From Subsaximicrobium wynnwilliamsii (lineage in GTDB: Bacteria > Bacteroidota > Bacteroidia > Flavobacteriales > Flavobacteriaceae), in NCBI RefSeq assembly GCF_007997225.1, contig NZ_VORM01000013.1:1-64000 (forward strand): DNA of 64,000 nucleotides. Direction: 5' to 3'. Shown here piece after piece: positions 1 to 64,000 of the stretch. The position numbers and the translations under genes are program-made. The notes beneath the pieces are model-generated. The model saw only the letters and a program-made list of their open reading frames with translations. It did no database searches and was not told where the DNA came from. Within the stretch, counting starts at the first letter, position 1. Each line of letters opens with the position of its first letter.

Positions 1-685
1 GCAGCTAATCCACTAAGATCTCCAAAGGCTTGAAGTGCCAATTGAACGTAAAAATCCCAGAAGCGGCTACGCTTCGGGATTGTAATTGCAGGAGCGGGTC
101 AATTCTGGAACAGCGCAGCTAATCCACAAAGATCGGTCAAGGCTTGAAGTGCCAATTGAACATAAAAATACCAGAAGCGGCTACGCTTCGACTGTAATTG
201 CAGGGGCGGGTCAATTCTGGAACAGCGCAGCTAATCCACTAAGATCTCCAAAGGCTTGAAGTGCCATTTGAACATAAAAATACCAGAAGCGTGTACGCTT
301 CGGGACTGTAATTGCAGGAGCGGGTCAATTCTGGAACAGCGCAGCTAATCCACAAAGATCGCCAAAGGCTTGAAGTGCCATTTGAACATAAAAATACCAG
401 AAGCGTGTACGCTTCGGGATTGTAATTGCAGGAGCGTGTCAATTCTGGAACAGCGCAGCCAATCCACAAAGATCGGCCAAGGCTTGAAGTGCCAATTGAA
501 CGTAAAAATCCCAGAAGCGGCTACGCTTCGGGATTGTAATTGCAGGAGCGGGTCAACTCTGGAACAGCGCAGCTAATCCAGTGATGCTGAGCCAACGGCT
601 TGAAGTGCTTTATGAGAACAAAACGACCAGAGGCGCCAGAGCGTTTTAGTATGGTAACTATGATATCAGTCATTTCACGAACCGC
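1..685. repeat. 114-bp tandem repeat array, about 6 units, truncated by window start
   Basis: Units begin at 1, 115, 227, 341, 455 and 569, each opening with GCAGCTAATCC or a close variant. Lengths are 114, 112, 114, 114, 114 and about 117 nt. The first five are nearly identical; the sixth (569-685) is clearly degraded, and a seventh start is faintly visible at 686. Each unit carries a short hairpin, GAAGCG-N4-CGCTTC; units 3 and 4 have TGTA in the loop and the others GCTA. Because 114 is a multiple of three, long open frames run through the array on both strands, but they have no start context and no protein-like composition. The array probably continues upstream. Function unknown; there are no spacers, so it is not a CRISPR. 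Confidence 0.9.
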
Positions 686-784
686 GCAGCTTATCTGTTG
701 GTTGGTGCTAAGATATTAATCAAGCAGGTTTGTACTTTGATAAAAAAGTCTTTCGGGATCTAAAATTAATTCAGTTCTTTGTTA

Positions 785-2050
785 CTACACCAAATCCAAA
801 ACCCGCTCTAAAGCCATACCACGGGAACCTTTAATGAGTAAGAGCGCGTTATCAAGCTCCAATTCTGAAACCTTTGACTTTAAATCTTCAAAGGTTTCAA
901 AAAATCTGATTTTAGCAGCGTTTGAATTGGTTTTGTAAAAGTGTCTTCCGACGAAAATAACCGAATCCACATCTAGATCGCCAACAAAATCCACAATAGC
1001 CTGATGCTCCTGTGATGCCTCTTTGCCGAGTTCAAACATGTCTCCCAGAATGGCTATTTTTCTAGTGTGCTCTTGAATTTGTAAGTTTTGCAATGCAGCG
1101 AGCATACTGGTGGGATTTGCATTATAGGCATCCAAAATAATGTTCAGGTTGTTTTTTTCAATGAGCTGAGATCTGTTATTCTTCGGAACATAGGTTTCTA
1201 TGCCACTCACTATGGCTTCGTCTGGAACCCCAAAATGAGAACCAATGGCAATGGCAGCACAGATATTGTTGAAGTTGTAAATACCCGTAAGTTTCGATTT
1301 GATTTCCGAAGTATTGAATGTTATGTTGAAATAGGGCGGTGCATGCTCTAAGCTGATGTCATTTCCAAATTTGATGATATCATCATAATCTCCAGCCTGT
1401 TTGATTTGTAAGGTGTCGGTTTCGTTGATGAAAATGGTTTTGTGCTGCTGTTTCAAATGTACGTAAAGCTCAGACTTCCCTTTAATCACACCTTCTACAC
1501 CGCCAAAACCTTCAAGGTGTGCTTTACCAAAATTGGTAATCAAGCCATAATCTGGAAGCGCAATAGTGCATAAGAATTCGATTTCTTTTTGGTGGTTCGC
1601 GCCCATTTCCACGATGCCAATTTCGGTATCTTTAGTCAGTTCGAGCAATGTTAGTGGCACACCAATATGATTGTTGAGATTGCCTTTGGTGGCGATGGTG
1701 TTGTATTTTTGAGATAATACCGCGTTGATGAGTTCCTTGGTGGTGGTTTTGCCGTTGCTTCCGGTAAGCGCAATTATAGGCGTGTTCAATTGCTTTCGAT
1801 GTTGGGTTGCTAGTTGTTGTAATGTGTTAAGGACGTTTGCCGTCAAAATATAACGTTCATCTACCGCATACTCCAATTCATCCACAATACAAAAAGAGGC
1901 CCCTTTCTTTAAAGCTTCCGAGGCAAATTTGTTTCCGTTGAAATTTTCGCCCTTCAGCGCGAAAAACATGCAGTTTTCACTAATGGTTCGCGTATCGGTA
2001 GAAACGGTCGAGCAACTTAGGAAACGCGTGTATATCTGGTCTATTGTCAT
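785..2050 (-). CDS. murF: UDP-N-acetylmuramoyl-tripeptide--D-alanyl-D-alanine ligase MurF
   Basis: MurF performs the last cytoplasmic ligation of the peptidoglycan precursor, adding D-Ala-D-Ala to the UDP-MurNAc tripeptide with ATP. The 421-residue product has the Mur ligase order: an N-terminal domain with the STDTR signature near residue 17, the ATP-binding loop GSNGKTTT at 97-104, the NLNNHIGVP motif near 124, EMGANHQKEI, and a C-terminal domain with LGDMFELG. The ATG at 2050 was chosen because the frame stays open upstream only by reading through the terminator hairpin at 2071-2093, and MTIDQIY matches usual MurF N-termini. It follows gldJ on the same strand, an order I recall as common in Flavobacteriaceae. 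Confidence 0.95.
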   Translation of the reverse strand: MTIDQIYTRFLSCSTVSTDTRTISENCMFFALKGENFNGNKFASEALKKGASFCIVDELEYAVDERYILTANVLNTLQQLATQHRKQLNTPIIALTGSNGKTTTKELINAVLSQKYNTIATKGNLNNHIGVPLTLLELTKDTEIGIVEMGANHQKEIEFLCTIALPDYGLITNFGKAHLEGFGGVEGVIKGKSELYVHLKQQHKTIFINETDTLQIKQAGDYDDIIKFGNDISLEHAPPYFNITFNTSEIKSKLTGIYNFNNICAAIAIGSHFGVPDEAIVSGIETYVPKNNRSQLIEKNNLNIILDAYNANPTSMLAALQNLQIQEHTRKIAILGDMFELGKEASQEHQAIVDFVGDLDVDSVIFVGRHFYKTNSNAAKIRFFETFEDLKSKVSELELDNALLLIKGSRGMALERVLDLV

Positions 2051-2070
2051 GAAATAAATGTAATAAAAAA

Positions 2071-2093
2071 GTCCTAACTGCAACAGTTAGGAC
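2071..2093 (-). terminator. Intrinsic terminator after gldJ
   Basis: A perfect 10-bp stem (GTCCTAACTG / CAGTTAGGAC) with a 3-nt loop is flanked by an A run on one side and seven T on the other, so it can work in both directions. It lies between the gldJ stop and the murF start, and separates the two genes unless there is readthrough. Confidence 0.85.
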
Positions 2094-2117
2094 TTTTTTT
2101 ATTTTTTTAAATATCAA

Positions 2118-3791
2118 TTAGTTTCTTTTTTTGCCGCTGCCTTGTGTTTTAGAACCTACACGGGACATGGCGCATCTAAAGCCGATATAATCGGTGGCCA
2201 TATCTTGTGGGAAATAACGACGTTGCGCTGGGTCAAGCCAATACGCACGGTCTCTCCAAGAGCCACCTTTGTAAACTCTAACTTCATCATTTATGAGCGA
2301 GGTTCTTTGGTTTGATTCATCATATTCTTTTACGATTTTTCCAAGCGAATCTCTTTCCACATTATGAAGCGGTGAATTGTACATTTTATGAGTGATCACA
2401 TCTTCCTCACTTTCTTCAAAACTATCTGCATATTGACGTGAGGATCTGGCATCACCATCTCTAAAGTTTCTGTTGTCACTTTGGTCAAACTGAGTTCTCA
2501 AATACGTATCGTTTTCGTCGACGCCAACTTGTAGTATTTCGCCTGGCAAGTTTCTAGCTACGACTTTACCGTTACTTAATGTATCATAAACGATCTCTTC
2601 CGGAGTTACAATTTTAACTGTGCCGTCTTCAGTAATGGCGTTTTTGGTATAGACGTTACCTCTATAGTAGTTGAAATCGTTGAACTCATCATCAACAATA
2701 GGTCTATAAACATCTGCTACCCATTCGGCAACGTTTCCTGCCATGTCATACAAGCCATAAGGATTTGGTTCATAAGACATCACTTGAGCAGTGATATCTG
2801 CACCATCGTCTGACCAGCCAGCGATACCGCCATAATCACCTTTGCCTTGCTTAAAGTTGGCCAATTGATCCCCTTTGGTTTTACGGGCACCTGAACGCGT
2901 ATATTGTCCGTCCCATGGGTATTTTTTACGGCCTCTGTACACATTGAAGCTCCTCAATTCACTCATGCCCAATGCTGCATATTCCCACTCGGCTTCGGTT
3001 GGAAGTCTGTAATCTGGTGATATAAGACCAGATTCACGATTTGCATACACATTAATGGTGTCTCCAGCAGCAGTGGTCTGTACGCGTCTTCTTGAACGGT
3101 CTGGGTTAATAATGGAGTCATTCCCACCGTAAGTTTCAGTTGGCGCATTTATATAGGTGTCCACGTTGAAATTACTTTCTCCGGTAGAGGTCAAATGAGA
3201 ATCGCGCTCTAGGTAGCCAGCTTCTTGCAAAGTCATTTCAGCAACCCTGTCGGTTCTCCAATTTGCAAATTCCACTGCCTGGATCCAGCTTACGCCTACT
3301 ACCGGATATTCTCCATACCCAGGATGACGCAAATAATTTTCGGTCATTGTTTCAGCATAACCCAATCTATTTCTCCAAACCAATGTATCTGGCAATACGC
3401 CGTGATAAATTAATCTGTAATTTTCTTCTTCTGGCGGGTAGGTTCGTTTAACCCAATCCAAAAATTCGAGGTACATTTTGTTGGTTACCTCAGTCTCATC
3501 CATATAAAAGGATTGAACGTGCTGTTGACTAGGGGCGTTGTTCCAATCGTGCATTGGATCATCTGCAACTCTACCCATGGTAAAAGTTCCACCTTCTATA
3601 AAAACCAATCCAGGACCGGCTTCTTGTTCTTGAAACTTATCGTTGTATTGAAAACCTCCATTCTTGTCATTGATTTTCCATCCTGTGGCTCTGGAGTTGC
3701 CATCGGAGGAATTTCTACTACAACCCACAATTGTTAAAGATGCCATTAGGGCCAATAGTATCCTTAGATTTAAGATGTGTTTCATGTTCAT
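2118..3791 (-). CDS. gldJ: Gliding motility / type IX secretion lipoprotein GldJ
   Basis: GldJ is an outer-membrane lipoprotein of the type IX secretion and gliding apparatus; in Flavobacterium it is needed for stability of GldK and of the motor-associated ring (family knowledge). The 557-residue product starts with a lipoprotein signal ending in LTIVGC, with lipidated Cys24. The rest is a sulfatase-modifying-factor (FGE) fold: GGTFTMGRV near residue 67, NMAGNVAEW-like text (DMAGNVAEW) in the middle, and KGGSWRDR...GFRC near the end. Length and fold match GldJ rather than GldK. A second ATG at 3785 would shorten it by two residues. porU and porV, also type IX components, lie divergently next door. 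Confidence 0.93.
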   Translation of the reverse strand: MNMKHILNLRILLALMASLTIVGCSRNSSDGNSRATGWKINDKNGGFQYNDKFQEQEAGPGLVFIEGGTFTMGRVADDPMHDWNNAPSQQHVQSFYMDETEVTNKMYLEFLDWVKRTYPPEEENYRLIYHGVLPDTLVWRNRLGYAETMTENYLRHPGYGEYPVVGVSWIQAVEFANWRTDRVAEMTLQEAGYLERDSHLTSTGESNFNVDTYINAPTETYGGNDSIINPDRSRRRVQTTAAGDTINVYANRESGLISPDYRLPTEAEWEYAALGMSELRSFNVYRGRKKYPWDGQYTRSGARKTKGDQLANFKQGKGDYGGIAGWSDDGADITAQVMSYEPNPYGLYDMAGNVAEWVADVYRPIVDDEFNDFNYYRGNVYTKNAITEDGTVKIVTPEEIVYDTLSNGKVVARNLPGEILQVGVDENDTYLRTQFDQSDNRNFRDGDARSSRQYADSFEESEEDVITHKMYNSPLHNVERDSLGKIVKEYDESNQRTSLINDEVRVYKGGSWRDRAYWLDPAQRRYFPQDMATDYIGFRCAMSRVGSKTQGSGKKRN

Positions 3792-3980
3792 ACTTTTTAA
3801 GTAAGCTAATTAATTTTAGAGACGCAATATAGTAATTAAAGGTAAACTAACAACATTTTTTTAAGATTTCATCGAAAAAAAGTGCATTTCAACCTATTTT
3901 TTATACCTAATAACGGATATTTCGCCGTTTTCAGGGCATGTGGCGTTTATATTAACGAACTTAAAAATTAATTATTGTTG

Positions 3981-3988
3981 TAAATTTG
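3981..3988 (+). promoter_or_regulatory. Putative porU promoter, -7 box TAAATTTG
   Basis: The box matches the Bacteroidetes TAnnTTTG consensus and would start transcription near 3992, upstream of both candidate porU starts. No convincing -33 TTTG is visible at the right distance, so this is tentative. Confidence 0.4.
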
Positions 3989-4041
3989 AACAAATACTAC
4001 CTGCTCCATAATAACAAATGCCTAAAGTCGTTACTAATTGT

Positions 4042-7000
4042 ATGAAAAAATCATTACCCATTTTCCTTATCCTTTGCAGTGTTTTGGCTTATGCCCAACA
4101 AAAAAAGTTTGAGATCAATTGGCAGGATAATAAAGTAATGGAGACCGAAACCACTAAGATGGAAGTCCCTGCTTTTGACGCGGCGCATTTCAGTTTTTCT
4201 GAAGAATCCGGACTAAAATATTTTGCGCAGTGGAAAGTGCCTTCTACCATCAACAGCGGTTCTTTGAAATTGAGCAATTTGTCTTATTCCGTTATGAGTG
4301 CCAATGAGCTTAAGGACTTACCAAGCCAAACCATCCCAGGCTCTCCAAACGCCACCTTGCGCAATGCTGTTGCTCGGGACAATCAATTTGCTTTCCTAGA
4401 GTTTTCGCCCATTATAAAGGAAAATGGTATCTACAAAAAAATAACCGGATTTGTGATTGATTACAGTTATGGATCAAACAGCAATTTGTACGCAAGAAAC
4501 AACGAAAACATAGAGAATTCGGTTTTGAGCTCCGGCAGCTGGCATAAATTTTATGTCGATAAATCGGGCGTTTTCAAATTAAGTAAGAGTTTTCTCGATA
4601 GAATTGGAGTCAATACCAATGTTGACCCACGTACCATAAAGATATTTGGTAATGGAGGCGCGATGCTCCCCTTGATCAATCAAGACTTTTATCCGTTGGA
4701 TCTTACTGAGAATGCCATAAAGTTTGTAGGCGAAGAAGATGGCACTTTTGACACTAACGATTATATCTTGTTTTATGCAGAAGGTCCGCGAGAATACAAC
4801 GATGAAAGCAATACCAATATCAATCTTTTTACCGATAAATCCCACTATTTTGTTAACGTAGGTGCAGGCACTGGCAAACGCATCGCTCCCCTGAACCAAC
4901 CGAGCGCAGCAGCAAATTTGACGGTTGATACTTTTCAAGATTATCAATTTTATGAAACGGATGAGTACAATATTGGCAAACTGGGTAGGCGCTGGTTTGG
5001 CGATCGTTTTGATGTGGAAAACCAGAGGGAGTATAAATTCAATTTTCCAAATTTGGTTAGCTCTGAGCCCGCTAGGGTAAAGGTGCTTACTGGAGCAGTT
5101 AATGAGGGTAACATAAATACAACAATGAGTGTTGTGATAAACGGGCAATTGGTAAACAGTATGACCTTTGCCCCGCTAAGCGCGCAAAGCAACTTGTTGG
5201 GAAGTTCTAGGAGTTACTCAAGCAACATCATCTTGAACGCTGCAGAAGTCACTTTCAATCTAAGTTACGACAATGCCGGTAATCCCACCTCAGTAGGCTA
5301 TTTGGATTATATCTCTATCGAAGCGACCAGGCAATTGCGTTTTGAGGGGGCCCAATTCCCTTTCTATAATAAGGAGGTGTCAACAACGAGCGGTGTTGTG
5401 CAATATAACCTCTCAAATGCTGCAAATGTTCAGGAAATTTGGGACATAACAGATAAATACAATGTGGCGAGCGCCGCAAATTTGGAGCAAACTGCTGACT
5501 TTTCATTCAAGGAAACCGCAGGTTCACAAAAAAAATATGTCATCGTTTCCAATCTCAATTATTATGAACCCTTACGTGATGGAAATTCTTCCGTAGCCAA
5601 TCAAAATTTAAAGGGAACCATTTTCAATAATACTCAAGGGGAGTTTGAGGATGTGGATTACCTTATTGTCACGCCAACTATTTTGCTGTCCCAAGCTCAG
5701 CGATTGGCACAGATCAACAGGGATAGAAATAACTTGAACGTGAAAGTGGTCACGCTTGATAAGATTTATACCGAGTTTAGCTCTGGAAACCAGGATATCG
5801 CAGCCATTCGCAATTTTGTGAGATATATCTATCAGAATGCCAGTAGCCCTGCCAATCGTATAAAATACGTGTGCCTATTTGGAGACAGTTCTTACGATTA
5901 TAAGGATCGGCTACCCAACAACACCAATTTAGTGCCTTCTTGGCATTCTAATAATGCCTTTAGTTTGACGAATTCCTTTGTTTCTGACGATTTCTTTGGA
6001 ATGATGGATCCACAGGAAGGCTCCATGGTTACCTCAGACCGATTGGATATCGCCATGGGTCGTATTCTTGCCGAAACACCTCAACGCGCCAAGGATATGA
6101 TTGATAAGGTTGAAACTTATTACGCCGAAGATTCCTTCGGAAGTTGGAGAAACAACATCGTGGTCATTTCCGACGATATTGATAAGCCCGGAGAGCAAAA
6201 CCTTCAGTTGACCACAGATGCCATTGCTGATGAGATAACTACCCAAAAACCTTTTATAAACGATATAAAAATCCATTCCGATGCCTTTCAGCAGCAAGCT
6301 ACAGCGAGCGGAGAACGCTATCCAGCAGTCAATAAAGCCATAAAAGACGCCATTGAGGTAGGAGCTTTGGTGGTCAATTATTTTGGTCATGGCGGAGAAG
6401 ACGGTTTGGCTGCCGAGCGTATCTTTACCAAGGTAGATGCCCAAGAGATCAGGAATATTTGCAAATACCATCTCTTTGTGACCGTGACCTGTGAGTACAC
6501 CAAATTTGATAACCCCCAACGTTTAACCGCTGGAGAATTTACGTATTGGAATAAGGAAGGTGGAGCCATTGGCTTGATCACGACCACGAGACGTATCTTT
6601 TTGAATACAGGTGTGGATTACAATGTGGTATTGGAGAAGTACTTATTTGCGTACGGTTCTAACGAGTATCCAAGTATGGCGGAAGCCTTGCGACAAACAA
6701 AGAATGACAATGCACTTGCTGGGAACCCCCAAAAAACCTTGGTGTTTTATATCGGGGATCCTGCGATGAAGTTGGCGATACCAAAACCAGATATCAAACT
6801 TAGCGCCGTTAATGATGTGCCTTTAGATCAACAAACTGAAGTGCTCGAGGCTTTGGGTCGGGTCAAAATGTCTGGCAAGGTGTACGATTCCCAAGGTAAC
6901 TTTTTGCCTAATTATAATGGTGTGCTTACCGCCACTGTTTTTGATAAGGAAATACAAAGACAAACGCTCGCCAATGACGGGACAGTAAATGGAGGCGTGG

Positions 7001-7896
7001 TTACAAAGATGGATTTTAGAACCTTGGGCGAAACCATCTTTAGGGGGCAGGCCACGGTTACCAATGGTAATTTTGATTTCAATTTTGTGGTACCACGGGA
7101 TATTGGTGTGCCTGTGGGCAATGGTCGGGTTAGCTTTTACTCAAAACAGGATAATATTTTAGATGATAAGTCGGGATTCAATAACGAGATTCAGGTGGGG
7201 GGCATCAATGAGAATGCTGCGGAAGACAATATTGGCCCGGTCATAAATCTATATATGAACGATGAAAATTTCGTTTCTGGCGGCATTACCAACGAGCAAC
7301 CTACTTTGTTGGCGAAACTTCAAGATGATAATGGCATCAACACAGCAAGCGGCATTGGGCATGACATCACTGCAATCATCGATGGTGATGAGATTAACCC
7401 TTTTATATTGAATGATTATTACCAAGCCAATGTGGACGATTATCAAAACGGAAAGGTAAGCTACCCGTTCAGGGATTTAGAACCAGGATTGCATACCTTG
7501 ACCTTAAAAGCTTGGGATGTTTACAACAATGCAGCCACCGCCGAAATTGATTTTGTGGTGCGTGATAAAGATGAAGAACTGGTCATTGAAAACGTTTTGA
7601 ATTACCCAAACCCCTTTATTGATTATACCGAATTTTGGTTCAATCACAATAGTTCTGATGTTTTGGACGTTTCTGTACAGATATTTACCGTGTCAGGTAA
7701 AATCGTGCGCACGCTCAACGGGCAAACCTCTGGCGGCAGCAAGGTGAGCAGTTCTTTGTCTAAGGATATTGTTTGGGATGGTCGCGATGATTTTGGCGAT
7801 AAAATTGGAAAGGGCGTTTATATCTATAAATTGAAAGTGCGATCCAACCAATTGAACAAGCAGGTGGAAAAGATAGAAAAACTAGTGATACTATAA
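4042..7896 (+). CDS. porU: Type IX secretion sortase PorU (C25 gingipain-family peptidase)
   Basis: PorU is the cell-surface cysteine endopeptidase that removes the C-terminal sorting domain from type IX cargo and attaches the cargo to lipopolysaccharide, acting with PorV. The 1284-residue product has a signal peptide ending AYA-Q. A peptidase C25 domain covers roughly residues 535-900, with catalytic His783 in NYFGHGG and Cys817 in VTVTCEY. A C-terminal sorting-type domain begins near NYPNPF (about 1186) and ends in the typical GKGVYIYKL...KLVIL pattern. The frame is open from an ATG at 4018, but the ATG at 4042 starts a clean signal peptide and is preferred. porV follows after 114 nt. Confidence 0.95.
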   Translation: MKKSLPIFLILCSVLAYAQQKKFEINWQDNKVMETETTKMEVPAFDAAHFSFSEESGLKYFAQWKVPSTINSGSLKLSNLSYSVMSANELKDLPSQTIPGSPNATLRNAVARDNQFAFLEFSPIIKENGIYKKITGFVIDYSYGSNSNLYARNNENIENSVLSSGSWHKFYVDKSGVFKLSKSFLDRIGVNTNVDPRTIKIFGNGGAMLPLINQDFYPLDLTENAIKFVGEEDGTFDTNDYILFYAEGPREYNDESNTNINLFTDKSHYFVNVGAGTGKRIAPLNQPSAAANLTVDTFQDYQFYETDEYNIGKLGRRWFGDRFDVENQREYKFNFPNLVSSEPARVKVLTGAVNEGNINTTMSVVINGQLVNSMTFAPLSAQSNLLGSSRSYSSNIILNAAEVTFNLSYDNAGNPTSVGYLDYISIEATRQLRFEGAQFPFYNKEVSTTSGVVQYNLSNAANVQEIWDITDKYNVASAANLEQTADFSFKETAGSQKKYVIVSNLNYYEPLRDGNSSVANQNLKGTIFNNTQGEFEDVDYLIVTPTILLSQAQRLAQINRDRNNLNVKVVTLDKIYTEFSSGNQDIAAIRNFVRYIYQNASSPANRIKYVCLFGDSSYDYKDRLPNNTNLVPSWHSNNAFSLTNSFVSDDFFGMMDPQEGSMVTSDRLDIAMGRILAETPQRAKDMIDKVETYYAEDSFGSWRNNIVVISDDIDKPGEQNLQLTTDAIADEITTQKPFINDIKIHSDAFQQQATASGERYPAVNKAIKDAIEVGALVVNYFGHGGEDGLAAERIFTKVDAQEIRNICKYHLFVTVTCEYTKFDNPQRLTAGEFTYWNKEGGAIGLITTTRRIFLNTGVDYNVVLEKYLFAYGSNEYPSMAEALRQTKNDNALAGNPQKTLVFYIGDPAMKLAIPKPDIKLSAVNDVPLDQQTEVLEALGRVKMSGKVYDSQGNFLPNYNGVLTATVFDKEIQRQTLANDGTVNGGVVTKMDFRTLGETIFRGQATVTNGNFDFNFVVPRDIGVPVGNGRVSFYSKQDNILDDKSGFNNEIQVGGINENAAEDNIGPVINLYMNDENFVSGGITNEQPTLLAKLQDDNGINTASGIGHDITAIIDGDEINPFILNDYYQANVDDYQNGKVSYPFRDLEPGLHTLTLKAWDVYNNAATAEIDFVVRDKDEELVIENVLNYPNPFIDYTEFWFNHNSSDVLDVSVQIFTVSGKIVRTLNGQTSGGSKVSSSLSKDIVWDGRDDFGDKIGKGVYIYKLKVRSNQLNKQVEKIEKLVIL

Positions 7897-7954
7897 ACTC
7901 GTCTAGGCTTTTTGTCTTTAACCGAAAAGTTAAGTGCTCTTTGCAATAAAAATA

Positions 7955-7962
7955 TATATTTG
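7955..7962 (+). promoter_or_regulatory. Putative porV promoter, -7 box TATATTTG
   Basis: An exact TAnnTTTG match lies in the gap between porU and porV. Transcription would start near 7966, which argues against any porV start upstream of this point and suggests porV can be expressed apart from porU. Confidence 0.5.
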
Positions 7963-8010
7963 TTAACCATTAATTGGTCTAAAAGCCTCCCCATGAACAC
8001 ACACATCCAA

Positions 8011-9249
8011 ATGAAAAAATACATTCTACCCCTAATCTTACTTACAATCTACAGTACTTCCAATGCACAGCAGGAAGGTCAAACCATCACATTTCCAAAT
8101 CAATCTTCAGTGATTACCACTGCGGTTCCTTTTATGCTTATCGCGCCAGATGCGCGTTCCGCAGGGATGGGAGATATGGGTGTGGCCACTTCGGTTGATG
8201 CCTATTCCCAACAATGGAACTCAGCAAAATACGCCTTTTCTGAAGCAAAATCTGGTATTGCGGTTAGTTATACGCCCTACTTGAGTAAGTTGGTAAACGA
8301 TATTTCTGTGGGGTACCTTACCTATTTCAATAGAATTAACGAGCAAAGTGCCTTTGGCTTCAGTTTCAAGTATTTCGGATTGGGAGAAATTGAGATCAGG
8401 CCAGATGAGTTTTCACAGCCAACTATAGAAAAACCTAATGAATTTACCGTGGATGTGTCCTATTCTTTACGATTGGCGCAGCAATTCTCCATGGCGGTAG
8501 CTTTGCGATACTTGAGGTCAGATCTTAGAATTCAAGCCGTAGATGCCAATGCCCAAGCTGCTGGCTCTTTTGGTGTGGACATTTCAGGATTTTATCAAAG
8601 TGAAGAACAAGCTTATGACAGCTTTAACGGAAGAACCCGTTTGGGTTTCGCCATTCAAAATTTAGGGCCGAAAATCAAATATGATGATGGGGGTCGCGAA
8701 AACTTTTTGCCAACCAACCTAAGACTGGGTGGTGGCTTTGATTTTATTTTTGATGAATACAATAAATTAGCGGTTACTGCTGAGGTCACCAAGCTATTAG
8801 TGCCTACACCACCGTTATTTGGTTTTGTTGACACCAACGGTGACGGTGCTCAAACCAACGACGATCCAGCAACACCAGATATCAACGAAGCTGAGCAGAC
8901 GATCATTACTCAAGGTCAAAGCACAGATGTGAGTTTTCTTTCGGGCGTGTTCCAGTCCTTTGGTGATGCTCCAGGTGGTTTTAGTGAAGAGTTGAAAGAG
9001 TTCACTTGGGCTTTGGGCGCAGAATACCTCTATCAAGATTCCTTTGCATTTAGAGCAGGTTACTTCAATGAAAGTGATGATAAAGGCGCTAGAAAATTTT
9101 TCGCCTTGGGTGCAGGGTTTAAATACACCACCATCAATATTGATTTGTCCTATCTGTTTTCTGCATCTCAAATCCAGAGTCCGTTGGAGAATACTTTACG
9201 CTTCTCGCTGTCCTTTAACTTTGGAGAGGGAGAGTATAGAGAATACTAG
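8011..9249 (+). CDS. porV: Type IX secretion outer-membrane shuttle protein PorV
   Basis: PorV (LptO) is a FadL-like outer-membrane beta-barrel that collects type IX cargo at the translocon and delivers it to PorU. The 412-residue product has a signal peptide ending SNAQ, then the family's N-terminal text FMLIAPDARSAGMGD and amphipathic strands to a C-terminus ending in an aromatic-rich beta strand. An acidic insert around residue 275 (DTNGDGAQTNDDP) resembles calcium-loop spacing, but this is only an impression. The frame is open from 7912 and there is another ATG at 7993; the ATG at 8011 was taken because MKKYILPL starts the signal peptide directly and lies downstream of the promoter-like box. 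Confidence 0.93.
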   Translation: MKKYILPLILLTIYSTSNAQQEGQTITFPNQSSVITTAVPFMLIAPDARSAGMGDMGVATSVDAYSQQWNSAKYAFSEAKSGIAVSYTPYLSKLVNDISVGYLTYFNRINEQSAFGFSFKYFGLGEIEIRPDEFSQPTIEKPNEFTVDVSYSLRLAQQFSMAVALRYLRSDLRIQAVDANAQAAGSFGVDISGFYQSEEQAYDSFNGRTRLGFAIQNLGPKIKYDDGGRENFLPTNLRLGGGFDFIFDEYNKLAVTAEVTKLLVPTPPLFGFVDTNGDGAQTNDDPATPDINEAEQTIITQGQSTDVSFLSGVFQSFGDAPGGFSEELKEFTWALGAEYLYQDSFAFRAGYFNESDDKGARKFFALGAGFKYTTINIDLSYLFSASQIQSPLENTLRFSLSFNFGEGEYREY

Positions 9250-9539
9250 AGCTCACGGATATTCATAAGGACATAAGACCCTGCCTACCGGCAGGCAGGC
9301 GCGGCGCTCTTAGATTATAGATTATAGACTCGATTTGCACTAACTGTTCATTTACTTCCAGAAATTTATGGATGTCGAATAATTTCAGCAAAATCCTGGA
9401 GTTTTAGGTAAAATGATTTACGTCTAGCCTCAAACCTCTAGCTGCTAGCCTCTAGGTTCTAGCATCTAACCTCTAACCTCTAGCTTCTAGCTTCTAGCCT
9501 CTAGCCTCTAGTATTACTGCCAAAATCATTAAATTTCCT
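9250..9539. repeat. Gene-free region with inverted repeat and degenerate 7-mer repeats
   Basis: CCTGCC-TACC-GGCAGG (9280-9295) is a short hairpin related to the larger palindrome at 59462-59497. From about 9422 to 9511 runs a degenerate tandem of 7-mers around CTCTAGC/TTCTAGC. No open frame of interest was seen. The repeat is probably replication slippage in non-coding DNA. Confidence 0.75.
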
Positions 9540-9547
9540 TACTTTTA
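9540..9547 (+). promoter_or_regulatory. Putative cdd promoter, -7 box TACTTTTA
   Basis: A near-match to TAnnTTTG places the transcript start near 9551, immediately ahead of the terminator-like hairpin at 9554-9586. Confidence 0.4.
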
Positions 9548-9553
9548 CAACAC

Positions 9554-9586
9554 AAAAAAACTATTGTTAACCGCAATGGTTTTTTT
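9554..9586 (+). terminator. Terminator-like hairpin in the cdd leader
   Basis: A 13-bp stem with one G-T pair (AAAAAAACTATTG / CAATGGTTTTTTT), a 7-nt loop and seven T residues. It ends 18 nt before the cdd ATG. It may be a late terminator for porV or an attenuator of cdd; the sequence alone does not decide. Confidence 0.6.
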
Positions 9587-9604
9587 GTCTAAACCCGTTT
9601 CCTA

Positions 9605-10087
9605 ATGAAAGACATAAAAATAGAAACTACACTTACTGTTTTTGAAACCATAAATGAATTGCCCGATGATATGGCGGCATTGATGCAAAAAGCCATAGAC
9701 ATTAGATTAAAAGCTTATGCACCATACTCCAATTTTCTGGTAGGTGCAGCCTTATTGCTGGATAATGGCAAAGTCATCACCGGCAACAATCAAGAAAATG
9801 CCTCCTACCCATCTGGTCTCTGTGCCGAGCGCACAGCAATTTACTATGCAGGCTCACAGTTTCCCGATGCAAAAATTGTAAAAATGGCATTGAGTGCGGG
9901 CCCTAAAGCTAAAGGTACCGCTGTGCCAATTCCGCCATGTGGCGCTTGCCGGCAGGCCATTTCGGAATATGAGGTCAAACAGGAGCTGCCTATCGACATT
10001 TATTTCATGGGTACCACGGGAAAAGTGGTGCGCTCTAAATCATTAGAAAACTTACTGCCATTGGGATTTGACAGGAGTTTTTTGTGA
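9605..10087 (+). CDS. cdd: Cytidine deaminase
   Basis: Deaminates cytidine and deoxycytidine to uridine and deoxyuridine in pyrimidine salvage. The 160-residue product has the zinc site of the family: Cys73 and Glu75 in CAER, and Cys112 and Cys115 in PPCGACRQ, with PYSNFLVGAA upstream forming the substrate pocket. Length fits the homotetrameric class with a modest N-terminal extension. It sits between porV and pdhA with its own leader, so it is probably a separate transcription unit. Confidence 0.95.
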   Translation: MKDIKIETTLTVFETINELPDDMAALMQKAIDIRLKAYAPYSNFLVGAALLLDNGKVITGNNQENASYPSGLCAERTAIYYAGSQFPDAKIVKMALSAGPKAKGTAVPIPPCGACRQAISEYEVKQELPIDIYFMGTTGKVVRSKSLENLLPLGFDRSFL

Positions 10088-10199
10088 AACACATTCTAAT
10101 CATGCTTTATGAAAGGTCAAATAATCAAAGGGTTAAGCAGGAGCCTAAAACTTGGAGTAAGTTCAATATTTCGCACTAAATTTTACGATTTTCGGTTTT

Positions 10200-10227
10200 T
10201 TGGTTACTAACTAAAGTGTTACTTTTG
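10200..10227 (+). promoter_or_regulatory. Promoter of pdhA operon (TTG-N17-TACTTTTG)
   Basis: TTG at 10200-10202 and TACTTTTG at 10220-10227 have Bacteroidetes -33/-7 form and spacing. Transcription would start near 10231 and give a leader of about 90 nt before pdhA. This is one of the clearest promoters in the window. Confidence 0.6.
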
Positions 10228-10320
10228 CTATTCGTTGGCGTCTACAGGAAATTTATGGGACTGCCGCGCGTAAAGCAGGGGCCATGTTGGTCATTATTTT
10301 GAAGTAAATACTAAAATTAA

Positions 10321-11319
10321 ATGCAAAAAGTCACAAAAGAGGTTTACCTAAAATGGTACGAGGACATGTATTTCTGGAGAAAGTTTGAAGATAAACTCGC
10401 ACAGGTGTACTTAAAACAAAAAGTAAGAGGTTTTCTTCACTTATACAACGGTCAGGAAGCAGTTTTAGCAGGAGCATTGCACGCGATGGACTTGACCAAA
10501 GATAAAATGATCACTGCCTATAGAAATCACGTACAGCCAATAGGCATGGGGGTTGACCCAAAACGTGTTATGGCAGAACTATATGGTAAGGCAACCGGAA
10601 CTTCCCAAGGCCTTGGTGGCTCCATGCATATCTTTTCAAAGGAATTTCGTTTTTATGGAGGTCATGGTATTGTGGGTGGCCAGATTCCTTTAGGCGCAGG
10701 TATTGCATTTGGCGATAAATATCACGATAAAGATGCAGTAACCCTGTGTTGCTTTGGTGATGGTGCAGCGCGTCAAGGCTCACTACATGAGACTTTCAAT
10801 TTAGCCATGTTATGGAAATTACCAGTGGTGTTTGTATGTGAAAACAACGGTTATGCCATGGGAACATCTGTTGCTAGAACCGCAAACCATACCGATATCT
10901 GGAAACTGGGCTTGGGTTATGAAATGCCTTGTGGTCCCGTTGATGGGATGAACCCGGTGAAAGTAGCTGAAGCATTTGACGAAGCGATTGAGCGCGCCAG
11001 ACGTGGTGATGGGCCAACATTTTTGGAGATGAAAACCTATCGTTATAGAGGGCACTCCATGAGTGATGCACAACATTATAGAACTAAGGATGAGGTCAAG
11101 GAATACGAAAAAGTTGACCCTATCACTCAAGTGAAGGATATTATTCTAGAGGAAAAATATGCTACTGAAGACGAATTGGCAGCAATTGACAAGCGTGTTA
11201 AAAAACGCGTCGTAGAATGTGAGAAATTTGCCGATGAGTCTCCTTTCCCAGAAAAAAGCGTCATGTACGATGTGGTATACGAGCAAGAAGATTATCCATT
11301 TATAGAACACAAAATATAA
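10321..11319 (+). CDS. pdhA: Pyruvate dehydrogenase E1 component, alpha subunit
   Basis: Thiamine-diphosphate subunit of the pyruvate dehydrogenase complex, which decarboxylates pyruvate and passes the acetyl group to the E2 lipoyl arm. The 332-residue protein shows the TPP motif GDG (146-148) through ENN (174-176), RNH near 68-70, and YRYRGHSMSD near residue 240. It ends 3 nt before the E2 start, so the two are cotranscribed. An E1 beta gene is not between them and must be elsewhere, as I recall for other Flavobacteriaceae. Confidence 0.94.
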   Translation: MQKVTKEVYLKWYEDMYFWRKFEDKLAQVYLKQKVRGFLHLYNGQEAVLAGALHAMDLTKDKMITAYRNHVQPIGMGVDPKRVMAELYGKATGTSQGLGGSMHIFSKEFRFYGGHGIVGGQIPLGAGIAFGDKYHDKDAVTLCCFGDGAARQGSLHETFNLAMLWKLPVVFVCENNGYAMGTSVARTANHTDIWKLGLGYEMPCGPVDGMNPVKVAEAFDEAIERARRGDGPTFLEMKTYRYRGHSMSDAQHYRTKDEVKEYEKVDPITQVKDIILEEKYATEDELAAIDKRVKKRVVECEKFADESPFPEKSVMYDVVYEQEDYPFIEHKI

Positions 11320-11322
11320 GCT

Positions 11323-13158
11323 ATGGCAGAAATTATAAACATGCCTCGTTTGAGCGATACCATGGAAGAAGGTACCGTTGCCTCGTGGTTGAAGAAAGTG
11401 GGGGATAAAATTGAGGAAGGCGATATTTTAGCTGAAATTGAAACCGATAAAGCGACGATGGAATTTGAGTCCTTCTATGAAGGCACTTTGCTTTATATTG
11501 GCGTACAGGAAGGCGAAACTACTAAGGTAGATGAGCTTTTGGCCATTATTGGTGAGGAGGATGAAGATATTTCTGAATACACCAACGGATCCTCAAAAGC
11601 TAAGTCTGAAGATAAATCTGATGATGATTCCGATGAAGATAAGGAAGATAAGAAAAAGGCTTCCGATGAAGACGAAGATACTTCCGAAGAAAAAAATTCC
11701 GAAGAAAAATCTGAAAAAGCCGCTAAAAAGGATAAAGCGGAAGCGTCTGAAGACGAAGATGAAGACGAAGCTAAAGACGAAGCTGAAGATGAAACTTCCA
11801 ACGAAGATGCCTCTGGAGACTTGCCAGAAGGCGTTACCGTTGTAACCATGCCACGACTTAGTGATACCATGGAAGAAGGCACTGTGGCGACTTGGCTCAA
11901 AAAGAAAGGTGATCAAGTGGAGGAAGGCGATATGCTTGCCGAAATCGAAACAGATAAAGCCACGATGGAATTTGAATCCTTCCAAGAAGGTACCTTATTA
12001 CACATTGGTCTGGACGAAGGTGAGACTGCAAAAGTAGATGCGCTCTTAGCGATCATTGGCCCAGAAGGAACAGATGTATCCAACATTATAAAAAACTTTA
12101 AGGCTGGAGGCGATGCTTCTGCTAAAGAAGAAAAACCTAAAAAAGAGTCAAAAGAAGATTCTAAAAAGGAAGAAAAGAAAGACGACAAAAAGGAGGAGCA
12201 GAAAACTGATAAAAAAGAGGAAGCTCCAAAACAAGATACTAAGAAGGAAGAAAAACCCTCAAGTTCAAGTTCAACTTCAAGTTCAAGTTCATCCTCGGAT
12301 TCATCCCGAGTATTCGTTTCCCCATTGGCCAAAAAAATGGCTGAGGAGCAAAACATCAACTTGTCCCAACTTAAAGGTTCGGGCGAGAACGGTCGTATTG
12401 TAAAACGCGATATCGAGAATTATACGCCTCAAGCAGCTTCCGCAGCGGCTTCAGGAGAATTTGTTGCTACCGGGCAAGAGGATTACGAGGAGAAAAACAA
12501 TTCGCAAATGCGCAAGGCCATTGCTAAGGCCTTGACGAATTCCAAATTCTCTGCACCACATTATTATTTGAATGTGGAGTATGATATGGAGAACGCGATA
12601 GCGTTTAGAGCACAATTCAATTCTGTGCCAGACGTGAAGATTTCTTATAACGATATGATCGTTAAGGCCTGTGCGCTCGCTTTGAAAAAGCACCCACAAG
12701 TGAACTCACAATGGTTTGCAGATAAAATGAGACTCAACCACCACGTACATATTGGTGTTGCGGTTGCGGTTGAAGATGGCCTCGTGGTGCCTGTGGTCAA
12801 ATTTGCCAATGAACAAACCTTGCCACAAATTGGTGCAGCAGTGAAAGATTATGCGGGCCGTGCAAGAAACAAAAAACTGACTCCCCAAGAAATGGAAGGC
12901 AGTACTTTTACGGTTTCTAACTTGGGGATGTTTGGTATTGAGAGCTTTACATCAATTATCAATCAGCCAAATTCCGCAATCCTATCTGTAGGAGCTATTG
13001 TTGAAAAACCAGTAGTCAAAAACGGACAAGTTGTTGTTGGAAATACTATGAAATTATGCTTGGCCTGTGACCATAGAACGGTTGATGGCGCCACAGGAGC
13101 ACTGTTTCTGGAAACCTTGAAAGGTTATATTGAAAACCCGATCACGATGTTGATGTAA
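11323..13158 (+). CDS. pdhC: Pyruvate dehydrogenase E2, dihydrolipoyl acetyltransferase with two lipoyl domains
   Basis: Core acetyltransferase of the pyruvate dehydrogenase complex. The 611-residue protein has two lipoyl domains (about 1-78 and 172-250), with the lipoylated lysines K43 and K212 both in ETDKATMEFES. A peripheral-subunit-binding domain follows at about 330-367 (FVSPLAKKMAEEQNINL), then the catalytic domain with His584 in DHRTVDG. The linkers are unusual. The first (about 88-168) is almost all Glu, Asp, Lys and Ser; the second (about 265-325) is Lys/Glu-rich and ends in a poly-Ser stretch, whereas the usual linkers are Ala/Pro-rich. The gene follows pdhA by 3 nt. Confidence 0.95.
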   Translation: MAEIINMPRLSDTMEEGTVASWLKKVGDKIEEGDILAEIETDKATMEFESFYEGTLLYIGVQEGETTKVDELLAIIGEEDEDISEYTNGSSKAKSEDKSDDDSDEDKEDKKKASDEDEDTSEEKNSEEKSEKAAKKDKAEASEDEDEDEAKDEAEDETSNEDASGDLPEGVTVVTMPRLSDTMEEGTVATWLKKKGDQVEEGDMLAEIETDKATMEFESFQEGTLLHIGLDEGETAKVDALLAIIGPEGTDVSNIIKNFKAGGDASAKEEKPKKESKEDSKKEEKKDDKKEEQKTDKKEEAPKQDTKKEEKPSSSSSTSSSSSSSDSSRVFVSPLAKKMAEEQNINLSQLKGSGENGRIVKRDIENYTPQAASAAASGEFVATGQEDYEEKNNSQMRKAIAKALTNSKFSAPHYYLNVEYDMENAIAFRAQFNSVPDVKISYNDMIVKACALALKKHPQVNSQWFADKMRLNHHVHIGVAVAVEDGLVVPVVKFANEQTLPQIGAAVKDYAGRARNKKLTPQEMEGSTFTVSNLGMFGIESFTSIINQPNSAILSVGAIVEKPVVKNGQVVVGNTMKLCLACDHRTVDGATGALFLETLKGYIENPITMLM

Positions 13159-13179
13159 TTGCAACTTTCAATTGATATA

Positions 13180-13215
13180 AAAATCCCAATTCCTGTTTTA
13201 AGGTCTTGGGATTTT
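13180..13215 (+). terminator. Terminator of pdhA-E2 operon
   Basis: A 10-bp stem, AAAATCCCAA / TTGGGATTTT, with a loop of about 16 nt and a T run, 20 nt after the E2 stop. Confidence 0.7.
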
Positions 13216-13229
13216 TTATCTTTAGCTCT

Positions 13230-13345
13230 TAAAAATATGCTGTGAGGTTTCGAAAACCTTGTAGCTATTTCCCAATCAACTAATGATACCTGCAGGGAGA
13301 TTGCATCTTGCCTCGCAATGACACTTTGAAGGCCGCTAACACATT
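13230..13345. repeat. Degenerate GAGATTGC/GCAATGAC repeat element
   Basis: GGAGATTGC (13289-13297) and CTCGCAATGAC (13312-13322) resemble a worn copy of the short palindromic element GAGATTGC...GCAATGAC that I recall from intergenic DNA of many bacteria. The identification is from memory and the copy is weak. Confidence 0.3.
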
Positions 13346-13351
13346 TTTTAC

Positions 13352-14338
13352 ATGAAATCAATTACTTCCTTTTTTATCTTGCTGCTACTTTTAAGTTGCA
13401 AATCTTCAGATAAACCTACAACCACCTCTAACAACATTCCGTCTTCAGAATTAAAACAAACCGTTGAATACTTGTCATCAGATGAACTGTTGGGACGTGA
13501 AGCTGGAAGTGATGGCATCGAAAAAGCCGCCGTTTATCTCGAAAAACAAATGAAGGCTAATGGCGTTCAACCGTATTTTAAGACCTATCGCGACACTTTT
13601 GAATTTCAAGATACAAGAGCGGCGCAAGCGGGAGAAACACCCAAGACCATAAATGCTTTCAATGTGGTAGGCGTGGTTGAAGGCAGCGACCCAAAACTAA
13701 AAAAAGAGTACATTCTTTTAGGAGCACATTACGATCATATTGGCCTCGGAAAAGTGGTAGAAGGCGATTCCATTGCCAATGGCGCCAACGATAATGCCGC
13801 TGGAACAAGTGCGGTGCTGGCTTTGGCAAATCATTTTGCAAACGCCAAGTCCAATAAACGAAGCTTGATCTTTGCTTTATTTTCTTCTGAAGAAAAAGGG
13901 CTTTTGGGCTCTAAGCATTTGGCTGAAAAATTAAAGGAAGAAAACGTCAACCTCTATGCCATGGTCAACTTTGAAATGATTGGCGTGCCTATGAAAGACC
14001 GCGAATACGAAGCGTATCTCACTGGATTTGAAGCCTCGAACATGGCGGAAAAAATGAATGAATATGCAGGTTCAAATTTGCTGGGATTTCTTCCGAAGGC
14101 CAAAGAATACCAATTGTTCATGAGGTCTGATAATTATCCGTTTTACGAGCAGTTCAAGTTGCCTGCACAAACCATTTCTACTTTCGATTTTACCAATTAT
14201 GACTATTACCATCATGTGGATGATGAAGCAGAATTGATGGATTATGAGCACATGGCCAATTTGATTACTAAAATGATTCCCGTAATTGAGAAAATGAGCA
14301 ATACCCCAACCCAAGATATTAAATTGTATGAAAACTAA
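13352..14338 (+). CDS. M28-family zinc aminopeptidase, lipoprotein
   Basis: Probable periplasmic or outer-membrane-attached aminopeptidase. The 328-residue product has a lipoprotein signal with lipobox LLLSC (Cys16). The M28 metal site is visible: His126 and Asp128 in GAHYDHIG, bridging Asp147 in GANDNAAG, and the catalytic pair Glu180-Glu181 in SSEEKG; the last ligand is probably the His of YYHHVDD. It overlaps the next gene by 11 nt, so the two are translationally linked. Substrate specificity cannot be read from the sequence. Confidence 0.88.
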   Translation: MKSITSFFILLLLLSCKSSDKPTTTSNNIPSSELKQTVEYLSSDELLGREAGSDGIEKAAVYLEKQMKANGVQPYFKTYRDTFEFQDTRAAQAGETPKTINAFNVVGVVEGSDPKLKKEYILLGAHYDHIGLGKVVEGDSIANGANDNAAGTSAVLALANHFANAKSNKRSLIFALFSSEEKGLLGSKHLAEKLKEENVNLYAMVNFEMIGVPMKDREYEAYLTGFEASNMAEKMNEYAGSNLLGFLPKAKEYQLFMRSDNYPFYEQFKLPAQTISTFDFTNYDYYHHVDDEAELMDYEHMANLITKMIPVIEKMSNTPTQDIKLYEN

Positions 14339-15014
14339 AAACATCATCATCACAGGAACAAGTAGAGGCATTGGCTTTGAGTTGGCGCAGCTTTTGGCGG
14401 CCCAAGGTCACAAGGTTTTGGCGCTGTCAAGAAATGCCAATCCAGTGACTAATCTCAAGCTTGAAAATATTTCGGCTTTTGCTTTCGATTTGAATGCTGA
14501 AGGCGATTACAAAAAAGTAGAGCAATTCATCAAAAATGAATGGAAACATGTGGATGTCCTCATCAATAATGCAGGCGCTATCGTGAACAAACCGTTTGCT
14601 GAAACGTCTATGGACGATTTTAAAAAAGTCTATCAAACCAATGTGTTTGGCGCTGCAGAACTCACGCGCATCGTCATCCCATTTATGAAAGCTGATGGTC
14701 ATGTGCTTAGCATTAGCTCTATGGGCGGTATCCAAGGCAGTATGAAATTCCCTGGTCTTGCAGCCTACAGCTCCAGTAAGGCTGCGATTATTACATTAAC
14801 CGAATTATTGGCTGAGGAATATAAGGAAGCCGGTCCGCAATTTAATGTGTTGGCCTTGGGTGCGGTACAAACCGAGATGTTGGCGGAAGCCTTTCCGGGT
14901 TATGAGGTACATACTTCAGCGAAGGGGATGGCGACCTATATCGCGGACTTTGCCCTAACGGGAAATCAATTTTATAATGGGAAGGTGTTGCAGGTGTCTA
15001 ATTCTACGCCTTGA
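14328..15014 (+). CDS. Short-chain dehydrogenase/reductase
   Basis: Classical SDR of 228 residues. The nucleotide-binding TGTSRGIG lies at 9-16, NNAG at 80-83, the catalytic Ser at 130-131, and Tyr147 and Lys151 in YSSSK. NADP use is plausible from the Arg at 13 but not certain. It shares 11 nt with the M28 peptidase gene. No substrate can be inferred. Confidence 0.85.
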   Translation: MKTKNIIITGTSRGIGFELAQLLAAQGHKVLALSRNANPVTNLKLENISAFAFDLNAEGDYKKVEQFIKNEWKHVDVLINNAGAIVNKPFAETSMDDFKKVYQTNVFGAAELTRIVIPFMKADGHVLSISSMGGIQGSMKFPGLAAYSSSKAAIITLTELLAEEYKEAGPQFNVLALGAVQTEMLAEAFPGYEVHTSAKGMATYIADFALTGNQFYNGKVLQVSNSTP

Positions 15015-15040
15015 GCTTTTAATTTAGGAGAAATTGAAAG

Positions 15041-15065
15041 CTTTCAGGTTTTTAAAACCTGAAAG
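15041..15065. terminator. Bidirectional terminator between convergent genes
   Basis: Perfect 12-bp stem CTTTCAGGTTTT / AAAACCTGAAAG around a single T. It serves the SDR on the plus strand and the toxin-antitoxin remnant on the minus strand. The same design recurs at 25651-25684. Confidence 0.75.
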
Positions 15066-15072
15066 GTCTAAA

Positions 15073-15189
15073 CTATAGAGTTGCTAAAGCCTTAAAAATC
15101 TTTTTTGACTTTGAAGTTCCATTCCTCGAGCAAGTACTCGGTTAGTTTTTTAAGCTTGTTTTTGCAAGCTCTGACATGAAAACTTCCAT
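15073..15189 (-). pseudogene. Decayed ParE-like toxin gene
   Basis: Directly after the antitoxin gene, with ATG overlapping its TGA by one base, the minus strand reads MEVFMSELAKTSLKN and then stop. Restoring one A to a run of six (A6 to A7) continues the frame as KKLTEYLLEEWNFKVKKDF, which has the character of a RelE/ParE toxin N-terminus (helical, with an LxxLxxYLxxxW pattern). A second shift would add KALATL before another stop. At roughly 35-38 codons it is far short of the usual 95-100, and the rest of the domain is missing. Toxin activity is very unlikely. Confidence 0.6.
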
Positions 15190-15407
15190 CAACAGAGATT
15201 TTCAAGAACTTCATTAAATTTGGTACGCTTACCTAGATTTAATTGTTCAATACCTTCTTGTATTTCCGAACGTTCTGACGGGTTTAATCTATTCCAGAAA
15301 TCGGCATCTTCATTCGAAATGAATTCCTTTAACCTCTTAATGAAACTATCGTTTTCACTGTTCAAGATTATTTTGGCAAGTTCGATTTTTGATGCTTGAA
15401 TATCCAT
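15189..15407 (-). CDS. ParE-associated antitoxin-like protein
   Basis: 72-residue protein starting MDIQASKIELAKIILN, followed by an acidic, helical stretch (DADFWNRLNPSERSEIQ). I recognise this as the type of small partner protein that precedes RelE/ParE toxins in Bacteroidetes; no DNA-binding fold can be assigned. The frame is open from 15425, but the ATG at 15407 gives the usual N-terminus. The toxin partner behind it is broken, so this is an orphan antitoxin. Confidence 0.65.
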   Translation of the reverse strand: MDIQASKIELAKIILNSENDSFIKRLKEFISNEDADFWNRLNPSERSEIQEGIEQLNLGKRTKFNEVLENLC

Positions 15408-15485
15408 AATATTTACTCTTCTCAAATATTTAAAAAAAACAGCTAAGAACTCAAATCACTTTTTTTGTTGAGTAGTTCGCTTAAA

Positions 15486-15776
15486 CTACTCGTATAAACG
15501 GAGACGGTTTTTAACAGTAGTAAGTTCCACTTGCAATCGCTCCATTTTTTCGAGCATGTTGAATACTGTGTCAATGCCTTCAAAGTTGAGATTTAGCTCT
15601 CGGTGCAAGCGAATCATTTTCTCAAGCTCTGGCATCCGGTCTTTATGGATGCAATAAACCTGCTCAACCGTTGTGATTTCTATGAGTCCGTAGTTTTTGA
15701 GCTCGTCAAAAAAAGACAGTTCCAAATGGTAATGGGTGCATAGTTCTGGGATGGGTATGAGATGTGTATCTTTCAT
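15486..15776 (-). CDS. cbpM: Chaperone modulator CbpM
   Basis: 96-residue partner of the J-domain protein CbpA, whose co-chaperone and DNA-binding activity it inhibits in Enterobacteria. It has a MerR-like helical N-terminus (IPIPELCTHYHLE) and a C-terminal helix rich in Leu and Glu (MLEKMERLQVELTTVKNRL). Start is 2 nt after the stop of the cbpA-like gene, giving a tight operon, which is the main support for the name. Confidence 0.8.
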   Translation of the reverse strand: MKDTHLIPIPELCTHYHLELSFFDELKNYGLIEITTVEQVYCIHKDRMPELEKMIRLHRELNLNFEGIDTVFNMLEKMERLQVELTTVKNRLRLYE

Positions 15777-15778
15777 GT

Positions 15779-16678
15779 CTATTGTAATTTTGCTAATTCT
15801 TCAAAGAGTGCTTTTTCCTTGTCGTTTAGTTTTTTAGGCATTTGTACCTTAAAATTAATGTATAGGTCGCCATGTTGATTCTCTTTTTTATACTTCGGAA
15901 AACCCTTGCCTTTCAATTTGACTTTAGTGTCGTTTTGGGTTAGGGGTTTGATGTTCAACTTCGCTTTTCCGTCGAAAGTATTCACTGTGAGCTCACCGCC
16001 TAAGACCGCTTTGTAAAGGTCAAGCTCAACATCTTTATAAAGATTGGCGCCATCACGTTTAAAATCGGTGTTGTTTAAAATCTGGAACTCAATCAACAAA
16101 TCCCCATGAGGCCCTCCGTTTTGTCCGGCACCGCCTTTGCCTTTGATTCTTATGATTTGCCCGTTGGTAATACCGGCAGGAATCGTTAAACGAATGTTCT
16201 TACCATTGACGGTAAGCACCCGTTTTTCGGCCGTGTAAACGTCCTTTAAATTGAGTTGCAATTGTGCATTAAAATCCTGACCCCGATATTTTACGTTGGA
16301 ACCTCTGTTCGAAAATCCGCCGCCAAACATGGATTCAAAAAAATCGGAATATTCGCCATCACCAAAACCTTCAAAGCCTTGCGCGTTTCCCGCATATTGC
16401 CGCGAACCTTGCTGTTGGCGTTGCTGTTGTTCTGCTTGGGCATAGGCATCGCCGTGTTTCCAGTTTTCGCCGTATTTATCGTATTTCTTGCGATGTTCTG
16501 CATTGCTCAGCACCTCGTTGGCCTCGTTGACTTGTTTGAATTTGACTTCAGCTTCCTTATCGTTGGGGTTGAGGTCGGGATGGTATTTTCTGGCCTGTTT
16601 TCGGTATGCTTTTTTGATTTCGGCAGTGGAGGCGCCTTTGTCAAGACCTAGGATTTTATAGTAATCGATGAATGCCAT
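15779..16678 (-). CDS. cbpA: Curved-DNA-binding-protein-type DnaJ co-chaperone (CbpA-like)
   Basis: 299-residue J-domain co-chaperone that would stimulate DnaK ATPase. J domain at 1-70 with the HPD tripeptide at 33-35, then a Gln/Gly/Phe-rich linker (about 85-130, including [19 protein letters not shown]). Two C-terminal substrate-binding domains follow and there is no CxxCxGxG zinc finger, which puts it in the CbpA/class II group. cbpM follows on the same strand. Confidence 0.9.
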
Positions 16679-17029
16679 AGTTGGAATGTTCGGTGGAAAA
16701 ATTTGTTAACTGTCTCGCTAAGTTAAACGTTTTTTTTACCAATACAAACGCTCAGTCCGTTAAGAATTGCCTTAATTTGGTAGTGATGATCCTCAAGAAA
16801 TTGCATCATGATGCCAGGATGTTGAGTGATATTATATAGGATGACTTAGCATGTGAGGCATGGTGTTATCTTTTGAAGCGCTTAGACGACATCTTTGATA
16901 TCAAATAATAACGCAGACTGGTTTTTCGAAATATTAATTTAAGTTCTGTTTTTTTGCGGTCTCAACTCTAAGGTCAATTAGCCTTGGCTTTAAACATTTA
17001 GCTCAATGTTTATTCTTAATTTTACAGCC
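16679..17029. other. Gene-free region upstream of HAD gene
   Basis: About 350 nt between divergent genes. I see only a small hairpin (AAACATT / AATGTTT, 16992-17011) and a -7-like TAATTTTA at 17017-17024 just ahead of the HAD start. No open frame or RNA gene was recognised. Confidence 0.5.
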
Positions 17030-17677
17030 ATGTCCATAAAAAAACCAAAATACAAATGCATCATCTTTGATTGTGACGGGGTGCTGGTCGATAGCGAAGC
17101 CATAGGGAATCAAGTCTTGGTTGATATGGCCAATGGTCTGGGAGCCAATATTGATTTGGACTATGCCCTGACGCATTTTAAGGGAGGCTCAATGAACAGT
17201 GGTATTGAAAAAATCTCAAAACTCATAAGCGAACCAATGCCTGCCAATTTCGAAGCACAGTACCGCGAGCAAAGTTTTGAAAATTTCAAGAAGCATATCC
17301 AGCCCATTGAAGGCGTTGTGAATATCATCAAACAACTCAACCTGCCTTTTTGTGTGGCGTCTAGTGGTCCAGAATCCAAAATCAGGCTCAATTTAGAACA
17401 TACGGGATTGTTGCCTTATTTTGAGGGTAACATCTTTAGTTGTTATACCATCCAAAAATGGAAGCCAGACCCTGCCATTTATCTTTGGGCAGCAAAAACC
17501 ATGGGCTTTAAGCCAGAGGAATGCGCGGTCATAGAAGATAGTCTTCCAGGTGTAACTGCAGCAAAAGCAGGTGGATTTCCAGTTTTAGGCTATGCCGCCC
17601 ACGATTTCAATAATGAATTGGAAGGCAATGCCGATGTGGTTTTTCAGGATATGAAGGATTTGGAACATCTGCTTTAG
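17030..17677 (+). CDS. HAD-superfamily hydrolase (beta-phosphoglucomutase / sugar phosphatase type)
   Basis: 215-residue subfamily IA HAD enzyme. Nucleophile Asp14 and acid Asp16 lie in FDCDGVLVDS; motif II is ASSGPESK; the motif III lysine lies in KWKPDPAIYLWAA; motif IV is VIEDSLPGVTAA. The helical cap lies between residues about 20 and 85. This group includes sugar-phosphate phosphatases and beta-phosphoglucomutase; the substrate cannot be told apart here. The ATG at 17030 is preferred over one at 17006, because 17006 lies upstream of the -7-like box at 17017-17024. Confidence 0.85.
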   Translation: MSIKKPKYKCIIFDCDGVLVDSEAIGNQVLVDMANGLGANIDLDYALTHFKGGSMNSGIEKISKLISEPMPANFEAQYREQSFENFKKHIQPIEGVVNIIKQLNLPFCVASSGPESKIRLNLEHTGLLPYFEGNIFSCYTIQKWKPDPAIYLWAAKTMGFKPEECAVIEDSLPGVTAAKAGGFPVLGYAAHDFNNELEGNADVVFQDMKDLEHLL

Positions 17678-17788
17678 GTCTTGCGTTTCTAAAGAACTCA
17701 ATGCAAACAAAACGAAATCAAGAGTGCGTTTGAAACTCCAAACCTGGCCCGGCTGGCAGGTTCTAAATTCCAGGTGTCGTACTGGGGC

Positions 17789-18020
17789 TTAATCGGTCGT
17801 TTTTGAAAGCTTTACTTTTTTGGCGTAACTTTTATTTCCATTAATTTCTATGGCTTCGGAATGGATTTCTGCAACAATTGAATCCTGAAAAAGCCTAGCT
17901 TCCGTAGCAACTTTTTATCTCTAGCATAAACATTTACAATCAATCGGAAATCTACATCCACATTCCTCTCGAACTTCGACGTGCAAATTAAAAAAGTGGG
18001 TGTAGTTTTTTTATCCCATC
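17789..18020 (-). pseudogene. Possible decayed gene fragment
   Basis: On the minus strand one frame reads TTPTFLICTSKFERN then VDVDFRLIVNVYARDK. After one A missing from a run of A residues, the next frame continues VATEARLFQDSIVAEIHSEA and EINGNKSYAKKVKLSKTTD, then stop at 17789. The two open stretches join well and look like real protein, with a plausible C-terminal end. Upstream the frame is closed. I do not recognise the family. The surrounding 17678-18107 holds nothing else. Confidence 0.35.
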
Positions 18021-18095
18021 ATTTGGCCAAACACAGCAATTTAAGTTGCACTATAAAATTGGTGAATTTCGCTTAGTTTATAGAAGTAAATCGGC

Positions 18096-18103
18096 TATTT
18101 TTG
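18096..18103 (+). promoter_or_regulatory. -7 box TATTTTTG directly before a start codon
   Basis: An exact TAnnTTTG match ends 4 nt before the ATG at 18108, with TTAG 19 nt upstream as a possible -33. Transcription would begin at the start codon itself, giving a leaderless message. Confidence 0.5.
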
Positions 18104-18107
18104 TCCC

Positions 18108-18704
18108 ATGCAACAAGCGCTTGAACAATTTGTCCCGAAGCAGGCCATTACACCATTAATGACGCTTTTAGACCATGAACACCTGACTATAAAAGTCAAA
18201 AAAGAACGAAAATCCAAACATGGTGATTACAGGTCTTTACCCAATGGTTTTCATCAAATCACGATCAATGGCAATTTGAATCCGTACCGGTTTTTGATTA
18301 CCACCGTGCATGAAATCGCCCATTTCGAGGCCTATAAAAACTACGGAAAACACATCAAGCCCCATGGGAAGGAGTGGAAACGCACCTTTCAGCATTTGAT
18401 GCTGCCGTTTTTGAGTCCGAGTATTTTTCCTTCGGAATTATTGCCCCTGCTGGCCAGACATTTCAAAAACCCGAAAGCGAGCTCAGATACCGACATTGAT
18501 TTAGCCTACGCATTAAAACAATTTGATGCGCCCAATGATAAGACCTACGTTTTTGAAGTTCCAGAAGGCACTGCCTTTAAATTGTATAACGGTAGAGTTT
18601 TCAGAAAAGGGAATAAACGCACAAAACGCTATGAATGTTTGGAATTGAAAACAGGTCGGTTATATTTGTTTAACCCGAATGCTGAGGTGGAGGTTTTGGA
18701 GTAG
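18108..18704 (+). CDS. SprT-like zinc metalloprotease domain protein
   Basis: 198-residue protein of the SprT-like family, related to eukaryotic Spartan, which cleaves DNA-protein crosslinks; the bacterial role is unsettled. The zinc motif HEIAH is at 68-72 and the third ligand is probably His86 in PHGKEW. The C-terminal region (about 150-198) corresponds to the SprT zinc-ribbon region, but I see only one Cys (in RYECLE), so the ribbon probably does not bind zinc. An alternating-strand C-terminus (GRLYLFNPNAEVEVL) remains. Confidence 0.85.
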   Translation: MQQALEQFVPKQAITPLMTLLDHEHLTIKVKKERKSKHGDYRSLPNGFHQITINGNLNPYRFLITTVHEIAHFEAYKNYGKHIKPHGKEWKRTFQHLMLPFLSPSIFPSELLPLLARHFKNPKASSDTDIDLAYALKQFDAPNDKTYVFEVPEGTAFKLYNGRVFRKGNKRTKRYECLELKTGRLYLFNPNAEVEVLE

Positions 18705-18710
18705 GTTTTT

Positions 18711-18759
18711 AGTCTTCAGTTTTCAGTTTTCAGTCTTCAGTCTCCAGTCCTCAGTTTGA
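18711..18759. repeat. Simple repeat of TTTTCAG / TCTTCAG units
   Basis: A short slippage-type run of 6-8-mers around TCTTCAG and TTTTCAG between two genes. Confidence 0.7.
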
Positions 18760-18930
18760 AGGCTTTTGTCTTAAGTAACTAGGGCGGCTGAAACAGCGAC
18801 AATCTGGGTTGTGGATGGGTCTTGGTTTTTATGAGCTTGAAAGCGATTAAAAGAACGATTATTTCTGGAGCATTTCAAATTCTTCAGAATAAGCATTAAT
18901 ACAGGGTTGAACTCTGAAAATGAATTAAAA

Positions 18931-20010
18931 ATGAACACAAATTATTACGCCATCTTAATGGCAGGCGGTGTTGGGTCACGATTTTGGCCAGTGAGTACAG
19001 AAGCATTTCCGAAGCAATTTCACGATATGTTGGGCACTGGGGATACTTTGATTCAGAAAACCTTCAAACGCTTATCGAAATTGATTCCGAAGGAAAACAT
19101 CTTCATTTTAACCAACGAGCGTTACAACGATTTGGTTTTCGAGCAATTGCCAGAAGTGACCAAGCGCCAAGTGGTTTTGGAGCCTGCCATGCGAAATACC
19201 GCACCTTGTATTTTATATGCTGCTTTAAAAATCCAAAAGGAAAATGCCGATGCGGTTATGATCGTGGCACCAAGCGACCATTGGATTGAGGATGAAAATG
19301 CCTTCGCCCAAAATGTGCAAAAAGCATTCGATTTCTGTTCAAAACATGATGCTTTGATGACTTTGGGCATACAACCTACCTTTCCAAATACTGGATATGG
19401 CTATATTGAATACGATAAGACTTCCGAAGAAGAAATTAAACCGGTGAGTCAGTTTCGCGAAAAACCAGACTACGACACGGCAAAATCATTTATAGCCCAA
19501 GGCAATTTTCTTTGGAATGCGGGTATTTTTATGTGGAGTGTAAAAAGCGTTGTGGAAGCCTTTAGGAATAATCAAGCGGAATTGTACCAACTTTTTGAGA
19601 CAGGCATCAACGATTACAATACGGACCGTGAACACGATTTTATCAGTCAAAATTACGCCAAGGCTGAAAATATTTCGGTGGATTATGCCATTATGGAATC
19701 TAGTAAAAATGTGTACGTGTTGCCAGCGACCTTTGATTGGAACGACCTAGGTACTTGGGGAAGTTTGTATGATAAACTCGACAAGGACGAAGCTGATAAT
19801 GCAGTTGTTAATGCAAAGACCTTAACCCAAGACGCCAGTGGAAACATGATTAGGTCCAAAGCCAACAAGATTGTGGTGGTTGATGGACTCAAGGATTATA
19901 TTATTGTTGATAAAGAAGAGGTTTTGCTTATCTTTCCGAAGACAAAAGAACAGGATATTAAAAAAGTGCTCCAAAAGGTCAAGGACAAATTTGGGTCACA
20001 GTTTGGTTAA
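18931..20010 (+). CDS. manC: Mannose-1-phosphate guanylyltransferase
   Basis: Makes GDP-mannose from mannose-1-phosphate and GTP for polysaccharide and glycan synthesis. The 359-residue nucleotidyltransferase has GGVGSRFWP at 12-20, EPAMRNTAP near 90, VAPSDHWI near 113, FREKPD, and NAGIFMWS. It lacks the C-terminal phosphomannose-isomerase domain of the long bifunctional form. The frame is open from a TTG at 18907, but the ATG at 18931 gives the normal N-terminus. The DUF389 gene starts 3 nt after the stop. Confidence 0.92.
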   Translation: MNTNYYAILMAGGVGSRFWPVSTEAFPKQFHDMLGTGDTLIQKTFKRLSKLIPKENIFILTNERYNDLVFEQLPEVTKRQVVLEPAMRNTAPCILYAALKIQKENADAVMIVAPSDHWIEDENAFAQNVQKAFDFCSKHDALMTLGIQPTFPNTGYGYIEYDKTSEEEIKPVSQFREKPDYDTAKSFIAQGNFLWNAGIFMWSVKSVVEAFRNNQAELYQLFETGINDYNTDREHDFISQNYAKAENISVDYAIMESSKNVYVLPATFDWNDLGTWGSLYDKLDKDEADNAVVNAKTLTQDASGNMIRSKANKIVVVDGLKDYIIVDKEEVLLIFPKTKEQDIKKVLQKVKDKFGSQFG

Positions 20011-20013
20011 ACT

Positions 20014-21492
20014 ATGAGTGACGAGCATAAATTCAATTTTTCTGAAGAAGAAAGCCAAGAGCAAAAGGAAAAGGCGGTAGAGCAATCTAAGGATGCGATC
20101 AAAAAAGATGCGCTAGGCCTTTGGGAAAGCATTAGCCTGTTCATGCACAATTTGCTTGACTTTAGAGACGATACCGATCGTGATGCGACCATTATGGCCA
20201 TTAAGGGAGATATCCCATTTAAAGGCGCTACTGCCTGGATTTTGGTATGCTCTATTTTTGTAGCATCCATTGGTCTCAATGCCGATTCTACCGCAGTCGT
20301 TATTGGCGCGATGTTGATATCGCCACTTATGGGTCCGATTTTGGGTGTTGGTCTTTCTATAGCAGTCAACGATATCGACACCTTAAAACGCTCATTGATC
20401 AACTTGGCCACCATGATTGTGCTGAGTTTGTTGACCGCGTTTTTATTCTTTGCGCTCTTTCCTCTAAATGAAGAAACATCTGAACTCCTAGGGAGAACTC
20501 GTCCTGATATTCGAGATGTCTTGATTGCATTTTTTGGTGGTTTGGCGCTTATCATTGCCCGAACTAAAAAAGGGACCATTGCTTCTGTTATTTTTGGGGT
20601 GGCCATTGCCACTGCCTTAATGCCGCCACTGTGTACCGCGGGCTATGGATTGGCCGTGGGCAATTGGAGTTACTTTTTTGGTGCGATGTACTTGTTTAGT
20701 ATCAATACCATTTTTATCGCATTGGCCACGTTTATTGTGTTGAAGATCTTGCGCTTTCCTATGCAGAAATATGCCAATTCTGCTAAACGAAAACGCATTT
20801 CGAGAGTGGCAACCTTAGTCGCCATCGTGGTAATGATACCCGCAATTTGGACGTTTTTAACGGTATTACAGGAAAGTAAATACGAAAGGGATTATAAGGA
20901 TTTTGTCTCCAATGAAATCGATGCCAACCCTAATCTTTGGTTGCAGCGCAAAGACATGGATGTGCAAGCCCGAAAATTGACCTTTTTCTTCAATGGTGAC
21001 GTGTCTGATGATATGTCCAGCGCACTCCAAAATCGCCTCAAAGATTACGAGAACATCAATGACTTTGAGCTCATCATCAATGCCAATAAAACCAGAAGCA
21101 TGGACCGATTATCTGAGTCGCTTGATCGTGCTTATGAAGATTTGGATGAAAAGGATAATATTGTTGCTGGTTTGCAAAAACAAATCGAAGCACTGCAGTC
21201 TAATATCACTAATTTGAACAAACAGGTGGAGGCCAACAACAATCAAGTGGGAGGATTTTCATTTACGAGCTTGTCTCGAGATGCGAAGGTTCGTTTTCAT
21301 GATTTGGAGTACTTTGGGTACTCAAAAATGTTGCAATCCAAAGATTTTATAAACATTGACACTGTGGCTTTGGCCAATGTGAAATGGAGCGGCTCTTTAA
21401 ATGATAGTTTGAGAACAGTTAAAGAAGCCCAGTTGTCTAAATGGTTAAAATCGGAGCTAAATCTCGATACCATCATCATCAAGCGAAACTAG
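20014..21492 (+). CDS. DUF389 / TIGR00341-type integral membrane protein
   Basis: 492 residues. A soluble acidic N-terminus is followed by several membrane segments between about residues 65 and 300 (for example WILVCSIFVASIGLNADSTA and AMLISPLMGPILGVGLSIAV), with the family's GADSTAV/ISPLMGP-type signature. The C-terminal half is soluble with a coiled coil around 375-415 (ENDxxAxLQKQIEALQ-like). Function unknown; transport has been proposed for the family. It is cotranscribed with the mannose-1-phosphate guanylyltransferase gene (3-nt gap), though a functional link is unproven. Confidence 0.85.
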   Translation: MSDEHKFNFSEEESQEQKEKAVEQSKDAIKKDALGLWESISLFMHNLLDFRDDTDRDATIMAIKGDIPFKGATAWILVCSIFVASIGLNADSTAVVIGAMLISPLMGPILGVGLSIAVNDIDTLKRSLINLATMIVLSLLTAFLFFALFPLNEETSELLGRTRPDIRDVLIAFFGGLALIIARTKKGTIASVIFGVAIATALMPPLCTAGYGLAVGNWSYFFGAMYLFSINTIFIALATFIVLKILRFPMQKYANSAKRKRISRVATLVAIVVMIPAIWTFLTVLQESKYERDYKDFVSNEIDANPNLWLQRKDMDVQARKLTFFFNGDVSDDMSSALQNRLKDYENINDFELIINANKTRSMDRLSESLDRAYEDLDEKDNIVAGLQKQIEALQSNITNLNKQVEANNNQVGGFSFTSLSRDAKVRFHDLEYFGYSKMLQSKDFINIDTVALANVKWSGSLNDSLRTVKEAQLSKWLKSELNLDTIIIKRN

Positions 21493-21493
21493 A

Positions 21494-22261
21494 TTATTGG
21501 CGTTCTTCCAAATACATTTGTCTTACTTTTTTAAATAAATCAGAGGAGTACACAAAATTGGTTACCGCTTCGTTATCTGTTTTGAAGATGGTTTTGTTAG
21601 AGCCTTCCCAAGCTTTGACTCCATCTTTTAAAAAGACGATTTTCTGACCAATTTCCATGACCGAGTTCATATCGTGCGAGTTGATCACTGTGGTGATGTT
21701 GTATTCTTCGGTAATTTCTTGAATGAGATTATCAATGACAATGGCCGTTCTAGGATCCAGTCCTGAGTTAGGCTCATCACAAAATAAGTATTTAGGTCGG
21801 TTTACGATGGCTCTTGCAATGGCAACCCGTTTTTGCATACCACCTGAAGCTTCACTTGGCATTTTTTTATGGGCATCCTCGAGATTCACACGTTTTAAAA
21901 CTTCATCGGCACGATCTGCCATTTCGCTTTTGCTTTGCTTGGTGAACATACGCAATGGAAACATGACGTTTTCTAAAATATTCATGGAGTCAAAAAGTGC
22001 GCTTCCTTGAAAAACCATCCCCATTTCTGCTCTAAGATCACTTCGTTGGTCATCACTCAGTCCAGAATAGGGTCTGCCATCATAAATGATTTCCCCTTTT
22101 TCTGGCGTGAATAATCCGAGCAGGCATTTGAGAAATACGGTTTTTCCAGAGCCACTTTGTCCTATGACCATACTGGTCTTTCCTTCTTCAAAGGTGGTTG
22201 AAATGCCTTTTAAAATACGTGCATCGCCAAATGATTTTTCTATATCCTTAACTTCTATCAT
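21494..22261 (-). CDS. mlaF: MlaF-like ABC transporter ATP-binding protein
   Basis: ATPase of the Mla-type phospholipid transport system, which moves phospholipids between inner and outer membranes. The 255-residue product has Walker A GQSGSGKT near 34-41, signature SGGMQKR, Walker B YLFCDEP, the D-loop SGLDP, and a switch His in INSHDM. The ATG at 22261 was chosen because it overlaps the permease stop by 4 nt (ATGA); the frame is open further upstream only inside mlaE. Confidence 0.9.
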   Translation of the reverse strand: MIEVKDIEKSFGDARILKGISTTFEEGKTSMVIGQSGSGKTVFLKCLLGLFTPEKGEIIYDGRPYSGLSDDQRSDLRAEMGMVFQGSALFDSMNILENVMFPLRMFTKQSKSEMADRADEVLKRVNLEDAHKKMPSEASGGMQKRVAIARAIVNRPKYLFCDEPNSGLDPRTAIVIDNLIQEITEEYNITTVINSHDMNSVMEIGQKIVFLKDGVKAWEGSNKTIFKTDNEAVTNFVYSSDLFKKVRQMYLEERQ

Positions 22262-22998
22262 GTGCTGAGTAGTAATTGCGTTAAAATGTAATTCAGTAAA
22301 ATAATTACCACACTGGTCCATACAAAAGATGTGGTACTGGCTTTACCAACTTCCAAAGCACCGCCTTTCATGTAGAAACCATAAAATGAAGGGATGGTTG
22401 CTAAAACAAAGGCAAAGACTATTGTTTTTAAAAATGCGTAAAAGATATGAAATGGTATAAAATCTAATTGTACGCCTGTGATGAAATCATCCACAGTGCC
22501 AAAATCGCCAAAAATCACCGCAGCCAGCCCACCAACAATACCTAGAAACATCGCAATGGAAATCACGAAAGGATAAAGCATCAAAGCGACAAACTTAGGA
22601 AACACGAGGTAATTAACCGCATTGATTCCCATAACCTCAAGCGCGTCTATTTGTTCGGTAACACGCATGGTGCCAATACTGGATGTGATGTAGGATCCTA
22701 CTTTACCCGCCATGATTATGGAAATAAATGTAGGCGCGAACTCCAATATAATGGATTGTCTCGTCGCAAAACCAATCAAGGATTTTGGGATCAAGGGATT
22801 GTCTATATTTAAGGCGGTTTGGATCGTGACGACACCGCCAACAAAAAACGATATGAAAGATACAATGCCCAAGGAGCCGATAATCAAGTCTTCAATGTCC
22901 TTAAAAACCAAGCGACGCATCACAGACCATTTGGTGGGCTTATGAAACATTTGGCCAATCATCATAAAATAAGTGCCAATATTATGCAGGTATGTCAT
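22258..22998 (-). CDS. mlaE: MlaE-like ABC transporter permease
   Basis: 246-residue inner-membrane permease of the MlaE family, partner of MlaF. It shows the family's internal motif region AGKVGSYITSSIGTMRVTEQ with IDALEVMGINAVNYLV, and about five membrane segments. Cotranscribed and overlapping with mlaF. The substrate-binding MCE-domain gene (MlaD) is not adjacent, so it must lie elsewhere. Confidence 0.9.
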   Translation of the reverse strand: MTYLHNIGTYFMMIGQMFHKPTKWSVMRRLVFKDIEDLIIGSLGIVSFISFFVGGVVTIQTALNIDNPLIPKSLIGFATRQSIILEFAPTFISIIMAGKVGSYITSSIGTMRVTEQIDALEVMGINAVNYLVFPKFVALMLYPFVISIAMFLGIVGGLAAVIFGDFGTVDDFITGVQLDFIPFHIFYAFLKTIVFAFVLATIPSFYGFYMKGGALEVGKASTTSFVWTSVVIILLNYILTQLLLST

Positions 22999-23079
22999 AG
23001 CTGAATTTGTTACGGTAAAAGTAAAAAAAATCTTAATGGTATTTAACCTTAAGTTTAAAAGATGCTAAACTAAAATCTG

Positions 23080-23087
23080 TACTTTTG
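23080..23087 (+). promoter_or_regulatory. Putative pafA promoter, -7 box TACTTTTG
   Basis: Exact TAnnTTTG match 23 nt before the pafA start. A divergent near-match (TACTTTTA on the minus strand, about 23014-23021) could serve mlaE. No phosphate-box-like repeat was recognised. Confidence 0.5.
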
Positions 23088-23110
23088 AACAAATAAAACA
23101 TCCACATCCA

Positions 23111-24775
23111 ATGAAATATTTAATAAAGCTCATGCTCGTTCTTTTAGTTGTGGCCTCCTCTAAGGCGCAAACTTTAAACGAATCCAATGCTTCCACAACT
23201 AAAATCGCGCAAGATTCAAGGCCAAAGTTGGTAGTAGGTATTGTGGTTGATCAAATGCGTTACGATTATCTTACAAGATTCTACGACCGTTATGGAGACG
23301 GTGGTTTCAAGCGTATGATGACTGAAGGATTCAACTGTAAAAACAACCATTTTAATTATGTGCCTACTTATACTGGTCCCGGTCATGCCTCGGTTTATAC
23401 AGGTACAACTCCAAAATACCATGGTATTATTGGTAATGATTTTTACGATCGTGAACGTAAAGAAATGGTCTACTGTGCTGGAGATGACAGTGTGCAATCT
23501 GTAGGCACACAAGATGATGCCGGTAAAATGTCACCGCATCGCATGAAAACCACGAGTTTTACCGATGAAAACCGTTTGTTTACGCAAATGAAGGGTAAAA
23601 CGATTGGTATTGCCTTAAAAGATCGAGGAGCCATACTGCCAGCAGGTCATACCGCGAATGCCGCCTATTGGTTTCATGGCAGGGATGAAGGCGCATGGAT
23701 TACCAGCACTTTTTATAGAAATGACCTACCAAAATGGGTCAGTGATTTCAACGATTCAAATGCTGCGGAATATTATTTTAAAGTCTGGGACACCTTTTAC
23801 GATATGAGCACCTATACTCAAAGCGGATTGGATGAGAACGACTTTGAAGGCGGTTTTAGAGGTCAGGAGAAAGCCACGTTTCCTTATGACCTGTCCAAAC
23901 TGAGCAAAGACAACCGTGAGTTCGATATTCTTAAAGCAACGCCTTATGGCAATAGCTTGACCACAGATTTTGCGATGGCGGCTATAAAAGGAGAGCAATT
24001 GGGCAAAGACGATGTTACAGATGTTTTGACCCTTAGTTACTCCTCAACCGATTATGTGGGTCACAATTTTGGGGTCAACTCCAAGGAGATTGAGGATACT
24101 TACATTAGACTGGATTTGGATTTGGAACGATTTTTCAAGTTTTTGGATGCAGAGGTAGGCAAGGGCGAATACACCGTTTTCTTGACCTCAGATCATGGCG
24201 CTATTGAGGTGCCATCCTATTTAGCTTCAGTAAAAATACCTGCTGGGTATTTAGATAACAATCTGCGAAAAGAACAGTTCAACACCTTTTTACAAAACAC
24301 CTATGGCACGACAGAAATCATGGAAAACTATAGCAACAGCCAAATATTTCTAGATCGTAAAAAAGTGATGGATATGGGACTGGATCTTCAAGACGTGCAG
24401 CAGGCCATTGCCAATGAGCAGCTTACTTATGAGCACATGGCCAAGGTTTATACAGCCACAACAATGAGCACCAATGATTTTACATCAGGAGTTGAAGAAC
24501 TGCTCCAGAATGGTTTCAACCAAAAGCGATCAGGAGATGTGATTTTGGTAAACGATATCGGCTATATTTCTTACGGAAAAACCGGTTCAACACATGGGAG
24601 CGCGCTCAATTATGACACGCACGTGCCTTTGTTATTCTTCGGAAAAGGTATCAAGCAGGGCGCTACCTTTGATAAAACCGTTATCTCTGATATTGCCCCA
24701 ACCATGTCGGCGCTTTTAGGGATTAGTTTTCCAAATGGATCCACGGGTCAGCCCTTAGGTTATGTGATTGATTAA
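23111..24775 (+). CDS. pafA: PafA-type alkaline phosphatase
   Basis: Secreted phosphomonoesterase of the PafA group in the alkaline phosphatase superfamily. The 554-residue product has a signal peptide ending SSKAQ. Metal-site Asp47 lies in VDQMRYDYL; the Thr nucleophile is Thr88 in YTGPGHAS; an Asn follows in IIGNDFYD; and LKDRGAILPAGH carries the Lys-x-Arg pair typical of PafA. TSDHGA supplies later metal ligands. It would release phosphate from organic monoesters in the periplasm or outside. The nuclease gene begins 3 nt after the stop. Confidence 0.9.
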   Translation: MKYLIKLMLVLLVVASSKAQTLNESNASTTKIAQDSRPKLVVGIVVDQMRYDYLTRFYDRYGDGGFKRMMTEGFNCKNNHFNYVPTYTGPGHASVYTGTTPKYHGIIGNDFYDRERKEMVYCAGDDSVQSVGTQDDAGKMSPHRMKTTSFTDENRLFTQMKGKTIGIALKDRGAILPAGHTANAAYWFHGRDEGAWITSTFYRNDLPKWVSDFNDSNAAEYYFKVWDTFYDMSTYTQSGLDENDFEGGFRGQEKATFPYDLSKLSKDNREFDILKATPYGNSLTTDFAMAAIKGEQLGKDDVTDVLTLSYSSTDYVGHNFGVNSKEIEDTYIRLDLDLERFFKFLDAEVGKGEYTVFLTSDHGAIEVPSYLASVKIPAGYLDNNLRKEQFNTFLQNTYGTTEIMENYSNSQIFLDRKKVMDMGLDLQDVQQAIANEQLTYEHMAKVYTATTMSTNDFTSGVEELLQNGFNQKRSGDVILVNDIGYISYGKTGSTHGSALNYDTHVPLLFFGKGIKQGATFDKTVISDIAPTMSALLGISFPNGSTGQPLGYVID

Positions 24776-24778
24776 GTT

Positions 24779-25585
24779 TTGAAACGGAAGACTTTATATA
24801 CTATAGCGGCGGTATTAGTACTTGTTGGTGTATTTGGCTATGAGCTTGTCTTGAATGATGACGCTTCCGCGGAAGTCATTCAGCAAGGAAGAACAGCGAA
24901 ACCTAAAACAAACACCTATTTTCTTCCCACAAGCACAACAGGCCAAATCGTCTATCACGATGGTTATACCTTGTCTTACAGCGAAGCTAACGAACAAGCG
25001 GAATGGGTAGCCTATGAGCTCAAACGATCAGACTTGAGTACCACTAACTTTAAACGCCCTTATTTTGAGATTGACGAAGCGGTGGAAACCGGAGCCGCAC
25101 ATTGGCGCAACTATAAAAATTCTGGCTATGACCGCGGGCATCTTTGTCCTGCAGCCGACAGGAAATACAGCCAGCAAGCACATGACGAAACCTTTTTGAC
25201 GAGTAATGTGAGTCCGCAATTGCACAACTTCAACGCGGGTATCTGGAATTCACTGGAGCAGAAAGTACGCTATTGGGCCAATACATATAATGGTGTTTAT
25301 GTAGTCACAGGGGGTGTTTTGAAAGGAAACCTGAAAAGCATTGGCACAGAGAAAGTGAGCGTACCCAACCAATTTTTTAAAATAGTGATTGATTATAATT
25401 CAGGTAATCCAAAAATGATTGCATTTTTAATGCCGCATGAAAATTCTAACTTACCGTTATACACTTTTGTAGTTTCCGTAGATAGTATAGAGACCCTTAC
25501 GGGGATTGACTTTTTCCCTGGCTTAGAAGATGGGATCGAGAGCAGCTTGGAGGCGTCGAGTGACCACAAAGCTTGGAGTTTTTGA
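24779..25585 (+). CDS. DNA/RNA non-specific endonuclease, membrane-anchored or secreted
   Basis: 268-residue nuclease of the NUC1/EndoG (beta-beta-alpha metal) family. DRGH at 118-121 carries the catalytic His, and Asn150 in LHNFNAGIW is the Mg ligand. An N-terminal hydrophobic segment (about 7-24) is a signal anchor or signal peptide. The only plausible start is a TTG at 24779, 3 nt after the pafA stop, which suggests translational coupling. The pairing with a phosphatase suggests extracellular nucleic acid breakdown for phosphate; this is inference. Confidence 0.85.
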   Translation: MKRKTLYTIAAVLVLVGVFGYELVLNDDASAEVIQQGRTAKPKTNTYFLPTSTTGQIVYHDGYTLSYSEANEQAEWVAYELKRSDLSTTNFKRPYFEIDEAVETGAAHWRNYKNSGYDRGHLCPAADRKYSQQAHDETFLTSNVSPQLHNFNAGIWNSLEQKVRYWANTYNGVYVVTGGVLKGNLKSIGTEKVSVPNQFFKIVIDYNSGNPKMIAFLMPHENSNLPLYTFVVSVDSIETLTGIDFFPGLEDGIESSLEASSDHKAWSF

Positions 25586-25650
25586 ATGGTCTCTAAATGA
25601 AGTTATGCTTCATGAGATTTCGGTTTTCCTGAAAGAAATATTATTACAAA

Positions 25651-25684
25651 AGACCTAACAGGTTTTTTAAAACCTGTTAGGTCT
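25651..25684. terminator. Bidirectional terminator between convergent genes
   Basis: Perfect 16-bp stem (AGACCTAACAGGTTTT / AAAACCTGTTAGGTCT) with a 2-nt loop, ending the pafA-nuclease unit and the minus-strand glycosyltransferase. Confidence 0.85.
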
Positions 25685-25725
25685 GGTATTCAGTTTAAGT
25701 TTCGGATTTTAGGTTCTGGAATTTT

Positions 25726-26577
25726 TCAGTTTCTAAATTTCTCCTTCATCCCATCCCAACGCAGTTTCCTGATAAATTTCCCTTGTGCCTCCGTGACCAA
25801 GCGCTCTACATTTTGGTTTTTCGCTCTAAAATACCCTGCCAGGTAATCCTTAAACAGTTTGAAGCTGTTCTTTTTATAGGCCAACTTTACTGCTGAAATG
25901 AGAGTAATACTAAACCCGTAGCGCATTTTGTACATCGCCTCGCCTTGTAAGTATTTAGAGGCTTTATTGTAGCTCATGCCTGTGGGTTTAAGGTGCTTGA
26001 CCTTCAAGCTGTCATCGGTCATCAATTCCCAGCCATAGAATTGGGCAAGCAGCTCATCTACCGTGTCCCAGCCCATTGAAGGTTTGAGTTTGCCAATGTC
26101 TAAAAAGCATTGTTTGCGATACGCTTTAAGGGCACCCCGAATGTGGTCTTTGCGGGTAAGGTTTTCCAAAACCCATGTTCCATCTTTTTCAATGTAACAA
26201 AAACCTGCGGCCATTCCCAGTTTGGGATTACTGCTAAAATGTGCTGCCAATTGTTCCAAATACTGCTTCGGAAAGATCAAATCGGCATCAAACTTACAAA
26301 TCACATCGTAATCTTCATCTAAGGTTCCGTATGCTTTATAAAATGCATTTATGATTTTTGAGCCAGGAAGATGTGCGTTGGAAGATGCATTGTTTACCAA
26401 GCTCAGCCAGGCATATTTTGAGGCAAAGGCTTCAACAATGCCTTGCGTACCATCGGAAGAATGGTCATTAACCACCACCACCTTTTTTGGCAACAAACTT
26501 TGATTTGCCAAAGACTCCAAGGTTTTTGCAATGGAATCTTCTTCGTTGTGCGCAGGGATGATGATGTGGAAGTTCAA
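25726..26577 (-). CDS. Family 2 glycosyltransferase
   Basis: 283-residue GT-A-fold enzyme. IIIPAHNEE at the N-terminus, NDHSSDGT for UDP-sugar binding and KFDADLIF as the DxD-like metal site. The C-terminal region is basic (KLRWDGMKEKFRN) and has no clear membrane span. Acceptor unknown. It follows a methyltransferase and a FabH-like gene on the same strand after a 126-nt gap holding only TTAGGCTT-like short repeats. Confidence 0.85.
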   Translation of the reverse strand: MNFHIIIPAHNEEDSIAKTLESLANQSLLPKKVVVVNDHSSDGTQGIVEAFASKYAWLSLVNNASSNAHLPGSKIINAFYKAYGTLDEDYDVICKFDADLIFPKQYLEQLAAHFSSNPKLGMAAGFCYIEKDGTWVLENLTRKDHIRGALKAYRKQCFLDIGKLKPSMGWDTVDELLAQFYGWELMTDDSLKVKHLKPTGMSYNKASKYLQGEAMYKMRYGFSITLISAVKLAYKKNSFKLFKDYLAGYFRAKNQNVERLVTEAQGKFIRKLRWDGMKEKFRN

Positions 26578-26703
26578 GGTTCAGTGTTTAAAGTTCAAAG
26601 TTAAGCTTTAAAGCAACTTTATTGGAGAATTGGAGAAACCGTATCGATTTTAAATTTACGATTTGCCTATAGGTCAATAGTTTTGGAATTTGGAATTTAG
26701 GCT

Positions 26704-27240
26704 TTAGGCTTTAGGGTTTTTTACTCGTTCTGCGTAAACGATATAATAACGTGGTGTAAAACGTCTTAAGATGGGTCTAATTCCTAATTGCTTTGTGGGA
26801 TTGGTCCATTTTTCTGAAGCGATAATCTTCCAACCGGCTTTTTCCAGTAGCCAATCAAATTGCCAATCTTCAAACTCGTGAAAATGGCGATCACGCATAT
26901 CGATTTTGCTTCTATAGGCAGAGGCAAACCATAAGTTAAGCGGAATAGAGGCTACTAATTTATCAGCTTTTATGGATCTTAAAACAGTGAAAGGAGAAAG
27001 GAGGTGTTCGAATATTTCAAAGGCAGTAACAACGTTTGCCTTAGTCGACTCGATTTCCGAAGTATCCAAGTCTAAATCCAATCCGGATGTGTTTTGAACT
27101 TCAAATCCTTTTGCTTGCATGAGTTCTGACAATGGATTGGTTACCCCCAAATCTAAAATGGAATCTTCAGTAGAAACATAGTGTTGTAAAAAATCCATAG
27201 TATGTTTAAAACGCTTATTGGGATAGGTGTTTTCGTACAT
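26704..27240 (-). CDS. SAM-dependent methyltransferase-like protein
   Basis: 178-residue protein with a Rossmann-type methyltransferase layout. SILDLGVTNPLSEL is a motif I in which the usual GxGxG is degenerate; LDLDLDT follows as the acidic loop; TAFEIFEHL matches motif II/III. It is shorter than most family members and the weak motif I leaves catalytic activity open. It starts 29 nt after the FabH-like stop. Confidence 0.7.
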   Translation of the reverse strand: MYENTYPNKRFKHTMDFLQHYVSTEDSILDLGVTNPLSELMQAKGFEVQNTSGLDLDLDTSEIESTKANVVTAFEIFEHLLSPFTVLRSIKADKLVASIPLNLWFASAYRSKIDMRDRHFHEFEDWQFDWLLEKAGWKIIASEKWTNPTKQLGIRPILRRFTPRYYIVYAERVKNPKA

Positions 27241-27269
27241 ATTTAAGATATCAGAGGTTGATTTCGAGC

Positions 27270-28328
27270 TTAGTGTTGATATACAATCGCATTAATATTC
27301 ATCCCAGCTCCAACACTTGCAAACAGGATCACGTCGCCTTTGTTGATTTCCTGACCTTCAAGCTTGCCTTTTAAAATAAAATCAAGCAAGGTAGGTATGG
27401 TAGCCACACTCGAGTTGCCCAAAATATTAATGGTCATAGGCATAACGCCTTTTGGCGTTTCCATGCTGTGTAATTTGTAGAAACGTTTTACAATGGCTTC
27501 GTCCATCTTCTCATTGGCTTGATGAATTAATATTTTTTTGACATCACTAATGCCAAATCCACTGGCTTCCAAACAGTTTTTCAAGGCCAGTGGCACGTTT
27601 TTGAGCGCAAACTCATAGATTTTGCGACCATACATTTTTATATACCGGCGTTGGTCTGTGATTTCTGGATGGTTGGTTTTTCCGAAGTAAATAAAATGCG
27701 CTTCATCTGCAGCAAATGTGGCAGTTTCGTGAGCGATTATTCCGCCATCTTCATTGCTTTCTTCTATAACAACGGCGCCTGCACCATCACTATAGATCAT
27801 GGAGTCACGGTCGTGCTTATCTACCACTCTTGACAAGGTTTCTGAGCCAATAACCAAACAGCGTTTTGCGATACCAGCATTTATAAACGCCTTGGCATGG
27901 ATAACGGCTTCAATCCAACCAGGGCATCCAAATAATAAATCATAGCCCACACATTTTGGATTTTTTATTCCCAAAAAGTGTTTGACCCTCGAGGCTAAGC
28001 TTGGTACCGTATCACTTTGCTCAGATCCAAACTTAACATCCCCATAATTATGGGCAACGATGATATAATCTAAGGTTTCTTTATCTATGTTGGCATCCTC
28101 AATGGCTTTCTCTGCAGCGTAAAAGGCAATGTCAGAATTTACGAGTTCCTGATTGATGTAACGCCGCTCCTCAATACCGGTTATGGCTTTGAACTTAGCA
28201 ACAATATCTTCGTTGGTGCCGAGAATAGCGGAGCCATCGGTGTTTAAAAATTCGTGATTATAAAAATTTTCATTTTTTTCGATACAACTTGGTATATAGC
28301 TACCTGTTCCTATAATTCTTACACTCAT
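27270..28328 (-). CDS. FabH-like 3-oxoacyl-ACP synthase III family protein
   Basis: 352-residue thiolase-fold condensing enzyme. Cys135 in FGCPGW is the acyl-binding nucleophile, the catalytic His is in IHQANEKM, and the Asn is in LGNSSVATIP. The GCPG context and length of about 350 differ from housekeeping FabH (about 320-335, usually with ACAA or similar), so this may be a specialised ketosynthase making an unusual lipid or a beta-ketone starter. The adjacent methyltransferase and glycosyltransferase suggest a modified lipid; no product can be named. Confidence 0.8.
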   Translation of the reverse strand: MSVRIIGTGSYIPSCIEKNENFYNHEFLNTDGSAILGTNEDIVAKFKAITGIEERRYINQELVNSDIAFYAAEKAIEDANIDKETLDYIIVAHNYGDVKFGSEQSDTVPSLASRVKHFLGIKNPKCVGYDLLFGCPGWIEAVIHAKAFINAGIAKRCLVIGSETLSRVVDKHDRDSMIYSDGAGAVVIEESNEDGGIIAHETATFAADEAHFIYFGKTNHPEITDQRRYIKMYGRKIYEFALKNVPLALKNCLEASGFGISDVKKILIHQANEKMDEAIVKRFYKLHSMETPKGVMPMTINILGNSSVATIPTLLDFILKGKLEGQEINKGDVILFASVGAGMNINAIVYQH

Positions 28329-28381
28329 ATTTTAAAATTTCCCATTAGTGGAAATGTAGTCCAACAATATACTAATAATAT

Positions 28382-28412
28382 AAAAAACTCCTGTTTTAAG
28401 AAGGTGTTTTTT
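28382..28412 (-). terminator. Terminator after gcvP
   Basis: An 11-bp stem with one mismatch (AAAAAACTCCT / AGGTGTTTTTT) flanked by A and T runs, 22 nt downstream of the gcvP stop. Confidence 0.6.
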
Positions 28413-28433
28413 ACGATGCCCAAATGAAATATA

Positions 28434-31286
28434 TCAAGCCTCTTCCATATAAGCTTCGATAGGAGCACAGGTGCAAACGAGATTGCGATCTCCATAAGCA
28501 TCATCAACCCTACGCACGCTTGGCCAGAATTTGTTCTCTTTCACAAACTCCAAAGGAAAGGCTGCTTCTTGACGTGAATAGGGCAGTTGCCAATCGTCGC
28601 TCGTTATCATATCCAACGTGTGGGGTGCGTTTTTAAGTTTGTTATTGTCGTCTTCTTTTGATAAAGTTTCTATTTCTTTTTTTATGGAGATCATGGCGTC
28701 GCAAAAACGATCCATTTCGGCCTGGTCTTCACTTTCGGTAGGCTCAATCATCATGGTGCCTGCAACCGGGAATGATACCGTTGGTGAATGGAAGCCATAA
28801 TCCATTAATCGTTTGGCGATATCAACCACCTCGATGCCGTGGGCTTTAAAAGGTCTGCAATCAATAATCATCTCATGTGCGGCACGACCTCTTTCGCCAG
28901 AATATAAGGTTTCAAAAGCACCTTGAAGGCGTTTCTTGATGTAGTTGGCGTTCAATATCGCGACTTCGGTTGAGCGTTTAAGACCTCTTGCACCAAGCAT
29001 TTTGATGTAGCCATAAGAAATAAGGCAGACTAATGAGGATCCAAAAGGGGCTGCTGAAATTGCTGTTATGGCATTGTCGCCACCGGTTTTTATCAAGGGA
29101 TTGCTAGGTAAAAATGGAACCAATTGCTTGGCAACGCAAATAGGACCTACACCTGGGCCACCGCCACCATGAGGTATGGCAAAGGTTTTATGTAAATTCA
29201 AATGGCAAACATCTGCGCCTATGTTTCCTGGATTGGTCAAGCCTACTTGAGCATTCATATTGGCGCCGTCCATGTATACTTGTCCGCCGTTGTCATGAAT
29301 GATTTGAGTGATTTCCTTGATGGCCGACTCGTAAACACCATGCGTAGACGGATAAGTAATCATCAATGCGGAAAGGTTGTCTTTATGCATTTCGGCCTTT
29401 TCGCGCAAATCTTCCACATCGATATTACCATCGTCGGAAGATTTGGTCACCACCACTTTCATACCTGCCATTACTGCACTTGCAGGGTTGGTGCCATGTG
29501 CTGAAGAAGGGATGATACAAATGTTTCTATGGTGATCGTCACGGGATTCATGATAGGCCTTGATGACCATTAAACCGGCGAACTCACCTTGGGCACCAGA
29601 ATTTGGTTGTAGTGAGGTACCTGCGAATCCTGTGATTTCAGTCAATTGATCCTCTAATTTTCTCAAAACTTTATGATAGCCTTTGGCCTGTTCAACAGGT
29701 ACATAAGGATGTATGCTTCCCCATTGAAACCAACTTAAAGGCAACATTTCGGCAGCAGCGTTAAGCTTCATGGTACAAGATCCTAATGGGATCATGGAGT
29801 GGTTTAAAGCCAAATCCTTTCGTTCCAAGCGTTTGATGTAACGCATCAATTGGGTTTCAGAATGGTAAGTGTTAAATACAGGTCCCGTTAAAAAGTCTGT
29901 TTGACGCTGCAAATTCTGGTCGATGGCATTTGCTTCGGAAACTTCAGAGATTTTGAAGCTGTCTTTTTGTGCGACCCCAGCAAATATCGAAATGATGCGG
30001 TTCAAGTCCTTTAGGTTTGTAGTTTCATTCAACGACAGCACCACGGTGTCTTCCGACGGATAATAAAAATTGACTTTTTTGCTTTCCGCAGCCACTTTTA
30101 TGGCTTTTGCGTTCGCCTTTAGTTGAAGGGTGTCAAAAAAAGAGGTATTGCTCTGCTCATAACCAAGTTTGGACAGTGCTTTGGATAGTGCCGCAGTTTT
30201 ATTGTGAATTTTATTGGCAATATGTCTTAAGCCATCTGGCCCATGATAGACTGCATACATACTAGCCATAACTGCCAGCAATACTTGAGCCGTGCAAATA
30301 TTAGAGGTTGCTTTATCACGTTTGATATGTTGTTCACGAGTTTGTAATGCCATACGCAAGGCACGATTGCCATTTGCATCTTTGGTAACTCCAATAATAC
30401 GCCCCGGAAGATCACGCTTGTAAGCGTCCTTGGTTGCGAAAAAAGCAGCATGTGGCCCACCGTAACCCATTGGCACGCCAAAGCGTTGGGTAGTGCCAAC
30501 CACAACATCGGCACCAAATTTACCTGGTGCTTCCAATTTGATGAGACTCATGATATCTGCGGAAACTGCCACTTTGATATTTGCGGCATTCGCTTTTTCA
30601 ATGAAGGGTTTAATGTTGGTAACTTGTCCGTGTTTTCCAGGATATTGAAGGATAGCGCCGAAAAAATTTTCAGAAAAATCGAAATCTGCCTCGTTGCCAA
30701 CCACCAATTCAATATCCAAGGGATTAGCTCTTGTTTTCAAGACTGATAGCGTCTGCGGAAGGATAGCTTCTGAAACAAAGAATTTATTGATCTTGTTTTT
30801 CTTTTGCTCACGATCGCGAACGGCATATAATAGGCCCATAGCTTCAGCGGCAGCGGTACTTTCATCTAAAAGCGAGGCATTCGCCAATTCCATACCGGTA
30901 AGATCGGTGATCATGGTCTGGAAATTCAATAAGGCTTCGAGTCGGCCTTGAGCAATTTCAGCTTGATAAGGCGTGTAAGCCGTATACCAACCTGGGTTTT
31001 CCAGAACATTTCTTTGAATAACAGCTGGCAAAATAGTAGGATGGTAACCTAGACCAATATAGGTGGAAAAGACTTTATTCTTTTTAGAGAGCTTAGAAAT
31101 ATGAAGCAAGTAGTCTTGCTCGCTCATTGGTTCATCGAGATCAAGATCCTTCTTTAAACGGATGTCATCGGGAACGGTTTCATAGATTAATTGCTCTAAG
31201 GAATCAACGCCAATTGTTTTGAGCATGGCTTGTTGTTGGGCTTCTCTGGGGCCAATGTGACGAAGTGAAAAATCTGCTGTATCCAT
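28434..31286 (-). CDS. gcvP: Glycine dehydrogenase (decarboxylating), P-protein
   Basis: Pyridoxal-phosphate subunit of the glycine cleavage system; it decarboxylates glycine and transfers the aminomethyl group to the H-protein lipoyl arm. The 950-residue single-chain form has both halves: FSLRHIGPRE at the start, an N-terminal half with GVPMGYGGPHAAFF, and a C-terminal half with the PLP lysine in NLHKTFAIPHGGGGPG. The ATG at 31286 is preferred to an upstream frame opening at 31316, which overlaps a promoter-like box at 31314-31321. Confidence 0.96.
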   Translation of the reverse strand: MDTADFSLRHIGPREAQQQAMLKTIGVDSLEQLIYETVPDDIRLKKDLDLDEPMSEQDYLLHISKLSKKNKVFSTYIGLGYHPTILPAVIQRNVLENPGWYTAYTPYQAEIAQGRLEALLNFQTMITDLTGMELANASLLDESTAAAEAMGLLYAVRDREQKKNKINKFFVSEAILPQTLSVLKTRANPLDIELVVGNEADFDFSENFFGAILQYPGKHGQVTNIKPFIEKANAANIKVAVSADIMSLIKLEAPGKFGADVVVGTTQRFGVPMGYGGPHAAFFATKDAYKRDLPGRIIGVTKDANGNRALRMALQTREQHIKRDKATSNICTAQVLLAVMASMYAVYHGPDGLRHIANKIHNKTAALSKALSKLGYEQSNTSFFDTLQLKANAKAIKVAAESKKVNFYYPSEDTVVLSLNETTNLKDLNRIISIFAGVAQKDSFKISEVSEANAIDQNLQRQTDFLTGPVFNTYHSETQLMRYIKRLERKDLALNHSMIPLGSCTMKLNAAAEMLPLSWFQWGSIHPYVPVEQAKGYHKVLRKLEDQLTEITGFAGTSLQPNSGAQGEFAGLMVIKAYHESRDDHHRNICIIPSSAHGTNPASAVMAGMKVVVTKSSDDGNIDVEDLREKAEMHKDNLSALMITYPSTHGVYESAIKEITQIIHDNGGQVYMDGANMNAQVGLTNPGNIGADVCHLNLHKTFAIPHGGGGPGVGPICVAKQLVPFLPSNPLIKTGGDNAITAISAAPFGSSLVCLISYGYIKMLGARGLKRSTEVAILNANYIKKRLQGAFETLYSGERGRAAHEMIIDCRPFKAHGIEVVDIAKRLMDYGFHSPTVSFPVAGTMMIEPTESEDQAEMDRFCDAMISIKKEIETLSKEDDNNKLKNAPHTLDMITSDDWQLPYSRQEAAFPLEFVKENKFWPSVRRVDDAYGDRNLVCTCAPIEAYMEEA

Positions 31287-31313
31287 TGTGAAAATATGTT
31301 GTGTTTTGGCTTG

Positions 31314-31321
31314 CAAAATTA
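31314..31321 (-). promoter_or_regulatory. Putative gcvP promoter, -7 box TAATTTTG
   Basis: Exact TAnnTTTG match on the minus strand, giving a start near 31310 and a 24-nt leader. No glycine riboswitch-like structure fits in so short a leader. Confidence 0.5.
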
Positions 31322-31395
31322 CGGAATTAATAAGCTTTTGTTGTTAATGAAAATGAAACTTTTCAACCAATTGGAATGGTTATTAACAGTTTGAT

Positions 31396-31403
31396 TATTT
31401 TTG
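31396..31403 (+). promoter_or_regulatory. -7 box TATTTTTG directly before a start codon
   Basis: Exact match ending 4 nt before the ATG at 31408, the same arrangement as at 18096-18103. A leaderless message is predicted. A possible -33 TTG lies 22 nt upstream. Confidence 0.5.
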
Positions 31404-31407
31404 TGAA

Positions 31408-32241
31408 ATGAAAGCATTGAAAGCTATTTTTGATTTTTATATAAATAGCAGTATTCATGTCGCTTTGGCGGTCTTCGCCCTCTCCTGGTTGACCTTGCTT
31501 GAGTTCGGTTTGCCTTACGATGGTGACCTGTTGTATTTTATTTTTTTTGCTTCGATAACTGGGTATAATTTTGTGAAGTATTTTGGCCTTGTAAAATTTC
31601 ACTATCGCAGTTTGGCAAGGTGGCTCAAAGTCATTCAGGTGTTTTCATTTCTTTGCTTTTTGCTTTTACTTTACTTCGCCGCTTTTTTAGAAGTGGCGAC
31701 CTTGCTTTTTATATCAATTTTTGCAGGTATTACCTTTCTTTATGCCATACCACTTTTGCCAAAGAATTTGTTTCTTGATCAGAAACAAAAATTAAGAAGC
31801 ATTAGCGGTGTAAAAATCTATATCATTGCCTTGGTCTGGTCTGGGGTCACGGTATTTTTACCTTTATTGAACGCAGGATACCATTTAAATAGTGATGAGC
31901 TGCTTATGGCTTTACAACGTTTCGTTTTTGTATTGGCGCTCATGATGCCTTTTGAAATTAGAGATTTGAGCTACGATAGCATAAAATTGGCAACTATGCC
32001 TCAAATAATCGGAGTGGTCAACACTAAGTTGATGGGCTTGGTTTTGCTGCTGATCTTTGTGTTGATTGAATTTTTTATTAAAACAGCCCGTGTCCAGCAA
32101 TTTGAAATACTTTTTGTCATAGCCTTGCTTTCGGCGGCCTTCATAATCGGCTCTAAAAAGAACCAGCATCGGTATTATAGCGGCTTTTTTGTTGAAGCCA
32201 TCCCAATCGTTTGGCTAGTGCTGTGGTTGTTTATGGATTAA
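31408..32241 (+). CDS. UbiA-like integral membrane protein
   Basis: 277 residues with about eight membrane segments. The loop NFVKYFG near residue 53 and PFEIRDLSYDS near 180 sit where UbiA prenyltransferases carry their two Asp-rich motifs; the second keeps DxxxD, but the first has lost its Asp residues. It is therefore a probable UbiA-family member of uncertain activity. Its 3' end overlaps the convergent anti-sigma-like gene by 27 nt. Confidence 0.65.
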   Translation: MKALKAIFDFYINSSIHVALAVFALSWLTLLEFGLPYDGDLLYFIFFASITGYNFVKYFGLVKFHYRSLARWLKVIQVFSFLCFLLLLYFAAFLEVATLLFISIFAGITFLYAIPLLPKNLFLDQKQKLRSISGVKIYIIALVWSGVTVFLPLLNAGYHLNSDELLMALQRFVFVLALMMPFEIRDLSYDSIKLATMPQIIGVVNTKLMGLVLLLIFVLIEFFIKTARVQQFEILFVIALLSAAFIIGSKKNQHRYYSGFFVEAIPIVWLVLWLFMD

Positions 32242-32478
32242 CCTTTCAAGGTTTTTTCTGAATTCTTCACGTTCAATTTCAGTAAGCAATTTGTCTTTTG
32301 AAGAATGAATGGCCGCTGTGAGAGCGCAATTGTCTTTGGTGTAGGCACGAGCGAATTTGCACCACGACAAGCGAAGCATCAACTCAAAGCGTTCCCATAA
32401 ATTTGCTTCGCCATATTGGGCTTTGTCGCAAATAAGATAGGCTTGCTCGCAAGAAATAAAAAGAAATCTTTTTTTCAT
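32215..32478 (-). CDS. Small anti-sigma-factor-like protein
   Basis: 87-residue protein located 30 nt behind an ECF sigma gene. Cys10 and Cys17 (SCEQAYLICDKAQ) and Cys40 (LSWCKFARAY) sit where small zinc anti-sigma proteins of Flavobacteria, as I recall them, carry their Cys residues, but the last Cys of the usual CxxC is Ala here. It probably binds the sigma factor; zinc binding may be lost. The ATG at 32478 gives the usual MKKRFLFISCE start; the frame opens at 32493. Confidence 0.55.
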   Translation of the reverse strand: MKKRFLFISCEQAYLICDKAQYGEANLWERFELMLRLSWCKFARAYTKDNCALTAAIHSSKDKLLTEIEREEFRKNLERLIHKQPQH

Positions 32479-32508
32479 AATAAGAAAAGTCACTAAAGAA
32501 TGTAAATG

Positions 32509-33060
32509 TTAAAACCAGTTCTTTTTCATGCAATCGGCTAGCGTAATCCTAGCCCTGTGGATAATCACCCAAAGGTTAGACGAAGTAATGCCGAGTTCAT
32601 TACAAATGGCTTTGGTTTCATAATCCAAAATGGTTTTCATCTCAAAAACCTGTTTCTGTTTTTTAGGCAGCTTTGCCATACATTCAGAGATGGCCTTGCC
32701 AAGTTCAGCGTTTTCTATGATGTCTTGCGCATCTTTACTGAAAGGGTCTGCCACGCGCTCCTCTAGCCAATCGCCTTCTTGATCCTCATTCATGTACCCT
32801 ACTCTTACTTCGGCCTGGCCTTTTTTGGAATTTTTCTTACGGTAATAATCAATGATTTTCCGTTTTAATATGGAAATCAGCCAAGTGCGTTCACTGGCCT
32901 CGCCCTTGAAGTTTTCCATTGATTTTAAGCCAGCTACAAACGTGTCCTGTACAAGATCTTTTGCCATTTCTCTATCATTTACGCGAGTTATGGCATAGTT
33001 GAACATGTAATCGGCATAGTTGCTAATCCATGTATTTGGGTCTATGGTGTGATCTAGCAT
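32509..33060 (-). CDS. ECF-type RNA polymerase sigma factor
   Basis: 183-residue group 4 sigma factor. Region 2 covers about 15-85, with VQDTFVAGLKSMENF and ERTWLISILKRKIIDYYRK for -10 recognition and melting. Region 4 covers about 125-175, with LPKKQKQVFEMKTIL and an HTH (CNELGITSSNLWVIIHRAR). An acidic linker joins them. It is followed by the anti-sigma-like gene, a typical regulatory pair. Target promoters are unknown. Confidence 0.9.
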   Translation of the reverse strand: MLDHTIDPNTWISNYADYMFNYAITRVNDREMAKDLVQDTFVAGLKSMENFKGEASERTWLISILKRKIIDYYRKKNSKKGQAEVRVGYMNEDQEGDWLEERVADPFSKDAQDIIENAELGKAISECMAKLPKKQKQVFEMKTILDYETKAICNELGITSSNLWVIIHRARITLADCMKKNWF

Positions 33061-33111
33061 TGAAGGTAGTTATGATTATGTAAAAATAGTTGAAAATTTT
33101 AGGTTTGTGTT

Positions 33112-33810
33112 CTATTTGTGAACGGTCAATTTATTTTTTATACTTACTTCTGCGCCCTTGGCCAAGATCACAGAGGTCGGTTTCGCGTACTTGAGGTGCT
33201 CGAAATCCGTTCCATAATTTGCTTCGAAATCCATAGCGCTATTAAAATCCTTGACTTTATAATGAAGCCAAGAAGGATGTAATACTTCATATTGAAAGGT
33301 CTTGTTTTTGTGACCCGTATAACCAAAATAATGCTCCATGATAAATTGTTCTTCAGAATTTTCCAAGATTGGGACCGCTTCTTTCTCGGTAGTAGCAGCT
33401 ATGGATTGCCACTTGTTGTTGACCTGCCACCGGTACTCAAAAAACAGGGAATCATGGGTCTCTTTCCAAACGTGATCCATGTTGCTGGTGGTGTAATGCT
33501 CGTGATATAAGGAGTTTGCCACCAGGGTTATAAGCGGTTTTGGGACGATTTCCTGAATAAATACTACGCCTCTTTTGTTATTGTGCTTGACGTAAAAGCG
33601 CAGATTGACTTCCTCAAAATTGATGTGATTGTAAAGTTTAATGCCCAATACTTTAACATCCATAAACATAAAGCCCACCATGCTCACGTAGCATTTGCCA
33701 TTGTAAAAATCGAGTTCAGTCCCTTTTGGCAAATAGGGTTCAAGGATTTTTGGGTCTACTTCGTAATTGATGAACAGTAGGTTTCTCCAGTAAGCATTTA
33801 AAAAGGTCAT
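33112..33810 (-). CDS. DUF2071 family protein
   Basis: 232-residue protein of the DUF2071 family (YqjF-like). Recognisable blocks are WRNLLFINYEVDPKILEPYLP at the N-terminus, the LRFYV-type strand VNLRFYVKHNNKRGVVFIQE, and FEYRWQVNNKWQ. The family has an acetoacetate-decarboxylase-like beta fold and no established reaction. It stands alone between the sigma factor and the epimerase gene. Confidence 0.8.
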   Translation of the reverse strand: MTFLNAYWRNLLFINYEVDPKILEPYLPKGTELDFYNGKCYVSMVGFMFMDVKVLGIKLYNHINFEEVNLRFYVKHNNKRGVVFIQEIVPKPLITLVANSLYHEHYTTSNMDHVWKETHDSLFFEYRWQVNNKWQSIAATTEKEAVPILENSEEQFIMEHYFGYTGHKNKTFQYEVLHPSWLHYKVKDFNSAMDFEANYGTDFEHLKYAKPTSVILAKGAEVSIKNKLTVHK

Positions 33811-33962
33811 TGTTTTGAATTTGATTAGAGAAATTTTTTGTAAAAAGGCCTAAGACCGCTGTGCGATATGACATAAGAACAAAGACTAAATTTGAGCTAT
33901 TGACTTTATATCTGGGTCTAAAATTGACCCAACAGTTTATGTTGAACAGCTAAAAAAAATGT

Positions 33963-34859
33963 TTATACCAGTGATTTGAGCGTGGGTTCAAGATCGCCTT
34001 GCAAAAATACGAATCCCTTGCCGCTTAAACGTTGCGGTATTACATTTCTACTTTTTAGGACCAATTCTGGTTCGGTACCAATGAGTTTTGCGCCCAACTT
34101 GATGAGCCATTTAGGCTGCGGAAGGCCAATTGGCATGTGCATCACACTTCTAAGGGTTTTCATGAGCGTTTTGTTGTTTGTGGGTTTTGCTACGGAAAGG
34201 TTAAAGTTCCCGTTCAAGCTTTCATTTTCCATCAAAAATTCTACTGCTCTTGCGAAATCTTGTTCATGGATCCAACTCACTTTCTGTTTACCGGAAGCCT
34301 GCTTTCCGCCGAGACCAAACGTGACCAAATTTTTAAGCGGAATCAAAGCCCCTCCATTTTTGCCAAAAACGATGGCGGTGCGCAAAGCGATTTTTCTAGT
34401 CTTTGGGTTTGTGATTTTGTAAAAGCTGTGTTCCCAGGATTTGGCGATGTTCATTGAAAAGTCATCGCCAAGGTCTCCGTGCTCTTCCGTCATTTGTTTG
34501 ATCTGAGAATCTTCATAAATGGTAGCGGTGGAAGAATTCAACCACAATGCGGGTGGATTTTCACAAAGGTTGATGGCAAGACCAAGCACTTCCGTAGCAT
34601 CAATTCTAGAGGCTAAGATTAATTTTCTATTAGCTTCCGTATATCTGCAATCTACCGATTTCCCCGTAAGATTGATGAGTACATCGGTTTTTTCGAGAAT
34701 TTTTGTCCATGCGCCCAAATCCTTGGCATTCCAGAGCGTATCATTTTCACGTTTTGGATTTCTGCTTAGGATAAAGACCTCATGTCCTTTTTTAGTGAAA
34801 TGCTGCACGAGGACTTGACCTAGAAATCCGCTTCCGCCTGCAATGGTTATGGTTTTCAT
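33963..34859 (-). CDS. TIGR01777-type NAD-dependent epimerase (SulA/YfcH-like)
   Basis: 298-residue Rossmann-fold protein of the extended SDR type, related to cell-division-inhibitor-like YfcH/SDR39U1. Cofactor motif GGSGFLG at 8-14, NLTGKSVDCRY near residue 64, WLNSSTATIYED in the active-site area, and a C-terminal block (VMHMPIGLPQPKWLIKLGA) typical of the family. Reaction unknown. The small membrane protein gene lies 38 nt upstream on the same strand. Confidence 0.88.
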   Translation of the reverse strand: MKTITIAGGSGFLGQVLVQHFTKKGHEVFILSRNPKRENDTLWNAKDLGAWTKILEKTDVLINLTGKSVDCRYTEANRKLILASRIDATEVLGLAINLCENPPALWLNSSTATIYEDSQIKQMTEEHGDLGDDFSMNIAKSWEHSFYKITNPKTRKIALRTAIVFGKNGGALIPLKNLVTFGLGGKQASGKQKVSWIHEQDFARAVEFLMENESLNGNFNLSVAKPTNNKTLMKTLRSVMHMPIGLPQPKWLIKLGAKLIGTEPELVLKSRNVIPQRLSGKGFVFLQGDLEPTLKSLV

Positions 34860-34897
34860 AATAGTTGAGTTTTAGTTAAGCGTTGTTTTTATAGTGG

Positions 34898-35074
34898 CTA
34901 ATGGGTGGTTTGAGCTTCAAATTCGGGAGTCTCTGGGGTAAAATCCGTTGAACGTCTTGAGTTGCGTCTTCCTCTTAAGAAAAAATACAAGTTGATGAAA
35001 AGCATGACACCCAGATAGATTGAAAAGCCTCCGATTTTTTTACTATTGGTGTAAGTAAGAAACTTGTAGTTCAT
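34898..35074 (-). CDS. Small single-pass membrane protein, 58 residues
   Basis: On the minus strand an ATG at 35074 opens a 58-codon frame: a polar N-terminus (MNYKFLTYTNSKK), one hydrophobic helix of about 19 residues (IGGFSIYLGVMLFINLYFFL), then basic RGRRNSRRS and an acidic tail. The positive-inside pattern suggests the C-terminus is cytoplasmic. It sits between a GbsR/MarR regulator gene (51 nt upstream) and the epimerase gene, all in one direction. Family not recognised; composition and context support a real gene. Confidence 0.7.
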   Translation of the reverse strand: MNYKFLTYTNSKKIGGFSIYLGVMLFINLYFFLRGRRNSRRSTDFTPETPEFEAQTTH

Positions 35075-35125
35075 TTTGCTTATATTAAACTTTCAGAAAA
35101 TATTGAAAGTAAAGTTCAAATTTTT

Positions 35126-35629
35126 TTAGCCGATGAGTTTGAGCAAGGATTTGGTAATCCAGTTTTGCTTTTGATTGACTAATTTGTTGATTAAGGCATC
35201 CATGGTTTCCGTTAGGTCATGCAGATCTTTCGTTTGTTTTATGAGTTCCTTGGTTTTTGGGTTGCCATCGTCTTCAATGGAAGACACCTCATTCAATACC
35301 TTGATTACAGGCTTGATTTCTCTTCGACTTCGTTCTTTGGCAACGATTCTTGCCAGTTCCTGTACGTTTTTTTCAGTGGTAAAAAACTCTTTGCGTTCGC
35401 CTGGAATGATTTCTTTGGTCACGATGCCCCAATCCATAAGCTGACGCAGGTTCATGCTTGTATTGCCTCTTGAGATTTGAAGACCGGCCATGATATCTTC
35501 CATTGACAAAGGTTCTGTAGAGATAAAAAGCAAGGCTTGTATTTGCGCCATGGCCTTATTGATGCCCCAAAGTGTGCCTAAGCTGCCCCATGTGGATACA
35601 AATTTATGTTTGGCTTCATCGTAGTTCAT
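35126..35629 (-). CDS. GbsR/MarR-family transcriptional regulator
   Basis: 167-residue winged-helix regulator. The N-terminal half has the GbsR-type text MAQIQALLFISTEPLSMEDI and the recognition helix ISRGNTSMNLRQL; the wing follows in ITKEIIPGERKEFFTT-like text. The C-terminal half is a helical dimerisation region. It is first in a run with the 58-residue membrane protein and the epimerase and may control them. GbsR relatives often respond to osmotic solutes; the ligand here is unknown. Confidence 0.87.
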   Translation of the reverse strand: MNYDEAKHKFVSTWGSLGTLWGINKAMAQIQALLFISTEPLSMEDIMAGLQISRGNTSMNLRQLMDWGIVTKEIIPGERKEFFTTEKNVQELARIVAKERSRREIKPVIKVLNEVSSIEDDGNPKTKELIKQTKDLHDLTETMDALINKLVNQKQNWITKSLLKLIG

Positions 35630-35730
35630 GTGATAAATATATGGAATATTTTAAACTTTCAATAATTATTGAAAGTTTATTTTTGGTTTTTTGGCATCAT
35701 GATGCGGGGATAGGTTTATGGTTAGTGTGG

Positions 35731-36120
35731 ATCTGCGACTCCTCGGGAGTCGTGCTTCGCTGGCAATTGTATTTCTACAAACCTTTGATGCCTCTGGCAT
35801 CGGGAATTTCCCGTTGGATCCAACCCTATTTTGTTGGAATCTCAATGGCAGATTCGCTGGAACTTGTGTTTCTAAAAACCCTTTCAGCATATGGCACTAG
35901 GGGCTGCTATTGCCAGATTCTAAAAAGAATGGACATTAAAATTCATAACAGGGCAGTTGGATTAAAGCTTAGAATTAAATGGGTTTTGTGAATAATTCCG
36001 ACAATGATTATAGAATTTAATATTTATATAGGATAGATTTTTGCTTTTAATCCCAGCGGGATTCAAGTTTTGTAGAAAAGGGTTTTTTAGGTAATTACGA
36101 CTCCAGCGGTGTCGCACTAT
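35731..36120. repeat. Field of hairpin-bearing repeats in inverted arrangement
   Basis: This 560-nt gene-free region has at least two, probably three, copies of one element. The plus-oriented copy (36049-36114) has hairpin AATCCC-AGC-GGGATT, then TTTGTAGAAA, then hairpin CGACTCC-AGC-GGTGTCG. The opposite copy (35736-35801) has CGACTCC-TCG-GGAGTCG, TTTCTACAAA, then GATGCC-TCT-GGCATC. A worn copy lies around 35859-35900 (GTTTCTAAAAACC). Palindromes CGGGAATTTCCCG (35801-35813) and GTTGGATCCAAC (35813-35824) lie between. No gene was seen. Confidence 0.7.
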
Positions 36121-36193
36121 GCTCACACAACACCATTTTAAGCTCAAATTCAATAGAAAACAAGACTTAGGAAACGCTATTTATATTGCCTTT

Positions 36194-38227
36194 CTATTTC
36201 TCCATCAACCCAGCACGTTTCAATAGAGCGTCGGGCTGTGGCTCTTTCCCTCTAAAACGCTTGTAGAGCGTCATTGGGTCTTCGGTTCCGCCTTGGGAGA
36301 GCACGTTATCCTTAAAACGTTTGGCCACGTCTTTGCTAAAAACACCTTGTTCCAAGAAATATTCAAAGGCATCGGCATCCAAGACTTCGGCCCATTTGTA
36401 GCTGTAATAACCAGAACTGTAACCGCCTTGAAAAATATGTGAAAAGGAGGTGCTCATGCAATTTTCTGCAACATCGGGATAGAGTTTGGTGCCTTCAAAA
36501 GCTTCCAATTCATGGGTTTTGACATCTTTGATTGATGACGGGTCGATGCCATGCCAGCTCATATCCAACAGTCCGAAACTGAGCTGTCTTAAGGTTTGCA
36601 TGCCTTCGTGAAATGTGGATGAAGCCTTTATTTTTTCAATCAATGCCATGGGAATGGTTTCGCCTGTTTCATAGTGGGTTGCAAAAAGTTCTAATGCTTC
36701 TTTTTGATAGCACCAATTTTCCAGCACCTGACTTGGTAATTCCACGAAATCCCAAAACACACTGGTTCCAGATAAACTGGGATAGGTGGTATTGGCCAAC
36801 ATGCCATGCAGCGCATGCCCAAATTCATGGAACAAGGTGGTGACTTCATTGAAGGTTAGGAGTGAGGGTTTACTTTTTGTAGGCTTTGTAAAGTTGCAAA
36901 CGATGGAAATATGCGGTCTGTCATTCACGCCGTTTTTGATGTATTGTGATTTGTAAACTGTCATCCAAGCACCGTTTCGCTTGCCTTCTCTCGGGAAAAA
37001 ATCGGCATAGAAAATAGAGATCAAGTTTCCATTAGTGTCTGTTACTTTATAGGTAAGTACATCTTTATGGTATTTATCTATGGTATCGATTTGCTCGAAT
37101 TTTAAATCGTAGAGACGTTCAGCAATGGTAAAAGCGCCATCAATCACGTTTTCCAACTTGAAATAGGGCTTGAGCTGCTCATCATCTAAATCAAATAATT
37201 TTTGTTTTAATTTTTCAGAATAATAGGCGCTATCCCATTTTTGGAGTTGCTCAATGCCATCCAAATCTTTGGCGAATGCTTCTAACTTATGGAATTCGCC
37301 TTCCGCAGCGGGTTTTGCCTTTTCAAGAAGTTCGTTTAAAAACTGGGCAACATTTTCTGGCGTTTTGGCCATACGCTCTTCCAAAACAAAGTGGGCGTGC
37401 GTTTTGTAACCTAATAATTGCGCACGTTCAAAACGCAATTTTGCAATTTGAAGCACCTTATCCTGATTGTCTAATTTATCTTCGTGAAATGCTTTTGCAC
37501 CTGAAGCAATTGCCAATTTTTTACGCAACTCCCGATTGTTGGCATAAGTCATGAAAGGAATATAACTGGGATAGTCCAAAGTAATCAGCCAGCCTTCTAA
37601 ATCTTTGGATTCTGCCAAATCTTTTGCAGCTTCCTTGGCACCTTCTGGGAGACCGTTGAGGTCGTTTTCATTGGTCAAGTGCATTTGGAATGCATTGGTT
37701 TCAGCTAAAACATTTTCGCCGAATTTCAAGCTCAACTGACTCAGTTTTTTATCGATTTCGCGCAATTCATTCTTTTTATCTTCGGAAAGATTTGCGCCAT
37801 TTCTGGAAAAGCTCTTGTATGTTTTATCAAGCAGTGTGTTTTGCTCCACAGAAAGTGTAAAGTCATCGCGTTTTTGATAGACTGCTTTAACGCGTTCGAA
37901 TAAGGCTTCATTCAGGGTGATATCGTTGCTAAATTCTGAAAGCAATGGCGAAACTTCTTGTGCGATGCTTTGAAGCTCTTCGCTGGTTTCGGCGCTATTC
38001 AGATTAAAAAAGATACTCGACATGCGGTCTAAACTCTCGCCCGAAAAATCCAAAGCTTCTATGGTATTTTCAAAATTTGGCGTTTCTGGATTTGAAGTGA
38101 TGGCGTCTATATCGGCCTTCGCATCTATAATGCCTTGGGTTATGGCAGGCAGAAAATCGCTGTTCTTGATTTTAGAAAAGGGAGCGGTATGGTAAGGTGT
38201 GTCGTAAGTGTGATTTAATATGTTCAT
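36194..38227 (-). CDS. M3-family oligopeptidase (Dcp/OpdA type)
   Basis: 677-residue zinc metallopeptidase that degrades oligopeptides in the cytoplasm. The HEFGHALHG motif lies near residue 466, with the third ligand Glu about 26 residues later (FVELPSQVLENW). The FAHGGYSSGYYSYKWAE-like block (FQGGYSSGYYSYKWAE) near 620 holds the substrate-binding Tyr/His cluster. No signal peptide. Dipeptidyl carboxypeptidase and oligopeptidase A share this architecture and are not separated here. The ATG at 38227 replaces an upstream TTG. Confidence 0.92.
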   Translation of the reverse strand: MNILNHTYDTPYHTAPFSKIKNSDFLPAITQGIIDAKADIDAITSNPETPNFENTIEALDFSGESLDRMSSIFFNLNSAETSEELQSIAQEVSPLLSEFSNDITLNEALFERVKAVYQKRDDFTLSVEQNTLLDKTYKSFSRNGANLSEDKKNELREIDKKLSQLSLKFGENVLAETNAFQMHLTNENDLNGLPEGAKEAAKDLAESKDLEGWLITLDYPSYIPFMTYANNRELRKKLAIASGAKAFHEDKLDNQDKVLQIAKLRFERAQLLGYKTHAHFVLEERMAKTPENVAQFLNELLEKAKPAAEGEFHKLEAFAKDLDGIEQLQKWDSAYYSEKLKQKLFDLDDEQLKPYFKLENVIDGAFTIAERLYDLKFEQIDTIDKYHKDVLTYKVTDTNGNLISIFYADFFPREGKRNGAWMTVYKSQYIKNGVNDRPHISIVCNFTKPTKSKPSLLTFNEVTTLFHEFGHALHGMLANTTYPSLSGTSVFWDFVELPSQVLENWCYQKEALELFATHYETGETIPMALIEKIKASSTFHEGMQTLRQLSFGLLDMSWHGIDPSSIKDVKTHELEAFEGTKLYPDVAENCMSTSFSHIFQGGYSSGYYSYKWAEVLDADAFEYFLEQGVFSKDVAKRFKDNVLSQGGTEDPMTLYKRFRGKEPQPDALLKRAGLMEK

Positions 38228-38302
38228 TTTCAAGTGTACAAATTTATGTTAGCTTTTTTTAATGATTAACTAAACATTAAGAAGTTATTTAATTTTCTAT
38301 TT

Positions 38303-38393
38303 TATCTTTGTGGCATCATTTAAAATGGAATTCTCCAAAAAGAATGGTAATTGATTAATAGCAGAAAAACCTCGTGTAATAGCGGGGTTTTTT
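38303..38393 (+). ncRNA. Candidate small RNA unit: promoter to terminator, about 80 nt
   Basis: An exact -7 box TATCTTTG (38303-38310) predicts a start near 38314, and a 10-bp terminator hairpin (AAAAACCTCG / CGGGGTTTTT, 38365-38392) ends the unit at about 38393. Between them is a nine-codon frame, MEFSKKNGN. No gene follows on the plus strand, so a small RNA is possible. Alternatively the hairpin, which reads as a terminator in both directions, only ends the purE transcript and the promoter is chance. Confidence 0.4.
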
Positions 38394-38499
38394 ATTGGGG
38401 TAAATTCTGGGATTTTAGCCGCGACCCTTGCTGCCGGTAGGTAAATACACTAATTTTTCGTTTTCTTTCATTCCAGATTCGTGAATGCATTTACTTGAA

Positions 38500-38988
38500 T
38501 TACCTGTGGTTGAGTTCTTTTGACGCTTCCAGTACTTTAGCCTTCATGCTTTCCTTGTAAGCGATAATGCTTTTCTGCACGTTCGGGTCTGAGCTTCCCA
38601 AAATCTGTGCTGCCAGTATCCCGGCATTTTTTGCGCCATTTAGCGCCACTGTGGCTACAGGAACACCTCCCGGCATTTGTAAAATAGACAACACAGAGTC
38701 CCAACCATCAATGGAGTTGCTGCTTTTTACGGGCACACCAATCACTGGTAATGGGGACATCGCTGCTACCATGCCTGGTAAATGCGCTGCACCTCCAGCA
38801 CCGGCGATGATGACTGAGATTCCGTTTTTATGTGCGTTTTTACTGAATTCGTATAATTTTTCGGGCGTGCGATGTGCTGAAACAATATCGACTTCGACCT
38901 CAAGCTTGAAGTGCTTTAAAATGTCTATGGCTTCCTGCATGACCGGAAGGTCGCTCTTGCTGCCCATGATGACTGCTATTTTACTCAT
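38500..38988 (-). CDS. purE: N5-carboxyaminoimidazole ribonucleotide mutase PurE
   Basis: Class I PurE; converts N5-CAIR to CAIR in purine synthesis. 162 residues with GSKSDLPVM (9-17), SAHRTPEKL and AGAGGAAHLPGM for substrate binding, the expected octameric-enzyme length. purK, which makes its substrate, lies upstream on the same strand after a 257-nt gap without recognised features. Confidence 0.96.
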   Translation of the reverse strand: MSKIAVIMGSKSDLPVMQEAIDILKHFKLEVEVDIVSAHRTPEKLYEFSKNAHKNGISVIIAGAGGAAHLPGMVAAMSPLPVIGVPVKSSNSIDGWDSVLSILQMPGGVPVATVALNGAKNAGILAAQILGSSDPNVQKSIIAYKESMKAKVLEASKELNHR

Positions 38989-39245
38989 CTTCTGTATGGA
39001 TTAAATTGATAATTACATTTAATAATGTGGCACATTGAAATATGCAACTCAAAGTTAAGGGAACTTGCTTGTGAAATCTAAGACTTTAGAGTTTTGTGTG
39101 CGAAATTTAGATTTTAGATTTCCATTTTAGGAAAGCACTTCAAATTATTAAAAACTCGTTTATTTTTATTTGTCTTGCGCTTCTTGGCTTAGGGTGATGC
39201 ATTTGTAGCTTGGCTCAAAATAGTGCCAGTTGATTATTGAAACAA

Positions 39246-40403
39246 CTATCTGCTAACAACCCTGATTGTGCGCTTCACGTCTTCCGCAATTCTTCGGGCT
39301 TCAGTAATGTCGTTATTCACAATCGTCACGTGTCCCATTTTCCGGAAAGGTCTGGTTTGCTTTTTTCCGTAGATATGCGGTGTGACGCCTTCCATTTTCA
39401 TAATATCGGCAATATGTTCATAGACCACATCGCCGGTGTGGCCTTCGGCTCCAACAAGATTAACCATAACCCCTGCTGCTTTACTTTCGGTTTTTCCTAA
39501 GGGTAGATTTAAAATGGCTCTTAGGTGTTGCTCAAATTGTGAGGTGTAACTGGCTTCAATGGTTTGGTGGCCAGAATTATGTGGTCTTGGTGCGACTTCA
39601 TTCACAAGAATGTCGTCGTCTTCAGTCTGAAACAATTCCACCGCCAATAAACCCACGTGGTTAAAGGCTTCAGAAACCACCATGGCAGTGGTTCTCGCTT
39701 TATCGGCAACTGCGTCACTAATACGCGCCGGGCAAATGACATACTCCACTTGGTTGGCTTCGGGATGAAATTCCATTTCCACGACCGGATAGGTTTTAAC
39801 TTCTCCTGCTTCGTTTCGTGCCACAATCACGGCCAGTTCATTTTTAAACGGAATCAATTTTTCGGTAATACATTCGCCTTTTGGCAATTCCTTTAAATCT
39901 TCAAGATTTCGAACGATCTTGACTCCTTTTCCGTCGTATCCAAACTGTGTGGCTTTCCAGACAAATGGAAATTCCAATCCGCCATTCTCGATGGATTCAT
40001 CGATTTCGGATAGGTAGGCAAAACGGTTGAAATCGGCAGTTGGGATGCTATGGTCTCTATAAAATAATTTTTGGGTGGCTTTATTTTGGATCAATCGCAA
40101 TGTTTTTGAGGATGGATATACTTTCACACCTTCCTGCTCCAATTTTTCGAGCGCATCTACATTGACGTTCTCAATCTCAAATGTGAGCAAATCGACTGTT
40201 TTTCCGAAGTTATAGACGGCATCAAAATCCATAAGCTCCCCTTTCACAAATTTATTGCAGGCAATCTTACAGGGCGCTTCGTCGCTGCCATCCATGACGT
40301 AAGTGCAAATATCGAATTTTCGGGTGCTGTAAAGCATCATTTTGCCTAATTGTCCGCCGCCAAGAATACCGAGTTTAAAATCTGAGGAAAAATAATTTGT
40401 CAT
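39246..40403 (-). CDS. purK: N5-carboxyaminoimidazole ribonucleotide synthase PurK
   Basis: ATP-grasp enzyme that makes N5-CAIR from AIR, bicarbonate and ATP; partner of PurE. 385 residues: LGILGGGQLGKMM at the N-terminus, ATP-grasp residues in WKATQFGYDGKG, and NEVAPRPHNSGH near 270. The ATG at 40403 was chosen since the frame upstream runs into the divergent hpt-adk promoter; an ATG at 40418 would add five residues. Confidence 0.95.
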   Translation of the reverse strand: MTNYFSSDFKLGILGGGQLGKMMLYSTRKFDICTYVMDGSDEAPCKIACNKFVKGELMDFDAVYNFGKTVDLLTFEIENVNVDALEKLEQEGVKVYPSSKTLRLIQNKATQKLFYRDHSIPTADFNRFAYLSEIDESIENGGLEFPFVWKATQFGYDGKGVKIVRNLEDLKELPKGECITEKLIPFKNELAVIVARNEAGEVKTYPVVEMEFHPEANQVEYVICPARISDAVADKARTTAMVVSEAFNHVGLLAVELFQTEDDDILVNEVAPRPHNSGHQTIEASYTSQFEQHLRAILNLPLGKTESKAAGVMVNLVGAEGHTGDVVYEHIADIMKMEGVTPHIYGKKQTRPFRKMGHVTIVNNDITEARRIAEDVKRTIRVVSR

Positions 40404-40561
40404 TTGAGTTGATTGCATGAAATTAGAATTGATTTTTCTGCCAAGCGCCCATCTCAAGAAAAAAAATAGGTGCTCCAGCCTCTGCCCACAAAAATAAACT
40501 AATTGTGGCACATAGGCTTAAAATCACAAATTGAAAACTGCCGAAATGGCATTCAAATTCT

Positions 40562-40569
40562 TATCTTTG
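40562..40569 (+). promoter_or_regulatory. Promoter of hpt-adk, -7 box TATCTTTG
   Basis: Exact TAnnTTTG match. Transcription would begin near 40573, 17 nt before the TTG start at 40590. This rules out the longer frame opening at 40503 as the true start. Confidence 0.55.
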
Positions 40570-40589
40570 TTTTTTTTAAATCCAAACCC

Positions 40590-41699
40590 TTGATTAAGTT
40601 ACACGATTTATACTTTAAGCCGTTTATTTCTGAAAAGAAAATAGCCACTGTTATACAGCGCATGGTTGATGAGGTTGCTGCAGACTTAAAGGATGAAGTG
40701 CCTGTATTTGTAGGTGTCCTCAACGGGTCGTTCATGTTTGTGAGTGATTTTGTGAAGAAATATCCAAAACCTTGTGAAGTGACCTTCATCAAGTTGGCTT
40801 CTTATGAAGGTTTGAAATCTACTGAAGACATACAGAGGCTCATTGGTTTGACCCAAGACCTGACTGGGAGAACCGTGGTAATCTTGGAAGACATCATCGA
40901 TTCTGGCAAAACGCTTGAAGAAGTGCATCGTATTTTTAAAAATGAAAACGTCGCAGAACTCAAGATTGCGACTTTATTTTATAAGCCTGAAGCTTACAAA
41001 CGCGATTTTAAATTACACTACGTGGGTATGGAGATCCCTACAAAATTCATTGTGGGCTATGGATTGGACTTCGACGGATTGGGACGCGACCTGCCCGAAA
41101 TATATCAACTTAAAACAACACAACACATGACCAATTTAGTGCTATTTGGCCCTCCTGGCGCAGGTAAGGGAACACAAGCCAATTTTTTAAAGGAAAAATA
41201 CAATCTTGTCCATATTTCTACAGGTGATGTATTTCGGTTCAATATTAAGCATGAGACCGCTTTAGGCATGTTGGCCAAATCGTACATGGATAAAGGCGAA
41301 CTCGTGCCAGATCAAGTCACTATTGATATGTTGAATGCTGAAGTGGAAAGAAACTCTGATGCCGAAGGTTTTATCTTTGACGGTTTCCCAAGAACCGATG
41401 CACAGGCCGATGCTTTAGATCATCTAATGGAAGAAAAAGATTCACAAATTGATGCCATGATTGCTTTGGAGGTTGATGATGAAGTCTTAGTGAAACGCCT
41501 CTTGGAGCGCGGTAAAACCAGCGGTCGAAAAGACGATTCGGACGAAAGCATCATTAGAAACCGGATTAAAGAGTATTACAAAAAAACAGCAATCCTCAAG
41601 GATTATTACGCTGCCCAAGATAAGTATTACGGTGTGGATGGCGTAGGAAGTATTGATGAGATCACTGAGCGTTTGAGTAAGGTAATTGATAAACTGTGA
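40590..41699 (+). CDS. Fused hypoxanthine phosphoribosyltransferase - adenylate kinase
   Basis: One uninterrupted 369-residue frame holds two enzymes. Residues about 1-178 are a purine phosphoribosyltransferase (salvage of hypoxanthine/guanine to IMP/GMP) with the PRPP motif VVILEDIIDSGKT and VGYGLDFDG. Residues from about 180 are adenylate kinase, starting MTNLVLFGPPGAGKGTQ, with FDGFPRTDAQ and a short lid (RGKTSGRKDDSDES) without zinc Cys residues. An internal ATG at 41128 could also start a free adenylate kinase. The start is a TTG at 40590, chosen from the promoter position and the Hpt N-terminus (IKLHDLYFKPF). obg follows. Confidence 0.88.
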   Translation: MIKLHDLYFKPFISEKKIATVIQRMVDEVAADLKDEVPVFVGVLNGSFMFVSDFVKKYPKPCEVTFIKLASYEGLKSTEDIQRLIGLTQDLTGRTVVILEDIIDSGKTLEEVHRIFKNENVAELKIATLFYKPEAYKRDFKLHYVGMEIPTKFIVGYGLDFDGLGRDLPEIYQLKTTQHMTNLVLFGPPGAGKGTQANFLKEKYNLVHISTGDVFRFNIKHETALGMLAKSYMDKGELVPDQVTIDMLNAEVERNSDAEGFIFDGFPRTDAQADALDHLMEEKDSQIDAMIALEVDDEVLVKRLLERGKTSGRKDDSDESIIRNRIKEYYKKTAILKDYYAAQDKYYGVDGVGSIDEITERLSKVIDKL

Positions 41700-41749
41700 T
41701 TCGGGGTGCAAACTTTGAACTTTGAATTTTAAACTTTGAATTTTTTCAC

Positions 41750-42748
41750 ATGACAGAAGGAAATTTCGTTGATTACATAAAAATGCATGTCTCCTCAGGA
41801 AAAGGAGGTCAAGGCTCTGCGCACTTGCATCGCGAGAAATTCATTGAAAAAGGGGGGCCCGATGGCGGTGATGGTGGTCGTGGTGGGCACATTATCCTGC
41901 GCGGAAATTCCAATCTTTGGACGCTGCTGCACCTCAAATTCAAACGTCATGCGAGAGCAGGACATGGCGGAAATGGCAGCAAAAGTAGAAGTTCAGGTGC
42001 CGATGGCGAAGACGTCTATTTGGATGTGCCATTGGGAACCGTGGTCAAAGACACTGAGACCGAAGAGGTGCTTTTTGAAATTACAGAAGACCATGAAGAG
42101 AGAATCGTGGCTCAAGGTGGCCGTGGCGGTTTGGGGAATTGGCATTTTAAAAGCTCAACCAACCAAACACCTCGTTACGCCCAACCTGGCGAGCCTCTAA
42201 ATGAAAGTGACATAACCCTAGAGCTTAAAATCTTGGCAGATGTTGGCTTGGTAGGTTTCCCAAATGCTGGAAAATCGACATTATTGTCGGTTGTTACTTC
42301 AGCCAAACCCAAGATTGCCGATTACGAATTCACCACCCTAAAACCCAATTTGGGTATTGTGGAGTACCGCGATTTTCAAACTTTTGTTATGGCCGATATT
42401 CCTGGGATTATAGAAGGCGCCGCCGAAGGCAAGGGGCTTGGTCACTACTTTCTGAGACACATTGAACGCAACTCCATTCTACTGTTCTTGATTCCTGCCG
42501 ATGCCAAGGATATTCGCAAACAATACGATATTCTTTTGGATGAATTAAAGCGTTACAACCCAGAAATGCTCGATAAGGAGCGTATGATTGCCATTTCAAA
42601 AAGCGATATGCTGGACGAAGAGCTTCAGGCAGAACTGAAGCAAGAATTAGATAAGACACTTCCTATAAATTATATGTTTATTTCTTCCATAGCGCAAAAG
42701 GGAATTGTGGAGTTGAAGGATAAGCTTTGGAAGATGCTGAATGATTAG
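41750..42748 (+). CDS. obg: GTPase Obg/CgtA
   Basis: Essential ribosome-associated GTPase in 50S assembly and growth control. 332 residues: the glycine-rich Obg fold at 1-158 ([29 protein letters not shown]) and a G domain with [14 protein letters not shown], and SKSD. It lacks the C-terminal OCT domain of some homologues, as usual for this length. It starts 50 nt after the hpt-adk fusion and may share its transcript. Confidence 0.95.
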
Positions 42749-42753
42749 GTTTT

Positions 42754-42852
42754 GGGCGGGCGTTACCCTTTTCCGTAAAAACTCCAAAGGGTCAGGCTTT
42801 CCGTTCCAATCTTTTTTTGCAAAAAAGGATTTCCACTGCAATCCTTAACGCG
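42754..42852. repeat. Bacteroidetes-type GGGCG...TTAACGCG intergenic repeat element
   Basis: Starts GGGCGGGCGTTACCC and contains CCCTTT / AAAGGG, TCAGGCTTTCCGTTCCAATC, a T7/A7 stem, GGATT / AATCC, and ends CCTTAACGCG. I recall elements of this layout between genes in many Bacteroidetes genomes; the recognition is from memory. Several nested stems suggest a structured mobile element relic. Confidence 0.55.
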
Positions 42853-42909
42853 CTTGCAACACAATTCATGACTTGGAATTATTTTTGACTATCTTTAAAA
42901 TAAAAATCC

Positions 42910-43431
42910 ATGAAAAATTCACCTTTAGTATTAGTGTTTCTCATCATGACTTCATGTGCACCAATTCGTGTGTATTACGATTATGAAAGGGGTCGTGATT
43001 TCACACAGTACAAAACCTATAATTATTATAAGGAAATGAAAACCGGTTTGAGTGAGCTGGATAGCGAGCGTTTGCTCAATGCGATGGATGCAGCTTTGCA
43101 AAGTCGTGGCTTTTCAAAAAGTGACACGCCAGATTTTTTTATAGACATCAACAGTAATTCCTATCGTGAAACAGACGGCAACAATGTTGGTGTTGGTCTA
43201 GGCGGAGGCGGCGGAAATCTTGGAGGCGGGGTTTCTCTTGGGTTTCCTATAGGTCTAAATAATCTCAACCGAGAGATTGTTGTTGATTTTGTGGATGAAA
43301 ACAAAAACGGACTCTTTTGGCAAGCGATAACGGGGTCTAGTTACAGGCCTAACGCCTCTCCAGAAAAGCGCGAGGCTCAATTTAAGGCGATCGTAGCTAA
43401 AGTGTTGGAGGGTTTTCCGCCCGAAAAATAA
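42910..43431 (+). CDS. DUF4136 lipoprotein
   Basis: 173-residue lipoprotein with lipobox MTSC (Cys16), then the DUF4136 pattern: YYDYERGRDFTQYKTYNYY, a helical block ERLLNAMDAALQSRGF, a Gly-rich turn (GLGGGGGNLGGG) and a closing helix (REAQFKAIVAKVLEGFPP). Envelope-located, function unknown. Appears to be monocistronic. Confidence 0.85.
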   Translation: MKNSPLVLVFLIMTSCAPIRVYYDYERGRDFTQYKTYNYYKEMKTGLSELDSERLLNAMDAALQSRGFSKSDTPDFFIDINSNSYRETDGNNVGVGLGGGGGNLGGGVSLGFPIGLNNLNREIVVDFVDENKNGLFWQAITGSSYRPNASPEKREAQFKAIVAKVLEGFPPEK

Positions 43432-43687
43432 TTCCTGTGCAGGCAGGAATCTCATCTTTGGAGTAATTAATTTGATATAGTCTTAGCTGTTTTCTTCAGG
43501 GTTGGGAGGATGTTTTATTGTAGTCATGTGAGATACATCAGATGAGAAATTCAAGTTTAACTTGCTCGTTACTGAATAAATAGATACGTGAGTTTTTTTT
43601 TCTCGCAGACCTCCCTGCCGATAGGTAGGGGCACAGAGGCGCAAAAGTGCAGGTAATTAATCTTGCGGGATAATTGTAGTTTCAGTC

Positions 43688-43918
43688 TCATTTTTTCTTA
43701 CCGCGACTAAACACAGCTTCGTCTTCGTCTTCATCTTCATCTTCATCTTCGTCTATGTCTTCATCTTCATCTTCATCTTCATCTTCGTCTTCATCTTCAT
43801 CTTCATCTTCATCTTCGTCTTCGTCTTCATCTTCATCTTCAATTTCAATTTCAATTTCAACTTCGTCTTCATCTTCATCTTCGTCTTCAATTTCAACTTC
43901 CTCCTGAACTTTTATCAT
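43688..43918 (-). CDS. Glu/Asp-repeat acidic protein encoded by a hexanucleotide repeat
   Basis: 76-residue frame made almost entirely of alternating Glu and Asp, bracketed by MIKVQEEVEIE and AVFSRGKKK. The DNA is a run of TCTTCA/TCTTCG hexamers (about 43720-43905), with TTCAAT variants coding E-I. AGGA lies just before the ATG, and a minus-strand -7 box TAATTTTG lies at 43976-43983, so expression is plausible. It could be a real acidic protein (histone- or cation-binding mimic) or only a microsatellite. Since the unit is six bases, copy changes keep the frame. Confidence 0.5.
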   Translation of the reverse strand: MIKVQEEVEIEDEDEDEDEVEIEIEIEDEDEDEDEDEDEDEDEDEDEDEDEDEDIDEDEDEDEDEDEAVFSRGKKK

Positions 43919-43959
43919 ATTCCTAACACTTTAAATTCCAGCATTACAAGTGGGTTTTG

Positions 43960-43983
43960 TAACTTTGGATAGAACCAAAATTA
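43960..43983. promoter_or_regulatory. Overlapping divergent -7 boxes for the SDR and the acidic protein
   Basis: TAACTTTG on the plus strand (43960-43967) points to the SDR with a start near 43971. TAATTTTG on the minus strand (43976-43983) points to the Glu/Asp gene. The two would compete for polymerase. Confidence 0.45.
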
Positions 43984-43989
43984 AAAAAC

Positions 43990-44712
43990 ATGGAATCATT
44001 AAAAAATAAAGTAGCACTCATTACAGGAGGCACAAAAGGCATCGGTTATGGGGTTGCAGAAGCACTATTGAACCAAGGCCTAAAAGTCGTTATTACTAGT
44101 AGAGATGAGGACTCAGCAAAAAAAGCAGCCAAGGAATTAGGCGCAAAAACAAACGCAGCAGCACATATTTTAGGCGTTAAAGCCGATGTGCGAAAGCTCG
44201 AAAGTCAGCAAGAGGCCGTAAAGCAAACCATCGACAAATTCGGAAAATTGGACATCGTAATCGCCAATGCAGGTGTTGGTAAATTTGCGAGTATAGAAGA
44301 TATGACTTCTCAAGAATGGAATGACGTCATTGATACCAACCTCACGGGCGTATTCAATTCTATAAAAGCCAGCGTGGATGAATTGAAGAAAAATAAAGGC
44401 TATTACATTACCATATCCAGTTTGGCAGGTGCAAACTTCTTTGCGGGCGGAGCAGCTTATAATGCGAGTAAATTTGGAGTAACAGGCTTTACACAAGCAG
44501 TGATGCTAGATTTGCGCCAACACGGTGTTAAAGTGAGCACCATTATGCCAGGTTCGGTTTCTACACATTTCAACGGAAATGAACCCAGTGAAAAAGGCGA
44601 TTGGAAAATCCAAATAGAAGATTTAGGTGAATTGGTGGTCGATTTACTAAAAATGAATCCACGAACCTTACCGAGTAAAATTGAGGTGCGCCCATCGATG
44701 CCTCCAGCGTAA
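43990..44712 (+). CDS. Short-chain dehydrogenase/reductase (3-oxoacyl-reductase-like)
   Basis: 240-residue classical SDR with TGGTKGIGYG near residue 13, NAGVG near 90, a Ser in ISSLAG, and YNASK as the catalytic Tyr-Lys pair. The C-terminus RTLPSKIEVRPSMPPA resembles SDRs that reduce sepiapterin or 3-oxoacyl groups, but no substrate is clear. Its last codons share a 15-mer with the repeat array at 49850-50112. Confidence 0.88.
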   Translation: MESLKNKVALITGGTKGIGYGVAEALLNQGLKVVITSRDEDSAKKAAKELGAKTNAAAHILGVKADVRKLESQQEAVKQTIDKFGKLDIVIANAGVGKFASIEDMTSQEWNDVIDTNLTGVFNSIKASVDELKKNKGYYITISSLAGANFFAGGAAYNASKFGVTGFTQAVMLDLRQHGVKVSTIMPGSVSTHFNGNEPSEKGDWKIQIEDLGELVVDLLKMNPRTLPSKIEVRPSMPPA

Positions 44713-44775
44713 AAACGCGATTCATCGCGTTTCCAAGCTGAGTCCATCGATGCCTCCAGCGTAAAAACGCGATTT
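44692..44775. repeat. 52-bp tandem duplication spanning the SDR stop, with ACGCGAT hairpins
   Basis: CCATCGATGCCTCCAGCGTA followed by AAAACGCGATT occurs at 44692 and again at 44744, so the gene's last codons and stop are repeated outside it. The first copy has hairpin AAACGCGAT-TC-ATCGCGTTT (44713-44732). Related to 49850-50112. Confidence 0.75.
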
Positions 44776-44790
44776 ATCACATTTACGAGT

Positions 44791-44827
44791 AACCCGCTAA
44801 ATCATATCTAATATGATTTAGCGGGTT
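44791..44827 (+). terminator. Strong intrinsic terminator after the SDR
   Basis: Perfect 17-bp stem (AACCCGCTAAATCATAT / ATATGATTTAGCGGGTT), 3-nt loop, T run. Confidence 0.9.
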
Positions 44828-44861
44828 TTTCATTTAAAGTTGTACCCAATCGAAGCCGACC

Positions 44862-44933
44862 TTCCGTTCGCATAAACCATTTTACCGTTCGTCATATTCT
44901 GGTCAACTCCTCAAAATTGATGCTGTAGTTTTA
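44862..44933 (+). promoter_or_regulatory. Putative LytTR-type operator and promoter of the S9 peptidase gene
   Basis: Direct repeats TTCCGTTCG (44862-44870) and TACCGTTCG (44883-44891) are spaced 21 bp, two helical turns. The second, extended, matches the published LytTR half-site form ACMGTTNRK (ACCGTTCGT). A -7-like box TAGTTTTA (44926-44933) lies 43 bp from the proximal half-site start. An identical geometry occurs at 47327-47398. LytTR regulators (AgrA, AlgR) bind such repeats as activators. Confidence 0.65.
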
Positions 44934-44975
44934 TCATGTTATTAAGATAGAAGTCTAATATAAAATATTAAAAAC

Positions 44976-47264
44976 ATGAAAAATTGCATTACAAAATTAA
45001 GGTACATTATTAGCGTTGTCTCGCTTTTGTGTACCGTGGTATCAGGAGCTCAAAATATTGAGGGAACCTGGACAGGAGAACTTGAAGTACAAGGGGTGAC
45101 TGTAGAAATGAGTTTCAATGTTTCAGAAACAGACGGTGTGTACAGCTCCACATTTGATATGCCCCTTCAAGGTGCAATAGGTATTCCTTTAGAGAACACC
45201 GAGTTTGAAAATTCAGTATTGACCATAGAATCTGAAAAGTATAAGCTAAAATATATAGGAGAATTAAATGAAGGCCAATTGAAAGGGACCTACACGCAAT
45301 TGGGTAAAGCATATGTTTTCAATTTAAATAAAACTGAAAAAAGCCTTCCAGGAGATACTGCATTGCCTTCAAGCGAAGAAGAACTGAGAAAGATTGCGGC
45401 CTTAGAAACGGAACAGTTTAAATATTCAGTAGAAGATTTTTTTGAAAAACCAAGCTTATCTATGTTTAGAATTTCTCCCGATGGAAACTATATTTCTTAC
45501 CGAAAAAAAGATGAGAATGGGAAAAACAATGTTATCGTAAAAGACCTTAGAACCCAAAAAGAAATGGTTGCTATTTACGAAAAAGAAGATTTGGTGCGCT
45601 CCTATTTTTGGAAAGGCAATGACCGCTTAATCTATCTTCAAGATAAGGGAGGTAATGAGAATTATCATTTATTTGGTGCAAATCCAGACGGTTCCAACAA
45701 TGTGGAGTTAACACCTTATGATAAAACGATGGTGCAATTGGCAAATGTATTACAAAATGATCCCAACCATATGGTCATAACCATGAATAAGGACAACGAG
45801 CAATTGTTTGAGCCATACAAAATCAATATCAACACAGGAAAGTTAGAAAAGTTGTTTGACAATACAGATCCTACGACGCCCATTTCTGGATATACATTTG
45901 ATAATGATGGCGTGTTGCGAGCATATTCAAAATTACAAGAGGGAAAATACTTTGAAAACTTCTACAAAAACTCAGAAACCAACGAATTCGAATTTAGAAA
46001 TCAAACCGATTTTGAAAATAACGATGGGATTTTAGCTTTTGATTACACGACTAATAATCCTGACGATGTGTATTTAGTAAGTAATCTCGATAGCGATAAA
46101 TATGAGGTTTATAAGTATGACATGAAAACCAATAAAAAGCTTGCTACGGTTTTCAAAAATGATACTTACGAGATTAGTAGTATGGTCATTTCGTCTAAAA
46201 ATAGAAATTATGAAATTGACTATTATTCATATCAAGGGGCTAAAAATACTATGGTGCCCGTGAGTAAGCTTTATAAAAACATATACGAAAGACTTACTAA
46301 GGAATTTGGTGATAAAGAGATTTCAATTTTGAGCTATGACAAAAATGAAACGCAATTTATTGTCCATATTTCCAGTGATAAATTACGAGGCATTTATTAC
46401 CTCTATAACATCGAAACCAACGCCATTGAAGAACTTGCCAATATGTTGCCTCATTTGGAGGAAAAGGACATGGCAGAAATGAGACCAATCAGCTTTATAA
46501 GTCGCGATGGAAAAACCCTTCATGGCTACATCACATTACCTAAGGCTGCATTGAATGGTAAAAGCGTACCCTTGGTTTTAAATCCGCACGGAGGACCTTT
46601 TGGAGTGAGGGACAGCTGGACGTTTAGTGATGAGGCACAATTGTTTGCGAGCAGAGGTTATGCCACGTTACGAGTTAATTACAGAGGTTCTGGAGGTTAT
46701 GGCAAGGCATTTCAAATATCAGGGCATAAACAAATTGGTCGCGCCATGATTGATGACCTTGAGGATGGGGTTAAATACGTCATCAATCAAGGTTGGATTG
46801 ATGAAGAGAGAGTAGCGGTTTACGGTGCAAGCTATGGTGGTTTGGCAACATTGCAAAGTTTAATCAAAACACCAGGCATGTATGTTTGCGGTGTTGATTA
46901 TGTTGGGGTGTCTAATTTGTTTTCTCAATTGGAGAATTTCTCTGGAGTACGTAAATCCTACATACAATGGTACAAAGACAGGTATTACGATCCAGAAAAC
47001 ACTATTGAACATAAAATCATGACTGACGCTTCTCCTGCACTGAATGCCGATAAAATTTCACAGCCTTTATTAGTAATCCAAGGAGCAAACGACCCAAGGG
47101 TCAAAATTGAACAGGCAGACCAAATTGTGAAAAACATGCGAGCAAGAGGTATCGACGTGCCCTATATGGTAAAGTACGATGAAGGTCATGGTTTTGCTCA
47201 CGAAGCAAACAGAATAGAGCTCTATGAAACCATTCTAGGGTTCTTTGCCCAACATTTAAAATAA
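44976..47264 (+). CDS. S9-family prolyl-oligopeptidase-like serine peptidase with extra N-terminal domain
   Basis: 762-residue secreted peptidase. Signal peptide ends VSGAQ. Residues about 27-125 form a small beta-rich module (EGTWTGELEVQGVTVEMSF, then LKGTYTQLGK) of the kind seen ahead of secreted hydrolases. A beta-propeller follows (about 140-490) and then an alpha/beta-hydrolase domain with Ser619 in YGASYGG, Asp706 in GANDPRV and His738 in DEGHGF. It would cleave short peptides in the periplasm. Promoter region carries a putative LytTR operator, so the kinase/regulator pair at 48054-49840 probably controls it. Confidence 0.9.
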   Translation: MKNCITKLRYIISVVSLLCTVVSGAQNIEGTWTGELEVQGVTVEMSFNVSETDGVYSSTFDMPLQGAIGIPLENTEFENSVLTIESEKYKLKYIGELNEGQLKGTYTQLGKAYVFNLNKTEKSLPGDTALPSSEEELRKIAALETEQFKYSVEDFFEKPSLSMFRISPDGNYISYRKKDENGKNNVIVKDLRTQKEMVAIYEKEDLVRSYFWKGNDRLIYLQDKGGNENYHLFGANPDGSNNVELTPYDKTMVQLANVLQNDPNHMVITMNKDNEQLFEPYKININTGKLEKLFDNTDPTTPISGYTFDNDGVLRAYSKLQEGKYFENFYKNSETNEFEFRNQTDFENNDGILAFDYTTNNPDDVYLVSNLDSDKYEVYKYDMKTNKKLATVFKNDTYEISSMVISSKNRNYEIDYYSYQGAKNTMVPVSKLYKNIYERLTKEFGDKEISILSYDKNETQFIVHISSDKLRGIYYLYNIETNAIEELANMLPHLEEKDMAEMRPISFISRDGKTLHGYITLPKAALNGKSVPLVLNPHGGPFGVRDSWTFSDEAQLFASRGYATLRVNYRGSGGYGKAFQISGHKQIGRAMIDDLEDGVKYVINQGWIDEERVAVYGASYGGLATLQSLIKTPGMYVCGVDYVGVSNLFSQLENFSGVRKSYIQWYKDRYYDPENTIEHKIMTDASPALNADKISQPLLVIQGANDPRVKIEQADQIVKNMRARGIDVPYMVKYDEGHGFAHEANRIELYETILGFFAQHLK

Positions 47265-47326
47265 GCTTCAAAAATAATGGAGGCTGAATATTAAACCTAT
47301 TTAGCCTCTTAAATTCTATTGAATTT

Positions 47327-47398
47327 TTCCGCTCAGCACAGTCTATTTACCGTTCGCCATAATGCTATAGGAATAACCCGCAGTACTAATTATTTTTA
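47327..47398 (+). promoter_or_regulatory. Putative LytTR-type operator and promoter of the membrane protein / kinase / regulator operon
   Basis: Half-sites TTCCGCTCA (47327-47335) and TACCGTTCG (47348-47356) are 21 bp apart, and -7-like TATTTTTA (47391-47398) starts 43 bp after the proximal half-site. Geometry is the same as at 44862-44933. Autoregulation by the LytTR regulator encoded downstream is the simple reading. A weak hairpin after the S9 gene (GAGGCT / AGCCTC, 47280-47308) separates the two units. Confidence 0.62.
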
Positions 47399-47424
47399 TA
47401 CACAATCAAAAAACAAACAGCCTT

Positions 47425-47481
47425 ATGATCACACTTGTCAAAATAATTATCGACATATTAACCAGTTTAGTTTTAAGTTAA
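47425..47481 (+). CDS. Possible 18-residue hydrophobic peptide
   Basis: ATG-initiated frame MITLVKIIIDILTSLVLS, 23 nt after the predicted transcript start and 22 nt before the next gene. One short hydrophobic helix. It could be a leader peptide, a tiny membrane peptide or chance. Confidence 0.3.
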   Translation: MITLVKIIIDILTSLVLS

Positions 47482-47503
47482 ACACACACTAAATATTAAA
47501 CTC

Positions 47504-48007
47504 ATGAAACTTTATCATGCAAAAGCACCAGACAATTTCCAAAAGCAACTTCAAACCTTTAAGGCCTTACTCAAAGGCTCCATGATGGCCAAAACATCAA
47601 GTTTTATGCTTATCGCAGTATCTTTAGTTTTGGCCTACAAATCACGAGATAATATGTTAAATGTTTTGTTGCTGTTAACAGGAATGGCGAGTGTGGTTTT
47701 CTATATCATTAAGCATTTATCATTACAGGAAATTAAGCAGAAATCATACACCCAAAGGTCATTAATGTCCAGTATTTCAAAATTCAAAGCGTACATGGCC
47801 AATAGAAAAAAATATGAAATTTATTTTCTAGGCTTTTGGATCATCTCACTCATTCCTTATGCAACATCGTTTTTAGATTCTAAACTACATGCCATTTTGT
47901 TCGCAATACTTTATATTGCCGTAGTTACGGTTCTTGGTAATTTAGCCTATAAAAAAATAGATAAAATAATTGCACACTTAGAATCGGAATTACAGAGCAT
48001 TCAATAG
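47504..48007 (+). CDS. Uncharacterised four-helix membrane protein
   Basis: 167 residues, family not recognised. A soluble N-terminus (MKLYHAKAPDNFQKQLQTF) is followed by two hydrophobic helices (about 32-48 and 52-68), a basic cytoplasmic-type loop (IKQKSYTQRSLMSSISKFK), two more helices (about 104-122 and 126-146) and a charged C-terminal helix. It precedes the histidine kinase by 46 nt and probably shares its transcript, so a sensing or accessory role is possible. Confidence 0.7.
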   Translation: MKLYHAKAPDNFQKQLQTFKALLKGSMMAKTSSFMLIAVSLVLAYKSRDNMLNVLLLLTGMASVVFYIIKHLSLQEIKQKSYTQRSLMSSISKFKAYMANRKKYEIYFLGFWIISLIPYATSFLDSKLHAILFAILYIAVVTVLGNLAYKKIDKIIAHLESELQSIQ

Positions 48008-48053
48008 TTAAGAGTTATCTGTCTTGAGGCGGGACTTTATTAACAAAGGTTAA

Positions 48054-49112
48054 ATGAAATTAATTACGAATTATAAATACTGGATCCTAAATTTCATAGG
48101 ATGGATAGCCTTTGCGTTTTTAATGCTTACCATTGATAAGATTTCTTCATCGGTAGGTCCAGATTCTAATCGATTTTACTATTTGATTTCTGAGGGGTTT
48201 CTCTGTGGGTTTTTAGGTTTTGCACTGTCGTTTATTATTCTGTTTTACGTTGAAAACTACTTCGATGTTGGCGATTTCAGTAAGAGAAATATTGTGGGAT
48301 TGGTATTGGTATTTACAGTGACTCAAATTATATATAATGTCTTGCTTTGGCCAATTTTAGATATCCCTACAGCTTACTTTTTAGATAGCTCATTTGAAAT
48401 TTCCTTTTTTAGTAAGTTGACCAACATCCCGCATTTTGCAGCGTATTTTGTAGTGTGGCTATTCGTCATTTTTACAATTAAGATTTATTATCACATCAAC
48501 ATTATCAAACTTCGTCAAGCCCAACTTCAAACCAGTTTAAAAGAGTCACAACTCAATACATTGAAGGGGCAAATAAATCCGCATTTTATGTTTAACAGCC
48601 TAAATAATATAAGAGGTTTGATGCTGGAGGATGTGGACAAATCGAGAAGAATGCTTACTAGTCTTTCTGAAACCATTCGGTATTCATTAACTAAAACCAA
48701 TGTGACGTCCATAGCGTTAGAGGATGAGTTAGAAATGGTCCAGAACTATGTAGAGATCTCTAAAATTCAATTTGAAGATCGTTTGCAGTTTGAGACCGAA
48801 ATTGATGAGGCATCATTGACCAAACAAATTCCGCCAATGATAATTCAAATGCTGGTTGAGAATGCCATCAAGCACGGAATTTCAAATTTGAAAAATGGAG
48901 GTGAGGTGCGATTGACTACGGAAGTGTCTTCGGAATATTTAAAGATTGAAGTTATAAATTCAGGTCAAATTCAGAAGCATCAAAACGGAACCCAATTAGG
49001 TTTAAAAAATATTGAACAACGTTTGGACTTGTTGTATTCAAATCAAGCAACATTCAGTCTCACTGAAAACGCCCACCAAGTCATCGCCACTATAAAAATC
49101 CCACTGTCATGA
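48054..49112 (+). CDS. LytS-like sensor histidine kinase
   Basis: 352-residue membrane kinase of the His_kinase (PF06580) class. Four membrane segments lie within about 10-145 (ILNFIGWIAFAFLML, FLCGFLGFALSFIILFYV, VGLVLVFTVTQIIY, AAYFVVWLFVIFTI). A linking coiled coil precedes QINPHFMFNSLNN with His177 as phospho-acceptor; the ATPase part has MLVENAIKHG and GLKNIEQRL. There is no separate periplasmic sensor domain, so signals are likely read in or near the membrane. The stop overlaps the regulator start by 4 nt. Confidence 0.92.
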   Translation: MKLITNYKYWILNFIGWIAFAFLMLTIDKISSSVGPDSNRFYYLISEGFLCGFLGFALSFIILFYVENYFDVGDFSKRNIVGLVLVFTVTQIIYNVLLWPILDIPTAYFLDSSFEISFFSKLTNIPHFAAYFVVWLFVIFTIKIYYHINIIKLRQAQLQTSLKESQLNTLKGQINPHFMFNSLNNIRGLMLEDVDKSRRMLTSLSETIRYSLTKTNVTSIALEDELEMVQNYVEISKIQFEDRLQFETEIDEASLTKQIPPMIIQMLVENAIKHGISNLKNGGEVRLTTEVSSEYLKIEVINSGQIQKHQNGTQLGLKNIEQRLDLLYSNQATFSLTENAHQVIATIKIPLS

Positions 49113-49840
49113 TTGTCTTAAAAGCTGTAATCGTTGAGGATTCTCGTTTGGCTCGCAATGAGCTCAAGGAACTCATAAAAACACATCCAGAAATTGAGCT
49201 GTTGGGCGAAGCTAAAAATGTAGATGAAGGTTATGAACTTATTAATGAGACAAAACCAGACCTCTTGTTTTTAGATATTAATATGCCCGAAAAAGATGGT
49301 TTTGAACTTCTCGAAATGTTGGATGAGGTACCCATCACCATTTTTACCACAGCCTTTGATGAGTATGCCATAAAATCTTTTGAGTATAATGCCTTTGATT
49401 ATTTATTGAAACCGATCAATCAAAAACGATTTTCAAAAAGTATCGAGAAGGTAATTGAAAACGCCACATCAAATCATACTCAAGAGCCACAAAAGGAGGA
49501 TGTTTTACATTTAGACAAGCAGATTTTTATTAAGGATGGTGAAAAGTGCTGGTTGGTAAAGGTTCAGGATATTTCTCTTTTTGAGATTGTTGGCAATTAT
49601 ACGCGAGTCTTCTTTAAGGGCAATAAACCCTTGATCTATAAATCCTTGGCTCAAATTGAAGAAAAGCTGCCATCAGATGTTTTTTTCCGTGCAAACAGGC
49701 AACAGATCATCAACATTCATCACGTTAAAAAAGTGGTATCATGGTTCAACGGAAAACTAAAAATAGAAATGCACTCAGGCGAAGAGATTGAAATCTCTCG
49801 CAGGCAATCCTATTTGTTTAAGGAACAATTGAGCTTTTGA
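49109..49840 (+). CDS. LytTR-family response regulator
   Basis: 243-residue regulator. Receiver domain 1-120 with acidic pair E10-D11, phospho-acceptor Asp56 in LLFLDINMP, and Lys in FDYLLKPI. The LytTR DNA-binding domain covers about 140-243 (GNYTRVFFKG, FFRANRQQIINIHHVKK, MHSGEEIEISRRQSYLFKEQL). Start overlaps the kinase stop (ATGA). The likely targets are the two 21-bp-spaced direct repeats upstream. Confidence 0.93.
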   Translation: MIVLKAVIVEDSRLARNELKELIKTHPEIELLGEAKNVDEGYELINETKPDLLFLDINMPEKDGFELLEMLDEVPITIFTTAFDEYAIKSFEYNAFDYLLKPINQKRFSKSIEKVIENATSNHTQEPQKEDVLHLDKQIFIKDGEKCWLVKVQDISLFEIVGNYTRVFFKGNKPLIYKSLAQIEEKLPSDVFFRANRQQIINIHHVKKVVSWFNGKLKIEMHSGEEIEISRRQSYLFKEQLSF

Positions 49841-49849
49841 TGCCAGCAC

Positions 49850-50112
49850 CGTAAAGACGCGATTTATCGCGTGTCCGAGGTTTATCGCGTGTCCGAGGTG
49901 CGCCCATCGTTGACACCTGCGTCGCGACTTATTGTGTTTCTGAGCTGTGCCCATCAGTGTCACCGCCGTAAAGACGCGATTTATCGCGTGTCCGAGGTTT
50001 ATCGCGTGTCCGAGGTGCGCCCATCGTTGACACCTGCGTCGCGACTTATTGTGTTTCTGAGCTGAGTCCATCAGTGTCACCGCCGTAAAGACGCGATTTA
50101 TCGCGTGTCCGA
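49850..50112. repeat. 117-bp tandem repeat, about 2.2 copies, with ACGCGAT hairpins
   Basis: CGTAAAGACGCG occurs at 49850, 49967 and 50084. Each unit has hairpin ACGCGAT-TT-ATCGCGT, a nested short repeat (TTTATCGCGTGTCCGAGG) and the 15-mer GAGGTGCGCCCATCG (49895 and 50012), which also occurs in the SDR 3' end at 44683-44697. Non-coding by composition. Confidence 0.85.
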
Positions 50113-50161
50113 ATGATCCTGAATCTTTCTTTATAGACTATATCTTTTGATAGCATTGGTA

Positions 50162-50299
50162 TGCGATAATCGATGTTTTGATATGAATGATATGCGATTT
50201 GCGATATGCTACATGTCCCGTGCGATGTTTTGGCATGAAAGAGCTGCGATAATCGATGTTTTGGTATGTTTAAGATGCGATGAATCGCATCTCTACATA
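50162..50299. repeat. Two 19-bp repeats and a GATGCGAT hairpin before the macroglobulin 3' end
   Basis: TGCGATAATCGATGTTTTG occurs at 50162-50180 and 50245-50263. The hairpin GATGCGAT-GA-ATCGCATC (about 50274-50291) is a sequence cousin of the ACGCGAT hairpins and touches the stop of the next gene on the minus strand. Confidence 0.7.
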
Positions 50300-53200
50300 C
50301 CAACGTCAATCCGTACGCCTTCACTATGGCTGCTAAATTCTGGGGCATACATACTTTGAATGGTCGTGATGCCATTGCTCATGTTACCGGCATTGTTGAC
50401 GCGCAAATCGTATTCAAACACATAAACACCTTTAGGCAAGTAGTCGAAAAAGAAATTGGTGGACGCGTCCTTAGTACTTTCGTAATAGCCCAAGCCATCT
50501 TGGTATTTGTATTTTGATAAGACGTTTACAGGTTCTAATCCCGCAGCGCGCATGTCTTTCATGTGGATAAATTCCATTGCTCGGTCGCTTCGGAGTTCGA
50601 TGCGTACTCTTATTAAATCGCCAACGTTCAAATCGGTTTCTGCTGTGATTGCTGAAATTTCCTCGCCAGTAGCCGTATTGGTTTTTTTGAAAAGTTGTTT
50701 TTTCAGTTTTAGAGGTGTTTCTGCGGAAGTAATTTTATCCAAATCCTCAAAATATTGCCAGTACAGACTTCCCCAAGCTATGCCATCGCCTGTCTTGGTC
50801 AATTTTACCGTGGCCATTTCTGGTGTAATTTCCGAAGCAGACCATGATGTTTTATAATAGCCTGTTCCTGCTTCTACCTTGACGTCTTCCAATTTGGAAG
50901 GTTCTATTTGCTGGCCGCCAATTACAACATCTACCATATCGGTAACACTCAGCCAATCGCTGCCTTGTAACAATAATGCATAAACCGCTTCGGTGGTGGC
51001 TTTCGTGGATTTCCAGGAGTTGGTCTGTTTATTTTTGAGCAACCAGATTTTTAGATTATCGATGGTTTTTGGGTCCTTTTCAATAGCGTAAAATGCTTCT
51101 ATCATCAAGGCTTGGGTCTCAATTGGCGCTTGGTACCAATGCCATGAACTGGTATTACTTTTCCAATACATGCCCAATTCGTCTGATGTGATGCTGTTTT
51201 CCTTTAAGGAGGCTAAGATTTTTTTCGCCGTGTTTGGGTCATCCATACGTTGCATCGCCAAAGCCATCAATCCTTTGGCATATAAGGAACGTTTTAGCCA
51301 ATACTTTCGGATTTGCGTTTGGTAATAACCGATAGTGGTTTGCACTTCTTTCGATTTTTCCTGCTTCGGAAAAAAGCTGCGCATGTACAAATAGTGCAAT
51401 TGGGTGTAACTCAAATGGTCTTTGTTTAAATCGGCATCTTTATCGTATTTTTTGATATCCTTGTATTCCTGAACAAATTCCGCATCCAAATAGGCAATCG
51501 CTTTTTCTATCATGGCGTTTTGGTCGTCTGGCGCAATCGAAGTAACCCCTAATTTATCGAGATGCCCAAAACCGGTAATGATGTGTTGGGTAATATAGCG
51601 ATTGGGTTCACCGCCATTAAACCAAGCCCAGGCGCCATTGTTCATCTGGCTGTTTTGCAGTTTCCGTTTTGCAGAAGTCAGCTCATTATGCATCTTATTC
51701 ATATCGAATAACAAGGCAATGCGTTTTTTCTGTTCGGTTTCGCTCTCTGCATCCCGCAACCAAGGGGTTTCGGCGATGAGCATATTTTTCAGCTCTTGAT
51801 TTTTTTCGAGATTACTGATAAGAGCATCTTGAGATGCCCATTGGTTAAAGACTTCCCGGATTCTCGGATTGCTATTCGCAATATGACTTGCCAAAGCATT
51901 CGCATAATACCTGCTGAAGGTTTGCTCGTTACAGTCATAAGGATATTCCATCAAATAAGGCAAGGCCTGCACCGCATACCAAGCGGGATTCGAAGTCATT
52001 TCCAAAGTGAGCTTGTGGTTTTTCAAAGTAGTGGAGCTGTTGTTTTTAAGCTTATCTAAAGTAAAGGTTCTGGTTTCGTTAGAACGAATCCACATCGGCA
52101 AGGTTTCGGTCACCAACATGCGATTGCTTAGAACCGGCATGGCATTTTGCTCGCCATCGCTGAAATCGCCAGCTTTGGCAAGGATTTTATATTGCACCGC
52201 ATCCACATCGTTTGGAATGCTTAAGTTCCAAGAGACTTGGGTGTTGCCTTTTGCGTCTACCGTAAAAGGTTCAGTCTGTCCTGTGGACGTCTCTCCAAGG
52301 AGAGAACCATTCCCCTGGGACAACAGTTTGGATGTGATGTCTCGTCCTGAAACCGCATCGGTCAATATGAGTTTGGCCTGACCGGAAAGTACGTTTTCAG
52401 TCAGATTCGCAATTTTGGTACTGATGCTAATCTCATCTCCCTGACGCAAAAACCGTGGTGCATTGGGTATGACCATCAATTCTTTTTGAGTGACGGTTTC
52501 CATGCTGCTCACGGTGCTTTCCAAGGTTTTGTTGTGCGCCAATAATTGCAGTTTCCATTTGGTCAAGGCTTCGGGGGTGCTAAAGCTGAAACTTACGTTG
52601 CCCTCGGCATCGGTTTGTAACTGCGGAAAGAAAAAGGCGGTTTCCTGAAGGTTTTTTCTTATTTGGATGTTGTCGAAGTTTTGCGATTCTTCTTTTGGGT
52701 CAGGAGCGTTTATCTTTTTTTCAACAGTTCCATAACCAACGACAACCACTTCGTCCAAATTTGCATTAGATTCCAGCATTGATGTTTCTTCGATTTCAGT
52801 TTCATCTGCAACCATTTGCACACCTGCTACTCTTCCCCCCAAAGCTCTAGTCATATAATTTCTGCCTTGTCCAAAATAAAACCCAAACCAATTCAACTGG
52901 TCATAACTTTGATGGCTGTAATAGGGATAATTTCTGCTTTGGTTATATACTCTAAAAGGGTCCACACCAAAACTTTGTCTGGCATTAAGCTCAAAACCGG
53001 AGTTATACTGTGGTTTGTAAATTGGGCTGAAACTCCAATCATGTGGTTTGAACTGGTCTAACGAGGCATCGTACATGCTGGCTAACACTTCCGCAGATAC
53101 TTCATCGCCTTTTGGACCCTTGATTTTAAAACTCCAAGTTTCATCGGTTCCGGGTTGTAGCTTATCCCTGAACGTGATGGTTTCAATCTCCAAATCGGTT

Positions 53201-56200
53201 TTGGGATAAGGCACATTGATTCGCAATTTCGCGCCCTCAAAACTATTGAAGGCCGCAAGGCTGTATGTGATGATAAATCCGCCTAAATCGGCTTTGGTCA
53301 CTGGGATGGCAATGGTTTTTTTGGTATTGCTTAAAGGCACTATAAAGGTTTTGAATAGTTTTTGGTCTTTTTCCACCCTCACGGTAACCCTAAGGTCTTT
53401 TGCTGCAGAACCGAGTGTCAATTCCACATTCTCGTCTTCGGAATAACTGTCTCTATTTGTTTTGATGGTAAATAATTGGTTGTCGGCAACGGTTTTATCA
53501 TCATCGCTAAATACAGTGGTTCTCGCTTCTGCCTTGACCAGTTGTCCAAATTTATCGGTACTCTCTAACTCAATACTGTAAAGCCCAGATTCCCAATTTT
53601 TAATCTTTCCGAGTTCGATGTCTTTTGATTTAGCGGTGTCAAAAGTACTTTCAAAAACCAGTTTTCCTTTTTTCCAATGGGCAGGATTCGCTTCGTCTTC
53701 ATAAGCCTCGTGTGGAAACTTGTTTATAAATACTTCCGCCGACATCAATTGATAATCTGGCGCTTCCCATGCACGTTGACGTAAGACTCGCTCAGGCGCT
53801 TGCAATTTATAGATTTTGATACTGCCTTCCGCAGCAACAAATTCCCCATTCAAATTTTTTGTGTCTATGCTGAGTTTGTGGTCTTTTTTGGCTTTATCCA
53901 ACTGCTCAGCTACTGTAATGCTCGCCACCAAAGCATGGTAGCCCACATTTACAATCGTGGTGGCACTGCGGGTTTCGCCATTGAGGTCGGTCACATCGGC
54001 AGTGATTTCATAGTTGAATATGGGCAAAGTTTCCTTATCGACACTTTCGTCTGGCTGGGCCTTGAAGCTTATTTCAAATTCCCCTTTGGCGTTGGTGCTG
54101 GTCTCGCCATGCGTTATTTCCTGTGGTTCACTGTTAAACCAAGGTCGGTACCAATAATACCAACGCGGGTATTGCACTTTCCGGGTCACGCGATAGACCA
54201 CTTTGGCATCGGTAATGTTGCTTCCGGCGTAGGCAAGTGCGGTTCCGTTTAAGGTTACGCTATCGTTTACCTTGAAGGTTTCAGTAACCGGTTTAAAACT
54301 GGTTTCAAATTTTGGTCGTTTGTATTCTTCCACGGAAAAATAATGCTCACTAAACATATCTGCGTTTCCAGAATTGGAATCAAACTCTAAATAATAGTTT
54401 CCGTTTAAACCACCGTTTGGTAAGATGAACTCTCCTGAAATTGAGCCAAAAGCATTGGTTTTAAATTCCAATTCTTTGATGTCTTCATCATTGGTGTTAT
54501 ATAGGGTCACATAAACATCTTCGTCAGCCAAAACGGAGGATTTACCGCGTTCGGTTTTCATTGCAATTCCCTTAAAATAAACCGTTTGTCCGGGACGGTA
54601 AATACTACGGTCTGTAAATAAAAATGACTTATAACTCGTCTGGTTTTTATTCTCGGAAGTTCTGCCATAATTGTAGGCATAAAAGCCATCAAAGTAGCCG
54701 GTTTGGTCATTTTTGGATAGGGCAAGACTGAGGTTCATGTAGCGCTCTTGGGACTTGTTGATACTGATAAACCCTTCAGCATCAGAGCTTAATTTATTAG
54801 TGGAAAAATTGCCATTATAGCCGTTTTGAAAGCGCAGTGCTACGGAAACATTTCTTTGTGGTTCGCCATTGTTTCGATTGATAATCTGAAAAATCATTTG
54901 CGAATCACTCGACATATCTATCACGGCAAAATCGCTTACCTGAAGGGTTTGCGTTGCAAAAACGCCATTAGTACCTGCGGCTTTAGCTAAGATGATGTAA
55001 TGGCCATTTTCCAATTTTGGGACTTCCACTTCTGTGCTATGACTTTGATAGTCGTTTTCATCTTTTAAACTGGCGGTCCATTGGGTGCTGACTGCTTTGT
55101 TCTTTAAAAATTTAAGTTGGTCTTCGGAATTATAGAACTGATTGAAACTGCTAATTTCAGTCACATCAACTTTATAGGCCTTAAAATCCACACTATTAAA
55201 ATTGCTGTAGTTCACTAAAAATCTGGAAAAGCTTTGTGATGGCAACACTTTTTCTGAAGTAAACCCAATGGTTTGAGTGAGGATGGCAGCTTTTAAGTTC
55301 TGGCACATTTTTGCGCCCGTACTGTTGGGGTAGTTTTTAATGACTTTATTGCAAAGTTCAACGGCTTCCTTTAGTTTCCAGCGCATTTCAGGCTTGGTCG
55401 TCGGGTTGTACTCTTGGCCTTGTTGGTAATACAATTTGGCAATCTCAAAATCGTAGCGGGCGGCGACATCCACTTTGGCAGCGTTCCATTTGTCGCTTTC
55501 TTTTTGCAGCGTGTTCAGTAAAATGGAATCTTTTTCGTTGAAAATAGCATTGCTTTTCACGAAATTGAGTCGGTCGATATCCACATCTGCAAAAGCATAC
55601 GGCGAAGCATCCGCTTGGTGGAATTGCATGAGGTCTTGATAGATTTTTAAGGCATTCAATTCTAAAGAACTTGAATCTTTAGAAGTAATCTTCAGTTGCA
55701 GAAATGTGCTGGCATCTTTTAAATAGTCAGGATTGTCAATCTCAAATTTGTAGGCTGGTTTGCTAATGCTGTTTTCGGTGGTGGTGTAAAACGTGAGCGC
55801 ATTTTGGCTCAAGAGGTCGTACAATGTGGGTCTGTAGGTTTTTGAGCCTTTCTGTTCCGTCAAAATTGCCGAAAAATCTTCAATTGGCGTTTGCTGAAGG
55901 ATTTTCGGGTTTTTCAGCGAATTCTCGAAATGCAATTGGATGTCGTCGAATAAGGTCTGCAAATCCCAAGTCCGGAAATCTTCCGCATCCACTTTAGTTT
56001 CCGTTTTGCTACGGTTGTAAAACTGATACCGGTTCTGCTGAAAATACTGCCAGTATAAATTGGCGAGCATGTTCTCCAGCACATTTTTCACGGGTGCTTC
56101 CGCAGTGGACATTTCAGCTTTAAATTTTTGAATGATTTTCAACTGCGCATCTTCCTCTAAATCTAACGCGTATTTACTTTTGTAGAGCATGACCCTGATT

Positions 56201-56397
56201 TGTTGCGGCGCGTTGTCGTCTTGTTTTGCCTGAATGCCAATTTGCTCCACAATCTTAAGTGCCGACTTGGGTAAGCCTTCGTTTTCCTGTTTGAGCACTT
56301 GGGCCCACAGCTTGTTATAATCGGGGTTTTGAGCCTGTGATGCATTGGCGAAACAGAGTATCATAATGGCGCTTATGAGTGTTTTGATAGGAGTCAT
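50293..56397 (-). CDS. Alpha-2-macroglobulin family protein with TonB-plug-like motifs
   Basis: 2034-residue envelope protein with signal peptide (about 1-22, ending ASQA). An N-terminal helical region (about 25-370) is followed by MG domains, including the bait-region neighbourhood, and the thioester site CNEQ at Cys1489 (YPYDCNEQTF) in an alpha/alpha-toroid domain. Such proteins trap proteases in the periplasm or at the surface. Around residue 1220 the text DEVVVVGYGTVEKK, preceded by ALGGRVAGVQ, closely resembles TonB-receptor plug motifs of SusC-type proteins. The thioester form differs from the classical GCGEQ but keeps CxEQ. No pbpC partner is next to it. Confidence 0.9.
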   Translation of the reverse strand: MTPIKTLISAIMILCFANASQAQNPDYNKLWAQVLKQENEGLPKSALKIVEQIGIQAKQDDNAPQQIRVMLYKSKYALDLEEDAQLKIIQKFKAEMSTAEAPVKNVLENMLANLYWQYFQQNRYQFYNRSKTETKVDAEDFRTWDLQTLFDDIQLHFENSLKNPKILQQTPIEDFSAILTEQKGSKTYRPTLYDLLSQNALTFYTTTENSISKPAYKFEIDNPDYLKDASTFLQLKITSKDSSSLELNALKIYQDLMQFHQADASPYAFADVDIDRLNFVKSNAIFNEKDSILLNTLQKESDKWNAAKVDVAARYDFEIAKLYYQQGQEYNPTTKPEMRWKLKEAVELCNKVIKNYPNSTGAKMCQNLKAAILTQTIGFTSEKVLPSQSFSRFLVNYSNFNSVDFKAYKVDVTEISSFNQFYNSEDQLKFLKNKAVSTQWTASLKDENDYQSHSTEVEVPKLENGHYIILAKAAGTNGVFATQTLQVSDFAVIDMSSDSQMIFQIINRNNGEPQRNVSVALRFQNGYNGNFSTNKLSSDAEGFISINKSQERYMNLSLALSKNDQTGYFDGFYAYNYGRTSENKNQTSYKSFLFTDRSIYRPGQTVYFKGIAMKTERGKSSVLADEDVYVTLYNTNDEDIKELEFKTNAFGSISGEFILPNGGLNGNYYLEFDSNSGNADMFSEHYFSVEEYKRPKFETSFKPVTETFKVNDSVTLNGTALAYAGSNITDAKVVYRVTRKVQYPRWYYWYRPWFNSEPQEITHGETSTNAKGEFEISFKAQPDESVDKETLPIFNYEITADVTDLNGETRSATTIVNVGYHALVASITVAEQLDKAKKDHKLSIDTKNLNGEFVAAEGSIKIYKLQAPERVLRQRAWEAPDYQLMSAEVFINKFPHEAYEDEANPAHWKKGKLVFESTFDTAKSKDIELGKIKNWESGLYSIELESTDKFGQLVKAEARTTVFSDDDKTVADNQLFTIKTNRDSYSEDENVELTLGSAAKDLRVTVRVEKDQKLFKTFIVPLSNTKKTIAIPVTKADLGGFIITYSLAAFNSFEGAKLRINVPYPKTDLEIETITFRDKLQPGTDETWSFKIKGPKGDEVSAEVLASMYDASLDQFKPHDWSFSPIYKPQYNSGFELNARQSFGVDPFRVYNQSRNYPYYSHQSYDQLNWFGFYFGQGRNYMTRALGGRVAGVQMVADETEIEETSMLESNANLDEVVVVGYGTVEKKINAPDPKEESQNFDNIQIRKNLQETAFFFPQLQTDAEGNVSFSFSTPEALTKWKLQLLAHNKTLESTVSSMETVTQKELMVIPNAPRFLRQGDEISISTKIANLTENVLSGQAKLILTDAVSGRDITSKLLSQGNGSLLGETSTGQTEPFTVDAKGNTQVSWNLSIPNDVDAVQYKILAKAGDFSDGEQNAMPVLSNRMLVTETLPMWIRSNETRTFTLDKLKNNSSTTLKNHKLTLEMTSNPAWYAVQALPYLMEYPYDCNEQTFSRYYANALASHIANSNPRIREVFNQWASQDALISNLEKNQELKNMLIAETPWLRDAESETEQKKRIALLFDMNKMHNELTSAKRKLQNSQMNNGAWAWFNGGEPNRYITQHIITGFGHLDKLGVTSIAPDDQNAMIEKAIAYLDAEFVQEYKDIKKYDKDADLNKDHLSYTQLHYLYMRSFFPKQEKSKEVQTTIGYYQTQIRKYWLKRSLYAKGLMALAMQRMDDPNTAKKILASLKENSITSDELGMYWKSNTSSWHWYQAPIETQALMIEAFYAIEKDPKTIDNLKIWLLKNKQTNSWKSTKATTEAVYALLLQGSDWLSVTDMVDVVIGGQQIEPSKLEDVKVEAGTGYYKTSWSASEITPEMATVKLTKTGDGIAWGSLYWQYFEDLDKITSAETPLKLKKQLFKKTNTATGEEISAITAETDLNVGDLIRVRIELRSDRAMEFIHMKDMRAAGLEPVNVLSKYKYQDGLGYYESTKDASTNFFFDYLPKGVYVFEYDLRVNNAGNMSNGITTIQSMYAPEFSSHSEGVRIDVGM

Positions 56398-56505
56398 AGT
56401 TTCAATTTTTGGGTAAGCTAGGCCTTAAATTCAGCATTAAAAACAGCAAATGAGTGTCGTGGTCGTTTGGTTGAGGGAAGTTAAGAAATATAAGACTAAA
56501 CTGTT

Positions 56506-56513
56506 TACCTTTG
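56506..56513 (+). promoter_or_regulatory. Promoter of TPR gene, -7 box TACCTTTG
   Basis: Exact TAnnTTTG match giving a leader of about 56 nt. The leader contains hairpin ATACCA / TGGTAT (56532-56550). Confidence 0.5.
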
Positions 56514-56572
56514 CCCAGTCAAATCAAGAATGATACCAAAACCAGTGGTATGTACTTTACGTAATCAATGTT

Positions 56573-57529
56573 ATGAGATATATAAAGTTTCTAATTTTTT
56601 TAGTTCCGTTTGTTGTTTTGGGGCAGGCCGATTTAGATAAGGCAAAAAAGTTCATTGCAGATAAACACTATCTGAAAGCGGAGCAATTGCTCTCAAAATA
56701 TGTTGCTAAACATGAAACCGATAAGAAAAGTATCGAGTTGCTGGGCGACGCCTATGGCTATCAGAAAAAATGGGATGAGGCGTCAGAATACTATAAAAGC
56801 TTGGTCGATTTGGAGCCGAGCAATGCCAATTTTCAATATAAGTATGGTGGTGCTTTGGGAATGAAGGCGCTCGGGATAAGCAAGTTTTCCGCATTGCTCA
56901 TCATTGATGATGTCAAAACCGCTTTTTTGAAAGCTGCGGAATTAGACCCAAATCACATTGAAACCCGCTGGGCTTTAGTGGAGCTTTACATGCAACTCCC
57001 AGGTATTATTGGCGGCAGTAAGAGCAGCTCCCTAAAATATGCTGAAGAGTTACAGGACTTATCCACGGTTGACGGTTATTTGGCCAAAGGTTATATTTAC
57101 GAATACGATAAATCCCCTGACTTAGCAGAAAAATATTACAAAATGGCCATTGCCGAAGGTGGTTCTTTTACTTGTTACGAGAAGTTGACCACATTGTACG
57201 AAAATGAAAAACAGCCAGAAAAGGCGATTTCCACGATGGAAGATGCCGTTAAAACCCACAAGCGCAATGCCATGCATTATCAAATTGGGAAAGTCTGTGC
57301 AGAGTATAACATCCAACTTGAAAAAGGTGAAAACTGTTTGTTCACTTACATAGAAAACCATTCCGCCAAGGATGGTGTGCCAAAAGCTTGGGCGTACTAC
57401 CGACTGGCACAAATTAAGCGCTATAAAAAGGATAAGGTCAAGGCTTTAGAGTTCATTGATATGGCAATTGTTGAACTCCCAAAGATTGAACCTTTTAGGA
57501 AGGAGCGGGCGCAGATTTTGAAGTTGTAG
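56573..57529 (+). CDS. TPR-repeat secreted protein
   Basis: 318 residues with a signal peptide ending VLGQA, then tetratricopeptide-like helical pairs from about 20 to 318 (for example YLKAEQLLSKYVAKHETDK, WDEASEYYKSLVDLEPSNA, PEKAISTMEDAVKTHKRNA). TPR arrays serve as protein-binding scaffolds; the partner is unknown. Divergent from the macroglobulin gene across 175 nt. Confidence 0.85.
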   Translation: MRYIKFLIFLVPFVVLGQADLDKAKKFIADKHYLKAEQLLSKYVAKHETDKKSIELLGDAYGYQKKWDEASEYYKSLVDLEPSNANFQYKYGGALGMKALGISKFSALLIIDDVKTAFLKAAELDPNHIETRWALVELYMQLPGIIGGSKSSSLKYAEELQDLSTVDGYLAKGYIYEYDKSPDLAEKYYKMAIAEGGSFTCYEKLTTLYENEKQPEKAISTMEDAVKTHKRNAMHYQIGKVCAEYNIQLEKGENCLFTYIENHSAKDGVPKAWAYYRLAQIKRYKKDKVKALEFIDMAIVELPKIEPFRKERAQILKL

Positions 57530-57540
57530 TTTACAGTCTC

Positions 57541-57985
57541 AGCCTTAGGTTATTTCGCAGAGTTCCGCGGAGAAGACACAGAGGGTCGCAGAGGTTTATT
57601 ATTTTCTTTGTGTATCTCCGTGAAACCTCCGCGCATCTCTGTGGAATAGCTTCAGGTTATATCGCAGAGTTCCGCGGAGAAGACACAGAGGGTCGCAGAG
57701 TTCTTATATTTTTCTCTGTGTATCTCTGTGAAACCTCCGCGAATCTCTGTGCAATAGCTTCAGGTTATATCGCAGAGTTCCACAGAGAAGGCACAGAGGG
57801 TCTCAGAGTTCTTATATTTTTCTTTGTGTATCTCCGTGAAAGCTCCGCGCATCTCTGTGGAATAGCTTCAGGTTATATCGCAGAGTTCCGCGGAGAAGAC
57901 ACAGAGGGTCGCAGAGTTCTTATATTTTTCTCTGCGTATCTCCGTGAAACCTCCGCGCATCTCTGTGGAATAACCCATGATAAAA
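57541..57985. repeat. 107-108-bp tandem repeat, four copies (CGCAGAGTTCCGCGGAG type)
   Basis: CGCAGAG starts at 57556, 57663, 57771 and 57879. Each unit has GACACAGAGGGTCGCAGAG and, in the second half, TATCTCCGTGAAACCTCCGC and CATCTCTGTGGAATAG, so the halves form an imperfect inverted repeat. A 129-codon frame runs through it only because 108 is a multiple of three. I recall similar CACAGAG elements in intergenic DNA of other phyla. Confidence 0.9.
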
Positions 57986-58047
57986 TCCGTGATAATTAGT
58001 GAAATTCGTGTCTAAAAACTATATTTGAAATTCATAAATTACAATCC

Positions 58048-59409
58048 ATGAACGTACATTTTATTGCCATTGGCGGTGCTGCCATGCACAACCTCGCCAT
58101 CGCGCTTCATCATAAAGGCTATCAGGTAACAGGTAGCGACGACGAGATTTTTGACCCTTCCAAATCGCGGTTGGAAGCTGTTGGTTTACTGCCAGAACGC
58201 TTTGGTTGGTATCCAGAAAAAATCAGCGCTAATTTAGACGCCATTGTTTTGGGCATGCACGCCAAAGCCGATAATCCGGAGTTGTTGATGGCTCAAGAAC
58301 TGGGCTTGACCATTTATAGCTATCCGGAATTTCTCTACGAGCAATCCAAACATAAAACCCGAGTGGTCATTGGTGGTAGCCATGGCAAAACCACAATTAC
58401 CTCCATGATTCTCCATGTGCTGCATTACCATGACCGGGATGTGGATTATATGGTGGGTGCACAGTTGGAAGGCTTTGACGTCATGGTAAAACTCACCGAT
58501 GACAACGATTTTATAGTCTTGGAAGGCGATGAATATTTAAGTTCGCCAATTGACAGGCGTCCAAAATTTCACTTATACAAACCCAATATTGCACTGTTAA
58601 GCGGAATTGCTTGGGACCATATCAATGTATTTCCTACCTATGAGAATTATGTGGAACAATTTTCAATTTTTGTGGATAGCATCGTGAGTGGCGGAAGCAT
58701 CAATTACAATGAGGAAGACCCAGAAGTGAAGCGAGTCGTGGAGGCCAGCGATAATGCGATAAGAAAAATTGCCTATAGCACGCCCGACTATCATATTGAA
58801 GACGGACAAACATTTCTCACAACACCCGAAGGCGATTTGCCAGTAGCGGTTTTTGGCGAGCACAACCTAAATAATCTGGCGGGTGCTAAATGGATTTGTC
58901 AGCACATGGGCATTGATGAGGATGATTTTTATGAGGCTATTGCCAGCTTTAAAGGCGCCAGCAAACGTTTGGAAAAAATTGCTGAAACCAAAAACACGGT
59001 GGCCTACAAGGACTTTGCGCATTCGCCAAGTAAGGTGGAAGCGACCACCAAAGCGGTTAAAGCACAATACAATAATCGCAATTTAGTGGCTTGTTTGGAG
59101 CTGCATACCTATAGCAGTTTGAATGCTGAATTTTTAAAGGAATATAAAGGCGCTTTGGATGCAGCCGATACTGCGGTGGTATTTTACTCGCCACATGCCT
59201 TGGAAATGAAAAAGCTGGAACCGATTTCAAAATCCCAAATCGCCGATGCTTTTGAGCGTGACGACCTAATTATCTATACCGATGCGGAAGCGTTTAAGGA
59301 CTTTTTATATGCTCAGGATTTCAAAAACAAGACCTTGCTACTGATGAGCTCTGGAAATTATGGTGGCTTGGATTTTGATGAGTTGAGGACGTTTTTGGAA
59401 TCTCAATAA
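58048..59409 (+). CDS. mpl: UDP-N-acetylmuramate:L-Ala-gamma-D-Glu-meso-DAP ligase Mpl
   Basis: Mur-ligase family enzyme that recycles cell-wall tripeptide by joining it to UDP-MurNAc. 453 residues: HFIAIGGAAMHNLA at the N-terminus, ATP loop GGSHGKTT at 109-116, LEGDEYLSSPIDRRPKF, AWDHINVFPTY, and YKDFAHSPSKV for the C-terminal domain. It lacks the MurC-specific pattern, and Mpl is the best fit. Recycling complements MurF-made precursors, though the genes are far apart. Confidence 0.93.
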   Translation: MNVHFIAIGGAAMHNLAIALHHKGYQVTGSDDEIFDPSKSRLEAVGLLPERFGWYPEKISANLDAIVLGMHAKADNPELLMAQELGLTIYSYPEFLYEQSKHKTRVVIGGSHGKTTITSMILHVLHYHDRDVDYMVGAQLEGFDVMVKLTDDNDFIVLEGDEYLSSPIDRRPKFHLYKPNIALLSGIAWDHINVFPTYENYVEQFSIFVDSIVSGGSINYNEEDPEVKRVVEASDNAIRKIAYSTPDYHIEDGQTFLTTPEGDLPVAVFGEHNLNNLAGAKWICQHMGIDEDDFYEAIASFKGASKRLEKIAETKNTVAYKDFAHSPSKVEATTKAVKAQYNNRNLVACLELHTYSSLNAEFLKEYKGALDAADTAVVFYSPHALEMKKLEPISKSQIADAFERDDLIIYTDAEAFKDFLYAQDFKNKTLLLMSSGNYGGLDFDELRTFLESQ

Positions 59410-59461
59410 AAGATGGATGAATAAGGCTTTTGACTTCATAATGTGAGTTTGTATATGCTTT

Positions 59462-59497
59462 CTCGCAAACCTGCCTGCCGGCAGGCAGGTTTGCGAG
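59462..59497. repeat. Perfect 36-nt palindrome between convergent genes
   Basis: CTCGCAAACCTGCCTGCC (59462-59479) is followed directly by its exact complement. A shorter relative (CCTGCC-TACC-GGCAGG) is at 9280-9295. There is no T run, so it is not a standard terminator. Confidence 0.85.
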
Positions 59498-59642
59498 CTA
59501 AATATATGTCGTTTTTATCCAAACTCTCATTTCTTAAAAATTTATAGAAGCAAACTTTTTTACCGCATTGAAGATTTAAAATGGATATAAGATAAACGCA
59601 TTCTAGATGTCATTCGGGTTGCTCGCAATAATCATCCAACTC

Positions 59643-62600
59643 CTAATTTTGGGCTTGTTTCATCTTCCCCAACTTCCTATTGCTTAGCCTAAATTTAACC
59701 TTCAGGTCACGATTTTTTTCTTTTTCCTCGGTTTTATCCTGAACAAGTTGCAGGTAAAATTTAGAACCTGCATTCGCAAAGGTGGTTTTTTCAGGTAAGG
59801 TTAAACCGTCGTTGCTTTTTAAGTTTTTCCAAGGTAAGGACAGCCATACATTCATATACTCATTAAGTTTAAAGCGACCTTCAGCAAAAAAATGAATGGC
59901 AGAGGATTGAATTTCGGTTCTGGGGATAATAATTTCACCATTCCTGATTTCAAAGGTTTGAACGATTGGCCTAAAGCTTAATTTTTCAAAACGCTCGTCC
60001 TTCATCAAAACCGAGTTTTCTACAATGGGTTTGTAATTGTAAAGTTTGAAATTAGATAGGTCAAGGTGTAGCTTGCCATTCAAGGAATTCATATCCACCT
60101 TGCCATCGTAATTCAGCTTTCCAATGGTTTCGATATTGAAATTAAGAGTGCCCTCAATTTTTTCGGCATTTCTAAGCGCGTCATCGTTAAAATAATTTAA
60201 TTGAGAGACCAGCTCATTGAGATTGATAGCATCTGCTCGCATCTCCATATTAATAGGTATGTCGTTTTTAGCTTGCAATCCTACATCAACATTTAGAGCC
60301 AATGAACCACCATAAAAATTAAGATGCGTGTCTTGAATTTCAAAATTGCCTCTATGATCAAACAACAGCTGTATTCCAAAATTGGTTACTTGTAAATCAT
60401 CATGTCTAAGGGTGTCAATTTTTACGGTTGCAGTGGGATAAAAAGACGAATTGATCCCAACCAAGGCTTTTTTAAATGTTTTTAGAGCGCCTTCGTCAGC
60501 ATTTTGTTTTTTGGTTCTAGACGATGCGTTCGCAAAAAATGCCTTGATGTCTGAATCATCTAAATAAGGAGAATAGATCAAAAAATTGGAGCTATGAACC
60601 TTTTCATCTCGGTCATTATTGATAAAGTTTGAAAACTGATTGATGGCACCCGAAAAAAACACCGAACTCTTGCCAGGTAAGTCAATATCGAGTGTTTTGA
60701 GCCTTGCGACATCATTATCGATTGCTATGTGCAAGCTGTCAACGGGGATTTGAAGTCCTGCGGCGGTATAGTCCACAAGGGTGTTGCTTATTTTGAGATC
60801 GCCAGACCCTGTGGGATTCACAATTTCAAGATTCTTAGATTGTGCTTTATAGTGCCATTTAAACTCAAAGTCGCCCGATTTGAAGATGAAGTTTTTAGTT
60901 TTCAAATAATCATTTAAATCTTCGGACTTCCCATCCACACTAACCAAAACATCAAGATCAAAAGGATTGGTGTCTAAGGTATCTAATTGAGCTATATGCG
61001 CCTTCACTTTACCGCTAATGTTGGCGGTAGTCTGCTTATAATTAAGGCTCAGATTGTTCAATTTTAGGATGGAATCATTTTCAAAATAAACCTTCGCTTT
61101 AAGCTGGTCTGTAATTAAATCCTTGTATTTGAGTGAGTCTATTTCAATCTCGATTTCAGGATTGAATGTATTGAGGTCTTTAAAAAGTCGGAACATACCA
61201 CTGTTGCCTTTTGGGGTCTTTAACTTATCGTCGTACTTCAATGAATTTAGGGTGGTCAACCATGTATTGCTATCTATAAAAGGGGCGTTGATTTTTAAAA
61301 AAATGGCTGCAGAATCTTGTGCATCGTCCATCAAGAACTTAGGGAAACCAGTAATTTTCCCGCTGAGTTTGATTGGATAAAGTTCCCCAATTTCTAAATT
61401 GAATTTTTTGAGATGCAAATCGGCATTATCAACAAAGAGAGCCAAAGAGTCGATATCAATATCCATGTTCGCTGGGGGATAATGGAGTTTCGTATTGGTT
61501 AAGGTAAAATCACCTTCTGCGTTGTTTAGAATCTCATTGAATTCTTTCACGTTTCCTTTCACATTTCCGTGGAATTGGTAGTCGCCAGCGTCAAACCTAA
61601 ACAGCTGAATGTCGAACAATTGCTCAAAAACACTAATGTTGCCACGCGATGTCGCTTCAGCATTTATATAAATGGCATCTTTTAAATTATTTTCGGGCAG
61701 AACGACACTTCCTTTCAAACTTGTAAAAGCACCATAATAATCGAAATCAAAACTACGCATCAGAATGGTTTTGGAATCGACCAAATCTATATGAGATCTT
61801 AAATCGTTTATAGTAAAATCATTAAAGGTTAAAGCGTCCACGTTTATGTCGAAGCTGGGATGAAATTGCTTATAAACAGCATTCAAGATTTCGTGCAGGG
61901 TTTTACGGTCATCCCTATTTTTTTGAGATTTTGGAATGAATTGTTTTGACAAGGCAATAATGTTGTTGATGTTGAGTCTTTTAGAGTTGAGAGAAATACT
62001 GCTTGTTGTTGGGGTTGTTGGATTTTTTGACAAAAGCCCAGCGATATTTTTAAGGCTGCCCTTGAGCACAAGATCTTCACCATTTGGAAGATTAACGATT
62101 AATTGTCGTAAAGTGGAGTGTTCTCTTTCCAAGGATACATCAATGGTTTCTAAGGGTAATTGCAGTCCGTTTTTTTTAAGAACGACCCTTGTATTTGCTA
62201 AATTGAAATGGCCGGTGGCTTTATTGATAAATTCACTTGGTGTGTTAATGTCCCCAGAAATGACAGCATTTAACTGAAACGTGCCACCTTCAAAATCAAA
62301 ATTATCCATTTCAATGAGTTTAGCCAGTGCCTCATTGCTTCCGTTTAGATTGATTTGAGCTTTTATAAAGTTCAATGTTTCTGGCGTACTTTTATAATAG
62401 GAGTTGTTGATATCAACTTTAATAGCACCTAAATCAGCATTCAAATTGTTGAAGGTCACTTTTAGATCCTTAACTGTTCTTTTTGCATCTCTCAGACTAT
62501 CTGTCTCGTAAATGTCATTTGTTAAATTTCCGCTGAAGGATGTGTTTTTGAGATGAATTTTTTGCCCGACATTAACGGCATTGCTGTCGGTTGAAAAATG

Positions 62601-63599
62601 GATCTCGAGATCGGGATTATTGCCATAAGTAAATTTACCCCTTAGCTGGAGCTTGGTTTCGAAGGGCTTTTGTATGTCGAATTTTGCAACTTTAGCCGCC
62701 AAACTATCTGGCAATAGCCCTTTAGTGGCATTAAAATTAGTTTTTAGATTTTGAAGTTTGAATTCGTAATGATTGGAGCTTGAAAAGTCAAAATTGGCAC
62801 TCAAGTCAAAATTTTGTGCATCGACTTTAAATAAAAACTCGGGAAGTGAAATGCTGTCGTTTTCCAAATCAATAGTAAAATCTGGACTACCAGTAACACG
62901 AGCGCCGTTGAAATAACTTCCTTTTTTGGTGTTAAAACCCAGATTATTGACCGTGACATCCATAAAAAGGTTTCCCAGTAGTTGATTTTTATTGCCTTTG
63001 TAAGATCCTTCAATTTTATGGATATCTAAGTTGAAATATTTATTCAAAATACTGTCCTTAGTAACATATGTAATGTTCTCCAATACAAATTTAACGCCAT
63101 CGGCATGCAGCCATTCTGGCATTATGATTCCCTTGTGCTTTTTGTTGGCTTTGTCTCTTTTTAATTGTTGATGGTACCCCAAGGATTTTTTGGAAATGAC
63201 CTCTGAAGAAATCACTGCATTTTTAAGCCTTATGCTTTCAATTTTGATGTTACCACTTAAAAGGTTTCCTGCGCCAATCACAATCTTGGCTTCTTCAATG
63301 TTGATGCTGGAGAATTTATCTAGAATGGTATCTGTGCTGGTTTGCTCGATGTCTTTCAGGGTAAAACCAACTTTCGGGAATCCGCTTATAAAACTGGCAT
63401 TCACCTTTCCAATAGTTAATGTGCCAGAACTGTTCTCGCCATACCAGTCTTGCAGGGCATCAATAACCGTGTCTCTGTTAAACCAGCCTATGGTAAAAAG
63501 TGCCGTTGGAAATAGGATAAGAACCGCAAGCGCCACTAGTATTCGTTTCCGCCATTTGAGGGAAGTCGATTTATTTTGCCTAGGTTCTGGGTTTTGCAA
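59643..63599 (-). CDS. AsmA-family protein
   Basis: 1318-residue protein with a short basic cytoplasmic N-terminus and one membrane helix (about 19-41, ILVALAVLILFPTALFTIGW). A very long periplasmic region of beta-strand repeats follows, of the AsmA/TamB kind (bridge-like lipid transport proteins), with the AsmA signature near the start (GTLTIGKVNASFISGFPKVG) and a late block resembling the AsmA C-terminal domain (YDGKVDMNSLNGKLHLDLSNFKL). It likely shuttles phospholipids to the outer membrane or limits outer-membrane assembly. Lies alone on its strand. Confidence 0.85.
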   Translation of the reverse strand: MQNPEPRQNKSTSLKWRKRILVALAVLILFPTALFTIGWFNRDTVIDALQDWYGENSSGTLTIGKVNASFISGFPKVGFTLKDIEQTSTDTILDKFSSINIEEAKIVIGAGNLLSGNIKIESIRLKNAVISSEVISKKSLGYHQQLKRDKANKKHKGIIMPEWLHADGVKFVLENITYVTKDSILNKYFNLDIHKIEGSYKGNKNQLLGNLFMDVTVNNLGFNTKKGSYFNGARVTGSPDFTIDLENDSISLPEFLFKVDAQNFDLSANFDFSSSNHYEFKLQNLKTNFNATKGLLPDSLAAKVAKFDIQKPFETKLQLRGKFTYGNNPDLEIHFSTDSNAVNVGQKIHLKNTSFSGNLTNDIYETDSLRDAKRTVKDLKVTFNNLNADLGAIKVDINNSYYKSTPETLNFIKAQINLNGSNEALAKLIEMDNFDFEGGTFQLNAVISGDINTPSEFINKATGHFNLANTRVVLKKNGLQLPLETIDVSLEREHSTLRQLIVNLPNGEDLVLKGSLKNIAGLLSKNPTTPTTSSISLNSKRLNINNIIALSKQFIPKSQKNRDDRKTLHEILNAVYKQFHPSFDINVDALTFNDFTINDLRSHIDLVDSKTILMRSFDFDYYGAFTSLKGSVVLPENNLKDAIYINAEATSRGNISVFEQLFDIQLFRFDAGDYQFHGNVKGNVKEFNEILNNAEGDFTLTNTKLHYPPANMDIDIDSLALFVDNADLHLKKFNLEIGELYPIKLSGKITGFPKFLMDDAQDSAAIFLKINAPFIDSNTWLTTLNSLKYDDKLKTPKGNSGMFRLFKDLNTFNPEIEIEIDSLKYKDLITDQLKAKVYFENDSILKLNNLSLNYKQTTANISGKVKAHIAQLDTLDTNPFDLDVLVSVDGKSEDLNDYLKTKNFIFKSGDFEFKWHYKAQSKNLEIVNPTGSGDLKISNTLVDYTAAGLQIPVDSLHIAIDNDVARLKTLDIDLPGKSSVFFSGAINQFSNFINNDRDEKVHSSNFLIYSPYLDDSDIKAFFANASSRTKKQNADEGALKTFKKALVGINSSFYPTATVKIDTLRHDDLQVTNFGIQLLFDHRGNFEIQDTHLNFYGGSLALNVDVGLQAKNDIPINMEMRADAINLNELVSQLNYFNDDALRNAEKIEGTLNFNIETIGKLNYDGKVDMNSLNGKLHLDLSNFKLYNYKPIVENSVLMKDERFEKLSFRPIVQTFEIRNGEIIIPRTEIQSSAIHFFAEGRFKLNEYMNVWLSLPWKNLKSNDGLTLPEKTTFANAGSKFYLQLVQDKTEEKEKNRDLKVKFRLSNRKLGKMKQAQN

Positions 63600-63886
63600 A
63601 GTTGGATTTTATGGAAAAATAAGAAGAATATTCGGATTGAAAATCATTGTTGTGCAATAAAAGACAAAAGGACTTGAAGTTGCTGACTTAGGTCTTGATA
63701 AGCAGTGCTTGATACTGTTTTGTTGGGTTCTGTTAATGGTTTGTAGGCACCACCGTTGTTATATAAGATTAGTTCCGTAGTTGAGTAACTAATTTAGCAT
63801 ATAAAAGCCGAATAGAAAATCCGTGAGGAATTTCGTAAGAAGGCGAATACTAAGCAATTAATTTTATTCGGTATTATAGCACGTTT
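63600..63886. other. Gene-free region with an imperfect inverted repeat
   Basis: CCGAATA (about 63808) and TATTCGG (about 63866) bracket a stem AAAATCC-GTGA-GGAATTT. The region has no start-like ORF. It may be a mobile-element or RNA relic; nothing else was recognised. Confidence 0.4.
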
Positions 63887-64000
63887 TTAAAATGGTAAAT
63901 CGTCATAATCCTCTTCTATTACTTTTTCAAATGATTCAAGACTTAGTCCTTCTAATTTATATCTCCACGCTATTTCATTAAAAGGATTTAAAAACCTTGT
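63887..64000 (-). CDS. C-terminal fragment of an unidentified gene (cut by window end)
   Basis: The minus strand is open from the window edge to a TAA at 63887, reading 37 residues: TRFLNPFNEIAWRYKLEGL, then SLESFEKVIEEDYDDLPF. The composition is protein-like and the tail is acidic. Family not recognised; the start lies beyond the window. Confidence 0.55.
   Translation of the reverse strand, partial: TRFLNPFNEIAWRYKLEGLSLESFEKVIEEDYDDLPF

Follow-up and report, generated by a model that had tools for sequence, protein, structure and literature searches.

At a single locus of Subsaximicrobium wynnwilliamsii, two closely similar pairs of direct repeats precede an S9-family peptidase gene and an operon encoding a sensor histidine kinase and a LytTR response regulator: are they the operators of the neighbouring regulator, and does the latter act through them on the peptidase gene as well as on its own? 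The best reading is a LytTR two-component system of known kind with a small envelope regulon and self-activation; as judged from sequence comparisons, we assign a probability of roughly 0.86 to the view that the operators belong to the regulator encoded at 49109..49840 and that the system activates both itself and the exported S9 peptidase.

The window (the whole stretch of 64,000 nucleotides that was analysed) is contig C30 of a 4.9 Mb genome of 99.98% completeness. At the locus, the gene order is SDR enzyme, S9 peptidase, M167, histidine kinase, LytTR regulator and, on the opposite strand, an ORF of 2034 aa; the S9 peptidase, M167, kinase and regulator genes and both operators are on the plus strand. 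The S9-family peptidase (44976..47264; 762 aa; PF00326, 157.5 bits) carries an N-terminal hydrophobic leader (segment 4-22) and the motifs GASYGG, GANDPR and EGHGF. M167 (47504..48007) is a small membrane protein of 167 aa, for which the alignment with nine relatives and three hydrophobic segments were used in the assignment; the Pfam and NCBIfam collections, searched at E 0.001, yielded no match. The sensor histidine kinase (48054..49112; PF06580 His_kinase, 88.6 bits) has a hydrophobic N-terminal half with four to five segments, and the histidine of its NPHF motif is residue 177; as Pfam returned no further domain at E 0.001, a LytS sensor domain goes unrecognised in this protein. The start of the regulator gene (49109..49840) overlaps the kinase stop codon (ATGA); its product contains a receiver domain (PF00072, 73.4 bits; aspartate 56 in the LDI motif) and a LytTR DNA-binding domain (PF04397, 84.1 bits), both of which score over the curated Pfam cut-offs. 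The kinase and regulator assignments made in the original prediction are thus borne out.

Operator 1 consists of the upstream half-site TTCCGTTCG (44862..44870) and the promoter-proximal half-site TACCGTTCG (44883..44891), followed by the conserved extension TCATATT (44892..44898; matrix columns 29-35, consensus TCATAWW) and the -7 box TAGTTTTA (44926..44933). Operator 2 is composed of the upstream half-site TTCCGCTCA (47327..47335), the same promoter-proximal half-site TACCGTTCG (47348..47356), the extension CCATAAT (47357..47363, assigned by matrix) and the -7 box TATTTTTA (47391..47398); both proximal half-sites were assigned by sequence reading and by matrix. The two pairs had been predicted at these places with equal geometry, and the sequence check agreed: in each pair the two 9-mers begin 21 bp apart, and each promoter has a TAnnTTTA box whose first base lies 43 bp past that of the second 9-mer. 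Otherwise the promoters are unlike, as had likewise been claimed, with identities of 4/28 between operator and box, 17/60 upstream of the operator and 17/48 from the box onward. With 9-mers and a 12-nt spacer, both operators fit the definition of a LytTR site given in PMC4847170 (repeats of 9-11 nt, spacer of 11-13 nt).

A genome scan with the strict pair returned two matches in 4.9 Mb, both at the locus, versus none for the reversed-pattern control. At ≤3 mismatches, the degenerate pair stayed at background level (40 matches, the two sites included, versus 43 in the control) and yielded no third site at 0-1 mismatch in this genome; one half-site plus CATA at ≤2 mismatches was unenriched across the genome (71 matches versus 167 in the reversed control). 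Specificity resides in the near-exact pair. The matrix, which was built from 58 plus-strand sites found by a mismatch rule in the loci of other species with the window left out, assigned 43.9 bits to operator 1 and 38.9 bits to operator 2 in the 64 kb. The third-best place reached 7.5 bits, and no score above 11.4 bits was obtained when the window was simulated 60 times with a first-order model. By scan, the predicted targets in this genome are two promoters only, those of the S9 peptidase and of the operon; relatives appear to have additional ones.

For the comparison with relatives, one-per-species genomes were scanned with the regulator, and the best 80 of 536 loci, mostly from Flavobacteriaceae by title and with regulator identities of 68-89%, were each scored by a matrix leaving the respective locus out (threshold 14 bits). 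In these best 80 of 536 loci, 130 sites of at least 14 bits were counted, every one of them on the strand that encodes the regulator; four were dropped, each overlapping a higher-scoring site by 21 bp, and the 126 non-overlapping sites, a count that is inflated by kinship among the loci, are spread over 78 of the 80 loci and fall outside the mechanically called genes in 124 cases. The site is therefore conserved in relatives that keep the locus. Siteless at 14 bits among the best 80 of 536 loci were L160, the sequence of which starts just 135 bases ahead of the regulator, and L090, which has a candidate of 12.6 bits. The consensus is TTNCCGTTCRS-N10-TTACCGTTSGTCATAWW, the TCATAWW extension being present behind the second half-site only. 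S9 matches were found in 30 of the best 80 of 536 loci (28 long, two partial ones of ~115 residues), and the operator fronts S9 in 28 of these 30, two of the 28 being partial S9 matches; L142 and L144 contain S9 with no operator before it. Ahead of the kinase, 78 loci of this set (best 80 of 536) have a site at a distance of no more than 3 kb. Since S9-front and kinase-front sites recur across loci, both window promoters are part of a conserved arrangement. A deviating composition was observed in L126, L122, L128, L133, L149 and L159 (~5840-8004), where two tandem kinases precede the regulator at the place of M167 and the single kinase of the window.

The distance to the promoter is equally constant: in 109 of the 126 sites (best 80 of 536 loci), TAnnTTTR is located exactly 42 bp past the A of the second ACCG (i.e. 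43 bp from the preceding T), and in six further ones at 41 or 43 bp, the background frequency of the box being 0.0023 per position. The T-richness of the -33 region is weak in the sites at related loci. According to PMC9723704, the TAnnTTTR box is the sigma-A -7 element, positioned at -12 to -5 in Flavobacterium psychrophilum. Projected onto this numbering, the core of the second half-site would occupy positions from about -54 to -47, with the extension stopping near -40, beside the -33 region: a position where a polymerase-touching activator would be expected to sit. Activation is suggested here by analogy, the precedent being HdrR of Streptococcus mutans, which binds repeats upstream of -35 and activates its own operon (gel shift, reporters; PMC6193735).

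Alternatively, the regulator might bind the sites yet repress, with the kinase signal lowering or lifting expression. The direction of control is unreadable from sequence and negative autoregulation is common; we nevertheless consider repression unlikely, because the promoter follows the operator and is not covered by it, the core of the second half-site starting 42 bp before the -7 box. In addition, TTTG, the promoter element at -33, is absent (by eye) from this place in both window promoters, which fits an activator-dependent promoter. The similar repeats of S. mutans, too, serve activation (PMC6193735).

Could the sites instead belong to another regulator, e.g. another LytTR protein of the genome, with the neighbouring pair being merely a target? 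The host genome contains 13 LytTR domains, so that cross-binding is conceivable, and one weaker site stands in a genome without the ortholog (G228, see below), but the distribution of the operator makes this explanation very improbable. In a survey of 249 genomes of the family, based on the exact degenerate pattern (not the matrix) and on a regulator ortholog at E 1e-80, the operator was found in 21 genomes (reversed control: one, G150) and the ortholog in 28. Operator and ortholog coincide in 20 genomes, that is, in 20 of the 21 operator genomes (Fisher p 4e-22; 3e-21 without the own genome); 8 of the 28 ortholog genomes gave no exact degenerate-pattern match, the matrix not being the measure here. 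Of the 28 family sites, 26 share the strand of the regulator gene and precede it by 1.27-4.21 kb. Within the genus, exact-pattern sites are confined to 4 of 23 genomes, namely the three with the ortholog (87-100%) and the relic-bearing G002, while 19 of the 20 remaining genus genomes retain regulator homologs at E 1e-30. The strict pattern matched, among the 23 genus genomes, the own genome only, the sites of G003 and G018 being variants caught by the degenerate pattern; six other genus genomes had one-mismatch matches (control: three), all with matrix scores of ≤9.7. Five sister kinase-regulator pairs of 48-50% identity all had full-matrix scores of ≤5.2 on both strands.

The G002 locus (L204 6342-6760, G002:C5) is situated between a lipoprotein gene and a large opposite-strand gene and comprises an S9-type operator of 35.8 bits, an M167 fragment and a regulator tail of 45 residues (87% identity); it is a decaying relic of the locus in a sister species.

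Chance or background similarity, to which the unenriched single half-site and the background level of the pair at ≤3 mismatches might point, is refuted in the case of the pair, which is both conserved and set at a constant distance from the promoter; the probability of this reading is practically negligible. In sum, the tie of both operators to the neighbouring LytTR regulator, as proposed in the original prediction, is supported by conservation, by ortholog co-occurrence and by the match to the BtsR site of Escherichia coli described below.

As the target of a site we took the nearest called gene downstream with a length of ≥45 codons; since genes were called mechanically and the distance between site and called gene reaches 2.9 kb in some cases, small genes may have been overlooked. 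On this basis, the 126 sites in the best 80 of 536 loci precede the kinase cluster (30), the S9 peptidase (28), hydrophobic proteins of ~67 aa (20), M167 (18), a lipoprotein of 436 aa (7), exported ankyrin proteins (6), hydrophobic proteins of 117 aa (4) and others (13). In the domain scan of targets, which covered ten proteins, the representative of the 436-aa lipoprotein cluster matched GldB_lipo with 36.0 bits (cut-off 27).

The remaining two of the 28 family sites lie elsewhere. In G224 (L205 5139-6149, G224:C30), a trans site of 43.8 bits precedes two exported ankyrin-repeat genes on a contig other than the regulator's; the kind of target matches the cis targets of other loci, and the ankyrin pair is placed directly downstream of genes resembling an operon that we take to be that of Na+-NQR. 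The other one, a site of 19.3 bits in the ortholog-free genome G228 (L206 4730, G228:C13), precedes an alpha/beta hydrolase gene in the same neighbourhood, its markers presumably being obg and adk. By eye, the TAnnTTTR box is likewise positioned at 42 bp in both.

To return to the activating two-component system: that the sensor-regulator pair turns on itself and the peptidase is strongly suggested by the paired operator, which is kept at a fixed promoter distance in many flavobacteria. The mechanism that we infer, with regard to binding and activation as well as to the signal, would be the following: The kinase encoded at 48054, signalled from the membrane, would phosphorylate the regulator, as expected from family knowledge; a regulator dimer would bind both direct repeats on one face of the DNA (21 bp correspond to about two turns), with the subunit nearer the promoter stopping immediately before the -33 region; and sigma-A RNA polymerase would be recruited by the bound dimer to the promoters with the TAnnTTTA box. 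As a result, the exported S9 peptidase would be switched on together with the M167/kinase/regulator operon, the latter constituting a positive feedback. Judging from the targets in the relatives (exported peptidases or hydrolases, small membrane proteins, exported ankyrin proteins) and from the feedback, the signal would most likely be a cue from the envelope or a peptide.

Among known LytTR systems, the BtsS/BtsR (YehU/YehT) pair of E. coli shares the operator spacing of 21 bp at btsT (yjiY); this site is given as ACCGCTTA-N13-ACCACTCA by an oligonucleotide in a table of PMC4847170. With the two-half-site matrix, the btsT site reached 21.6 bits, more than any other place in the 853 bases surrounding the start of btsT; none of 200 shuffles attained this score. 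The E. coli site, of the operator type ACC(G/A)CT(T/C)A-N13-ACC(G/A)CT(T/C)A, hence agrees with the flavobacterial core matrix, and the window sites represent T-rich variants of this type. Likewise, the NCBIfam model that best matches the window regulator is BtsR, although the score of 175.4 bits is below the NF008677 cut-off of 246. BtsS is a pyruvate-binding, LytS-type sensor with multiple TM segments, and its system controls a pyruvate transporter. The window kinase has PF06580 as its sole Pfam domain, the TCATAWW extension is missing from the btsT site, and the window targets are a peptidase and the own operon; a pyruvate transporter was not among them, the genome scan giving only the S9-peptidase and operon sites. 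The operator core is common to E. coli BtsR, whereas the targets are unlike and the sensor appears to be so.

In LytTR Regulatory Systems (LRS), a membrane inhibitor protein holds the LytTR regulator; LRS, to our knowledge, operate without a kinase. In LRS such as HdrRM/BrsRM of S. mutans, the repeats, e.g. ACCACTTAT-12 bp-ACCGCTTAT, are situated shortly before -35 (PMC6193735). LRS resemble the window system in their similar 9-mer direct repeats and in the small membrane protein of the operon; what sets the window system apart is the receiver domain of its regulator, the partner kinase and the peptidase as a second target. For Bacteroides LRS-like operons, direct repeats are in print there as predictions: these are 11-mers, 22 bp apart, with 45 bp (arithmetic on the table) rather than 42 bp between the first base of the second repeat and TATCTTTG, and belong to another type of regulator. 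YpdA/YpdB of E. coli binds sequentially to two sites, direct repeats of 9-11 nt separated by 11-13 nt (PMC4847170); repeat length and spacer range thus correspond to the window operators, in contrast to the repeat sequence GGCATTTCAT and the target. The earlier premise of a shared LytTR consensus needs qualifying: PMC6193735 speaks of a broad one whereas PMC4847170 denies a common one. PSP-type envelope systems were considered as a parallel and rejected: in the literature consulted, LytTR is mentioned only beside Toastrack genes, with an example from the Firmicutes.

In the published literature searched, parts of which were available in excerpt, the operator and a kinase-regulator-S9 regulon are undescribed, and the related repeats met with were those predicted for the Bacteroides LRS-like operons (PMC6193735). 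This literature describes neither how operator and promoter are arranged in the subfamily nor which targets it has, while similar repeats with positive feedback are already in print (PMC6193735). The locus provides an exactly defined operator together with the geometry of its promoters and a group of conserved targets: the exported S9 peptidase, small membrane proteins and exported ankyrin proteins, as well as the system itself.

Beyond the family, 36 upstream stretches of Bacteroidia homologs were picked from 97 places besides that of the window (35 outside the family; regulator identity 45-65%). The 21-bp pair was found in none of the 36 at 17 bits, the weakest of the 126 known sites having 17.3 bits on this measure. 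A post hoc scan of the spacings 14-29 in 35 stretches (the same-family one omitted), which involves few sites, revealed a single peak at 20 bp, with 15 plus-strand versus 3 minus-strand matches at 13 bits; in 5 of the 15 plus-strand matches, TAnnTT is located exactly 42 bp from the start of the second half-site. The 15 other spacings gave plus-strand counts of 2 to 8 and a lone match with the box at 42, at a spacing of 22 bp. For the sister pairs L080-L084 and the Hymenobacter plasmid pair L213, the best score on the half-site measure at both spacings was 14.8 bits, and none of the best matches had the box at 42.

A class-wide rule is tentatively proposed from these comparisons, at slightly less than even odds: A LytTR subfamily of the Bacteroidia may use a fixed layout, in which the proximal half-site core of a BtsR-like pair starts 42 bp before the -7 box, the spacing to the other half-site being variable (21 bp for the flavobacterial clade versus 20 bp for several families). 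Given the constancy of the 42 bp at spacings of 20 and 21 bp, the constant distance would run from the promoter-proximal half-site. If this rule holds true, the proximal subunit would contact RNA polymerase, and the regulons of many uncharacterised kinase-LytTR pairs would become readable from genome sequence.

The locus is moreover flanked by intergenic repeats built around GTAAAGACGCGATTTATCGCGT, the core of which is palindromic; they are located ahead of the S9 operator (44709-44782) and behind the regulator gene (49851-50106). Five copies are present in the window at ≤3 mismatches versus none expected, and the 16-base core has 29 genome matches at ≤1 mismatch versus 2 for the reversed control. 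These repeats look like REP-type elements; the matches of their core cluster on the contigs C30, C56, C78 and C88.
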